Assembly (NCBI GenBank): GCA_947179485.1
Contig: OX359246.1
Coordinates: 17,670,001 to 17,734,000, forward strand
Length of the DNA stretch: 64,000 bases
Source of the DNA: Allacma fusca
Taxonomy: Eukaryota > Arthropoda > Collembola > Symphypleona > Sminthuridae
Reading direction: 5' to 3'
Each line of letters begins with the position of its first letter. Position 1 is the first letter of the stretch. The notes beneath the pieces are model-generated. The model made no database searches and was not told the origin of the DNA. It saw only the letters and a list, made by a program, of their open reading frames with translations. This document shows positions 1-64,000 of the stretch, piece after piece. Both the position numbers and the translations under genes were made by a program.

Positions 1-1003
1 ATTCAAACCAAAACAGTTTTGAATTAATGATAATTTTCTGAGCTGAAGTCTGGTATTTGCCAAATGTGTCAAGACATTCCTGGAGATGGTATCGCAAAAG
101 AGATGCAAATTCTTGATGTGCGCGACTTGGTTCTGTAGAAGGAGGTTAGGCAAAGATTCATTATCTCGGATGTTCAGAAAAAGACACGTTGGCCTGCACA
201 TCCGCATAATATTTTGCAGAAACTGAACATGCGAGCATCGGTCGCAATAATCTATAAATGTGAAGATTTTCACAGACGTCAGCCGGATGGCACGTTTAAC
301 TAGTGCCTCATTCAGCTGCAACCCCGGATTATTGTTTGCAGTTATTGTTAATTCCGCAATACTGCCTTCGTTTTTTTCCAGGAAGAGACTGAGTTGTGAC
401 TGATCCAGATCCACACCATCCTCGTCGGGCAAGACTAGAGTTAAGCTCTTACAGGTATTGCTGTTAGCGGAGACCAAATTTATGAACGTCGGATCAGTGA
501 AAGATGTTCCTTTTACATGGAAATTTTGAAAGGGCGACGGGAAATGTTGGAATGAATGACGTTCTCGTTTCCGAAGTAGCACAGAAAAATTCTCCAATTT
601 CTGTGAGTTCTCTTCTAGCGACACTGCCAAACAGGCCCTTAAAGATTTACTTGCACCAATGTTCCAGGATTTGCAGACCAAGCGACACGTTTTCAGTAAC
701 TTGACATCCCGAAGTTCCTCAAGGACGATTTCCGACACCTAAAAATTGGAAAATTAAGCCGTCATTCATTTAAATAGCCCTCATTAGTAAATAAAATGAG
801 TATATATAATTTGAAGTGAGTGCCAACATTGATTTTGCACTAACAATACGTAATTACTATTAATTTACTCCAATAAACTTACATACCAAAGTTGGAACTG
901 TTTGGACCAATCCCTGGTCTTCATTTGTGGGGTCCGTTTCCGATGATTCTGTTCTTCCGTTGGAATTCTCATTTTTCCGAAACCGCTTCCTGTTCTGCTC
1001 CAT
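1..1003 (-). CDS. F-box/LRR protein, copy A (partial, runs off left edge)
   Basis: Exons on the minus strand are 887-1003 (starts with ATG, 39 codons, ends in TTG before donor gtatgt) and from 737 past the window start (acceptor ctaaaaattttt..AG then GTG TCG GAA). I translated exon 2 to position 1 by hand and found no stop. The F-box spans the junction: VPTL from exon 1, then VSEIVLEELRDVKLLKTCRL and VCKSW from exon 2. F-box proteins usually link a substrate to Skp1-cullin ubiquitin ligases; the downstream leucine-rich stretches would be the substrate-binding part. It is the first of five tandem paralogues in one orientation. Exon 2 must not be read as starting at its GTG: the conserved splice site and the F-box continuity show it is an internal exon. 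The 3' half lies outside the window. Confidence 0.88.
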
Positions 1004-1406
1004 TCGTTTCCTTTTAACTTACAACTGTGAAAAATAAAAAAGAAATAGGCAAAAATTAAATTTTTGAGTCTCTACCCAGTGTTTCAAAATGACATTGTAA
1101 TTTGTAATGTATACGAGCAATATTTTGTTTATTAGTTTAACTAGCTTTTAAACGGCTGAAAATATGTTTTATTAGTTACAAGTAAATTACAATTATTTTA
1201 AATTATAGTTACACATATATTGATGGTCCCAATTACCCTTATCCTTGTATGTACTGCAACAACACAAATTAAATGTTAAATACAATACGTCGGTAAATGT
1301 CTTCTGAAACGTCGCGGAGAAGCTCGAAACATACGTCTTATGTAACTCCACTCATAGCACTCAACGACTACCACAGGACGCATCCATTGCCGTGTTTCTT
1401 CCAGAG
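1004..1406. other. Upstream spacer of copy A
   Basis: Non-coding sequence that aligns by eye with the regions upstream of copies B, C, D and E (shared landmarks: a GT-rich run, 'acaacacaaattaaatg', 'ggtaaa..ttctgaaacgtcgcgg'). I see no gene in it. It probably contains the promoter of copy A, but no clear TATA box stands out. Confidence 0.6.
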
Positions 1407-1415
1407 ATCGTTTAT

Positions 1416-3822
1416 GGAAACCTCAAGTTAGCCGACGCCGGACGAACGTCGGGACAAGTCAGCCGTCGTATGTCGGCTCCATCTTCAACTTAGCCGACGT
1501 CCGACGTTTCGCACAAGTTGGCCGACGCCGACGTACTTCGGCTCAATCATCAACTTAGCCGACGTCTGACAACCGACGTTTCGCACAAGTTGGCCGACGC
1601 CGACGGACGTCGGGACGATTGAATTAGACAAGGCTAGTCTTTCTGATCGAGTTCGGGAAACTCGAGGTTTCGAGTTCGAGTATTTTTCGTACCGTTTGCT
1701 TTCGAGTCGGTTTCGGGTACCAAGTTTTCGACCCGAAAAATTGGGTCGAGTTTGCAAAATCTACCGGTCCCTACCAAAACTCGAAAGTAAAAACTTATTT
1801 TGGAAGTATTGATTCATGTTACTTTAACAATAAAAATTGACCTACCTGCCACCCCTGATTAGTAAAAATATGCAGTTTTTGTGGAAAACCTCAAAGAAAA
1901 CAAAACAGTCTCTGTACGCAGCAAGTATTTGTACATGACCGTATAATACACCAATACCTAAGTTTTATTAGCGCACGAAGCTAAGTACACTAATATGTTA
2001 AGGATGGCGCGTGAATTCTTCGGTATTCCTGGCATTCCTATCTAGCGTGCTTTTTGGTTGGCTCCGACATTTTAACACTGAAATGTTTGGCTACTCAAGG
2101 AGATACGATATGGAAGTTACCGCTTTTAATATCGTGGTTAAAGTTGGCATATAACAAGTTTATCGAAGCAACAATGAAGAGCATTACGGAGGGATGGCCG
2201 GTTGTACCAAATTATAATGAAAGTTTGAAATCATATTGAAGAAAATTAAAACGACACAGTGATTGCTGCATTATTTTGATTTTACAAAAAAATGCTTTGT
2301 TTGATGCTCATTTTCTGGGACTGTGTGATGTTGCATTTTACGTAAATTTTGTGTCTGGTTTCGGTTCGAGTTCGAGTCGATTTCTAGTATGCCATTTTTT
2401 AACGGTCTCGGGTACAAGAAAATTTCCCGACTCGAATGTCCCGGTTTCGAGTTCGAGCCCAAAAGTGGAATTTAAACCGGGTTTTTGTTTCGAGTCGAGT
2501 CGAGCCCAACTATTTGTTACCGATAGAAACACTAGACAAGGCTAAAAGATGGGCTTGGATTATTCGACAAATTTCACAGGTGTTTTAGCCGGGCGGTAAA
2601 CCCCGAGGTACAGAGGGTACACACTGCACCTCTGTTAAGATCCCAGAGAAGTATTAAATTGCACCGCTAGAAAAATATGGTGTTATTTATTGGTAAGTAA
2701 CTTTAAGTAGGACACTATTAAGGTGTTTTTATTGGACACAACATACTGCACTTTTATATTTCAATAAAATAAAATTGCACGTCTGTTGGTGGAATTCCTC
2801 CCTCCATTTCAGTAGATGATGAAATATCAGAATTACCAAAGATTAATTGCATTCAACACTAAATTAAGATGCTAGGAAATGCAAAATTCAGAGATATAGT
2901 GTGGCAAAAAAGAACCCTTCTCGTAAACCAATATTTAATTATCATAGTAAATGTCATACAAAGTAATATATTTTGGAATATTTTGATTATCGAAGGCTAT
3001 TTGTATTAGATAATTATAAACTACTACCATTACATTTTAAAAATTCAATAGTTCGTGTAATACTTAACTATAGTAATAAAATTTTCCTTGCTGGAATAAT
3101 CGATTTGTGTAATCTTAATGAATCATAGTATCTGCACTGTAAAATTGATAACACAGTTAGTGCAAAACATATGTAGTAAGTTTATAGTTAATAGGTCAGG
3201 AGGAATTCAAAACAGTATAAAGGAAATGCATGCGTGAAACACGTCAACATTAATTGTAAAATTCATTGTAAAAAAGCTTATCCATGAAATTTTAAATTTG
3301 TGATAAAGTATTTTCATTCCAGGACTCGACCTTCAATATCATTTGAAGTTCAATTTAAATTCCCGCCCTTGTACTGGGAACTGAATTCTCTAAAAATCTT
3401 AAGGTCAAGCACAGGTCGTACTTGCACCTGCTCTGAAAATTAATTGGCCAACCTGAACTTAACCCGAAAACTGATGGTCTACTTGAACTTCCTCAGCACT
3501 GCTTAGTAACAAATTACTAGGATTCAAAAATCGCTAAAACACCTGTGAAATTTGTCGAATAATCAAAGCCCATCTTTTAGCCTTGTCTAATTCAATTGTC
3601 CCGACGTCCGTCGGCGTCGGCCAACTTGTGCGAAACGTCGGTTGTCGGACGTCGGCTAAGTTTATGATTGAGCCGACGTACGTCGGCGGACTTGTCCCGA
3701 CGTTCGTCGGCGTCGGCCAACTTGTGCGAAACGTCGGACGTCGGCTAAGTTGAAGATGGAGCCGACGTATGACGGCTGACTTGTCCCGACGTTCGTCGGG
3801 CGTCGGCTAACTTGAGGTTTCC
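1416..3822. mobile_element. MULE-like DNA transposon, non-autonomous, long TIRs
   Basis: The element begins GGAAACCTCAAGTTAGCC and ends with its exact reverse complement. The inverted arms run about 1416-1634 and 3590-3822 and are built from GTCGGC/GCCGAC-rich sub-repeats. It is flanked by a perfect 9-bp direct repeat, atcgtttat, at 1407-1415 and 3823-3831. A 9-bp target duplication with TIRs longer than 200 bp is the hallmark of Mutator-like elements. The inverted arm continues inward beyond a later insertion: 2535-2600 pairs with 3525-3590. I see no transposase, so it would need an enzyme from elsewhere. Confidence 0.82.
1635..2534. mobile_element. hAT-like non-autonomous element nested in the MULE
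   Basis: A 900-bp insertion splits the left arm of the MULE. Its ends are TAGTCTTTCTGATCG and, inverted, TAGTGTTTCTATCGG. It is flanked by a perfect 8-bp duplication, gacaaggc, at 1627-1634 and 2535-2542. The right MULE arm provides the empty site. Subterminal regions are rich in GAGTTCGAG-type repeats in both orientations. Short ORFs are present but none resembles a transposase. Confidence 0.8.
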
Positions 3823-3841
3823 ATCGTTTATTCTATCATTA

Positions 3842-4576
3842 GGCGGCTTACATGTTTTACGTCACGCAAAATTTCTCAAATATTTACTACCGCCCACGAA
3901 ATGTAACGCGCATGTAACGCTTATTGTTAGATAAAGAGGTACCACCCAACCGTAGCGCATATTTACCTATATTGAACATTGTAATTAAACAACTTCGTTG
4001 AAAATATTTTCTGTGCAAAGTATTAACAATACTTATGTACTAAAATCTACAAATGAGCACTGGTACCATTCAAGGAAATCTGAAATAACTTTGATATGTT
4101 TTTCACATTCCTTGTCAGCAGGATACGAACGGATAACTTCTTCATTTGCTGCTTCAATGTCTTCACTAGATTTATAGGATCATCATTGAACATTTCCTCA
4201 TTTGACTATTTGTAGGCAATATTAAGATTATACGTAACCTGACAATTAACCAGTGTTCGATAATTTCATTGCCGATTAATTTTCAATTCAGCATCAATAG
4301 ACTGTGCACCTTGTAAATGAGTAGCGAATTTATCATGTGGTAGCATGACTCCAGCTGGATCCCATGATAGTGGTATCATACGACGCTACATTGGATCAAT
4401 TTATTTTTAATTGATTTCAAGGATGTACATATGTTCAAATTGTACACGCATTAAATTTGCGTTACGTGTATGTCTACAATTCGACCACCATTTTGTCGTA
4501 ACTACAATGTAACGGCAGGAGATTTGACCACCTACCGACCTACCGACCTACCGTTACATAATAAATGCAAACCGCC
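3842..4576. mobile_element. PIF/Harbinger-like MITE
   Basis: A 735-bp segment has inverted ends GGCGGCTTACATGTTTTACG and, from the right end, GGCGGTTTGCATTTATTATG. It lies between TTA trinucleotides at 3839-3841 and 4577-4579, the target duplication typical of PIF/Harbinger. The sister spacers B, C and D continue straight from the left flank to the right flank ('...atatgcgttctatgcagatata'), which supports insertion. No coding capacity is seen. The stretch acctaccg is repeated near the right end. Confidence 0.68.
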
Positions 4577-4619
4577 TTATATGCGTTCTATGCAGATATA
4601 ATTACGACACGCTACGTAC

Positions 4620-5398
4620 TAGAGCTGGGACCCGGAAGCGGGTTTTTGGATTCGGGGCGGCCCGAACCCGGCCCGGCCGGGTTTTTGGCCGGGTTCGGGC
4701 TGTAAATACGAACTTAAGTCGGGCTCCGACCGGGTTCGGGCTGCACTAAACCAATGAAACCGGGTTAAGATCGGGCTTGGGCCTGTATTTAAATTTCAGT
4801 TCGGGTTTCGGGTGGGCCAGAAATTACAAATGACCTGACGATCCTACTAGAATAGCATTTAGTACAGATAGGTGACATACATATTTGACGTTGCGCAGAG
4901 TTCAATCATTGCTTTCACGTATGTATATTTGTAATAAATAATAGTTCATTGTATTTAATACGTACATATGCTCTTTGAAACAATCCCTCCCGCTTGATAG
5001 TTTATGTTCAAAAATTTTCAGAGCCAAAAATAAGTTTTACTCCTTTAGAACTCGCTTATTGAATGTGATGAGTAGGAATGGATAATATATGTATGATGTA
5101 AATATAATCGAATATGTAAACAAAGGCTTCATATAGGATTCTGTTGTTTCTAAAAAGTCGGGTTTTCATCGGGTTTTAAAATCATTTAAAGATCGGGTTT
5201 TTAGCGGGTTCGGGTTGTAAACAATTTTGGAGACCGGGTTTTTAACGGGTTCGGGCTTCACAAAATTTAAGGTTAATAAAACGGGCCGGGTTGAATATCA
5301 AATATTTAGCCCGTTGGCGGATCGGGTCGGGCTAATAGAGTATTTGGTCGGGTTTCTTCCGGGTTCGGGCCTAAAGTCAAGCCCGAATCCCACCTCTA
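4620..5398. mobile_element. hAT-like MITE with CGGGTT-rich ends
   Basis: The 779-bp element starts TAGAGCTGGGACCCGG and ends with the inverted counterpart of TAGAGGTGGGATTCGG. The flanking 8-mers are ctacgtac (4612-4619) and ctacatac (5399-5406), one mismatch apart. Units B (near 25236) and E (near 46669) carry the uninterrupted 'gctacgtactatttatt', so they are empty sites. The ends are dense in CGGGTTCGGGC repeats in both orientations. It contains no transposase. Confidence 0.78.
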
Positions 5399-5406
5399 CT
5401 ACATAC

Positions 5407-6540
5407 TAATTATTGACACAAGTATGTAATTGCTCTTGCGTTCCCGACAATTCCCTCTGCGAATATTCAGCACCACCTGTAATTACAAACTTTCTCTCTT
5501 TTGACAGAAAACGGCAAACTTTGTAATTTTCCTTTTCTAGGTTGTAGTGTCAATGTTTGTCAAAATGTCATGGTTTACAAATATAGTTGCACAAGAGGGT
5601 TAACACCCTTGTATATCATTGTCTTGAATAATGATTACTGACACCGGGTTTGATTAGACAGGAAATCAAACCAAGAACTGTGAAGCTTTTACGTTTTCCA
5701 ACCAAACATAAGAACGACATGTCTTCAGCAGAGGCATTTGTAAATGTAAGATTGTGCAATTTCCATTGCCGTTCCAGGAAGTGGAGCCCTGTATTTTAGC
5801 ATATTCTGTTCCAGGTTTACGTCAAAATTCGTATAATCGACATCAAGAACGCGAATCAAAAATAACTTTTTTTGAGGATTTTTGCATTACATTTTGTTCC
5901 AAGCAAAATCTGCTGAAATTTCTTTTGATGCTAAATTGTAATGAATTTCAAGGGCTTTCAGGGAGGGGGGAGAGTAAAAACACGACCTATATCTGTAGAA
6001 CACTGCGGTCCCTGAGGATTTTCGTCATGATCTGTAAAACAGAGTAGAGCTTCGGTTCGGGGCGTCCCGAGATTGTCGGGACAAAATTTTAGATTAATTA
6101 TTTCAGGACCAAATCGTGACGAACTTTTTTGTCCCGAATATTTAGGGACGGGGCAGATCAATAGATCGGGATAGAAAAGAATATCTGAACAGTATATTAC
6201 TACTGTACAAATGAAAATGTATGGAAGTTGTTCCGTTTAAAATTTGTGATTCTATGCGTGATTACGTTTTTTAATAAATTTTCATCACAGTTGAAGGCAT
6301 TTTGCTACTCCCCTACCCCTTCATCATTGGGTATCATTTTTTAGTCCAGCCACCCACCCTCCTTGGACTGTGATATCATGAATGGGCATTGTATGTTTGA
6401 AATGTTGTAGTAGCCGGTAATTTTGAATCCACGTGGATTGATAATTTGCAAGCGTAAAAATAAACAATGCATTCCACTTTAGCGTCCATCTATTTTTAAA
6501 AAACTTTTGAGCAAGGAATAGGATTTTTTATCATTATGGT
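5407..6540. other. Duplicated spacer with a degenerate CGGGAC-rich repeat
   Basis: This is paralogous to 25240-26000, 33360-33800, 40450-40760 and 46680-46980. Around 6045-6175 lies a GC-richer patch with repeated 'cgggac/gtcccg' words. A similar patch recurs at 25700-26120 and 35155-35300, and it is probably an old TIR element. I see no gene. Confidence 0.5.
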
Positions 6541-7738
6541 TAGGCTTGGGAATATTTCGCTAAATTTTGCGTTGAAATTTCGCAAATTAAAATTTATTTT
6601 TCGCAAATTTCGCAAAAATTTGCAGATCATTTCGCAACTTTCGCAGCCTTTAGTTTTTATTGAATGGCAGTCTAAAAGAAGTACCTTAAATATTATAGAA
6701 AATACCGTTACACCGAATCGCTGAAATTGTAATAATTACTATCATTGTTGTCATCCGAATTGTCTGGGTGAACTGTTGAATCGTGAATTACCACTCGCAT
6801 ATGAAAGTCAACATTTTCTTAGGTAAGTTTTAGGCGCTGGGGAGCAAGAAGCTTTTATAAATAATAAAAGCTTGTCTCAACTGGAGCGCTACTACTAGGT
6901 ACGGAAATTACTTTTACTACCAACTCCGACAAATACGGTATGTTTCGAGAAAATTTCAGACAAAATTCCATAGCGTCTATTTCCGCCGACTAAAATTCTC
7001 CATTTTCCTCAGTGTACCGTGTTGAATCAAATCTTCTAATGGAATTGCCCTGTTCAAAACTTTTGAAAGCGACGATTAAACGCCCTTGCGAATGTTTTCC
7101 GGGCAAAATCAAGGATCCAGAATTTGAGCGTCTTCCCAGTGTTTATTTGTTGGGTGTTTTTTATTGAGATAAAGCGACAATTTATCAGTCCACTTTGCGG
7201 AAACTGTTAGCTGTGAAATTGTATTTTTTAATCTGTTTGTATTTTCATTTCTCTTAATTACTTTTATTGTTCAACTATTTACTGCAAGCTGGCAGAATTT
7301 CCCCCTTAAATTTGAAACGTTATTTAAAGAATTTACTACATTAAAAGTTGGCTCCACGAAAATTATTGAGTAAAAGCAATGCGATAAATCATAGGATTTA
7401 AATATGTGAAGTAATGCAAACTCGAAAGGACGGGGCACGTTTCTACAGCATGAGTGTCAGTTGTTTGTTGAATAGACATACCACCTAATTTAATAATAAA
7501 AATTTCAAAATATTACTGGTCTACGTAAAATATTTTACAAGATTCAGGATTTTGTAATGCGATTTAATATTTCGCACTTAAACTTCCCATTTCGCAAATT
7601 TCGCATTTTTCGCAAATTTCGCAATTTATTTTTTCATTTTTGGATTCTACCGACATCTGGGGTTACGTTTCACTCCCATGGGAGTACCGTAACTAATCGT
7701 TTTTAGAATTTCGCATTTTTCGCAAAATCCCAAGCCTA
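6541..7738. mobile_element. TIR element rich in TTTCGCAAA
   Basis: The segment begins TAGGCTTGGGAATATTTCGC and ends with the inverted form of TAGGCTTGGGATTTTGCG. Both subterminal regions are packed with 'atttcgcaaatttcgc' words, in inverted orientation at the two ends. The end sequence resembles hAT MITEs, but the flanking 8-mers (attatggt, gttattac) match at only four positions. The target duplication is therefore unproven. No coding region is seen. Confidence 0.62.
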
Positions 7739-9224
7739 GTTATTACATTAGGGCATTATTTTATTTCCCGAAAATGTTTGTTAATAATTTATTGTAGTGA
7801 GTAATGTATCTGACGAAATACAACGATGACATCATGTAACGAAAAATTTACCCACCCACTATGTCACTTGCTGTCACTATATCCTGGTTAAACCTACCTA
7901 CTACGCTGGTGATATCATTTGTGTTACTTCCCGATCAGGACGGGACAGTTTCGGGACGTTAATTCAGGTTCATAATACCCTAGATTGATACATTTCACTT
8001 TGCCTAAAATTCCCCCTTTAGTTCCCCGAAACCCCAAAATATTTGGGGATCAGAGGACTCGCAAACAGGGCCTTAGCAACATATTATGCAAATGCGACTA
8101 AGGAAAGGGACTAAAATCTGTGCGCTTATTATGGTTTTAATATTCTGCATTCTTTCAGTGAAAATGTATTATATTATTATATATATAATTTATTATTTAT
8201 ACACATGGATGAGCATACACCTTTTCTTCCCAAGCTGAATTCTACCCAACAGAATATTAAATTTCTCTTGATTTAAACAAAATCTTTATCCAAACTTGTC
8301 AGAACCCCAAACATTTACCTATAGGACAAACCCCAGGTTTCCAGCGGGCAAAAGAATAAAATATGGTCGGCATTTTTTCTGGAAATTGTGTATTCTAATT
8401 ATTTATTTACAATCTAATTTTGGTAAATTAATATCTCAGGAATGTAGGGAACTGGAAGACTTATAGAGTTCAAGCAGTGTTGGAGCAAAACTGAGAAAAA
8501 CGTATTTGAAAATGATTATATGCATGAAACTCTTATGGTTTACTTAAGGAGTTGTCAAAACAAATCCCAAAATATTATCACTTCGTTCAAACTACTGTGT
8601 ACAAATTATTAGCTTAGCACACTACAGAAAATTTGGTTAGAATTGTACAGGACCCAAAGATTACTAAAGTGTTGATCTTTAATATGTCCTTGGATATAAA
8701 CACAGTTAGATGTGTAGGGTTTACAGTACAACCATACTTGGAAAAATAAAATATTCGCAGCCATACTTAGTTATTTCATAATTATGTCTCTTACTTATTA
8801 GTACACAACATAAAATTTGGTTAGAACAGTACAGGACGCAGAGAGCACTAACAGAGAAGACGTCAGGCATTCATTATAGAAAAACGTCTTCATTTAACAA
8901 TGCACATATGTGCATAAGTCGAGATCACCATATTTTATTACTCAAATTGTGTACGCGCAAATAGTATTTTTCACATGAAAATTATGTTGTTGGAAACTTA
9001 ATTGAAAAATCCACACGAGCAAACTATCTAATGTTGATACAGTCATGAGTGCATTGAAACAATAAAAAAAATTTAAGTTTTAATTAATTTTACAAATATT
9101 TTGCAAGACAGAGCCAGAATAATTATTGTACAGCGTAATTTATCATACGACTAATAATAATCAATTGATACTTGCCATACACAAAAATACATTTTCGTTA
9201 TAGAAGAAAATTCTAAAAACCCAG
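7739..9224. other. Duplicated spacer, downstream block
   Basis: No gene is seen. The sequence is paralogous to 29010-29774, 37350-38091, 41740-42235 plus 43093-44169, and 47760-49640 (shared landmarks: 'ggaaattgtgtattc', 'aatatctcaggaatgta', 'aaaatttggttagaacagtac'). Confidence 0.55.
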
Positions 9225-9752
9225 ACCATTTTTATTTGTGCAAACCTGCTTATGACTACAACAATGAGCAGATGCTGGATTCCTTCTCTGACATACTCTT
9301 CTACAATTTTCTGGGGTTAGCTTGCAATGTTGCAATCGTTATAACTATAGCGGAACAAAAGTGGATAATATTGCAACCAATCTTATTATATATTTCGTCG
9401 ACATCGTTATTGAAGAAATGACCCAACCTCGGATTGCACTTGTGGTATTAGAAAATTATTTCTTATTAATTATTAAAATATTAGAAGTCCGATTTCATCA
9501 TAATTGGCGTACTCATGATACGATACTTGCATCACCCAACCACTATACATTCGTTGAGAGAAGAAATGATTGCATACGAAATGCACTATTAGAACAGATC
9601 AAGGCTTTGTTTTCTTCAGGAATTTATGGGCTGCGGATAAAATGAGACAAAATCATTACCTATATCTCTGCGCACTGGCCAGGAAATTGTCATTTTTAAT
9701 GAGAGAATTTCAGAGGAATTTCATATTTTTGTATTTGATTCTTCAGATGTAG
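9225..9752 (+). pseudogene. Decayed coding remnant, family unknown
   Basis: Three overlapping short frames (9236-9421, 9322-9645, 9570-9752) read like one protein broken by small indels. One frame carries hydrophobic stretches such as LACNVAIVITIA. The next continues with charged, protein-like sequence (FVERRNDCIRNALLEQIKAL, then SSGIYGL), and a third adds MRQNHYLYLCALARKLSFLM. The last part is faintly reminiscent of the ligand-binding S2 region of ionotropic receptors, but that is a guess. It has no counterpart in the other spacers, so it may be a gene fragment carried in by a repeat. Confidence 0.35.
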
Positions 9753-10779
9753 CTACGCTCTTTCATGTAATGGTCACATGGCTGTTGGGTACTTGCATGT
9801 TGGTTTTGGAGATACTTGCTCTGTTTGTTAGGAAACGTGTTGCTTCTTGTTAGTCGAACAGCATTACAGAAGAACACTGAACTGATTAAATGTATGCACA
9901 TAATTACTACATCCTACAAAAGCCCAGTCAATTTGCGAACAAACCTGTCTTCAAGCAGTAATGCATCACTTTGAGCTATATGATACTATATAATTATTTA
10001 TTAGAGAAGCCTGTTAAGCACTTAAACGACTAAAACTAAAACTTTAAGTTTTTTGTGTTCATGAATAGAGTAAATTTGTGTGAATAAATATTACAAGTCT
10101 AATATTTACATGATAAATTAATAGCAACAAGCATACACCTTTCCCCCCGTAGTCCACATTCACTTCAACAGACGACAGAAGTGACAGCAAATTTCACTCA
10201 TTGTCAATTTAAATTTTTAAATTTTTTTTAAAAATTGCGGACATTAACCTGTAAAACAATCCTAAGAAGACCCCCAATGTACAAATTACTCTGACCGTTG
10301 TTCTCTATCATATCACATATTGAAGCCTAAGAAATTTGCATGACAAGCTTATATGGTTTGCTTTAGTAGTAGGCAAAACAAATACCAAAATATTATCACT
10401 TCATTCATACTACCCTGTACAAATTATTAGCATACGTCAGAACATTTGACTAGAAATGAACATGACGCAAAGATCAGTAAAGAGTAGATGTCAGTCATTC
10501 ATATTACAAAAACATCCAAATGTGACAATTTGTTCCGTGATATTCATAATTCAAATAAGTTGTGCAAGATCAAACAGTATGTCTCACACGAAAAATATTT
10601 TGTTGGACTACGAAAACGAAAATTGGCAGAATCAAACTTTTTAATGGTGTTGATTCAGCCATGACTTCCTTGAAAAACATTATTTTTTGGACCGTTTAAT
10701 TTATTTTTCAAATATTTTAGGGATAGAGCCAGAATAATTTTACAGTGTAATTTATCCTATTACTAAGTATAATTAATTA
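9753..10779. other. Spacer before the retrotransposon
   Basis: I see no gene here. The part from about 10140 to 10779 is a second, diverged copy of the block at 8600-9200, including 'aaatttggttagaac' type words and the run before 'ctaagtataattaatt'. The last four bases (10780-10783, atac) are the left target duplication of the LTR element. Confidence 0.5.
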
Positions 10780-10783
10780 ATAC

Positions 10784-11153
10784 TGTAACACCATAGGTTA
10801 AGTCTCCCCATGTTGTACACTTATTGGTGTCCAGCTATTGCTGAGGCACTTGCTACCCATTACTCCCGAACTCTCATCGTTACTCTCCAGCTCCCGCTTC
10901 TCGTATGCCTTACATGCCATATATAAGGCCAGCTCGCTCACAGACTATATAGTCTGTGTCGCACCGCTCCTACTGTTAACACCACATTAACTGTGCTCCT
11001 AATAAACTATTATTAAACCTTAACGTACATTTACCCGCTCATATTATTTATCCGGATATCCTCTCGTAGTTATCATCTGTCTACGGCTATGTAGGAACGG
11101 CACACAGGCTCTTATTGTAGGCACGGTTTTATCCCCCAAAGTACCATGCCACA
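10784..11153 (+). repeat. 5' LTR (370 bp)
   Basis: It begins TGTAACACCATAGG and ends CCATGCCACA. It is identical to 22351-22720 except for three substitutions. A possible polyadenylation signal, AATAAA, is at 11001-11006. Confidence 0.96.
10920..10957 (+). promoter_or_regulatory. LTR core promoter: TATA box and start-region palindrome
   Basis: TATATAA lies at 10920-10926. Fourteen bases further on is a perfect 18-bp palindrome, ACAGACTATATAGTCTGT (10940-10957). The palindrome sits about where transcription would start, so it could be an initiator element or a hairpin at the RNA 5' end. The 3' LTR has the same TATA box at 22487-22493. Confidence 0.7.
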
Positions 11154-11847
11154 ATTGGTGGAGGCTCCTCAAATATCTCGAATCCGGATATTTAATTAAA
11201 ATAAAAACTTTTTTGTGAAAATCTAACTATTCTACGAACTAAAACTTTAGTGAAAATAGTAAAAATTTCCAGACCCGTGATAGTGACAGTTACACTACTT
11301 ACGTACCAAGTACACCATACAAGACATACATTCCTTTGTTCTCGTACAGTGATTTTCCACCCGCTCACATACTCCACGGAAACTTTTTGAAAACTTTTAT
11401 TATTTTCCCGTGAACTTAATTAACTATTTGACCCGGTGACGGTTACATTCTCAATTTAATACTCGAATTTATGTCAAAAATCGACGTTTTTCTACACTCG
11501 CACCGGATCCGCCCAGGATCGACCCATCATCCCATGTTATAGGCCCGATGGTTTTCTCCCTTGGATTTCGGTTTTCACCCGCATAATCCCTGTTTTCAAC
11601 TGGATACCTGATATCGGACATCCCTTCTCGCTATTACAAAAACACACGCTACAGAGTTGGAAAATTCTACATCCGTTTTACAACCGTTTTCTCGATTTTG
11701 GCTGAATAAGATTCTGCCCGCCCGGATAGACTAGAGAATTGCACCGTCTTTTCCGGTAATATTATTTTGATTTTCTTCGCTAACAATTGGGCTCTTTCCT
11801 CTCCATCATTCTTTTACTGGTTACACATCCCGTAATCCTTCGCCACA
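11154..11847 (+). other. Primer-binding site and 5' leader of the retrotransposon
   Basis: After two spacer bases the sequence reads TGGTGGAGGCTCCTC (11156-11170). It starts with TGG, the complement of a tRNA CCA end. I cannot name the tRNA. The remaining ~680 bases are an untranslated leader with no ORF on the sense strand. Confidence 0.65.
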
Positions 11848-13156
11848 ATGCCGTCTGAGGAGGAATTTAAAGCGGAAATTGAAGCCCTTAAACATCAATT
11901 ACTCGAAAGTGAAAGAAAGAAGGAAGAAGAAATCGACTCCCACAAGGTCCAGCTTGAAACCCTGGAAAAGCAAATTGACTCCCTTGAACGTATGCTACCA
12001 GGACTAAAACTTTTAGGACGCTCGACAACTGATAAACATGAAGAAAACTTCAAGAAGCTCAAGACCCGCATTTCACCATACAATGGATCTGATAATGCCA
12101 GGGACTACATTCAGACACTCGACCTACAAAGGGACAACCTGAAATTACCGCATGATTATTTTCTACAGGTGTTCCATTATTTCTTTGATGCAAAATCCTC
12201 GGCTGATGTTAAGGAATGGTTTTCCACCATTCATCCCAAGATCAGAAGGAGACAGGAAGCTAAGGATCCACCCGAAAATACCTGCAAGTATTTTAGCGAC
12301 TCATTTCTTCGGCAGTTTGACGACATCATCCAATGCCGTGATGCTATGGATGAGTACGAAAGTTTTACTCTCAAGCCTGGATTATCAGCCCACGACTACT
12401 GTCATAGACTCATCAAGCTCTTATACAAAATAGAGCCGACATATTCAACAATACAAATAGTCGAACGACTCCGCCGAAAACTTCCGATAGACCTCAGGAT
12501 GCATTTTTCTAGTGAACAGAATAGCTCAGTTCCCGCATTTGAGGCTCGACTCAAGGAAATTCTTATAGTAGAAAATAAGAATGGAAGATACTTGGCACCC
12601 GATTCTAAACTCGCTAAATCCACAAAGGATGTGACGGCTCCGAATTCAACAAAATCTACATCGGAGGCACCCGCTGTTGTTAAAATGATCACTGGTGTGT
12701 CAATACTGCCAGAAGAAAGGTCATTATGCTGGAAACTGTTACAGACTCCGGGATGGATTACCACCAATCCCACCTAAGAATCAAAATGTACCAACTAACT
12801 GACCCCAGCAGCGACAGGATAATAGGAATGGTAACCGCAATCCCAATCAAAGCGGAAATTTCAATGGTCGCCAACAGGGGAATCCTGCTCGCAACAACAA
12901 TAACTTCCAGCAGCGTAATGGCAACCGTTCACAACGCGGACCGAATAATGGACCAAATCAAAATAATCATCAGCCCCGCTTTAACAACAACAATGATTTC
13001 AGAAATAATAACAATCAGAGACCTGCTCAAGATATAAGACAACTCGCTGCAGCAGTACAGGATCTTCCGTCTCGCTTCTCGACAACGGGACCACCACAAG
13101 CTCCTGCTCCTGCACGACCCCAGCCAATCACATGGTTTCCTTCGGAAAACGAATAG
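11848..13156 (+). pseudogene. gag: gag, with frameshift and stop
   Basis: The ATG at 11848 opens a 309-codon frame. Residues 1-50 are a charged heptad-like coiled coil. The next ~200 residues match the general shape of a retrotransposon gag (SPYNGSDNARDYIQTL..., DYCHRLIKLLY). The frame is lost at 12689-12697, inside a short GT repeat. Just after that, in another frame, lies a CCHC zinc knuckle, CQYCQKKGHYAGNC (from 12698), followed by an Asn/Gln/Arg-rich tail typical of RNA-binding nucleocapsid. That frame contains a TGA at 12800 and ends with TAG at 13154-13156. The loss of one GT unit would explain the first break. Gag would assemble the particle and package the RNA; this copy cannot make the full protein. 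Confidence 0.85.
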
Positions 13157-14583
13157 GTGTGCTGACTCGGGATCAGCACACCACCCCAAATTTTCCTCCA
13201 GATCCAGGAATTTATAATTCCATACATCCATTTTCAAAATTTCAAAATTTCTACAATACTCGGAATTTAATCTCGAAACCCGCTGAAAAAGCTACTGAAA
13301 TTACTGAATTAGATGATTTTATCCCGCTACTGGCATACCGCCAGTCCACATACAATCAGCCTAAACTAATTCGACAACAAAAGACAATATCCCGATCTGT
13401 GCATAATTCTTCACTCTTTCAGTCACCATACGAACTCGCTCAGGAAGCTCGACAACAACAATCACAAGATTTCTTATGCTCCATTAAATTAATAAACACA
13501 CCACACTATGTCAAAGGGGCATTTGACAGTGGTGCTACTATATCGATAATATCACCCGCTCTTGTACAAGAATTGGAGAGAATATCACCCCAATCCATTC
13601 ACGTTAGAACCCATGCTCGACGTGCTCTTGGACAGTTCGTACAAGATTCAGTTGTTTATTACAACAAAACCGCAACATTATTCTATGAAGTCAAGAACAA
13701 GTTCCATTCATTCGACTTCGCGGTAGTACCTCGAGCAGCAACCCTGCTAATAATTGGACTCGATTTTCTCGAATACCATAAATCATTTCTTGATTTTGGT
13801 AGGCGTCAATATGACTTTCAACCCGCTTCAAGCGCCCGCTCATTTACTAATAATGAGCATACCAGTAATGACTCACCCGATATAGACTCACCCGATTCAG
13901 AAACTAATACAAACTCAACCCACACGGTTAGAAGACTTACCTGCTTCACAACCCGACCGTATGAAATACCTGCAAGGACCTTTGAGCCTATTCGCATTAA
14001 TTTTCGCCAAGACTTCGAAGGATCAGCTGTAATCTTCCCCGACGCTTCTAAAACTAGAGGACTTTCTATGGGTACTCCCACAGTAACCGTTAAGGACAAA
14101 TGTGCATACTTATGTATATTTAACCCGCATAATCGTACGATGACACTTCCCCGCTTGAGGAATATAGCTTCCTATGACCCATTTGAAGGTGAAGAAATTC
14201 CTTATCCAGAACCAACCATACCTAATAATGGCTACTCGCCTTACCCTCCAGTCATCGGACAACTCAACCAAACCCCAAAACTTACCCCTTTTACTATGGA
14301 AGAGATTAATATGGGACCAAAAATGACTCCCGCCCAGAAAGATCAAATGCTCGAAAGAATAAATCATTTTAGAAACTGCTTTGCCCGCAACGAAACCGAA
14401 CTCGGTAAATTGAACTACAAGTATGTAGTGGTGGATACTGGTGACTCGCATCCAGTATACCGAGCTCAATACCGAGTCTCTGACTTTGAGCAAGACAATG
14501 AAAAAGCACACAGACCAGATGCTCGAAGCAGGAATTATTTCACCTTCTACCTCGCCATGGAACTCGCCGATACTTTTAATTAA
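13132..14583 (+). pseudogene. pol: pol segment 1: aspartic protease and start of RT
   Basis: The frame overlaps the end of gag and is in the -1 frame relative to it, as expected if pol is made by -1 frameshifting. The region around 13500-13760 is a retropepsin-like protease: the catalytic motif is FDSGAT, and LLIIGLDFL lies near its end. A linker and the first conserved block of reverse transcriptase follow (VYRAQYRVSDFEQD). The true frame is lost near 14497, where one extra base shifts RT into the next frame; what follows to 14583 is an out-of-frame tail. Protease would mature gag-pol in the particle. Confidence 0.88.
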
Positions 14584-15660
14584 AAAGCCCAACGGGGACC
14601 ATCGATTTTGTATCGACCTCCGCTGGATGAACAAGAAAGTAACATCTCAAAATACATGGCCCTTACCTAATATCCCGCAACAACTAGACAGACTTCATGG
14701 AGCTCGCTGGTTCATCCTAATGGATGCACTCCAGGGCTTCCTCCAGAGAGAAGTCCACCCCGATGACCGCAAGAAATTTGCTTTTACAACCCCGGATGGG
14801 AAATTCGAATTTAATCGACTCCCGTTCGGATATATGAACGCGCCTGCTGAGTTTCAAAGTATGATGGACGATATACTGGGTAATCTCAAGTATACTCTCG
14901 TTCTAGTGTACGTGGATGATGTCCTTGTGTTTGCTGGTACCTTTGAGGAATTACTCACCCGCTTTGAACTAGTCCTGCTCCGATGTCAAAGTTACGGACT
15001 TCGATTTAAAATTTCTAAATGCTACTTTGGATTCAACACCATTCGATATCTTGGTTGGACCATCGACGAGAATGGAGTCAGCGTACCAGAAGACAAAATT
15101 GAAGCCGTTAAGAAATTCCCAGTCCCTAATAACATCAAAATGGTTCGCAGATTCCTTGGACTATGCGAACAATTCATTAAAGACTATGGACACATAGTAA
15201 AGCCGATCTCCGATCTACGCAAGAAGGACGCAGTCTTTAATTGGACTCCCGCTTGTGAAAACTCATTCAACTCGCTAAAATTAGCACTAATAAATGCACC
15301 CGTATTGCAGATTTACAACCCAGCTGCAGAAATACATATTCATACGGATGCTTCAGCAATTGGCATAGGCGCCATTTGCATGCAAACAATATACGATGGC
15401 AAAAATCTCCACCCGATTGAATACGCATCCCGCTCATTAATCCCAGAGGAACAAAAATACTCAACTCACAAGAGAGAGCTGCTCGCTATTATCTTCGCGC
15501 TCAGAAATTTCCGACCCTACATTTTTGGTAAAAGAGTACATATTAAAACAGACCACCAAGCTCTTCAATACCTTCAGTCATTAAAAGACCCGCACGGACA
15601 ATTAGCTAGATGGGCTCTTGAGTTTGCAGATCAAGAAATGATCATTAAATACCAAAAAGG
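14498..15660 (+). pseudogene. pol: pol segment 2: reverse transcriptase and RNase H
   Basis: The frame carries the RT blocks in order: EAGIISPSTSPWNSPILLIK, CIDLRWMNKK, LPFGYMNAPAEFQ and the catalytic YVDD (LVLVYVDDVLVF). A connection domain and RNase H follow, with HTDASAIGIGA (first catalytic Asp), ELLAIIFALRNFRPYI and KTDHQAL. This is the Ty3/Gypsy order and motif set. A second frameshift at about 15655-15661, next to a run of five A, separates it from integrase. Both frameshifts in pol are one-base, so assembly error in homopolymers cannot be ruled out. Confidence 0.9.
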
Positions 15661-16649
15661 TGATGGCTCATGTAGACTGCCTGTCTCGCTATCCTATCCG
15701 CTCGCTCAGGTACTCAATCTCTCGTTCAACACCCGCAGACGTAGGAAATGAAGATCATTTTATTCAGCACACGGTTGGAGGCAACATTACTCTTTTTATT
15801 GAAAAACAACATCAAGACACTAAGCTGTTAAAAATAATACAAGACCTACAAATTAATGGAGACAATTCCGAACACCCGCATGACTTTAGTAAAAATTACT
15901 GTCTACTCCACGGTTTACTCTACAGGATTGACGCTAACAAGAGCGCTTCCCCTTATAAATTAGTAGTTCCATTAGCACTCCGACATGACATCCTCAAGCT
16001 CATGCATGATGACCCCGCTGCAGGCCATGCAGGATTTTATAAATCCTGCTCGCTAATAAGAACTCGATATTACTGGCCTCGCATGAACCAGGATATATTT
16101 AAATATATCAAAGGTTGTGAGAAATGTCAAAAGGAAAATGCTCGCAACAAATGCCCCTTGGGGCAACGTGAGACAATTCCCACTCCAAAGAAATTTTTCC
16201 ACACAATTGCCATGGATTACATAGGCCCGATTCAACAAACTCATCGAGGAAATAAATATGCTCTTGTCATAATTGATTATGCCTCCCGCTATTTATTAGT
16301 CATCCCCTGCAAAACCGCAGATTCAATTACATCCTGGAGATTACTAGAAGAACACGTCCTATATAATCATGGATGGCCTACTCGCATTATTACTGATGGA
16401 GGTACACATTTTACTGGAGCTAATTTCCGAGCTTTCCTCGCTGAACATGGAATAAAGCACACCGTCGTAATGCCACACTCACCCCAGTCAAATGGGTTAG
16501 TAGAAAGAAGTAACCGTGACATTAAAAATTATGTACGTAAATATTTGGAACCACCCAAACGTATGTACATATGGGACTCACTTGCACACAGGGCTGCATT
16601 CTCGCACAATGTAAAAATACATGAAGCTACTCGCTATAGTCCTTATTAA
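15660..16649 (+). pseudogene. pol: pol segment 3: integrase core
   Basis: It starts with the conserved linker AHVDCLSRYP that joins RNase H to integrase. A zinc-binding HHCC module follows (HDDPAAGHAGFYKS..., then CEKCQKEN). The DDE catalytic core has its first Asp in MDYIGPI, its second in IITDGGTHF and its Glu in SNGLVERSNRDIK. The frame is cut by TAA at 16647-16649, directly after RYSPY. It continues in the same frame beyond the stop, so this is a nonsense change rather than the real end. Integrase would insert the cDNA into host DNA. Confidence 0.9.
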
Positions 16650-19163
16650 CTAGTACATGGAAGACAACCCATACTGAAAGCAGACTTGGTAACACCAGTA
16701 GCACAAAACCAAATACCGGATACACCCGAAGATACTCAGGAAAGACTTCATGAAGCCATAAATCTCGCTGCAGAAATTTCCCGGAAGAAACAAATCCAGA
16801 GGGACGCAGTCTTCAACCAAGATAGAGTTGGCCACTCCTACCAAATTGGGGACTGGGTCCTGGTAGACTCTCTCCAGGAAGGCCTGAACACACGAACTAA
16901 AGGACCGTACATTGTCTCAAAAATCTTAGGCAATGCTTCGTATGAAGTCACTCCCGCATATTCAGATGCTAATTTAAGAACCCGCAATGTACACCAACAA
17001 CACATGCGGCCATACCATCAAATGCCAGATGGATGGAAACAAGACTATCCACTCCTGTTCAAGGACCCAGTCCCTGCCCAGGATATAAATAGCTCAATTT
17101 TTGTTCAGACATATGTCCCGAATTTACCCCTGCATGAAGGCCTCGCGAACTTTCGTCCAGTAGTACCTTTGGCACAAACGTCTACTACTCACTCATCAAC
17201 AACTACATCGAATAATATAATAGCAACTGGCAATCCGGTTGGTAGTCGACAACCTCCGCAGATTCCCAATACTTCAACAATACCACCTCTAATGTCTTTG
17301 GTTATCACACCACCAGTTTCTCGCTCACCATCACCAGATATTGATAATTATCGTGATGCAGATTATTTCCCACCGAGAGGAACTCGCAGACAGACTTTTC
17401 AATCTGGCCCTGCATATTTTACTCGATCAAGACGACCTCGTAACCACCAACAGCCACGGTTGACGTCACCGCGCTCTGTTGTTGCGTTATCACCAACTTT
17501 TACAGTCCCAGAAAATATAACTCCCCCTCGCTCTCTAGCAGCATCACCCACTTATACTGAAAGTTCTATTTCCTCGTACAGTGATAATTTACCAGTAATA
17601 ACTAGAGAAGTTTTTACCCCAATTGGAAACCCAGTTGTTAGCAATTCCCAATTCACACCAAACGAAGAATATCAACACACGGGATCCCGATCACCGTGTC
17701 AACCACCCGTGCTCTCCCCTCAAAATTTTCAATACACATCACCACCTAATGTCATGTATTCCCCTGACATAGAAGTTCAACAATATTTAAATAAATCACC
17801 GTTCACTTCAACTATTTCCCCGCCTGCAGCATATAATTCCCCGCATAGGATTATAGAGCCTAGTCCACACTCAACTTTAATTTCTCCAGAAATTCCTGGG
17901 AGTGTAACCCGCACTATTGCTCCATCACCTGCATTAAGTACACATTCAAGCAATGCAGATGAATTATTTGGATATATTGGCAACCGCCAATGCAGTTTCC
18001 CTCCCCACGAAACCTGTCAAAATGAAGAAAGTTTTGAACAGCACCCGCAACCAGATATACCCCAATTTATATCAATCCCACCATTTGGACTTTCATCGCC
18101 GAAACCATTATTTTCTATTTCCCTGCAAGTTCCAGAAGTTCCGGCATCATTTTCTTATGCCAGCTCAGAGGAACTGGACACATTTATAGAAAATTGTTGT
18201 GAAATGTATACATATCCATTTGACCGTATAGAAACAGAACGCTGTACTTTGGAAGACTGCACAGGTTACATGCATCCTCACTGTTTCTTATACGACCTGC
18301 AAACTGGTTACCCACGAAATACTGAAGACACTGATTTACCACCAGACGCATTTATTGCAGCAAGAATTACTCGAGTGTCAGCACCAGAATGGGTTTCCTT
18401 TAAAAATTTTATTGGCGAATTACCTGGCACTTCTCAACTGAATTTTTGCAACATATTAAGATGCAAATGTACAGGGGCTATGCATCCTCTTTGCCCCTAC
18501 TACACAGACACGAACATAAATTTATGGATGACATCTTTAGATTTTAAATGTCTACAACAACTTACCCCAATTATAGAAGAAATACATTCACTCCGCCAAC
18601 CGACGGAAATATACCAAGGCCCGCACATAACTCAAGAGTTTCGACGAATTAACGCAGTTTTAAATTCAGCATTACTTCAATTGGATAATGTTAAGATTCC
18701 TGCAGAAAATACCCGCTTGAGAAATCTTCGTAAACAAGCTATTATTGAAAATGAAAATATTTCAACAATGCTTATGTATAAAATTCACGAAGATGATTAC
18801 CGCAGTTGTGAACATTGCTTACAACTAGAAAACTCTACACCAAGAATAATTGAAAACCCAATACCTGCTCAAATTCCTAGCACAGAATTATTTCCCGAAA
18901 ATATAATTACAAGCATTTCAGCATTATTAGACTCGCCTAGTTCACACGAATCTCTTTCCCCAACTCGTGACCTAGCCCAGGATACTTTGGATGAACAATC
19001 TACATTAGTGACAACTCCCAAAATATCACCTCAAGATACCCCGCAAGATAAATCACTACCATTATTTGACTCCCCGATTGGACCTTCCCAGGATTGTGAA
19101 ATCCTTTCACCCGACAATTCACTTCTAATCACTGATACCGAATCCATTATTCCCGCTATCTAA
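16650..19163 (+). pseudogene. Integrase C-terminus fused to a long Pro/Ser/Thr-rich extension
   Basis: It is in frame with integrase across the TAA. The first ~120 codons hold the integrase C-terminal GPY/F module (GDWVLVDSL..., TKGPYIVSKIL...). Roughly 350 residues of low-complexity Pro/Ser/Thr-rich sequence follow, with many 'SP' and 'SPP' motifs. From about 18190 there is a cysteine/histidine-rich part: CTLEDCTGYMHPHC and, again, CKCTGAMHPLC, then CEHC. These look like paired metal-binding knuckles. I see no signal peptide or membrane segment, so it is not an obvious Env. The frame ends with TAA at 19161-19163 but stays open beyond it. Confidence 0.75.
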
Positions 19164-20003
19164 TCTCATATAACTCCGGTAGTGGAGGAGATGGTAGTGG
19201 ATACAGAGAGTCCACCTAAGTTGACTCCGGAAATTCCACAACCACCAATTAATCTTGCTTCTTTTCGTTTTTCCATATCAGGTACAAGCCAAGGTGCGGG
19301 AAAGGACAAACGAACTCCTGTGAGATCCACACCCGTTCGAAGCAGACTCAGGCCAAGGGGTGACGTGCCACTTGACTACAAAAAGTGTTTTGTATCTCGA
19401 AAGAGGAATTGAAAATCTCCTCCAAAGCCAACATCTAAGCAGCAGACAAACTCAAAGTCACCACCTGAGACAAGATTACCTGCTAAAGTAGTTAAACTGA
19501 AGCCCGCACCTATTCATGAAAAATATAAGTATAAGGTAATGACAACGATGGACAAGGAATTGGAACCAACTCCAGTTCCAGTTGAAAAAGCTATTTCCTG
19601 GACTTTCCAGGATTTGGAAAAGCAACCCTCCAAGGCATTTCCAGCGCCTAAACAGAAAAATACACAACCCGAATCTATGCTTAAGGAAGTACATATACCT
19701 CCAGCCAAGTTCAGCGTTCCAGGACCTACACCTAAGCCTTGGCTTGCTTTACAAAAACAAAAAGGCAGTACTCCTCCAGTTCCAGATCTAGAACCTATGG
19801 AGTGTGCAGAAACTGTGTTCTCTCAAGAAGATCCATCTACATCTACACAACACCTGCAACCTGAACGAAGACATTCGGCTCAGTTTACTGCCTCTCTACT
19901 GAGAAGAAGAAGCCGAACCTTTAGTACACCTGAACCTGAAATACGTGTTGTGACCTCCCCATCAATGGAAACCTCACCACCTTCAGATAACTCGCAAGAC
20001 TAA
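19164..20003 (+). pseudogene. Continuation of the extension ORF
   Basis: This is the same frame as the preceding segment. A possible ATG lies at 19191, and the frame is interrupted by TGA at 19410-19412 and ends at 20003. The encoded sequence is Pro/Lys/Ser/Thr-rich (PTPVPVEKAISWTFQDLEKQ, SLLRRRSRTFSTPEPEIRVV) with no domain I recognise. Frame continuity from 15660 to 20003 suggests that integrase and all of this were once a single polyprotein. Alternatively this part could be a separate ORF. Confidence 0.6.
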
Positions 20004-20920
20004 AAATAATTTTATTTATGATTACTTGTATATACATGCGTATATTTTTTTTTCACTTTATGATTTACTTAAACCTAACATTAACGTAAAGATATTTGAA
20101 ACATAGCTATACTTAATTAATTCCTATTGACTAATTTTTGTTTCGCTACATTTAATAATTTGTATATAATAATTTGTACATACCTAATTCTAACTAACTT
20201 AGCAAAATAATTCTACTTAATTTCAAAACTCGCTTAAGTAATCTCGCTCCAATGTCAAACCCCGCTGTTTTTAATTATATTATTATAATTATCAACATAT
20301 CTAGCAATACATTTGTATTATATGAGCTATCTATATCTTTTTAACTCGCAAATGTTACATTTCTTCAGAATATCCACAAGGACTCAAGAAATGAATACAC
20401 CAGTAACTATACTACTCAGCTTTACATTACTTCAGACCTGCTACTTCAAGTACAGAGGACTCGCTAAAATTGTATTTACCGACTTCCTAACCTAAATATT
20501 CCTTACCCCAAAACATTATTAATTCTCGCTAATTACCTATCTTCTAAGACTTACCTATCCTTACCTTAATTATACCTGGTCGTTCATTAGCTCTACGTAA
20601 TTCTCGCTTATCTAAAATCACAATCTCAAAAATCCACTGTTCTTATAGAAATCAAATTTTTTGTTACTACAAAACACTGCTAATGTGACCCAGCATTACT
20701 AATAACCACAATCATTTTAAGATCAAATTAAAATGCTGTTCCTTAATTCCTACCTTACATTCCCTAATACTATTTTACCCTGTCGGTTTATCCCTTGGAA
20801 TTCCTACCAACTTCCCAGACAAATAAATATTACGACAACAGTAATATATCAACATCCACGATCCACTGAAGTTTCAAGAAAACCAAATTTTCATTCTCTC
20901 GCTCATATATGTAATGCTCG
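20004..20920 (+). other. Non-coding 3' region of the retrotransposon
   Basis: AT-rich sequence without a convincing ORF. It keeps the recurrent CTCGCT/CCCGCT words that mark the whole element. Confidence 0.6.
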
Positions 20921-20924
20921 TGTC

Positions 20925-21092
20925 CGGTCTATTGCCACCCCAAACACTGCCACAAGCCCAACTGCCACGCGGAGAACTGCCGAATGTACAACTGCCACAA
21001 AAAACTGCCACTTGGACTACTGCCACAATGACACACTGCCACTCGGACTACTGCGGCAATAGCACACTGCCGCAATGACACACTGCCACATC
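20925..21092 (+). repeat. Left arm: ACTGCCAC repeats
   Basis: About eleven copies of 'actgccac' or close variants, spaced about 14-17 bases apart. The reverse complement, 'gtggcagt', recurs at 21895-22030 on the other side of the 20-bp minisatellite. The stretch 20950-21000 pairs closely with 21966-22020, including the 'ctccgcg' interruption. Confidence 0.8.
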
Positions 21093-21210
21093 AGCAAGTG
21101 TCAGTAAGCGATGCACATTGTACGCAGCTTGGGGACGACAACATGCGCAGTCTCCAATCCTGCACCCCGAAAACTTGTCACAGCACATGTCAGAGTTTAG
21201 TTTCAAACTC

Positions 21211-21840
21211 CGAAGCTTACCGCTGATTTCCGAAGCTTACCGCTGATTTCCGAAGCTAACCGCTGATTTCCGAAGCTTACCGCTGATTTCCGAACCTTAA
21301 CGTCGATTTCCGAAGCTTACCGCTGATTTCCGAAGCTTACCGTCGATTTCCAAAGCTTACCGCTGATTTCCGAACCTTACCGTCGATTTCCGAAGCTTAC
21401 CGCTCATTTCCGAAGCTTACCGTCGATTTCCGAAGCTTACCGCTGATTTCCGAAGCTAACCGTCGATTTCCGAAGCTTACCGCTGATTTCCGAAGCTTAC
21501 CGCTGATTTCCGAAGCTTACCGCTGATTTCCGAAGCTTACCGCTGATTTCCGAAGCTTACCGGTGATTTCCGAAGCTTACCGCTGATTTCCGAAGCTTAC
21601 CGGTGATTTCCGAATCTTACCGGTGATTTCCGAAGCTTACCGCTGATTTCCGAAGCTTACCGGTGATTTCCGAAGCTTACCGCTGATTTCCGAAGCTTAC
21701 CGCTGATTTCCGAAGCTTACCGCTGATTTCCGAAGCTTAGCGTCGATTTCCGAATCTTACCGCTGATTTCCGAAGCTTAGCGTCGATTTCCGAAGCTTAC
21801 CGCTGATTTCCGAAGCTGAGTGTCGATTTCCGAAGCTTAG
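21211..21840 (+). repeat. 20-bp minisatellite (about 31 copies)
   Basis: Unit CGAAGCTTACCGCTGATTTC repeated without spacers. The variable bases are mainly CGCTG/CGTCG/CGGTG. The period is exactly 20: every 60-base line shows the same phase. It lies inside the retrotransposon between two inverted arms. Confidence 0.95.
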
Positions 21841-21894
21841 TGTGGTTTTTCGTAATTATCTCAGCTTAAGTATACATATGGTTACCGGTGGCAG

Positions 21895-22030
21895 ATGGTC
21901 ATGTGGCAGTTGGTATTGTGGCAGTTGGTTCATCTTGGGTTTTCGGAGTGCGGGGCAAAAATTATTGTGGCAGTTGTACTTGTGGCAGTTCTCCGCGTGG
22001 CAGTTGTGCTTGTGGCAGTTGCTTGGGTGG
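21895..22030 (+). repeat. Right arm: GTGGCAGT repeats (inverted copy of the left arm)
   Basis: Copies of 'gtggcagtt' form the reverse complement of the arm at 20925-21092. Together the arms could fold the minisatellite into a ~1.1-kb stem-loop in the transcript. Confidence 0.8.
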
Positions 22031-22340
22031 AAGTAGACATGTAACCGTAATGCTCGTGTATCTCGCTATGATATATTTTATTTTTATTATAAAGTATGAC
22101 CCGCTTATTTATTAATAGTTAATGCCCTGACATTTGACATGATTACTAAGTGTTTTTTAAGAAATATTATTATATAATCCCGCTCATAATGTTATATTAT
22201 TAATCTTATGTATGTATATATTTGTTTTTATACCATTTATCATTTTAATTTATCTTTTACATTTTTAAACATTTTAAATAATTTGTATATTTTAAAATTG
22301 ATTGTTAATTCATAACTCACGAGGACGTGAGTCTGGTTTG

Positions 22341-22350
22341 AGTCGAGGGG
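22341..22350 (+). other. Polypurine tract
   Basis: AGTCGAGGGG lies immediately before the TG of the 3' LTR. This is the expected position of the plus-strand primer. Confidence 0.75.
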
Positions 22351-22720
22351 TGTAACACCATAGGTTAAGTCTCCCCATGTTGTTCACTTATTGGTGTCCA
22401 GCTATTGCTGAGGCACTTGCTACCCATTACTCCCGAACTCTCATCGTTACTCTCCAGCTCCCGCTTCTCGTATGCCTTACATGCCATATATAAGGCCAGC
22501 TCGCTCACAGACTATATAGTCTGTGTCGCACCGCTCCTACTGTTAACACCACATTAACTGTGCTCCTAATAAACTATTATTTAACCTTAACGTACATTTA
22601 CCCGCTCATATTATTTATCCGGATATCCTCTCGTAGTTATCATTTGTCTACGGCTATGTAGGAACGGCACACAGGCTCTTATTGTAGGCACGGTTTTATC
22701 CCCCAAAGTACCATGCCACA
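22351..22720 (+). repeat. 3' LTR (370 bp)
   Basis: Matches the 5' LTR except for three substitutions: a/t in 'tgttgt(t/a)cact', a/t in 'attatt(t/a)aacc', and t/c in 'atcat(t/c)tgtc'. Confidence 0.96.
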
Positions 22721-22780
22721 ATACAGAAGAAACATTGAAGTACAACAAAAAGACATAATCCCGTTTGAAAATAATGATCC

Positions 22781-24778
22781 TCATAAGCCGTAATGAAAAC
22801 TAGCAGTACGGTCATAGATTAATACAGAACTAGGAAGCAAATTTTGTACTTGATTCATTTCAGCCGCAAAGTTATGATGACCGAAAATTACAATTTTCTC
22901 AAGATGGGCAATAAAATCTCGGAATAACGGTGCGGACAAAGAACTGTTCTGTAATATTGAATTAAAAATACTCCGTGAAATTATTTATAACTCGGTATTG
23001 AAATTGGTTATTATTTCAAATTAATATATTAGATAGCGAATTTAGAACATAGTTGAACTTACCCAATGCAATTCAATTTGCTTTAATTTAGGGATTCTGG
23101 GCAGGCAGTTTCTTATCATGTCCGGACGAGCAAGAAACGATAATCCAAACTGAATAACCTCCAACTCTAACAAAAACACGAAAAAATACTTGAACCGTCT
23201 AAATGTTAAATTTAACGTAATCATGTCATATACTATTTTACAATAATTATTTACTCTCGAAGTCCAAAATCGATTCTCGCCGCGGAATCATCTCAAAGGG
23301 CAAGCCGTGATTCAAACTTAAAGTTGTAATGCCGGAAAGCGAGAAAAAATCGCATTCCCCATTCAGTTTAAGCGTCTTCAGATTTGGAAATGCTTTACGA
23401 ATGTCGGTTAAGGTTGAGGATTGAAATTCAGAAATATGAATGTCAAGGGAAGTCACGTTTGGAAACTGTCGACTCACAAATGTCAATAACAAAAACATGT
23501 CATGCTCTTCGTCATTATACGATGTCATGCTCAGTGCATTGATAACAAAATATTTAACTCCCTTATGACGGACGGCGGAATTTTCCCAGCTTGGAACAAT
23601 TGGTTCGACTAAATCTAAAATGATTTTTGCAAGTGACGGGAAATTATTTGGAGTGAAGTTGGACATAACACTATTGCCATTCTAAATGCGCATCTCTTTT
23701 AATTTTGGGAACCGAAGGTTCTTTCTAATTGAAAGGTTCGTTCGGATATCTATCAATGAGGGAGAAACGTTTCCTAAAAAGGAGTTCCATTCTTGAAAAT
23801 ACTGATCACGAACGATGTCACTTTGGAATACTGATAAAGTTCTGAGCTGGAATCCTGTACTTGCCAAATGTCTCAAGACCTTGCTGGACAACAGGTAGCA
23901 AAAGAGATGGAAATCCGTGATATGCGAGACATGGCCCTGCAGAAAGAGCCTAGGCAATGATTCATAATCTTGTATGTTAAGCTGAACATAGGTTGGCCTG
24001 CACATACGCATAATACTTTCCACAAACTGAATATGCGAGCATCGGCTGGAATAATCTCTAAATGTCAACCTTTTCAAAGACGTCAGCCGGATTGTATTGT
24101 TCACTACCGCCTCATTCCACTGGAATCCCGGATTATTCTTTGCCCAAATTTTTAAATCTACGATACTGTCCTTGTTTGCCGCCATGATTAGACTGAGTTG
24201 CGATTGATCTAGATCCATACCATTGGGGGGTAGGTCAACAAATAATCTCGTACAGGTAAACCTGGGAGTATGGACCAAATTAATGAACGTCGGTTCCGTA
24301 AAATATGTTCCTTCCACGTGGACGTTTTGAAAGGGCGATGGGAAATGTTTGAATGAACGAAGTTCTCGTTTCGGAAGGAGCGCAGCAAAATTCCTCAACT
24401 TCCATGAGATCTCTTTTAGCGACACCACTGAACAGGCCCTAAGAGATCTACTTGCCACAATGTTCCAGGATTTGCAGACCAAGCGACACGTTTTCAGTAA
24501 CCTGACATCCCTAAGTTCTTTAAGGAAAATTTCCGACACCTAGAGTTGTAAATTTCAGCCTTCATTCATTTAAATAGTCCCCACTAACAATACAATGAGT
24601 ACCCATGGTAATCAACATTGGCTTTGCACTACGTATTATTATTTTACTCCAATAAATTTACCGAAGTTGGAATTGTTTGGGCCGATTCCTGGTCTCTATT
24701 TGAGAGGTTCGTGTCCGCTGAATCTGCTTTTCTGTTGGAATTCTCATTTTTCCGAAACCGCTTCCTGACCTGCTCCAT
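22781..24778 (-). pseudogene. F-box/LRR protein, copy B (nonsense mutation)
   Basis: Four exons on the minus strand: 24662-24778, 23255-24539, 23063-23166 and 22781-22948, all with GT-AG junctions and compatible phases (0, 1, 0). The F-box spans exons 1-2 (KELRDVRLLKTCRLVCKSW). Leucine-rich stretches follow. Exon 3 reads LEVIQFG...CLPRIPKLKQIELHW and exon 4 LSAPLFRDFIAHLEKIVI. An in-frame TAG at 23682-23684 replaces a residue that is Arg or Gln in its paralogues (KLKEMRI-stop), so the protein would lose its last ~40%. The frame stays open on both sides of the stop, so the loss is recent, or the stop is an assembly error. Exon 2 is 15 nt shorter than in copies C and D. A retrotransposon begins ~60 bp past its stop codon. 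It is a gene of the same family as C and E. Confidence 0.88.
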
Positions 24779-26693
24779 TAGTATCCCTGTAACTTGCAAC
24801 TGTTTTCAAAGTTAAAATCGATCAGCAATATTATCCTTTTGTCAATATGTACCCCGTGCTTCAAAATGATATTGTGATATATACGAGTAATATTTTGTAT
24901 TCGTTTAACCAGCTTTTAAACAGCTGAAAATATGTTTTATTAGTGACAATTAAATTACAATTATTTTAATTACAGTTACTTACACATATATGAATGTGCC
25001 AAAATTACCCTTCTCCTTGTATTTACTGCAACAGCACAAATTAAATGTTACATACCATATGTCGGTAAAGATTTTCTGAAACGTCACGAAGTAGAGTGAA
25101 CCACACGTTTTGACTACACCAATGGCACTCAACGAGTACCACACAGGATTCATTCCATGGCCTTGTTTCTTCCAGAGCTAGAGTTTATTTTTATCATAGA
25201 TGCGTTCTATGCAGAAATAATTACGCCACGCTACGTACTATTTATTAAAACAAGTACTTGCGCTTGCGTTCTCGACAATTCCCTTTGACAATATTCAGCG
25301 ACATCTGTAATCAAAACCTTTTCTTTTTCGGCCGATAATGGGAAACTTCTGAATTTTTCTTTTCAAGCTTGTTGTGTCAACGTATTTTAAAATGTCTAAA
25401 TTTGTAAATATAATTGCACACAATGGTTATCTCCCAATCATGATATTGAATAATGATTATTTGCCCTGGGTTATATTAGAAAGGAAGAATTGTGAAGCTT
25501 TTACGTTTTTAAACTAACAATAAGAATGACATGCCTTCAGAGGCACTTGTAAATGTAAGGTCGTACAATTTCCATTGCCGTTCCAGGAAGTGCATCCCTG
25601 TATTTTAGCATATTCTGTTCGAGTCTTACGTCAAAAATTTGTATTATAAGCATCAAGAACGTGAAGCAATATCGCGTTTTTTGGGGGATTTTCGCGACAA
25701 AATTTTTGACTCCATATTATTTCATGACTAAATCGGAACGAGGACGAAGTTTTTTGTCCAGAATATTTCGGGACGGGGCAGATAAATATTTTGGGACAGA
25801 AAAGAATACCTGTGGAGTATATATGTTTCCTGTAAAAATGAAAATATACAATATATGGGAGTTGTTCCGTTTAAAAGTTGTGATTCTATGCATGATTACT
25901 TTTTTAAGTAATTTTTCGATATTATTGGATCTCTAAAAAGAAGTAGGGCAATTTGGAGCATATCGTTAGCATTACGACTGGGGTTCTTATCGGGACGGGA
26001 CGTCCCGAGGTTTTCGAGATTGGATCGGGGCGGGTCAGTTTCAGGACAAAACATTGTTATTTCAGGACTTAATCGGGACAAACGTTTTTGTCTAGAACAT
26101 TTCGGGACGGGACGGAATTGTCTCCGGGAGAAAGCAACTTTCTCCAGTTAAAGCCCTAAATCAGAGAGGAAGTTTTGGAAAATTCATTTGTTTGCCTTAC
26201 GAGTCTATGTAATCAGCAATAATTGACTGGGAGGCGTAACCGAAATTATTTTTAAGCTTTCTACCCGATTTTATAGAAAATGTCAAATAAAACGAAACAA
26301 TTTCGGACAGGTTGTAATTCAGCAAAACTATTTTTCCTGTATTTAAAAAAATAGATACAGTACGAACAAAGTATTGACCGGTATTTTGGCCGGAGTTTTA
26401 TCCGTGACAGCATGTAAGGAGTCTCGACGTGAGTTCAAGAACTTTAGTATAGCTTGCACTTTAGATGCACATAAATTGTGAGTTGATTTGTATGATTTGC
26501 ACTTTCATTAGTAACTAACATTGTGCAAAAACGTATTTGAAATTGAAATGTCTTCCACTTTTATACATCTTGTAGTCCTTTGAGAACATACATAGGAGCT
26601 TTGATGGTCTGGTCTGATCTAGATTATATCAAACTGGGCTGGTTCAAAGCTCGCTCGGAAATTTTTATATTGCATACTTTTAGGATCATAGTC
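24779..26693. other. Spacer B-C, upstream block
   Basis: No gene is seen. It is paralogous to the other upstream spacers. Around 25700-26130 there are repeated 'cgggacggga' words from an old repeat, and from about 26600 the start of a GGTCTGGTC-ended element shared with 36990-37345. Confidence 0.5.
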
Positions 26694-27029
26694 CTATGGA
26701 CTAGTGGTCGGATCGATTCAATTTGATTCGAATTTTTCAATTTGATTCGATTTGAAGCTTGAATTGAATCGAAAAACCGATTTTCGATTCAATTTGCCCC
26801 AAATCAATTCAATTCGATTCGATTCACTCAGTGAATCGAATTGAATCACAAATCAAACGATTCAAGCAGGAAAGCAGTGTCATATGTATTACTATACAAT
26901 GTAGTATATCGTCGGCTAAACTTCCTAACCGGCTATAATTTAAAATGCCTAAAATGAAAACCGGCTATAGCGCTTCCGCTAGAAACTCTAAAGTGAAACC
27001 CGGCCATAATTCCCCTTTGCAGTGTATCA

Positions 27030-27615
27030 TGTAAGTGGAGTGGAGTTTACCTCCACTATCCCACAATTCCCCTCCACTTCCAGTCCACTTCGAAACCACT
27101 ACCCTTAACTTCCCTCCACTACCCTCCACTTCGCCTCCTCTTCCCCTCCACTTCCCCTTCAAATACTCAACCCCTCCACTTCCCCTTCAAATACTCAACC
27201 CCTCCACTTTCTTACCACTTCCATTTCAAATAAATAACCCCACCACTTTTCCTCCACTTTCCATCCACATCCATTTCAAATACATAACCCCACCACTTTT
27301 CCTCCCCTTTCCCTCCACTTCCCCTTTAAATGCTCAACCCTTCCACTCACCCTCCACTTCCATTTCAAATACATAACCCCACCACTTTTCCTCCACTTTC
27401 CGTCCAGTTCCTCTTTAAATACTCAACCCCTCCACGTACCCTCCACTTCCATTTCAAATACATAACCCCACCACTTTTCATCCACTTTCCCTCCACTTCC
27501 CTTTTAAATACTCAACCCCTCCACTTACCCTCCACTTCTATTTCAAATACATAACCCCACCACTTTTCCTCCACTTCCCCTTTAAATACTCAACCCCTCC
27601 ACTTCACTCCACTTC
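27030..27615 (+). repeat. Pyrimidine-rich array (CCTCCACTT family)
   Basis: Repeated 'ccctccacttcc...caaatacataaccccaccactttt' with a higher-order period near 90 bp. The strand is almost purely C/T/A with very few G. Confidence 0.85.
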
Positions 27616-27629
27616 TCCTCTCAGTATTT

Positions 27630-28430
27630 AAATGAAGGGGAAGTGGAGGGAAAGTGGAGGGGTATGTAATTGCAGGTTAAGTGGAGGGAAAGTGGAGGGG
27701 TATGTAATTGTAGGTTAAGTGGAGGGAAAGTGGAGGGGTATGTAATTGTAGGTTAAGTGGCGTGAAAGTGGAGGGGTATGTAATTGTAGGTTGAGTGGAG
27801 GGAAAGTGGAGGGGTATGTAATTGTAGGTTGAGTGGAGGGAAAGTGGAGGGGTATGTAATTGTGGGTTAAGTGGAGGGAAAGTGGAGGGGTATGTAATTG
27901 TAGGTTAAGTGGCGTGAAAGTGGAGGGGTATGTAATTGTAGGTTGGTTGGAGGGAAAGTGGAGGGGTATGTAATTGTAGGTTGAGTGGAGGGAAAGTGGA
28001 GGGGTATGTAATTGTAGGTTGAGTGGAGGGAAAGTGGAGGGGTATGTAATTGTAGGTTGAGTGGAGGGAAAGTGGAGGGGTATGTAATTGTAGGTTGAGT
28101 GGCGGGAAAGTGGAGGGGTATGTAATTGTAGGTTAAGTGGAGGGGTATATAATTGAAGGGGAAGTGGAGGGAAAGTGGAGGGAAGTTGAGGGAAAATGGA
28201 AAGAAAGTGGAGGGAAAGTGGAGGGGAATGTAATTGAAGGGTAAGCGGACGGGAAGTGGAGGGGAATGTAATTGAAGGGCAAGTGGAGGGGAATGTAATT
28301 GAGGGGTAAGCGGAGGGTAAGTGGTGGGGAGTGTAATATAATGTGAGGTGGAGGTTAAGTGGTGTGGAAATGGAGGGGAAAGGAAGTGGACTGGAGGTGG
28401 AGGGGAAGTGGAGGGGAAATAATGGGATGT
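27630..28430 (+). repeat. Purine-rich 38-bp array (GTGGAGGGAAA family)
   Basis: About 13 copies of a 38-bp unit (GTGGAGGGAAAGTGGAGGGG plus 'tatgtaattgtaggttaa') from ~27640 to 28150, then looser variants. It is the inverted counterpart of the preceding array, so the two can pair. A long minus-strand ORF (27867-28580) is a by-product of the repeat. Confidence 0.88.
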
Positions 28431-28911
28431 AGAGTATAGATGTAGTACGTATGGTAGTACGTACGTGGGGATTAGTGTAAGGGGAGCGGAAGGTGTGGTC
28501 AAGTTAAGGGAAATGGGGGAATTATGGCTGTTGTGAGTATTGAGCGACAGCGCTAAATAGCCGGTCTGTATTCTAAGCATTTTTTATTTTAGCCGGTTAG
28601 GAAGTTTCACCGACGATATACATATTATAAAGGGTATAGTAAAAGCTACGCTAAAATAACAAACGTTGTGGTATACGTAGTATTTGGATTTTGAATATGT
28701 GGAAAAAAGGTACACGTGCCCAGCCGAAGCGGTATTGGTGAATTGTTTGAATTGCAATTCACATGATATGATTCGATTCAGTTCAATACCAAAATCGAAT
28801 CATTCGATTTGGTTTTGCTGCAAATCGAATCGAAATACTACTGAATCGAATTGAATCGAATTGAATCGAATCGAAAATTTCCAATTCTGAATTGAATTGG
28901 TCCGACCACTA

Positions 28912-29774
28912 CATGGACTGGTCTGGTCCTGAAGCTGGATCAGTTGTTTCTGGTCTGGTCCAAGTGTTGGATCAGACCGAACCTAACCCAAAACGGACCA
29001 GACAATTAGTGTCTGGAAATTGTGTATTCGCATTTTTTATTTGTGATATTAATTTCAGAAAATTAATATCTTAGGAATGTAAGAAACGTGAAGGCATGGA
29101 GTTCACGGCGTGCTGGAGCAGAACTGAGGAAAAATGTATTTGGAAATTATTATTTGCATGCAGATCTTATGGTTTACTTAAGGAATTATCAAAACAAATC
29201 ACATCGAAATAATTACATCTGTTTGTAGTGTTTGTACACAACATTTTCTTGAACATAAGCGCAATGAGCTATGTTAATTTTGGTATAGTTATCTCATACT
29301 AATCTATAAAAATTATTAGCACACAACATAAAATTTGGTTAGAACAGTAAAGGACACAGAGATCACTAAAATAGAAGACGTCTGACATTCATACTATAAA
29401 AGATTTCTCAGTTCATAGCATATGCCGAGATAATCATATATTATTACTTAAATTGTGAACGCGTAAGCAGTATGTCTTACATCAAAAATATGTTGTTAGA
29501 AAATGAATTGGAAAGCAAACACGGTCAAAGTTTTTGACTGTGCTGATAAAGCCATGACTTCATTTAAACAATAAAAAATATTTCTTGGAACTCTTAATTA
29601 ATTTTCAAATATTTTGTAAAAAGGCAGACAAATTTTTCATTTAGCCAAAGACTACGACTAAGAATAATCAGTTGATGCTTGCCTTACACAAAAAAATCAT
29701 TTTGGTTATAGACGCATCCACAAAACGATTATCTAGTCTAATCATAATGATCCTCATACCTCTTAAGGAATACT
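28912..29774. other. Spacer before copy C, downstream block
   Basis: No gene. The first ~100 bp hold 'ggtctggtcc' repeats (the right end of an older element). The remainder is paralogous to 37350-38091. Confidence 0.5.
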
Positions 29775-32700
29775 TCATAGCAACAATACAGAATCTGGAA
29801 GCAACTTTTGTACTTCCAACATTTCAGTAGCAAAGTTATTTGATCGCGAAATTACGATTTTGTCAAGATGGCTCACAAAATCCCGGAATAATGGCGCCGT
29901 CAAACAACAGTTCTGTATTATTGATTTTAGAATACTCAGTGAAATTAGTCATAACTCTGGATTGAAAGCGGTATTCAAAATGAATATAATATTAGATAGC
30001 GAATTTATAACACATTTGCACTTACCCAATACAATTCAGTTTGCCTTAATTTAGGGATTCTGGGCAGGCAGTGCTTTATCATTTCAGGACTTACAGGGAA
30101 TTTTGATCCAAACTTAATCACCTCCAATTCTAGCATAAACACGAAAAAATACTGGTACCACCATAATGTTAAAATTAACGTAATCATGTCATAATATTTT
30201 ACAATAATTATTTACTCTTGACGTCCAAAATCGATTCTCTGCGAGGAATCATCTCAACGGGCAAGCCCTGATTCAACCCCCATGGTGTAAAGCCAGCAAA
30301 CGAAAACAGATCGCATTCCCCATCCAGTTTAAGTGTTTTGAGACTTGGAAATGCTTTACAAATGTCGGTTAAGGTTGACGATTCAAATTTAGGAACAGAA
30401 AAGTCAAGCGAAGTCACATTTGGAAACTGTCGACTCACAAAATTCAATAAAACAAGCAATTCATGCTGTGTGTCATTATACCGTCTGGAAATCCTGGTAA
30501 TATCCGGTGCGTTGATAACAAAATATTGAACACCCTTGTGATGGACGGCGCAATTTTTCCAGCATAGACGAATTGGTATGTCAAAATCGAAATTGATTTT
30601 CGTAAGAGACGGAAAATTTTCTGGACGGAATGAAGACAGAACATTTTCGTAATTCCGAATATGTATCTCTCTTAATTTTGGGAACCGAAGCTTAGTTCCA
30701 ATTGAAAGACTTGTTCTCAACTGCATTAATGAGGGAGAAACGTTTTCTAAAAATGAGTACAATTCTTGAGGATAATGATGGTAGTGAAAGCGACTTTGGA
30801 ATAATGATAATGTTCTGAGCTCAAATCTTGTATTTGCCAAATGTACCAAATTATGCTTGGTCAATTTTTCGCAAAAGAGATGCAAATCCTTCATTTGCGT
30901 GACTTGGTCCTGTAGAAGGAGGCTAGGCAATGATTCATAATCGCGGATGTTGAGATCAAGATACGTTGGCCTGCACAAACGCATAATATTTTGCAGGAAC
31001 TGAATATGCGGACATCGGTAGCAATCATCTGTAAATGTCAAGCTTTTCAAAGAAGTCAGCCGGATTGCATCGTTCACTAATGAATCATTCAACTGGAACC
31101 CCATATTATGTTTTCCAGTAATTATTAAATCCACAATACTGTCCTTGTTTGCGGCCAGGAAGAGACTGAGTTTTGACTGATCTAGATCCACATCATCCAT
31201 GTCGGGCAAGACTACACTTAGGCTCGTACAGGTAAAATTGGGAGTACAGACCAAATTAATGAACGTCGGTTCGGTGAAAGATCTTATTTCCACGCTGAAA
31301 TTTTGAAAGGGAGAGGGGAAATGTTGGAATGAATGACGTTCTTGTTTTCGAAGTAGCGCAGCAAAATCCTTCAATTTCGACGAGTTCTCTTTTAGCGACA
31401 CCACCGAACAGGTATTTAAAGATTTACTTGCAGCAATGTTCCAGGATTTGCAGACCAACCGACACGTTTTCAGTAATCTGACATCCCTAAGTTCCTCAAG
31501 GAAAATTTCCGACACCTAAAATTGTAAGATTAAGCCATCGTTCATTTAGAGTCCTAATTAGGAATGAAATGAGCAGGGTGGCTTGATTTAAATCACGTTG
31601 ATTTAAATCTTGATTTAAATCAAGATTTAAATCCCTTGATTTTTTTTATATAAATCATTGATTTAAATCAAAATTGACTCTTCAACTTTCACGATTAGGT
31701 ATAATGTAATTTGGCGTCTCAAAACGTTGTAAAATGGACATTTGCGCGTTTTTATGAATTTTGGACATGAGACCAAATTAAATTTGGTCATTTTCAGTAC
31801 AATTTGGGTATGTTGCTTTTGGATATTCTGGACAAGCTGTCACGGTGGCATAAAATTTACATACACGCGAGTTTTGAAATATTATATATTACTAGAGCTT
31901 CTCCCGGGGATGCTTGTTTTGTCCCACAGAAGATTCTCTCCGAAATCCAGGGACAAATATATGTATCTCGATCCCCTCCCGAAATATCACATGGACAATA
32001 CTCATGTCCCAAAATTATCCCATCCCGAAAATAAACCAGAATCTACAAAAACATCCCAACATCCAATCTTACTTAATGAGTACCGTTTTGAAAGGGGCAC
32101 AATTTAAATGTTAGAATTTTGTGCCGACAGATATCCACATTTTTTAAAACTGAACATTACCAAATTGTGAATAATTTTTCTGTCCCAACAGTTTCGACCA
32201 CCCCGTCAATATGTATATACCCAAGCAATAAAAATCCAAATGAGACAGTTGGTATTTGTCCTACAGAGCATTTGACTTCAAAGACAAAATGCAAAAAAAT
32301 ACTTTTGATATTTGATCTGAAGCCGGCTTTGTATTCATATTAGTTGGCTTGCTTTTGCAATTTTCTCTCGATATTTGTTACTAATTTTTCAAGTTTCATT
32401 GGTACTAACAGTGTACAATATTATTAAGACCATTAAAATCCAAAAATTTGTGCGGTGATTCAATCGTACGATAGAATTCTGAATTAAAATCAGAAAATGT
32501 TGATTTAAATCAAAAAAATCCGATTTAAATCAAATTAATCCGATTTTTTTGATTTTTTTTTAAAAAATAAAAAAAATCAGCAACCCTGGAAATGAGTACT
32601 GATCATATTAAATGAATTCCAACATTCAAATCGCACAACGTATTATTACTTTACTCTAATAGATTTACCAAAGTTGGAATTGTTTGGACCAATTCCTGGT

Positions 32701-32785
32701 CTTCATTTGAGAGGTTCATGTCTGATGATTCGGCTCTTCCATTGGAATTATCATTTTTCCGAAACCGCTTCCTGACCTGCTCCAT
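29775..32785 (-). CDS. F-box/LRR protein, copy C (intact, 552 aa)
   Basis: Exons on the minus strand: 32669-32785, 30216-31515, 30026-30129 and 29775-29912. All junctions are GT-AG with phases 0, 1, 0, and the sum is 1659 nt, so the frame is whole. Residues ~36-75 form the F-box (IPTL, then VSEIFLEELRDVRLLKTCRL, VCKSW). The rest is leucine-rich, for example LTSLKSLTF, FPSLTKINFDF, FPNVTSLDFSVPKF, AFPSLKTLKLDG, and in exon 3 CLPRIPKLRQTELYW. Known family role: substrate adaptor of an SCF ubiquitin ligase; the substrate here is unknown. The C-terminus (LRDFVSHLDKIVIS-like) is encoded by the small last exon. Intron 1 is 1153 nt because it holds a hAT-like insertion; without it the intron would be about 130 nt, as in the sisters. 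It is not obviously damaged. Confidence 0.9.
31574..32588. mobile_element. hAT-like MITE in intron 1 of copy C
   Basis: The 1015-bp element begins CAGGGTGGCTTGATTTAAATC and ends with an inverted CAGGGTTGCTGATTT. It is flanked by a perfect 8-bp duplication, gaaatgag, at 31566-31573 and 32589-32596. Copy D has the empty site ('cgaaatgagtactgatca'). Both ends contain repeated ATTTAAATC palindromes. Internal short ORFs resemble nothing I know. A fragment around 31890-31930 ('ctagagcttctcccgggg') could be part of another element. Confidence 0.9.
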
Positions 32786-35366
32786 TAGTATCACTTTAAC
32801 TTGCAGCTGTGCAAAAAAAGGAAAAATAAATGAGCAAAAATCAAATTTCCGTCATTCTCTACCCAGTGTTTCGGTTGGATTTGACCACGGAGAATGCTTC
32901 TATATTTTCATTTTAACGTTTAACTATTTTCACAATTAAAATACATCAGCAATAGGTTTCGTCTCAACTACCCAGTGTTTAAAAATGATATGGAGATATA
33001 TACGAGCACTACTTTTTTAAAAATTTAACCAGCTTGTAAACAGCTGAAAATAAATTTAGTTAGTTAAAATAAAATTAGAATAATATTATTATTAATTTTT
33101 GTTACTTACTTACAATTTGGATTAGTCCAATTACTCCTATCCTTGTGTAAGCTACTACAACACAAATTAAATGCGAAATACCATATGTGGGTAAAGATTT
33201 TCTGAAACGTCGCGGACAAGAGCGAAACAAAGGCATTTGTTACTTCAAGAGTACTCAACGACTACTAGGGGATTCGCCCATCTTAGCTTTGTTTCTTACA
33301 GAACTTGTTTATTTTAATCATTATATGCGTTCTATGAAGATATAATTACGCCATGCTAAGGAGCTAAGGACTAAATAATAATACAAGTATTAGGGTTTTC
33401 ATACCCGAACATGTCCTATGAAAACATTCAGCGCCATCTGTAATCAAAAACTTTCTCTCTTTTGGCCGTTAATGGCAAACTTTGTAGCTATTTTTTGGAG
33501 CGTGTAGTATCAATGGTTTCCAAAATATCATGAGTTATACATATAATTACATACAAGGGTTAGTACTCTCAGAAGTCATGGACTTGATTAATTCATACAG
33601 GCACTGGGTCTGATTAAAAGAAACTCACAGGAAATATTTTGAGGCTGTAACGTTTTACAACTAAAAATGTCATGCCTTCAAAGTACTTGCAAATGTAATA
33701 CCCTACAATTTTTCCCACAGCCCCTACAACAATTGTTGTCCTGTATGAAGGAAATTCGTTTGTTTGGAAATTCAGGAATTCCTTCAATTTAAAGTATTAG
33801 TAGGCCACCAAAAATGGTTTTGTAAATACAACTATTAATTAATTGTTTTAGCGATTAACGGTTTTTTTGACACCAACATAACATCAGCCTGCCCGTAAGT
33901 TAGAGCTAACAGGCCTGCTTCCTCACGATTTATTACACAAGGAAACTTTTGAGGACTAACTTTTAGATACACATTAAAAGTGAGTTGAGTTGTATAAATT
34001 GCACATGCTTTTATTGCATACTAAAGCTCTACAAAAATGCATTTGAACCAGTGGAATATCTTCCACATTTATGTAACATAGATTTTAGAGAACATACATA
34101 CGATCAAAGATTATTGACCGCCCAGTTTGTATTCAGCAAAGTCCATAACCGTCACCAATAAAGGCCGTTGCATTATAAACTTTAAAAAAAAACTTTCACC
34201 TAATTATAGCATTTTTAAAATAAATCCAGTATTGTTGCTGCTGCTGTAATTCTGTCATTCATTCCAGAACTACAAACTCAGCACATTTTTGGAATGTATT
34301 ATTATTCTACTAAGAACCTTGGAACTCTCATAACTTGACATGACACACCTCACGTGAGGTAAAATTAACATTATAACAGACATTTGACATTTAGATGCCT
34401 TTATTTGTCTGCAGAAATTTATTAACAGTTGTCACATTGGAATTCTTCATAAACCGTGGGAATTTCCTTACCAGAGGATGTATATGATTAATGATCCCCA
34501 AACTATCATTCGTGCAGAAATGTTTTCAATGTGAGGAGGAGTGAGGTCTTCTCCAGTGGCAGAAGTCAAAACACGGATTGTGATTGGGAACAGTACGCAG
34601 TCAATTTCGTCAAAAAATAATATGGACATAATCTCAAAACCGGTGGGAAGTTACAACGGATTTTTAAGAATAATTATTAATGGTTATTCGTAGAAACATA
34701 ATTGTTTTGTGGATAAAAATTGTCATTGTATTAGCGATGTTGTTTTGTAATGCCGAGAAGTTGTATGAGATTAGGAACATTTGGCCCTGAATTAAAATGT
34801 CGGAGGATGATCTCTCACATTTGAAATCCGAAATTTAGTAGTTTAAAAGTTTCGCAGATTTTAAACAGCTTTGTCAAGGCAATGTGTATTTTTATTCTGC
34901 ATATGCTGCAATAAAACTTGCCCATTAGGATTAAATTGATTACTTGATGAAAGGTTTGAATCAAATGAAATTATTCTTCTGAAAATTACACATCGCTAAA
35001 TGAGCATGCAGTGTATTATTGCTGTAAAAATGAATAAGTTTGGGAGTTGTTCCGTTTAAAATTTGTGATTCTATGCGTGGTGAAGTTTGTAAGTAAACTT
35101 TCGATATTATTGGAGCTCTTATAATAATAGTGGAATTTGCAGCATTTATTTTAAGACTGGGATTCTGATAGGGACGGGATGTCTCGAGATTTTCGAGATG
35201 GGTTTTTGAGGGGACAGTTTCGGGACAAAACGTTGTTATTTCAGGACGGAATCGGGACAAACGTTATTGACCAGAGGATTTCCGGACGGGACGGAATTGT
35301 ATCTGAGACAAAACAATTTTCCCCAGTAAAGGCCCTAAAACAGAGAGGAAGGTTTGGAAAGTTCAC
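32786..35366. other. Spacer C-D, upstream block
   Basis: No gene is seen. It is paralogous to the other upstream spacers. It shares 'attgttgctgctgctgtaa' (near 34225) with 41297, and its CGGGAC-rich patch at 35155-35300 with 25975-26130. Confidence 0.5.
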
Positions 35367-35374
35367 CTCTGGGC

Positions 35375-36509
35375 TAGGCCTCCGCACATGTACAATTTCC
35401 TTAAACATGAACATGAACTTGAACATGAACATGAATTTTCATGTTTTACATGAGTTGTTTTCAAAATTACACGAACTAAATCATGTGATTCAAAACGAAT
35501 ACTTGATTTTTATTTCATGTGAATAAAGCTCACATGAACATGATATTTACATGAACATGAAAAGTGGCAATTTCAAGTACATGAACTGGACATGAACATG
35601 TACATGAACATGATGACATGAACTAACTTTCAGAAGAGTTATTAAGTTCATATTTAAGAAAGTACACAACAAGAGAGATTCGTACTCCCGCAATAAGGGA
35701 AAAATACTAGCTTGATTAGCAAATGCTTCTACAATTGCACCCTTGTGGTCTGCGTCAGGTTCTTTCTTTAAATCAATTGATTTGTGATAATGCACCAAAT
35801 GCCTTCTTCAATTTCCGCTTCCCGAATTTGCTTCAACTTTAAGGGAGTATCTAAAAGCAAGTATTCATTGTCCTTGCCGCTAACTAAATTGTATGTACAC
35901 AATAATATCTCCAGATATTTCCTTCCTCGAATGTGAAATGATTATGTACACTTGATCACTGTTTCTTAACGTTTTTAATGGCAATTCTTGATGTTCTCCC
36001 GAAATGTCAATTTCCTGAATACTGCTACTTCCAGGTGCTTTTTCAGTCATATTTGAACCTTCTTTTTCCATAATAGTGTAAGTGCACAACTCAAAATGAC
36101 TGATACGATTCAAATGGAATAACATGTAGTCTTCTGCCTCGTGGGTATAATCTATGGTCACTTTATTCAAATGTATGTCCCGCTTAATGCGCGAAAGGAA
36201 TTGAACGACATGGAAACGTTTGGCTATTACTAGCATACTTTGTGGTGACATGAAAATATTCATGTTTTTGAGCTTGAGTTCATGTCTTCCGCTTTTGTGA
36301 ACATGAAAGTGTACATGAAAATATTGTCATGTTTTCAAGGTAACCTGCACATGACATAAGACATGACTTGAAAAATCATTTCTGTTGTCAAGTATGTTTT
36401 AAATGCACATGAATGGTTTGTGACTCGATAATCAGATACATGAACATGAGTTGAGACATGAGTCAAACATGAAACATTCATATCTGAGTTGCACATGAGC
36501 GGAGGCATA
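35375..36509. mobile_element. hAT-like element rich in AACATGAACATG
   Basis: The ends are TAGGCCTCCGCACATGTAC and, inverted, TATGCCTCCGCTCATGTGC. A perfect 8-bp duplication, ctctgggc, flanks it (35367-35374 and 36510-36517). Both subterminal regions contain 'catgaacatgaacatg' repeats. A minus-strand ORF of 127 codons (35880-36263) and one of 83 codons (35547-35798) lie inside. They match no transposase I know and may be remnants. Confidence 0.88.
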
Positions 36510-36517
36510 CTCTGGGC

Positions 36518-38091
36518 TTCACAAGGCTATTTGTAATCAGCATCACGTGATTGGGTGGTGTTACCGAATTTATTTTGACAGCTAATGTGGTTTTATGGAA
36601 AATGTCATCAAGTAAAACGAGACAATTCGTGACAAGGAAATTTGAAGTAATTGAGCAAAACTATTTTTTGTATATTAAAGAAAGTAAATACGAACGAAAG
36701 CATTGACCTGTATGTTGGCCGAATTTCTATCCGTGACAGCATGTAAAGAGTCTCGAAGTGAGTGAGGTGTTTATTATGAAAATTACAGCAAACTTCTCAT
36801 AATTTGTTACTCATCAAAACTTTTGAGAACTTTAGTTGAACTTGCACTTTAGCTGCACATAAATTGTGAGTTGATTTGTATAATTTGCAATTTCATTAGT
36901 AACTAACGTTGTGCAAAAGTGTATTTGCAACTGTGAAATGTCTTCCATTGTTATACAGCGTAGCCCTTAGAGAACATACAAATGAGCTAGTGATGCCAAT
37001 GGTCTGATCTGATCCAGATTTTACGAAACTGGTCTGGTCCAAAGCTCAGACCAAACTTTTGTTCTGATCCAGTTTTACGGACCAGACCAGAGCAAAGACC
37101 ATCGGCCGGACAATGGTTCAGAAAACCATAGAGTGCAATTAAACAATAAATTTATATCCAGCCTAATTCTTGTTTTATCACCAGAAATAACATTTTTAAT
37201 TTGTTACTAGGGGTTTTGTAAACTCATCAATTTTTAAATTGCATACTTTTTGGACCATGGTCATGTGGTCTGGTCAAATCCTGAAGCTGGACCGAACCAA
37301 ACCAAAACCGGACCCTTAAAATGGTCCGGACCAGACCGTTAGTTTCTTGAAATTATGTATTCGCATTTTTTATTTGGGATATTAATTTTGGAAAATTAAT
37401 ATCTTAGGTATGTAAGAAACGTGAAGGCATAGAGTTCACGGCGTGCTAGAGCAGAACTGAGGAAAAACGAATTTGGAAATAATTATTTACATGCAAATCT
37501 TATGTTTTACTTAAGGAATTATCAAAACAAATCACATCGAAATAATTACATCTGTTTGTAGTGTTTGTACACAACATTTTCTTGAACATAAGCGCAATGA
37601 GCTATGTTAATTTTGGTATAGTTATCTCATATTAATCTATAAAAATTACTAGCACAGAACATAAAATTTGGTTAGAACAGTAAAGGACGCAGAGATCACT
37701 AAAAGAGAAGATGGTCAGGTATTCATACTATAAAAGATTCCTCATTTGATAACATATGCCGAGATAATCATATCTTATTACTTAAATTGTGTACGCGTAA
37801 ACAGTATGTATTACATGACAAATACGTTACTGGAAACTGAATTGGAAAATCAACATGATCAAAGTTTTCAACGGCGATGATTTGACCTACGACTAAGAAT
37901 AATCAATTGATGCTTGCCTTGCGTAAAAAATACATTTTGGTTTTAGAAGAAACATTTAAATACATCCACAAAACGATAATCTAGCCTAATCGTAACGATC
38001 CTCATACCTCATAAGAAAAACTTCATAGCATCAATACAGAATTTGGAACCAAGTTTTGTACTTCCAACATTTCAGTAGCAAAGTTATCTGG
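36518..38091. other. Spacer before copy D
   Basis: No gene. From about 36990 to 37345 lies a short element with ends AATGGTCTGATCTGATCC and, inverted, AACGGTCTGGTCCGGACC, rich in 'ggtctggtcc'. Its flanks are too degenerate to prove a target duplication. The part from 37350 on is paralogous to 29010-29774. Confidence 0.5.
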
Positions 38092-39989
38092 TCACGAAAT
38101 TACGATTTTGTCAAGATGGCCCACAAAATCCCGGAATAACGGCGCCGACAAACAACAGTTCTGTAATATTGAATTTAAAAAACTCAGTGAAATTATTCAT
38201 AACACTGGATTGAAAATGGTATTCAAAATTAATATAATATTTGATAGCGAATTTATAATACATTTGCACTTACCCAATACAATTCAATTTGCCTAAATTT
38301 AGGGATTCTGGGCAGGCAGTGTCTGATAATTTCTGGACTTCCCCAAAATTTTGATCCAAACTTAATCACCTCCAAATCTAGCATAAACACGAAAAAGTAT
38401 TGGAATCACCATATTCTTGGCTTCAAAGTAATCATGAAATACTATTTTGCAATAAAAATTTACTCTTGACATCCAAAATCGATTCTCTGGGCGGAATCAT
38501 CTCAACGGGCAAGCCCTGATTCAACCCCCGTGGTGTAAAGCCAGCAAACGAAAATAGATCGCATTCCCCATCCAGTTTAAGTGTTTTGAGCCTTGCAAAT
38601 GCTTTACAAATGTCGGTTAAGGTTGACGATTGAAATTGAGGAATGGAAAAGTCTAGCCAAGTCACATTTGGAAACTGTCGACTCACAAACTTCAATAAAG
38701 CAAGGAATTCATGCTGTGTGTCATTATACCGCCCACAATACCTAGCCATTTCCGGTGCTTTGATAATACCATATTGAACACCCCTGTGACGGACGGCGCA
38801 ATTTTCCCAGCAGAGAAGAATTGGTATGTGAAAATCGAAATTGATTTTCGTAAGAGACAGAAAATTTTCTGGAGTGAGTACAGACAGAACATTTTCGTAA
38901 TTCTGAAAATGAATCTCTTTTAATTTTGGAAATCTGTGCTTATTTCCTATTTGAAGATTCGTTCGGAATTGCATCAATGAGGGAGAAACGTTTTCTAAAA
39001 ATGAGTACCACTCCTGAGGATAATGAATGTATTGATAACGAATTTGGAATAGTGGTAATGTTCGCAGCTGAAATCCTGTATTTGCCAAGTGTGTCACGAT
39101 ATTCTCAAAGAATACCCAGCAAAAGAGATGCAATTCTTTGATATTCGTGACTCGGTCCTGTTGAAGGAGGCTAGGCAATGATTCACAGTCGCGGATGTTC
39201 AGATAAAGATACGTTGGACTGCACATGCGCATAATATTTTCCAGGAACTGAATATGCGTGCATTGGTTGCAATCATCTGTAAATTTCAAGCTCTTCAGAG
39301 ACGTCAGCCGGATGGTATCATTCACTAATGCCTCATTTAACTGGAACCCCAGATTATGTTTTCCAGTAATTATTAAATCCGCTAAAGTGTCCTTGTTTGC
39401 GGCCAGGAAGAGACTGAGTTTTGACTGATCTAGATCCACACCATCCATGTCGGGCAGGACTACAGTTAAGCTCGTACAGGTAAAATGTGGAGTAAAGACC
39501 AAATTAATGAAAGTCGGTTCTGTGAAAGATCTTATTTCCACGCGGATATTTTGAAAAGGAGAGGGAAAATGTTGGAATGAACGAAGTTCCCTTTTCCGAA
39601 GTAGCGCAGCAAAATCCTTCAATTTCGACTCGTTCTCTTTAAGCGACACCATCGAACAGGTATTTAAAGATTTACTTGCAGCAATGTTCCAGGATTTGCA
39701 GACCAAGCGACATGTTTTCAGTAACTTGACATCCCTAAGATCCTCAAGGAAAATTTCCGACACCTTAAATATTAGATGGCAGTCGTCGTTCATTTAAAAC
39801 GTCTCCAATAACACGAAATGAGTACTGATCATTTTAATTGAATTCCAGCATTGACACTGCACTACGTATATTATTAATTTACTCCAATAAATTTACCAAA
39901 ATTGGAATTCTTCGGAGGTTCATGTCCGATGATTCGGCTCTTCCATTGGAATTATCATTTTTCCGAGAACGCTTCTTCACTTGCTCCAT
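38092..39989 (-). CDS. F-box/LRR protein, copy D (C-terminal truncation, 521 aa)
   Basis: Exons on the minus strand: 39897-39989, 38464-39763, 38274-38377 and 38092-38160. Exon 1 is 24 nt shorter than in its sisters, an in-frame loss next to the F-box that removes the NEDQELVQ part. The F-box itself (VSEIFLEDLRDVKLLKTCRL) and the leucine-rich part are open. In exon 4 the CGA used by copy C is TGA (38092-38094), which removes about 23 residues. The protein could still fold but may be impaired. The frame runs through the exon 1 acceptor, so a longer upstream reading (from 39793) is possible, but the splice site (AG just before GTG TCG) is conserved in all copies. Confidence 0.82.
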
Positions 39990-42235
39990 TATTGTCCTTT
40001 TAACGCGGAACTGTTTTCACAATTAAAATACATCAGCAATAGTTAAATTCTTGTCAGTCTCATCTACCCACTGTTTCAAAATGATATTGTGATTTATACG
40101 AGCACTACTTATTATCAGTTTCACCAGACTGTAAACTGCTGAAAAAAAGTTTTGTTAGTTAAAATAAAATAAGAATACATTTATTATTAATTATAGTTAC
40201 TTACACATAAATTGGATTAGTTCAATCACTCGTATCCTCGTATTTACTACAACAACACAAACTAAAAGCTAAATACCAAATGTAGGTAAAGGTTTCCGGA
40301 AACGTCGCGGATAAAGGTGAAACAAAGGTACTGATTTCTTTAGGAGCACTCAACGGCTACTACAGGATTCGTCCATCTTGACAGTTTTTTTACAGCACTT
40401 GATTATTTTTGACAGTAAGTATATGCGTTCTATGCAGATATAATTACGCCATATTAACAATAAGTACTATTTATTAATAGAAGTAATTAAGCTTGCGTTC
40501 CCGCCCATTCTCTCTGAAAATATTCAGCGCCATCTGTAATCGAAAACTTTCTCTCTTTTGGCCGATAATGAAAAACTTTGTAATTTCTGTTTTGGAGTGT
40601 GTGTAGTGTCTGTGTTTGTAAAAAAGTCATGAGTTATACATATAATTACATACAAGGAATAGTAAGGTCGGAAGTCACGGTCCTGATTAATACTTACTAG
40701 TACTGGGTCTGATTAAAAGATACTCACAAGAAATATGTTGAAACTGTTACGTTTCCTTCAATTTAAAGTATTAGTATGCTACCAAAAATGGTTTTGTATA
40801 TCTATACAAATAATAATTAATTGTTTTAACGATTAGCAGGTTTTTTGATAGGCCAGTGAATGTGAGAAGTTGATTGAGATTAGGAACATTTGGGCCCGGA
40901 TTTTGAGGGAGGATAGTCCTTTGCGTTTGCAAATCCGTACATTTAAAGTTTAAAAAATTCCCCGATTTTTTGTTTTCGTCCGTACATTTTTGATTCAGAA
41001 TGTGCTTATTTAAAACTTACCTGTTAGGTTAAAATCGATTAGTCGATGAATCTACGAAAAGTTGCAATCGAGTTTATACGTGACCTCATTTAATTTTCTG
41101 AGGACAAACAAAAATGTCCTTCAAAAACAATAGAGTTCTTCCGTTTTGCCTGGTCTGTCCCGGTAAAAATTTTGTAGTATGTAGTAGCAATGAATCTGCA
41201 GATATCGTGCGGACAAGACAACCTATACAGACAGGCAGACAGCCCGACCTTCGCAATAGGGACTCTCGCTTCGCTTCGCCCCTAAAAATAGATTCAGTAT
41301 TGTTGCTGCTGCTGTAAATCTGTCATTCATTCCAGAACAACTCATACAACACAAGTTTGGAAGATATTACGAAGAACCTTCGAACTGTCATAACGTGCCT
41401 TGTTACACGTTACGTGTCGTAAATACAGCTTTAAACAGTACGTTATACAGTTTTGTGAAGGGATTGCGTATTTTTATTCTGCATATGCTGCATTAAAACT
41501 TGTCCATTAGGATTGAATTGATTAATCGATGAAAAGTTTGAATCGAATACTCATTGTCAGCAGAAAATATTCACTCCGCATTTCCTCGCAAATGTTTAAT
41601 TAAACCGTCTCCCTCCTGAATTTCTTAGAGAAACCTGGTTCTTTATACACAAAATTACTACATTTCATTTTACCTAAAATTCATGCTTGACAAAATTTTA
41701 AGTCTTTTACAGTAGTTCCCTATAAACAGTAAATATTTGGGTGTCCGAGGACTTCCAAACAGGTTCTAAACATCATTTGGAAATGTGTCGGTAGACAGGG
41801 ACTAAAATCTGTGCGCGTATTATGTTTTTACTATTCAGCAGCCTTCCAGTGAGAATTTGCACAATTATCGTAGAAGGAAAGTACTGAATTTTTTATACAC
41901 GCGGGTGCACAGACACTTTTCCTCCCGAAGCCGATTTCCATCATAAAAGGATAGTAAATGTCCCTTGATTTAAACAAAATCTTTTTCCAAACCTGTTGAA
42001 ATCTGAAACATTTGCCTATTGGACAACCACAGGTTCCCAACGGCCAAAAGAAAAAAATAGAATCGATATTTTTCTAGAAATTGGGTGTTCCAATTTTATA
42101 CTTGCAAATTAATTTTGGAAAATTAGTGTCTAAGATTTCTAGGGAACTCGATGATGTAGAGATAACGCTGATGAATGGATTGTGACAAATGTAAATAAAT
42201 GTGATTATCTCTCTGCTATCTCCACTTACAGTGAA
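39990..42235. other. Spacer D-E, upstream block
   Basis: No gene. It is paralogous to the other upstream spacers. Around 41120-41290 an extra piece ends in 'gggactctcgcttcgcttcg' and a run of A; its composition suggests the 3' tail of a retroposon, but I cannot name the family. Confidence 0.5.
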
Positions 42236-43092
42236 TTTCCTATATAGTGGTTTCCAAGGGAGTGGCAAATTCCTGCCACTATATAGAGATGCCACTATAT
42301 GGTATTAATGGCTAACTATATACTATTAATGTTTATAACTAATAACTGGCTAAATATAATTATTTATAAAATAATTTATTTGTAAAGAATACGTAAAACT
42401 ATGAGGTATGTCAGGTAAGGTCAGTAAGTTTAAAATATTCAGTAAATATAGATACCCTCACACTGGTAATAGTGTAAGTAGTAGCAAACTTTTCACCTGC
42501 AAGGTCACCATTCCAGACCAATTGGTCGGAGCTACTTGTTAAGAAATCCACATTTTTATGGCATGTACACTTTCCAAAACATCATCAAAATAATACAGCG
42601 TCCTTCCAGAAACCGAATTTTGGCGTCAGATTATGGAAAACGTTTAAATTACGTTAAAAAATAAATAACGAATTGGAACTTATTAGAAGTGGGCCCAGGT
42701 AAAAATATCAATGCTTTGTTATGTAACTGTTCGTTTTACCTTTTAAGTCAATGATACTATTACGTAACTTCAGTTAATCATACTAGAGCTTCAGTATACC
42801 ACAATAAGAATTTCATGGTATGCAGTAACGTTTAGAATTAAAATTGAACCAATCGACACAAACATTATTTACCTCCCGCACGTTTTATAACACCGTGTTA
42901 TACCATTAACTAGCTAATTTTATGCCAATTGCCATTATAATTTTGCATGGCCGAGCCACCGTAACACCATTATAGCGGGTGCCACTATATGGTATACCTT
43001 TAACATAGCAAACCTCTAGGGAGGGTTTTTTGATGCCACTAAAGAGGAAATGCCATCTAAGAGGAAACCACTATACGGGAAATTCACTGCAA
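42236..43092. mobile_element. TIR element with CACTATATGG repeats
   Basis: The ends are TTACAGTGAATTTCCTATAT and, inverted, TTGCAGTGAATTTCCCGTAT; the match continues with 'agtggtttcc'. The words 'gccactatatgg' recur inside both ends. The paralogous spacer near 48830 lacks it. I could not find a clean target duplication, so the superfamily is open. Confidence 0.66.
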
Positions 43093-43947
43093 TCAGTAAC
43101 TCATTTTGGGATTTGTGTTTTTCCACACCAAATTTGTCCGATCTTGCTGCATGTATTGACCTCAGGGTTTAAATTCCTACGTATTGTCCTCAGTACTACT
43201 CCACCACGGAGTTAGACCAGAACTGAGGAAAGATGTAACTGGAAATGTATATTTGTATGCAGATTTTATAATTTACTTATAAAAAACAAATCACAACGAA
43301 TTATGTAATAACATCTCTCCGGGCACAATGTGTCCTTGGGCATATGCACAGTGAGCTGTGCTAATTTTAAACAGCAGAAAATAGACAACAAAAATAAGAG
43401 ACATTAAAGTATACAAACATATTTTAAAAACCAAAATATTTTCGGTCACATTGTTCCTTCCTACTCCGCAGAAATTATTAGCATGCAACAAAAAAAATGT
43501 GTGGAAAAGTACAGGACGCACAGATCACTAAATAGTAGACGTCAGGCATTCATAATAGGAAAACACCTTATATAACAACATACCCCGAGATTTAATCACA
43601 TTTTAATACTTAAATTGCATATTCGTAAACAGTAATTATGTCTTACATGAAAACTATGTTGTTGGAAACTGAATTGGAAAATCCACACGAGTAGAGTTTT
43701 TAATGGTACTAATAAAGCCACGACTTAATTGAAACATTAAGCAATAACTAAAAATTAAGTTTTTAATTAATTTTGAGAATACTTTGCAAGACAGACCCAG
43801 AATAATTTTACAGAGTAATTCATCCTACGACTAAAAATAATCAAATGATACTTACTTTACACCAAAACATATTTAAAAACGCCAACAAAGCATAATCCCG
43901 TTTAAACATTATGATCCTCATACCTCATGATGAAAATTGCCACCACT
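43093..43947. other. Spacer before copy E, downstream block
   Basis: No gene. It is paralogous to 29010-29774 and 37350-38091. Confidence 0.5.
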
Positions 43948-44049
43948 TCATAGCGTTAATACAACAATTTGAAGCAACGTTTATACTTGAACAATTTCAT
44001 CCACAAAGTAAAGTGACCTCGAGATTAGGATTTTGTCAACATGACCAAT
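43948..44049 (-). pseudogene. Relic of an F-box last exon
   Basis: On the minus strand this piece aligns with the distal part of exon 4 of copies B, C and E (a sequence reading HVDKILISRSLYFVDEIVQV, then a stop). It lies just downstream of copy E's own stop codon. It shows a partial duplication or an older, lost gene copy. Confidence 0.6.
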
Positions 44050-44169
44050 TGATACGCACATTGCACAAAAATAAGTTTCAATTATAGAAGAAACATTTAA
44101 GAACATCAACAAAACAATCGTACTTAAACATACACATCCGCATACCGAATAATCAAAATTGTCAAACCT

Positions 44170-46223
44170 TCACAGCATTACTACAGAATTCGGAAGCAAC
44201 TGCTGGACTTGAACCATTTCAGCCGCAAAGTAATGTGGACCCAAAATTACAATTTTGTCAAGATGGGCCACAAAATCCCGGAATAACGGTGCCGACAAAG
44301 ATCTGTCCTGTAATATTGAATATAATTACTCTGATTTATTTATAACTCTGTATTGAAAACGGTATTTAATTTATTTCCCGGAATAACGGTACTGAAAAAG
44401 AGTTGTTCCGCAAAAGTGCATAGAAATTATTTATAAATCTGCACTGAAATAATGATTTTAAATTAAAATAATATCAGATATCAAATTCAAAACACATTTG
44501 CACTTACCCAATACAATTCAATTTGCTTTAATTTAGGGATTCTGGGCAGGCAGTGTCTTATCATGTCAGCACTGACGCAAAATTTGGATCCAAACTTAAT
44601 AACCTCCAATTCTAACATAAACACCAAAAATCATTTCAACCACCATAATTTTAACGTCAAAGTAGTTTATTTTACAATAATTATTTACTCTTGAAATCCG
44701 AAATCGATCCTCGCCGCGGAATCATCTCAACGGGCAAGCCGCGATTCAAACTCGAAGTTCCAAAGCCAGCAAACGAGAAGAAGTCGCATTGCCCATCCAG
44801 TTTAAGCGCTTTGAGACTTGGAAATGCTTTACAAATGTCGGTTAAGGTTGAGGATTGAAAGCGAGGAATGGAAAAGTCAAGGGAAGTGACGTTCGGAAAC
44901 TGTCGATTCACAAACGTCAAAAAAACAAACAATTCATGCTTTATTTCATTAGACCGTTCGAAAGGCCAGGAAATGTCAGATGCGTGAATAACACAATATT
45001 TAACTCCCTTGTGAGGGATAACGCAATTTTCCCAACTTGGAAGAATTGATTCTTCAACGTTAAAAATGATTTTCGTAAGCGACGGGAAATTTTCTGGAGT
45101 GAAAACAGACAGAAATTTTTTGTAATTCCGAATATGTATCTCTTTTAATTTTGGGAACTGAAGCTTAGTTCCAATTGGAACATCCGTTCGGAAATCCATC
45201 AATGAGGGAGAAACGTTTTCCAAAACCGAGTACAATTCCTCAAGATATTCATCATTAACAAAACCGAATAATGATAATGTTCTGAGCTGAAATCCCGTAT
45301 TTGCCAAATATGTCAAGACATTCCCGGAGAAACTCCCGCAAAAGAGATGCAAATCCTGGATATGCGTGACTTGATCATCTAGAAGGAGGCTCTGTAATGA
45401 TTCACAACCGCCGAAGTTCAGATCAAGACACGTTGGCCTGCACATCCGCATAACATTTTGCAGGAACTGAATATGCGGGCATTGCTGGCAATAATCTGTA
45501 AATTTCAAGCTTTTCAAGGACGTCAGCCGGACTGCATCGTTTACTAATGCCCCATTCAACTCGAACCCCAGATTATTGTATGCAGTAATTTCTAAATCCG
45601 CAATACTGTCCTTGTTTGCTGCCAGGAAGAGACTGAGTTGTGACTGATCTAGATCCTTGTCATCGTTGCCGTACAGGTGTACCCTTAAGCTCGTGCAAGT
45701 AATACTGGGAGTAAAGACCAAATTAATGAACGTCGGTTCGGTGAAAAATATTCCTTCCACGTGGAAATTTTGAAAGGGAGAGGGAAAATGTTGTAATGAA
45801 TGACGTTCTTGTTTCCGAAGTAGCGCAGCAAAATCCTTCAATGCTCCTGAGTTCTCTTTTAGCGATACCACTGAACAGACCCTAAGAGATTTACTTGCAA
45901 CCATGTTCCAGGATTTACAGACCAAGCGACACGTTTTCAGTAACCTGACATCCCGAAGTTCTTCAAGGAAAATTTCCGACACCTAAAATTGTAAATTTTA
46001 GCCGTCGTTCATTTAAATAGTCCCCATTAACAATACAACGAGTGCCAATCTTTTTAAACGAATCCAAACATTGACACTACGTATTACTTGACTTCAATAA
46101 AATTACCAAAGTTGGAATTGTTTGGACCAATTCCTGGTCTTCATTTAGGAGGTCCGTATCCGATGATTCTGACCTTCCGTTGGAATTCTCATTTTTCCGA
46201 AGCCGCTTCCTGACCAGCTCCAT
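44170..46223 (-). CDS. F-box/LRR protein, copy E (intact, 550 aa)
   Basis: Exons on the minus strand: 46107-46223, 44689-45982, 44508-44611 and 44170-44307. The sum is 1653 nt with GT-AG junctions in phases 0, 1, 0. The F-box spans the exon 1-2 junction (IPTL, VSEIFLEELRDVRLLKTCRL, VCKSW). Leucine-rich segments include LTSLKSLKF, FPSLTKIIF, FPNVTSLDFSIPRF and AFPSLKALKLDG. Exon 3 gives CLPRIPKLKQIELYW and exon 4 LSAPLFRDFVAHLDKIVI. Intron 3 is longer (200 nt) than in the sisters because it contains a second, non-functional copy of the start of exon 4 (about 44378-44425; its acceptor is GG instead of AG). It is one of only two undamaged copies in view. The function as an SCF adaptor is inferred from the F-box. 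Confidence 0.9.
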
Positions 46224-48218
46224 TAGTATGCCTTTAACTTGCAACTGTTTTCACATTTAAAATATATCAGCAATAAATAAGTTTTTTTCAATATGTTCCC
46301 AGTGTTTCAAAATGATATTGTGGTATACACGGGGTATATTTTTTATTAGTTTAACCAGCTTATACGGGGCTGAAAATATGTTTTGTTAGTTACAATAAAA
46401 TTATACTTATTATTAATTATAGTTACTTACGCATATATGGATGAGCCCAATTACCCTTATCCTTGTATCTACTGTAGCAACACAAATTAATTGTCAAATG
46501 TAATACGTCGGTAAAGGTTTTCTGAAACTTCGCGGAGAAAATCGAAACATATGTACTGACCACACTAATAGCTCTCAACGATTACCACAGGTTTATCCAT
46601 GACCTTGTTGCTTCCAAAGCTTGTTTATTTTTATCAATCTACCCAGATATTATTAATTACGTTATGCTACGTACTATTTATTAAAAGTCGTTATTACTCT
46701 TCCGTTCCCGACCATTCCCTCTGACAATATTCAGCGCCATCTGTAATCAAATACACTCTCTTTCGGTCGATAATGGGAAACTCTGTAATTTTCCTTTTCA
46801 AGCTTGTTGGGTCAATGTTTGTTAAAATGCCCGAATTTATAAATATAAATGCACAGTAGGGTTAGCACCCATGTATCATGGTCTTGAATAACGATAACGG
46901 GCACTGGGTTTGATTTAAGAAAGGAACTCATATGAAGAATTGTGAAGCTTATACGTTCTTAAACTTTCAATAAGAATGAATTGAATGAATTGAAGGTAAT
47001 TTATATGCGTTGTGGGGCTATGAATTCCACTTGACTTGGTTTGGCGGTATAATCGAATTTATTTCCCAGTTTTTGGACACGATTTGATAGAAAAGGTAAT
47101 AAAAACGTGACAATGGAATTTTTAGTTGTAACTGAACAAAACAATTTTTTCTAGATTTCAAAAAATAAATAGGAACAGAAGTATTGGCCTGTACTTTGGC
47201 CGGATTTGTATCAATGTCTGCATGAAAAGAAAAAAATTATTTTGTAGATACACCAAGTCGTTGTTTTTGTATGGACCAGTGAAGGCAAGAAGTTGATTGA
47301 GACCAGGAACATTCGGGCAAGCATCAAAATGTCGAATGATTAACGTATGAAATTCCGAAATATTGCAGTTTAAAGAACTACCTGATTTTATCAGTTGTGT
47401 CAAGAGATCATGTATTTTTTATTCAGCATACATATGTTGCATTAAAATTTACCCGTTAGTAAACTGATTATTCTATAAATTTATGAAAATTTTGGTAGTA
47501 ATTATTGTAAAAATCGAATGGAATTATTTTTCTAATAATTACTTATCGTCCTATGTGCATGTGTTCAATTCTTACGGGAATTATCCCGAATAAATCCAAC
47601 TATGAAATAAATTTTCAATATTCTAGAGAAAATTCGCACGCCGTAAATGTTTCATTAATCCGGTTTCCCTCCTAAATGCCTTCGAAAATAATTTTCAGAA
47701 TACCCTAAAATCATACATTTCACTTTGCCTAAAATTTTCCCTCTACAAACATTCCCGTTCTTTTAGTTCCCCCAGACCTCTAAATATTTGGGGGCCAGAG
47801 GACTCGCAAACAGAGCCTAAACAACATATTATGCAAATCTGACGACGGACAGGGACTCAAATCTGTGCTCGTAGTATGGTTTTACTGTTCTACAGTCTTT
47901 CAGTGATAATTTGCACAATTATTATCGTAGAAGGAAAATACTCCATTTTTTTATACACATGGATGAACATACACCTGTCCTTCCGAAGTCGATATCCACC
48001 ACAAAGGATAACAGTTGTATCTCGATTTGAAAAAAATATTTTCCCAAACTTTTCAGAAGCCCAAAAATTTACCACCAGGACAACCCGCATGTTCCCAGCT
48101 GTTAAAAGAATAAAATATATATGTTGGGAAATTCCTGGTAATTGTGTATTCCAACTTCTTATTTGCAAATCAATGTTGAAAAATTAACATCTCAGGTATG
48201 TAGGGAACTTGAAAACAG
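46224..48218. other. Spacer upstream of copy E
   Basis: No gene is seen. It is paralogous to the other upstream spacers. Confidence 0.5.
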
Positions 48219-48226
48219 ATATCAGC

Positions 48227-48791
48227 AAAGGTGTCCAAAAGGTTCAGCCTACCTAAAATACTACATATTTTTTGCAGCTTTGCCTTCCCTACATATTAAA
48301 CTACATTATTTATCAAAAATAAATTGCCTACCTATTGGCCTACATATATACTCCTGTATTGTTTCTCCCTATATTTAGCCTATAAAGGCCTATATTTTAG
48401 CCTATAAAGACCTACTTTTAGCCTATAAAGGCCTATTTTTTCAACTAAAAATCATCTATGTATGTACGTGCAGTCGTAACACATGAAAAAAATCGAACTA
48501 CTAAAATGTAGCGTATTTGAAGACAATTTTTGAGATTTATTAAGGTTAAATCAAATAATTGCTTGACAAATTTGTCAATAGATTATTAAATATGCCTATT
48601 TTTACCTTCGCAAACTGCCTACCTTGTTCCTAAATAAAAAGTGAACTCTTGCAGCTCCTACATATAATATAAAATTAATTTTAGCGGTAATTACTGCACC
48701 CTATTTTACTACCTATAATTACTTGGATTTTGCATCCTGCCTATTTTTATCCTATATATAGGCCTATAAATAGGATAGGTGGGCACCTTTG
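48227..48791. mobile_element. hAT-like MITE with CCTATAAAGGCCTA repeats
   Basis: The 565-bp element has ends CAAAGGTGTCCA and, inverted, CAAAGGTGCCCA. The flanks are gatatcag (48219-48226) and aatatcac (48792-48799), six of eight identical. The interior repeats 'agcctataaaggcctat'. The paralogous site near 42145 lacks it. Confidence 0.78.
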
Positions 48792-48799
48792 AATATCAC

Positions 48800-49871
48800 G
48801 CTGATGAATGGATTGTGACAAATCTGAATACATCCTTATTTTTGGGACTTGTGTTTTTCACACCCAATTTTGTCCAATCTTGCTGAACGTATTTACCCCT
48901 GGTGTACAAACCACTTTGGCCGTTGTTCTCTACGATATACATATATCACATATTGAAGCCCAAGAGCTTTGTCATTAAGCAGGTTTAAAACATTTTTTTT
49001 TCTATTTTAATTGGTGAATAAAAACCTTTACAAAACTGTACTTCATCTCACATATTCCTCATCCCCCGTATTTTCTTCAGTACTATTCCATCGCGGAGTA
49101 CGAGCAGAACTAAGGAAATATTTATTTGGAAATAAGTATTTTCATGCAAATCTAATGGTTTACATGAGCAATGCAACAAAAATCCCAACGAATTAGTTGC
49201 ACCTCTGTCGGCAGAATATGTCCTTAGACATAAACACAGCTGTGTAGGGCTCAAAGTGCAACCATATTTTGAAAAACAAAATAATCCCAGTCAGTCTAGT
49301 TATCTTCTTCCTGTTCTGTAAAAATTATTAGCACACAACCGGCAATTTGGATAGAAAAATACATGACGCAGAGACCACTAAAGACTAAGCGTCAGTTCGT
49401 CAGGCATTCATAATAAAAAAACGTAATGACTTAACAATATATGCCGAGATAATCGTATTTTATTACTCAAATTGTGTAGAATAAATGGTTTAGTAATAAA
49501 CAGTATGCCTGGCATCAAAAATATGTATTTGGTGGGCACTGAATCGGAATACCCATAAGAGCAAACTTTTTAATGTTAATACAGTCATGAGTTTATTGAA
49601 ACAATAAAAAACAATAATTGTTATTTATCTTACTTATTTATTTTACTTATTATAATATAAACAATACATTCTTTTACGTAAACATAAGTACTTCTGAGGC
49701 AGCGTGAACAATAAATTTGTTGAAACAATTATTCTTTTGTATTTAAAACAAGCTTTTTGATAGACATGAGTCATAAAACATCCTTCCCAGAATTGTCTCG
49801 CGTTAATATGGAAAAATCATCCTTTCGCAGTATTGCATTCATGGAGTTCTCAAGGCTTGCAATTGCGAGTG
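48800..49871. other. Last duplicated block; right end of the array
   Basis: Up to about 49640 this matches the downstream blocks of the other units, but no sixth F-box gene follows. From there to 49871 the sequence is unique and no gene is seen. Confidence 0.5.
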
Positions 49872-49879
49872 GCACGCGC

Positions 49880-50270
49880 CAGGGGTCGGATTTTTGTAAA
49901 TCTCCCTGGAAGATTATTTCTGAATTTCCCTGCTGACTATTATCTCCCTGCTGGTAGGTCTTCAACGATTTCAAAAATCCCTGCTGAAAAAAAGGTCAAC
50001 GATTTTCAAAATCCCTGTTGGCCAAAAAAATCCCTTACAAGACGTGAAATCCCTGCCAAATTTGGCCAATCAAGCCCAAAATCCCTGTTTGCTTAACAAA
50101 TTTCCCTGAAACACGTCAACAAATTTGAAAATCCCTGCCAAAAAAAAGGTCAACGATCTTAAAAATCCCTGTTCGTAAAAATAAATCCCTTCCCTTTGAG
50201 ATTTTCCCTGCCAGAAATATTTTTTCCCTGGGAAGATTCTTCCCGTCTTCCTACAAAAATCCGACCCCTG
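49880..50270. mobile_element. hAT MITE (391 bp)
   Basis: Perfect inverted ends CAGGGGTCGGATTTTTGTA and a perfect 8-bp duplication, gcacgcgc (49872-49879 and 50271-50278). The interior repeats 'aaaatccctg'. CAGGGG ends with an 8-bp duplication are typical of hAT elements. Confidence 0.93.
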
Positions 50271-50519
50271 GCACGCGCTATCACCCCAGAAAGACTTTCT
50301 GATTGAGCTTATCTTCTAAATCATGTAGGCATTCGCATTACACATGGCGACTAATTGTACCATGTATCCTCTCTTCTAATTTGAGATTGTGATAGAGTCC
50401 GGGTCCTTGATCGTGACCGTGATGGTAAAAACCAAATATTCACGCGCTCTAGCTGTACAGACGACCATAGTTATGTGCAACTAGCTATTGCATACAACTA
50501 TTCCGTGCTCTCAGTTAGA

Positions 50520-50740
50520 CACCCTTACTTACTCTTTACTCATAATTTTGTGTCTCATGATGTCCAGTACTTACTTTTTACTTACTCAGGGGCTTCATGG
50601 TGGCTATCTTACTTACTACTCCCTCAAAAGTTCGGGTCGGAGTGTAATACTTACTCTTTACTTACTTATTGGCAAACATAAGCTGATATTACTTACTCTT
50701 TACTTACTTTTTCCTGCATAGTACTCAAGTAATACTTACT
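50520..50740 (+). repeat. Left subterminal TTACTTACTC array
   Basis: 'cttacttactctttactcat', 'acttactttttacttactca' and close variants recur about every 40 bases. In hAT elements such short subterminal repeats are usually transposase-binding sites. Confidence 0.75.
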
Positions 50741-51275
50741 CATTTTCAAATATAATCCACATCACTGCCATCTTTGGTAGTGTAGACAACGACTCAAGTT
50801 TAACGAGTTGCATCGTCGCATATTATTTATAGGCATTGTTTGCGTATGGCCTGTGTTAACACACCTTCGCATTCCCATATTCTATCATGTGGTATCATAG
50901 AACTAACGCAAGAAATGCGCGCGCATCTAATGCAAATACATGAGAGCTTGTACAAAGGCATAATCATACGCAGTTGGTAGCATACGTAAGTACTTGAGTA
51001 GATTTGAGAAACGTTTCCTGAAAGCGATTTGCCTTGTGTTCTACGAAATAACATTCAACTTGCAGCAACTTTCCAGTATGCAGTCTTATCAGAATACATT
51101 CGTATCAGGATCCACAAGGTATGCATTTGTCAAGAAGTTGATTTATAAGTCCATTCGCAGTTTCAGTGATTTCTTCCTTTACACATTTACCACCATTCAA
51201 AATTTAAAAAAGTTTCTAAATTGAAAAGGACAAAAGTGGCAATTAAAAATAGGATCAACGCTCATCTAATTAACT

Positions 51276-51293
51276 CAACACACATGTGTGTTG
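51276..51293. repeat. Palindrome 1, CAACACACATGTGTGTTG
   Basis: Perfect 18-bp palindrome in the 5' flank of the gene-like region. Its outer flanks are not self-complementary. Confidence 0.9.
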
Positions 51294-52199
51294 CGTTCTA
51301 AGTTGGGACCACAGGACTGATCCCTTGTATTGGTGAGTTATTTGAGGTAAGAGGAATTTTAATTCATTATTTTTTGTATTATTTTCACTGCTCCTTAATT
51401 GTGCTCGTTGGCTGCAATATTGATCATGGACATTCATTATAGTGATAGTACCAATAACTGATTTTTGCGATTTTAATAATTATTTTTCCCGAAGGAGAAA
51501 TAGTTAAGATTAACTAACCATGGAATGCCAGCAGAATTTTGGCTCATAATTTGATTTTCTATACAACTTTGTGTAATTCTAATTTAATCTAATTTAGTGC
51601 TGTATTTGTTGAGTTAATGAATGTAAATCGAGTGAGTATTCACAGAAAAAACCTAAAATGCCCCTTGCGTCACACCCTCAAAACTACTACCAGGGCGATG
51701 TGGTTATATTTATTTTAAAATAATAATTACATAATGTTCTCACAGCATTGGCAATGGCGAAGGCAAAGGAATCATATTTTGCCAGGAAGTTTCGGGCAGA
51801 GAAGGTGTTTGGCACGGCACTCGTGAGAACTCAAGACAAGGATCAAAGTTTCTTGAAAGCTCGGCGACAATCCATATACGTGAAGGAGTCGATAATTCGT
51901 CCCTTACCAGAGGTAGTTCGGAAATGTGGTTTCACAAAATCTCAGCTGGAAATAAATGATGCTACCATGGAAAATAGGTGAACCCGTTTTTGTTGGGACA
52001 AGGGACCAATTTGAGACGATGATGCAAGAAACAAAGGACGAGTGTACACTTGGGTTTGACATCGACGGCCACATGCAGTACTCAATTGGAAGTAAGTGTC
52101 AAATTATATGTACACGAAATTCTTGTCACTTGGTTTATTCCTATAAATGAAACAATCGTACAAGAAGAAAAATATCATGGCTGTTTTCATGAAGAAATG

Positions 52200-52215
52200 C
52201 AACACACATGTGTTG
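52200..52215. repeat. Palindrome 2 (shortened)
   Basis: CAACACACATGTGTTG in intron 1. It lacks one TG unit, so the symmetry is imperfect. Confidence 0.8.
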
Positions 52216-52830
52216 CATTACTTCAATGCTTGAATATAGAAACTTTGTTGACCCTAATATTTAATTGTTGAGAGAAAAATTGTGACATTTTTTAAATAAT
52301 TGAATTCCGTTCAAGTGCTTTTCTACATCGTGATTTTTAATTGACTTTTTAATTTTGCAGACATAATATCGCTTATGCAAATATCCACTTTCAAAAAAGA
52401 CTTTCTCGTGGATCCGTTCACACTCCACGATGAGATTCGTAGTGAGTTGAAGCTCAAAATAGAAGATCCGGGTACCTTGCTTATTGTTCATGGAGGTGCC
52501 AACGATATATTATGGCTAAAAGGGGAATTCAAAATATTTTCCCTGTGTGTGTTTGACACTCAAATTTATGAAATTCTCCGAAGTGGCTGCTAACAAGGGG
52601 TATCCTTTAATAAATTCAAGAAAATATACTTGGCTTCATGCACCGGAGGAAAGCCACCTTACGAAAAACCAATTTGCCAGCAGGTAGATTGGAGAGTCCG
52701 ACCGTTGCCGGAGCCACTAAATATTTACAGTAGTGAGGACAGCTACTACGTACTCCTTGGATGGAATGCAATTTTAAAGCTCGTATGTAACTAATTGCAA
52801 TTTTCTCAACTCAAAATCTACTTTGCAAAC

Positions 52831-52858
52831 TAATGCAACACACATGTGTGTTGCATTA
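52831..52858. repeat. Palindrome 3 (28 bp, perfect)
   Basis: The 18-bp core at 52836-52853 is extended by TAATG on the left and CATTA on the right, so the whole is self-complementary. It lies in the intron after 52782. Confidence 0.93.
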
Positions 52859-53712
52859 ATCCTTCATGTATGATCCTGATTATACATAATTGTATTAGTA
52901 GTGAATCCTAGTTGCATAAATTACTTACTACTTATAAATAATTTCATGTGCTTTTCAGAACGATCTATCCACCATCCAGAAATCTTTACAGATGACCAAG
53001 GATTTGGTTTTAAAACCGTGGGTAGCTCCAAACTTTAAGTACTTTGATTTATGATCCCTTGATGTTTGCAATTGAAAGCTGCTTTTACCGCATTATGAAA
53101 AAATCAATGGTTTGTTATTTTGACGCGCTTTTTCAGAATGTGCGGGAACAAGTTGCACTTTTTCAAAAAGGTTAGTGCAAATAGAATTTAGTCTTTTGTC
53201 CTCAGCACTTCATTATCTAGTCTTTGTCTCCTGAAAAAGTACATACTTCATTAGAAAAACTAAGTGATTATTTAGGTTTGTGTTGATACTTTTATTGAAC
53301 AATTTACAATGTCAAAGGAGGAAAGTTTATTCCACCCATGACAAAGGTATCGGGAACCGTTTTAAGCATGGTGCCACTTCCTACTGTCATACAAGCCTAA
53401 GAGGTAGTTTTTGCAAAGGTAATAATATAATCACTATCTTGAAATTGTTAACATTTTTATTGCTATAATATTGTGGAGACTGTTTATTGAATTTCTAGAC
53501 CGAGGATGCTTTATCTGCGCTTAGAATGTCTTGTATTGAGGATTCCTCCAATGTAAGTTTCGCATGTTTTAGCTACTAAAATCTATGTCTGTAAGACCAA
53601 TATTTTACACCATTGCTTTTCATTTAGTGCATTTGTGCCGTAAAGGATCTAACCACTTCGGTCGTTAAGATCAATGATATTGAGGTAACTTTCCAATGCT
53701 TTACACATCTCT

Positions 53713-53742
53713 AAACTACAACACACATGTGTGTTGTAGTTT
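53713..53742. repeat. Palindrome 4 (30 bp, perfect)
   Basis: The 18-bp core is extended by AAACTA and TAGTTT. It lies in the short intron between the exons ending ~53682 and starting ~53791. Confidence 0.93.
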
Positions 53743-54361
53743 CACCTAATTTTAGAAATAGCGACATATTTTTTTATTCGTTGTATTCAGATCATTAAAG
53801 CCGACCTCAATGATGTTACTGGTAAGTTAAGCGATGTGTCGAATGGTATACCAACAATGGCTTTCTGATCTATTACATTTTATTTTAGATCTAACCCTTA
53901 AGCAAATGCTTATAAATACAACACTTAATTATCTTCTCAGATATTTGTGCTCTTCGTTCAAGCTTTGAACAATTCAAAGCCGAGGTGACCACCATAATTC
54001 AAAGGCCCATCTTCTGCACACTGGGATTTCTGTCGACGAAAGGGAAACAGCTGAGAGCAATCAGGGACAGACAACGACTGTGGTAAATAATTATAAGTAA
54101 TAAATTAAATAAACCAACGCAAGTAAACCTTTCGCCTTCATTAGAAATATATTTTTATTTTAGTTATTTGGTACAGTGCGACACAATGGGGAAGAGCATA
54201 ATTTGTATTTGCCTAGAAGCACTCGGGATATAATGCTGGGATGTATAAAGAAACGCGAAGCAGTTCGTCGAATTCTTTTGAGTTTCCACTCAATTCCCAA
54301 TCTCCGTCGGTTTACATTAACTGGCGAGTCGTAAGCGTCATCCTTTAATATTGCCACTAAA

Positions 54362-54383
54362 TGCAACACACATGTGTGTTGCA
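54362..54383. repeat. Palindrome 5 (22 bp)
   Basis: The core is extended by TG and CA. Four more bases on each side pair with one mismatch. It is intronic. Confidence 0.9.
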
Positions 54384-54966
54384 GTTAGTTGAAATGTTTG
54401 GCTGGGATACTATTTTCTCTTTATCATTGTTGTGTTTAAGTTTAGAACTTACAAAAAAACTCGCTTGCCTCCTTTGCGCGTAAATTCGCTGAAGGTATGT
54501 TTGACATTTTTTGCTTATTCCATTGAAATTTTTTCTTGCATAATAGAAGGCATTGTTGACTATTTAGTCATGATTGATATATTTTTCATAATTGTAATGC
54601 TTCCAGCTGCTGTTCTCAAGCTTTTTGAACCTAACAAAGCTCTAAAGACTATTGTCAACGACGATGGGACTACGAAGTATGATGACGAAATAAAATCACT
54701 TACAGCAGAGGTTCGGCCATTGATTACATCCATTGTAGAATATTATTTCAAAAGTTACAGCGCTGATGGGATCAAGATTAACTAAGTCCCGAAAAAGGAA
54801 GATGATGCCGATGAAACCACGATTCAGGAAAATGGAAATTGTCGGAAAAGGAAGTCTGGAGAAGGAAGTCTTTGGAAAAGGATGATGGTGTGGATATCGG
54901 TTCTGCTTAATTTTTATACTTCTGAAACTTTATTTATTAGAATGCAATAATTATCTTTCTTGAATT

Positions 54967-54984
54967 CAACACACATGTGTGTTG
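54967..54984. repeat. Palindrome 6 (18 bp)
   Basis: The exact core, 180 bases beyond the last stop codon. Confidence 0.9.
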
Positions 54985-55080
54985 CATTTGAATGAACGGA
55001 ATATTTGTCATTGTTTTGGTAACAATAAATTATTAGGATAAATTAGGATATTGTTAGTATTGCCACCATAAATTCAGTTT

Positions 55081-55110
55081 TTGATACAACACACATGTGT
55101 GTTGTATCAA
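55081..55110. repeat. Palindrome 7 (30 bp, perfect)
   Basis: The core is extended by TTGATA and TATCAA. It lies in the 3' flank, about 100 bases from palindrome 6. Confidence 0.93.
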
Positions 55111-55769
55111 AGAATTAAGTCCATTTAAGCAAAGACTAGTAGTGTTCTTTACAGAAAACTTCATGACATTGACTTTGATATTGTTTAAAAATAAACTTGT
55201 TTACAAGAATTAGAATCAATACGTTTTAACTATTTTAAGTATCCTATGTATATTCATTCTTCATCAATACAATTTTCACAGGAATTCCTAATGATTATGC
55301 ATACAAATTATTTTGCATGATATTGCATGGCATACTTCATCATAACAAGCGAATGTTTTTGGATACCAGAAAATGGCATGAAATTCTCCAATAGTCTATT
55401 GTATTTCTTTATATCACACCGGTTCTGGTGGCTTGCATGGAATTATAAACTAGTCAATTGTTATAACCTTTCATGTAACGGAATGCTACCACTTTAACAA
55501 CAGGCCGCATCACGCATGTTCCACGCGCAAGCGCTCCAGCCACCTTATTGACTCTTGTGGTAATTGCTACCATGTACTCCGTCCTCTGTCGCTATAGCCA
55601 ATACCATACGATTCTATACTAACTGTTGCCGTTTGGTATACAAATGACACAACATTTAGCATGAGAATTGGTCATAGCAGAGGATGCGAATGCGAAGGTG
55701 TGGGTTATCTGCCTCCATAAGCCATATATAAGTCATGGATATTGTCGGAGAACATTTTTTCTATGGTAT

Positions 55770-56010
55770 TTACTCCCGTAAAGAAGAGTTTACTTACTCA
55801 ATACTTACTTTTTGATACTTTGCAGTTCGTCTTACTTACTCATTACTTACATTACACCGGGGAATGAGTGTTCGTACTTACTCTTTACGTACTTAAACAT
55901 CAACCTTTTTAAAATTACTTACTCATTACTTACTCATACTCGCAGATGTGAGTACGAGTAAGTACAATACTCACTTACTCACTTTATGAAAAATTCGAGT
56001 AATGAGTAAA
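55770..56010 (+). repeat. Right subterminal TTACTTACTC array
   Basis: Copies of 'cttacttactcattacttac' plus the inverted 'gagtaagta' and 'gagtaatgagtaa' near the end. It is the counterpart of the left array. Confidence 0.75.
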
Positions 56011-56031
56011 ATTGAGAGCACTGCAACTATT

Positions 56032-58200
56032 TACTGACTTCCCTATTTACATTTGCATTTCTGAGCCAGCAAATGCTGGCTGTGCAGTGCTCGTGAAAAT
56101 AAAATGCTGATTACAGAGTTTTCGAAACATTCCAGCAACGCCGACGGGGTTTAACGAATGGATTCATCATTAATTTCTTCCAAGACTTGTCTAGAGACTT
56201 TGTATCAGAAGTGTCACAAGGACCGAATAACGGGTTACTTAGTGTTCAAATAAACCCGGGTAACTTTGAAAGGGTTTAACCGATTAAAATCATCTACGAA
56301 TCACGAAGAAAATCTATAACAGATTTGTAGCAAAACTTCTCGTGGAGCTGCACCTAACAAAACCCTGGTAACTCCGAAATGTTTTGATCGATTCAGTTCA
56401 TCCCACACAAATCTCAGCGCTCCAATAACTAATTTTTTCGATATGATTCAATCAGCAACATCCCAGTTTAAAAAATCATCGCAGTTGTTTCAGTACCCGC
56501 CGAATATTCGCATTAACAGTTAAGCAACATACTATAAGCCATAAGTGGGTTTGCATTTTGTTTGGTCCTAATTGGCCAACACAAAAGGCAGTAATTGTCA
56601 TTTAAACATGCTAACCTAGGCCTAGTATCCTATTACCCGAATGGGCCCTAAAAATTAATTTAAGCTCCTGGTATTATATGGAAACGACGAGCAGCATAGC
56701 CACCGCCTGCGTCGGTGGAAGCATGCTATGTATAGTAATGTAATGGGAGAGGACGCGGAGAGGCAATTCTAGCTAAAGCCAAAGCGTTCTGCGTTGCGTG
56801 GCTTGTACATTGCATTACTTATAGCAAAAGCGCTTTATGGCATTGTGCACTCGCAAGCCTAAAAAGTGCGCGTAGGAGAGAGCGAAGATTTAAACTGTCT
56901 CTCTCATCCTCATCTTCAAATTATAGTATTTAGATTCGCGTCGTTGGTTTTGCCTTAAACACAGTATTTCACAGAAAACACAGAAATAGCCCGAGGGGAC
57001 ACTTGTGTGACGTCACAGGGTCATCACGGTACGTCGCTTATGGGAATCCTACACGTGGTTACACATGTCTGCTAATAACTATTTGTACAGAATTTTAAAA
57101 ATAATTGAAGCTTTATTGCTGTTTCGACAGTAAAAAGTCAGGAAAAGGCTAATATGATTCTTTAAAAGTGAGGAGAACAGTAGTTTAGCGTGTCCCTCCC
57201 TGAAGTTTCATGGGATAGGGACGATGTCCCCCCAGTTCCCCCTTATTCCGGAGTGTCTATAATGGGGAAGATGGCCAGAATCCTTAAACTTCCTGATTTG
57301 GCTTGACCGAACATTAACTATACTGCCTCTGTTTTCAAGCATATTCGATGAAATTATATTGATGTCCATGTGTCAATGCACGATTTAATAAGTTGAAGAT
57401 GTGAGTTGTTTCTGTGAACAAACATGCGTTAAATGAATCTCAATGAAGGGGAAAATTTATTGCGATATATTTATAACATTGGAAATAATATATAATAATA
57501 TGTTTTTCTACAATATTCTATATTAATATTACTGAATGTATTGATAGTTTCAGTTCAACTTAAGATTTGCGGAAAAATGAAATGACCGTCCATTTATTTA
57601 ATGATGAAATCACAGATTGAATAATTAGAACACAGAAACATATCCAGATGCCCGTATCTGTAGTTATTTATTCTAGGAAAAGAGAGAAACGATTCATCTG
57701 ATGATCAAAATTTAAAAATGCATAATCGATTGGAGATCAGCAACTCAAAATAAAGATAACTAGAATGAATAACTCTCTGCACAAGAAAGATTCTTAAAAC
57801 CAAATCTCTAAGATTCTTGCATTTAACAGTAAGTAATGTTATTTAAATGATACAAAAAATATTTGCAACGTAATTTGCAAACAATGAAGTCCTGATGACG
57901 GGATTCAACTTAAACTGGAGCGTGAGAAAATTCTAATTGTTGGACTAGCTAGCGACTGATACATGACACATAAGTCACTAACAATAAAAGTTTAGAATTC
58001 TATTCACAGAATGGATTCGTCGAATCTTGAGAAACTATTTATTTAACTCTTAAAATTACTTAAAATTTTATAGTTATGTACTTATACCTAACACAACTGA
58101 ATACAAGAAATAATTGCTACTGCATTTGACTACAACTGGATTCAAACATATCGGATAAATTCATTTCGCAATAGACAAGGGTCACGGAACTCAAACGGGT
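56032..58200. other. Unassigned sequence
   Basis: I see no gene, no clear repeat and no TIR element. Region 56690-56990 is somewhat richer in GC. The stretch nearest 58200 is the 3' flank of the protease gene. Confidence 0.4.
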
Positions 58201-60661
58201 TCACTGCTCATCGATCCATGAGCGAACCGCAGCCACGTGTGCATAAACACTTGGATATTCAGCCTGAGCACATGGGTCAGTGCTCCAGGAAACAATTCCT
58301 GCGATAACTTCATTGCACACCAGAGCACCTCCACTGTCACCCTGGGAAAGATATGCGTTAAAATGATAAGAGAAGGACATGCATATTTTTTACTTATATT
58401 AAATCTCTCATGATCTAATGTAACATCCCCAAATTTTAAATAACAATTTTTAAATTGAAGTAAAACGATGATTTCTCAAATATTTTGAGCCCGACAGGCC
58501 ACTAGTAGCTGTACTTAATTATATTACACTGTTAAAGGACTTACAAAACAAGAACCTCGACCGTTGTCTCCAGCACAAACCATTTGATCTGTAATTTGCA
58601 CAATGTAATCTTCGAACATTATCTTGCATATTGGTCGAGGGACAATTGATAAAATAACTTTGTACAAAACATCCGGAAGGGGCACAGCCTCATCATTACT
58701 TATTATTCCCCAGCCCACAGTAACACAGTCCCCGATTGGTTCAAATTCAGGCGATGGCAAAGAAATTGCATTAACGTTTTCATTCAAATTGAATGGGGAT
58801 AACAAATGCCTGCGTAGTCAAAATCCATGGATTTTCTATAAGTAATAATTAAAAGAAAAATGTCATGCAATGAGTGAGCATTTATCCATACAAACGGAGT
58901 AACAAATTATTTTCATTTTCATTCATAGGTATACATTCATATAGGCAAACAATTCGGATGTGGAAAAAGTTCCCTATCCTGCGAACCCGGTTACTTGGGC
59001 ACGTGGTTAAAGTTGTTTGGCAGGTAGAAACGGCGTGGTAGTTGGGCAGAATTTTATTACGCAACCCAGGTAGTTGGGCAGATTTGTATTTGTCTATCCA
59101 CGTATAGTTGGACAGATTTTTATTTGGGATACCCAGGTAGTTGGACAAATAATATTTGGCCTAGCCACGTAGTTGGGCCGAAAATATTTGGCCTACCTTG
59201 GTAGTTGGGTAAAAGAAATTTGGGCTACCCAGGTAGTTGGGCAAACAATATTTGGGCTACCTATGTAGTTGGGGAAAAAATATTTGGGCTACCTATGTAG
59301 GTGGGAAAAAAATATTTGGGCTATCCTGGTAGTTGGGCAAACAATAATTAGGTTACCCTGGTAGTTGGGTAAACTTACCGGTGGGGTTTGGCAATTTGTT
59401 CTGGCGGGTTAGTTGGGCAACTACCAATTTCAGGATAGTTGGCATCTGGAACGTTTTCCACATCCGGCAAACATATTCATAAAATAAGCAATTTCAGGAA
59501 AATTACAATCCTGAAGTCAACGGAAAAAATAGCCAATTCACAAAAAGACACCCCAAGTGATATACTGTAGTAGTAAATCCATCGAACGATAAACTACAAG
59601 TTATGAGCCTCGAACTCAATTTTGCTATATATCTTTCAGCGATGCAAAGAGAAGTACTTCAATCCAAATTATGTGCAACAACTGAATCTAATTTGTTTTA
59701 TAATATACATATATCAAGTTGAAAGCGAAATTATGCCAAGAAAAATAGTTCACATGATAAGAAGTTATCAAAGTGATAACATAACAATAGTTTACTCCTT
59801 CAGCAAATTTAAGTAGGAATGCATTCAAATATACTTGCTTGAGATTTTTTCAGAATGCATAGCGGGTCACTGGAAATTTAGATGTCGAGATATTCGGAAG
59901 GGTTGTGAAAAAATAGGAAAATAGGTGTAAATAGGAAATTAAAATTTCATTTCTTCCGCTACCACTTGGGTCCACGGAGGGAACTAAATTAACGTACTTT
60001 TAAAGACCATTTAATTTACTATAAATAACTATCAAATTATTAAAATAATACCGGGGTTCAAAAAATTGTTTCCTTGCAACCCTGTAAATTAATTCCCAGC
60101 TAAATTTATTCATTATCCGTCCTTATTCAATTGTTATAAATGCATTTAAATAGGAAGATATTAGAACTTACAGCAAGGAAAATTGCGGGTGAATGGTTAC
60201 ATATTTGATAGCCACAACTTGCTCGGTTTTATCCTCTTCTTGAAGATTATGCTCGCCAGCAATTACCAGAAAATCTTTGGCTTTGGAAGCATAAACGCAG
60301 TGTGCTGCAGTGAGAACCTTGTCAACGGAAATGATACTTCCCCCACAGCGATGAGTCCACTGTCCATTCTTGTAAGTCTGAAGAGACACATGGAAGAGAA
60401 ATTCATGTGGATCTGCAGGAATGCCTCCTATACCAGCGAGGTCTACCTGATCGTGAGATTCCGTGATGTTGGAATATTGTCCTTTTTCCACCCTCCAAAA
60501 TGTACGACCTATGAATGCATAATACATGGATGAATTGAAAACTCACCAAAATAATTTTGAAGAATCTATTGAATGTAATTGGCAGGGAGAGATTAAAAAC
60601 CATTGATTGTACCTGCTGCTCCAGTACACCAAGCACATAATAATAAACTGAATGACTTCAT
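58201..60661 (-). pseudogene. Secreted chymotrypsin-fold serine protease, one-base frameshift
   Basis: Four exons on the minus strand: 60613-60661 (signal peptide MKSFSLLLCAWCTGAA), 60172-60508, 58545-58835 and 58201-58341 (stop TGA at 58201-58203), with GT-AG borders and matching phases. Motifs: CGGSII, TAAHC (catalytic His), FDYAG (candidate catalytic Asp), CVTVGWG, CAGDNGRGSCF then GDSGG (catalytic Ser), SWSTDPC. The frame is lost near 58810-58815, between FDYAGI and LLSPFNL; the total of 818 nt is one base short of a whole frame. The specificity pocket is odd: Gly at the position of trypsin Asp189 and Ser at positions 216 and 226, so it would not be trypsin-like. The usual R-IVGG activation site is replaced by AGIGG, so activation by cleavage is doubtful. 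It is either a recent pseudogene or carries an assembly error. Confidence 0.85.
58985..59445. repeat. Minisatellite in the protease intron (GTAGTTGGGC)
   Basis: About twelve copies of a 30-40 bp unit around 'aggtagttgggcaaacaatatttgggctacc'-like words lie in the intron 58836-60171. The outer borders 'tatcctgcgaacc' and 'caggatagttgg' are partly inverted, so it may be a TIR element built of repeats. The remaining intron (59446-60171) shows nothing. Confidence 0.78.
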
Positions 60662-61150
60662 AATTTTTACAATATTGTTTATAGGATTTCAAATCAAATA
60701 ATTTTTATTGGATGAATCGAAATCGTTTGTAACTTTATAATGGAAGAATTTATACTGATCCAATTCTTTGTGTTACTGTTTATAAAATGAACTCATTTCT
60801 ACTGATTCATGGAAGCCTCAATAACTATAATATTATAATTCGGTATCATATGTTTCCATAGCCCACGATTTGAATTTTCTCGTTGTAATAAAAATTGATT
60901 AATTTATTCCGTCGATTCTACATGATGCTTTACAGTGCAATTTTAATTTACCAGTTACAAACATGTGTTTTCCTGCACCCGCTTCCTGAAAGGACATTAC
61001 TTTTGCATAATTTATTTCCTCACAATCAATTTGACTGCATTCAGAACCCAGCAACCCCCCTTGCAATTTAATGTTCTGAGCAGGCACCTACACTGAAAAT
61101 CGATTGGTTTTAAATACATTGTTTTACACCAGTTTGCCAGACTATTTCCC
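60662..61150. other. 5' flank of the protease gene
   Basis: AT-rich, no gene seen. It would contain the protease promoter; I see no decisive motif. Confidence 0.4.
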
Positions 61151-61189
61151 AATTATATACTCTGCAAATATTCTGCATAACTTGTGCAT

Positions 61190-62110
61190 ACTATTGGATG
61201 GATTGGTCAAAGTTATCTGTACTGTCACAATATTTGGAAAATCATCACCTTTACATATGCCCGCGAATTGTCAGACATGCTTAGTCCTAGTAATTGTCTG
61301 CTGAACGGTTGCAATATATGTGGAAAGTGTGTGCTGGATTTTCCATAGTTATTTGTAATGGCACAAAGTTTGACATAACAGCATCTTTGTAATGTCTATG
61401 AATTGTAGACATACTTAACCGTACAAATTGTCTGATCAACGTATTTCCAAATAGTGTCCTTGATTTTTCAAATGTATCTGCACTCGCACAATTTCCAAGA
61501 AATCATCATCTTTACACATGCCCGCGAATTGTCTGACATGCTTAGTCCTAGTAATTGTCTGCTGAACGGTTGCAACATATGTGGAGAGTGTGTGCTGGAT
61601 TTCCCATAGTTATTTGTAATGGCACAAAGTTTGACATAACAGAATCTTTGTAATGTCTATGAATTGTAGACATACTTAACCGTACAAATTGTCTGATCAA
61701 CGTATTTCCAAATAGTGTCCTTGATTTTTCAAATGTATCTGCACTCGCACAATTTCCAAAAAATAATCATCTTTACATATGCGCGCGAATTTTCAGACTT
61801 GCTTACTAGTAGTCATTGTCTTGTTAACGGTTGCAATATATATGGACAGTGTGTGCTGGATTTTCCATACTTATTTGTACTGCTGGAGTGTTTTACTAAC
61901 CCACATGTTTACATTGTCATTGAATTGTGAGTTCGAGTGACTCCTACGATTTTTCTGGAAACCATATTTTCGAATACTGCGCTTGATTTTGCAAACGATT
62001 TTGCGGGTGCATAATTTGTGTGAAAACATCATGTTTGTATATGTTCGTAATTTGTCAGACATGCTTATTCGTAGCAAGTTCCTGCTAATATGTTGTACAA
62101 AATCAGTAAA
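61190..62110 (+). repeat. 261-bp dimeric satellite
   Basis: The landmark 'gcgcgaattgtc' type sequence recurs at 61260, 61521 and 61782, with a weaker one near 62043: a 261-bp period over about 3.5 copies. Within a unit the two halves (~130 bp) are also related: 'aattgtctgctgaacg' against 'aattgtctgatcaacg', and 'gtgtgctggatttccc' against 'gtgtccttgatttttc'. The first two units are more alike than the later ones. Confidence 0.88.
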
Positions 62111-62499
62111 TATTATTTCGTTTTTTTCATAGTCATTTTTTATGGCACGCAGTGTTTTATAAACCAGCATCTTAACCATGTGATTAAATTGTCACACTTA
62201 CAAGGTAACATTTTCAGACGGTACACATGGATTCAAACAAAGCGTAGCACATGTTTTAGTACTCACCGAGTATGTTTCAAAACTCATGTTGCTGGCGTGC
62301 ATTGTTCCCCGTTCTCCTGGTACACGTCACCAAAGTTTCACAATTTAAAACGGTATGCCACATGTCCCAGTCTTTCAGAAAAACATCAATGTTAGATCCC
62401 ATAAGGATTTCGAGTTTTTAAAACTTGGTGACATATTCGGTTTTATTATTTCTAGGAAATTCAACTTTTAACGTGCTCATTTACACACCGTTCGACCAA

Positions 62500-63000
62500 A
62501 AATCCCACAACAGTTATCCCTCCATCATGGCGCATCAGTATGTATGTAGTCGATGTTATATATTCACTCCGTGTTTATCCACACATGAACTACACTATTG
62601 AGTTTTGCCGTATGATATACACATGTCCTACATTAGTAACTTACAAATTCAACTGAATTAGCCCCCCAGCACAAATATCGTCACATTTTATTCCAAAGTA
62701 ATCTCTCGAATATGTGCACCACAGATTTCCGCATTATTGATTCCCTCCAACATAGCTTAACTATATCTCTGCTGCGCATATGTACAGGCTGCATAGTTAG
62801 CCCGTCTCCCACACAAATATTGTCACATTTTATTCAACGGTAATCCCTCCAACAAGAACACTTATGTTTTCCTCCTCAATGAATCCCTCCAGCATTGCTT
62901 GTTTAAATCGCATTTGCACATGTACAACCTGCATAGCTAGCCCCCCACCACAAATGTCGTCAAATATTCTTGAAAGGTATCTGTACTACTGTTGTCCTCT
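62500..63000 (+). repeat. About 140-bp tandem repeat
   Basis: 'tagccccccagcacaaatat', 'tagcccgtctcccacacaaa' and 'tagccccccaccacaaatgt' start near 62659, 62798 and 62939, each followed by 'cgtcacattttattc'-like sequence. Three diverged copies are visible. Confidence 0.7.
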
Positions 63001-64000
63001 CCAACGATTCCTCGATGGTTTTACATTTCGAGAAAAATTGATGATACGTTTACGCGGCGAAACTTATGGAGGTTGTACATATGTGCGTTACAACATAGTC
63101 AGTTAACTTGCTATGCCGGAGGGATTTATTGCGGATGAACGCATTAATATCCATGCATGCGGGATTACCTTTGGAAAAAAATTGAATACATTTGCAGGGG
63201 GGTTACATATGGATGTTGTACACGGGTTTGCGTAATTGAAAATGCCGTGAAACCTTTATCCCTGTCCAAATTGACCTGCCATTTTGAGCACCTACGACGC
63301 GTTGGGTTATTGGGTATTTCAATTATCAAACTCAGGCATGCATTTCTATGTTCGCGAGAATTATTTCAATTTGTATCTTTGACTTCAACTACAGATCTAC
63401 TAACTTTGTATACCAAATCACACAGTAGTATGTTGCAAGTTGACATACACAACTTTATGCAAACACAATATTTTTTTTTATTATTTTGGTGTAATCCTTC
63501 GTGTGCACGTAATGCCTACTCATTTAGCGTACAAACATATTTTTGCAAAGTTGTAATGAACATATGTATATTACATAACTACTATCAATACGCAATTCTT
63601 GCATTGCAGATTTTTGACTCCTACGTTTACTTACTCGGGCTGATAAAATTTACACTTCAAAGTACACCCTAAACATGCTACTTAAGCTCCGAGTTTGGCT
63701 TCTTCCCTATAATCTATGTATTTTCGCTACTACTATTTAAAATACATAATCCAAATCACAGCTGCTTTCAGGTTTTACAACATCAGGATCCGCACCTGAA
63801 CCCGACCCTACCCTGACATTTCAGTTAAAATTTGTCTTTGACCCGAACTTGCTCAGTCTGATCCTTTACTTGTCAGGTATTTTTCGTCGGATATAACTAC
63901 AATACCCGAACCTGACAAATCACTTGATTTTGTTAATCACAATAGCTGATTTACCTCAGAATTGGTTGCTCGACTTTCCCACTTACGTAATACGACCTTG
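63001..64000. other. Unassigned sequence
   Basis: An open frame of 171 codons (63157-63672) has no recognisable domain and a composition like random AT-rich DNA. From about 63780 repeated 'cccgaacctgac' words suggest the edge of a TIR element that continues beyond the window. Confidence 0.35.

Follow-up and report, generated by a model that had tools for sequence, protein, structure and literature searches.

Recurrent palindromes as candidate cis recognition sites of exonuclease-bearing CACTA-like transposons in Allacma fusca

We identified a CACTA-like DNA transposon with a recurrent palindrome in its noncoding parts in a 64-kb stretch of the genome of the springtail Allacma fusca (contig OX359246.1, positions 17,670,001 to 17,734,000). 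This whole stretch is called the window, and positions are counted from its first letter (Table 1). The element, referred to as the window copy, aligns with copies elsewhere in three pieces (2187, 1120 and 254 bp) at 93-96% identity, which bears out the original prediction that the gene at this locus is transposon-borne. A first self-alignment of the window gave weak support for the element ends, and the true ends were taken from the other copies. At its right end the window copy has an intact GGTGTGGG; on the left it begins with AACACACC in place of the CCCACACC of the other copies, and TT adjoins the element on either side. Arrays of TACTTACTC were considered as terminal repeats and rejected, as they are located outside the element.

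The exonuclease gene of the window copy was recognized by its PF01612 domain, with an E-value of 3e-9 on one exon and of 1e-14 when the exons were read together, and the best PDB match of the exons is Rrp6 (E 7.7e-17). In a related element family, family 2, the DNA_pol_A_exo1 domain was found at E 3.1e-24 on one exon ORF, which places the protein among the Rrp6/RNase D-like exonucleases. A CCHC-like pattern was also noted by eye in the exonuclease protein. A protein search with the exonuclease found one relative, from A. fusca, and an F-box query found nine proteins, all from A. fusca. The window copy retains orf3 and orf4 according to tblastn; no Pfam family reaches its cut-off for these two genes, and a BEN domain, guessed by eye, was unsupported by Pfam. 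A tblastn search for a transposase found no match in the window copy.

Table 1. Features of the window copy and its palindromes (positions in the 64-kb window).
Feature	Position	Strand	Basis or remark
CACTA-like transposon, window copy, family 1, no transposase match	50858..55704	+	alignment to other copies
Left terminal inverted repeat	50858..50883	+	ends from copies
Right terminal inverted repeat	55679..55704	-	ends from copies
Rrp6-like 3'-5' exonuclease gene (PF01612), multi-exon, with a disrupted frame in this copy	51756..53042	+	Pfam, PDB, similarity
orf3 and orf4, conserved across families	54167..54815	+	tblastn, 62% and 44% amino acid identity to family 2
Palindrome copy 1, 5' of exonuclease gene	51276..51293		exact core
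Palindrome copy 2, intron	52190..52225		16-nt core and paired arms
Palindrome copy 3, intron	52831..52858		exact core
Palindrome copy 4, flanked by small exons assigned by eye	53713..53742		exact core
Palindrome copy 5, orf3/orf4 gap	54356..54389		exact core
Palindrome copy 6, 3' of orf4	54967..54984		exact core
Palindrome copy 7, 3' of orf4	55080..55111		exact core

The palindrome CAACACACATGTGTGTTG occurs in the window as an exact 18-mer starting at positions 51276, 52836, 53719, 54364, 54967 and 55087, and a shortened 16-nt palindrome at 52200 is the seventh copy. The site homologous to this shortened copy is a full 18-mer in another copy of the element (C). A scan of the 64-kb window for CAACACACATGTGTGTTG with 1, 2 or 3 mismatches found no further site, and occurrences of the 8-mer CACATGTG in the window are confined to the same seven places. 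Seven copies, one of them shortened and none elsewhere in the window, had been predicted, and this is what was found, over a span of 51276-55104. Chance was rejected as their origin, since shuffled versions of the window contain the exact 18-mer 0.04 times on average and at most once, compared to six times in the actual window. None of the seven overlaps a similarity-defined coding block, in agreement with the claim that no copy lies in an exon; together these blocks account for just 993 bp of the element, and the exon limits between them were therefore read by eye. The extensions of copies 3, 4 and 7 beyond the core are different yet self-complementary as originally described, with 5, 6 and 7 contiguous arm pairs, respectively. 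Pairing is also extensive in copies 2 and 5 (9/10 and 8/10 of the first arm positions), and copies 1 and 6 are poorly paired (3/10 and 4/10). Over the seven copies, 44 of 70 positions pair within their own arms; exchanging arms among the copies by permutation gives 30.3 on average, and 8 of the 5040 permutations reach 44. Random places give a mean of 19.0 pairs of 70, and 0 of 20000 reach 44.

A search of the 392,743,791-base assembly found exact CAACACACATGTGTGTTG at 46 places in ten clusters, one of which is single-copy; this and the other genome-wide repeat counts given below are lower bounds. All 46 copies found sit inside animal-CACTA-like DNA transposons, so that this first core is enriched in the noncoding parts of the elements and rare elsewhere, and the reversed control pattern gave no match in the same search. 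Two of the ideas originally put forward for the palindrome did not survive this distribution. A tiny MITE requires dispersed independent copies, and all exact copies found lie inside a few large transposons. An introner is disfavored as well: the unit is 18-40 bp long within larger gaps and is not itself an intron, and it is found at corresponding noncoding positions in 5' and 3' flanks as well as in introns. The palindrome is also not a plain (CA)n(TG)n microsatellite, the explanation against which the prediction had been set, as the 46 places are of fixed length and clustered and their flanks are not CA or TG runs (the search itself skips simple repeats). Prokaryote contigs (257 Gb) contained three matches to CAACACACATGTGTGTTG, with about 3.7 estimated by chance, and viral contigs contained one match with fully paired arms (10/10), which by eye resembles a phage terminator-like hairpin; all four were taken as chance matches. 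A search of Rfam gave two matches with E-values of 0.13 and 0.38, both far under the gathering score. In the parts of the open-access literature that were consulted, no mention of palindromes like these was noticed, either for CACTA elements or for springtails.

The element clusters carrying the first core were sorted into three families of transposon. In family 1, which measures 4.42 kb, two copies are 100% identical over 4423 bp. A third family-1 copy (G) lies inside a 530-bp satellite array whose neighboring, uninterrupted units serve as the empty site, showing that CT was duplicated. In family-1 copy C, tblastn matched neither a transposase nor orf3. Family 2 is 8.76 kb long with TA duplicated, and its Rrp6-like exonuclease gene and its transposase lie on opposite strands. 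Family 3 is 10.7 kb long with AA duplicated; compared to family 2 it is 39-44% identical in transposase blocks and 35-64% identical in exonuclease blocks. The core is common to families 2 and 3 despite transposases that are about 40% identical. It is unusual in itself that a word of 18 bp persists in the noncoding DNA of a fast-evolving parasite whose transposase has diverged to this extent. Transposase_21 was matched with an E-value of 0.0021 by one of four N-terminal pieces and DUF4218 with E-values of 0.00019 to 0.0033 by three of four C-terminal pieces, all under the curated cut-offs. Animal CACTA elements are described as having terminal inverted repeats (TIRs) starting with CCC and a 2-bp target duplication (PMC1636069, as far as the consulted part of that paper goes). 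The TIR likewise begins with CCC here, as CCCACACC in families 1, 2 and 3 and as CCCACAGC in a more distant relative, f6. A 2-bp duplication is present in all nine copies of which the two ends were found, eight from the clusters plus f6 (G CT, C AT, H AT, F TA, I TA, E AA, J CG, f6 AA, window TT); one end only was seen for copies A and D.

The palindromes follow a rule of position. In five elements (C, the window copy, F, E and f6), 42 of the 43 sites lie outside similarity-defined coding blocks, and the sole coding-located site is a variant with four mismatches in family 2, at F 8164. Each of the 16 interior gaps of less than 450 bp between coding blocks contains exactly one site, including gaps as short as 124-157 bp. 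Two longer interior gaps are without a site, one of 1.7 kb in family 3 and one of 1.8 kb in f6. The occupied gaps have counterparts from family to family (the 5' side of the exonuclease gene, the exonuclease introns, the transposase intron, orf3-orf4, and the 3' side of orf4), and such counterparts are non-independent observations.

The original prediction held that pairing is kept while arm sequence is not, and this was repeated in families 2 and 3 alone, which had no part in that prediction and in which 102 of 152 arm cells are paired compared to a permuted mean of 45.7 (0 of 20000 permutations reach the observed value). Taking families 1-3 together (33 copies), arm positions 1-8 are paired in 181/264 cells, which none of 5000 permutations reaches. 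With f6 added (42 copies), 241/336 cells are paired compared to a permuted mean of 109.5 and a maximum of 146 in 20000 permutations. These counts exclude the near copies G, H, I, A, J and D and the coding-located variant, and include both C and the window copy, which are close relatives. With increasing distance from the core, 27, 30, 30, 23, 18, 22, 18 and 13 of the 33 copies are paired. Within a family the dyad core is nearly invariant. Some variant cores are still self-complementary, among them TAACACACATGTGTGTTA and CAACATTCATGAATGTTG, and in others one or two of the pairs are mismatched. Strong hairpins in the elements are mostly members of the palindrome set: 6/6 in C, 9/9 in E, 8/9 in F if the four-mismatch variant is counted, and, at a laxer threshold, 9/12 in the 10-kb stretch of f6, where three are not.

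A genome search with the transposase gave 128 matches, 37 of which had an E-value below 1e-40; 34 of these 37 do not belong to family 2 and are 32-44% identical to it. Five relatives (f4, f5, f6, f7 and f8) were taken as 10-kb stretches. The element f6 carries the exonuclease gene and a different recurrent palindrome, CAACAAACTAGTTTGTTG, in the corresponding gaps. Its nine hairpins consist of four exact 18-mers and five variants, and 60/72 of their arm cells are paired compared to 27.1. In f4, f5, f7 and f8 a transposase is present, and their 10-kb stretches contained no exonuclease match, no such set of sites and no element ends; the exonuclease search of these stretches used tblastn and a four-sequence HMM, and f5 includes a masked N run. 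The transposases of two of these four relatives are 43% and 42% identical to that of family 2, and the corresponding value for family 3 is 44%. In f4 a 12-nt palindrome, GCCTTCGAAGGC, occurs twice, 500 bp apart, in a stretch in which the element end was not located.

The exonuclease search of the genome gave 40 matches, and six further loci (x1-x6) were viewed in 1.8 kb each. At x2, CAAAACTCTAGTGTTTTG occurs twice; its core has a T-T mismatch near the center, and genome-wide the exact core was found 19 times, in five clusters of which four coincide with exonuclease matches. The x4 core, GACAARCTAGYTTGTC, was found at 46 places, 21 of them within three exonuclease loci. Its G form is restricted to these three loci (12/12). 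At x1 a degraded palindrome only was seen, and at x3 and x6 no palindrome was found in the intron place. The palindrome of x5 is present once at each of four loci, three of which are exonuclease matches and one of which is near a transposase match; within the 1.8 kb viewed, none of x3, x5 and x6 has a recurrent palindrome. Related families thus carry different motifs, four cores in all. Confinement is weaker for the other cores than for the first: of the f6 core 4/6 exact copies lie in elements and 2/6 away from known elements, and of the A form of the x4 core 9/34 and 25/34, respectively. Palindromes accompany the exonuclease gene in 4/4 fully seen exonuclease families compared to 0/4 relatives lacking it, with a mixed picture in the six short stretches; the link between palindrome and exonuclease is an association.

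From these comparisons we propose, with moderate confidence, that the palindromes are candidate cis recognition sites of exonuclease-bearing CACTA-like transposons in A. fusca, read in trans. A protein encoded by the element would read the core and co-evolve with it, and the Rrp6-like exonuclease protein is the leading candidate for this reader. We favor a core that is read as DNA, for the reason that its four central bases are self-complementary in each of the four cores. Binding could mark or open the element's own chromatin, or help to unite its ends, in the manner of VANC proteins at VANDAL motifs and of TNPA in Spm. The paired arms might be kept by a need for a hairpin or cruciform, or by template switching in replication. 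A self-recognition code would be expected to leave the traces found here: exact first cores only inside the elements, roughly one site for each gap, a core that persists while the proteins diverge, and another core in the same gaps of f6. Several observations count against this reading: the lack of a recurrent palindrome at x3, x5 and x6 and its degraded state at x1, the palindrome of f4, the four exonuclease-lacking stretches in which element ends were not located, the copies of the f6 core and of the x4 A form away from known elements, the T-T mismatch in the x2 core, the siteless gaps of 1.7 and 1.8 kb, and the three strong hairpins of the f6 stretch outside the set. In addition, a plain dimer site needs no paired arms without sequence conservation.

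A reading at the RNA level is somewhat unlikely. The palindrome would then be a hairpin in element introns and UTRs, specific in its upper part and free in its lower stem, recognized by the Rrp6-like RNase, for example as a stop for 3'-5' intron trimming or as a self mark on pre-mRNA. The closest solved relative of the exonuclease is the RNA exonuclease Rrp6, paired arms that are free in sequence are typical of RNA stems, and the seven window copies have folding energies between -9.2 and -19.5 kcal/mol, with z between -1.9 and -5.1. The presence of one site in each of the 16 short interior gaps, even those of 124-157 bp, fits a role in pre-mRNA equally well. However, some sites lie between coding blocks and may not be transcribed, and G-U pairs are not in excess on the transcribed strand: at arm positions 1-7 of the 37 sites with an assumed strand (259 cells), 10 such pairs were counted there and 9 on the opposite strand, a test with small numbers that gave no signal in either direction. 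Furthermore, the four central bases, which would form the loop, are self-complementary in all four cores (CATG, CTAG). The dyad center and the lack of a G-U excess lean to the DNA side, and the one site per short gap and the kinship with Rrp6 to the RNA side.

It is improbable that the core alone is functional, as a dimer site, and that the arms pair as a neutral consequence of template switching, by which one arm is copied onto the other. Stems are reported to arise and to be kept up through template switching (in the consulted part of PMC8794818), and both the fall in pairing with distance from the core (27 to 13 of 33) and wobble pairs without strand preference are in line with such a mutation bias. 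Against it, the 142 window palindromes with arms of 5-8 have means of only 2.3 to 3.75 matches in the nine positions past their first mismatch. As this is about the composition expectation for most of them, homogenization is not general in the window; palindromes with longer arms in this comparison are mostly the hairpin set itself. A selfish micro-palindrome inserting into noncoding DNA, like the Volvox organelle repeats, which also share a motif while stem length varies (PMC2670323, consulted in part), was already disfavored and is very improbable, as no exact copy of the first core was found outside elements in 392.7 Mb, sites lie in corresponding gaps across families, and f6 has a different core in the same gaps.

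Returning to the proposed recognition sites, we suggest more tentatively that animal CACTA-like elements may combine an Rrp6-like exonuclease with a hairpin code that is specific to the family and placed roughly once per intron or intergenic gap, the two changing together in new families. Sequence-specific self-recognition with co-evolution of motif and protein is well worked out in plant VANDAL elements. If the proposal is true, the elements described here would represent an independent animal system, with palindromic hairpins in place of tandem motifs and a nuclease gene as partner, and would offer several natural specificity variants within one genome for testing.

In the maize Spm/En element, subterminal repeats in the terminal few hundred bases are bound by the element's own accessory protein TNPA. 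Motifs within an element recognized by its own accessory protein are only proposed for the palindromes here, which, unlike the Spm/En repeats, are spread along the whole element. The Volvox repeats share a motif, set in stems that vary in length, and occur in introns and intergenic DNA; they spread genome-wide as selfish sequences, whereas every exact copy of the first core that was found here lies in a transposon (PMC2670323, part consulted). Amoebophrya introners similarly have inverted repeats in introns (PMC7789003, part consulted). In those introners the repeats bring the 5' end of the intron into pairing with its 3' end, whereas the palindrome here is compact, lies within the intron and is also found outside introns. 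SmTRC1/TRC elements resemble the carrier elements in a TIR starting with CCC and a 2-bp duplication, and they have a Transposase_21-type transposase, for which the matches here are weak; the consulted part of the SmTRC1 description notes neither an Rrp6-like exonuclease gene nor internal palindromes (PMC1636069). The pattern of motifs is closest in kind to that of the Arabidopsis VANDAL elements, whose VANC proteins are encoded by the element, bind the motifs and remove silencing; the palindromes are set beside this system by description, without being classed as a member. As far as the consulted part of PMC5735166 goes, VANC motifs are short, repeated in the introns, intergenic and terminal noncoding regions of one family, rare elsewhere and different in related families, and VANDAL elements also carry an accessory gene besides the transposase. 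VANC motifs, however, are 8-9 bp long, dense and tandem and belong to plant elements, whereas here most noncoding segments of an animal CACTA-like element have one dyad of 16-18 bp with pairing arms.

The 530-bp satellite array around a family-1 insertion (L022, L023) yielded a clean empty site for this CACTA-like transposon. Within an element of family 2, which carries the same core, we observed a near-perfect palindrome of 67 bp (L030:7233-7299) that has no relation to the core and is possibly a MITE.

Two further Rrp6-like exonuclease loci, x2 and x4, have cores of their own. Four x2 cores are clustered at C10:49954492-49955850 of the A. fusca genome with no exonuclease match there, and this cluster is perhaps a deletion derivative. 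The A form of the x4 core, GACAAACTAGTTTGTC, is also scattered over 25 genome places away from the exonuclease loci, as if these copies were a piece of another dispersed repeat.

In f6, a relative with an exonuclease gene and a different core, one of the sites lies inside a 62-bp hairpin (L038, reverse-complement coordinates 1899-1960) with 21 of 22 outer positions paired, for which a recent template-switch event is a possible origin. The stretch containing f4, a relative with a transposase match and no exonuclease match, contains the palindrome GCCTTCGAAGGC twice (L036:1296-1419 and 1796-1807), in GAAGGC-rich surroundings with additional hairpins.

Repeated and flanking features of the window
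Feature	Position	Strand	Sequence
F-box-like gene	23247-24539	minus	
F-box-like gene	30208-31515	minus	
F-box-like gene	38432-39793	minus	
F-box-like gene	44681-45982	minus	
Perfect 20-bp palindrome	10939-10958		CACAGACTATATAGTCTGTG
Perfect 20-bp palindrome	22506-22525		CACAGACTATATAGTCTGTG
Repeat array	50523-50745		TACTTACTC-type
Repeat array	55790-56000		TACTTACTC-type
MITE-like insert	49872-50278		CAGGGGTCGGATTTTTGTA (inverted ends)

A single F-box-like gene of the window, used as query (44681-45979), gave 9 matches, all in A. fusca, with a top identity of 42%. The 20-bp palindromes bracket a Gypsy-like polyprotein region and are probably located in its LTRs. The repeat arrays flank the CACTA-like element of the window in identical orientation on either side, and the element may have inserted into a larger repeat-bearing element. 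The MITE-like insert, which shows an apparent 8-bp duplication (GCACGCGC), appears hAT-like as judged by eye.
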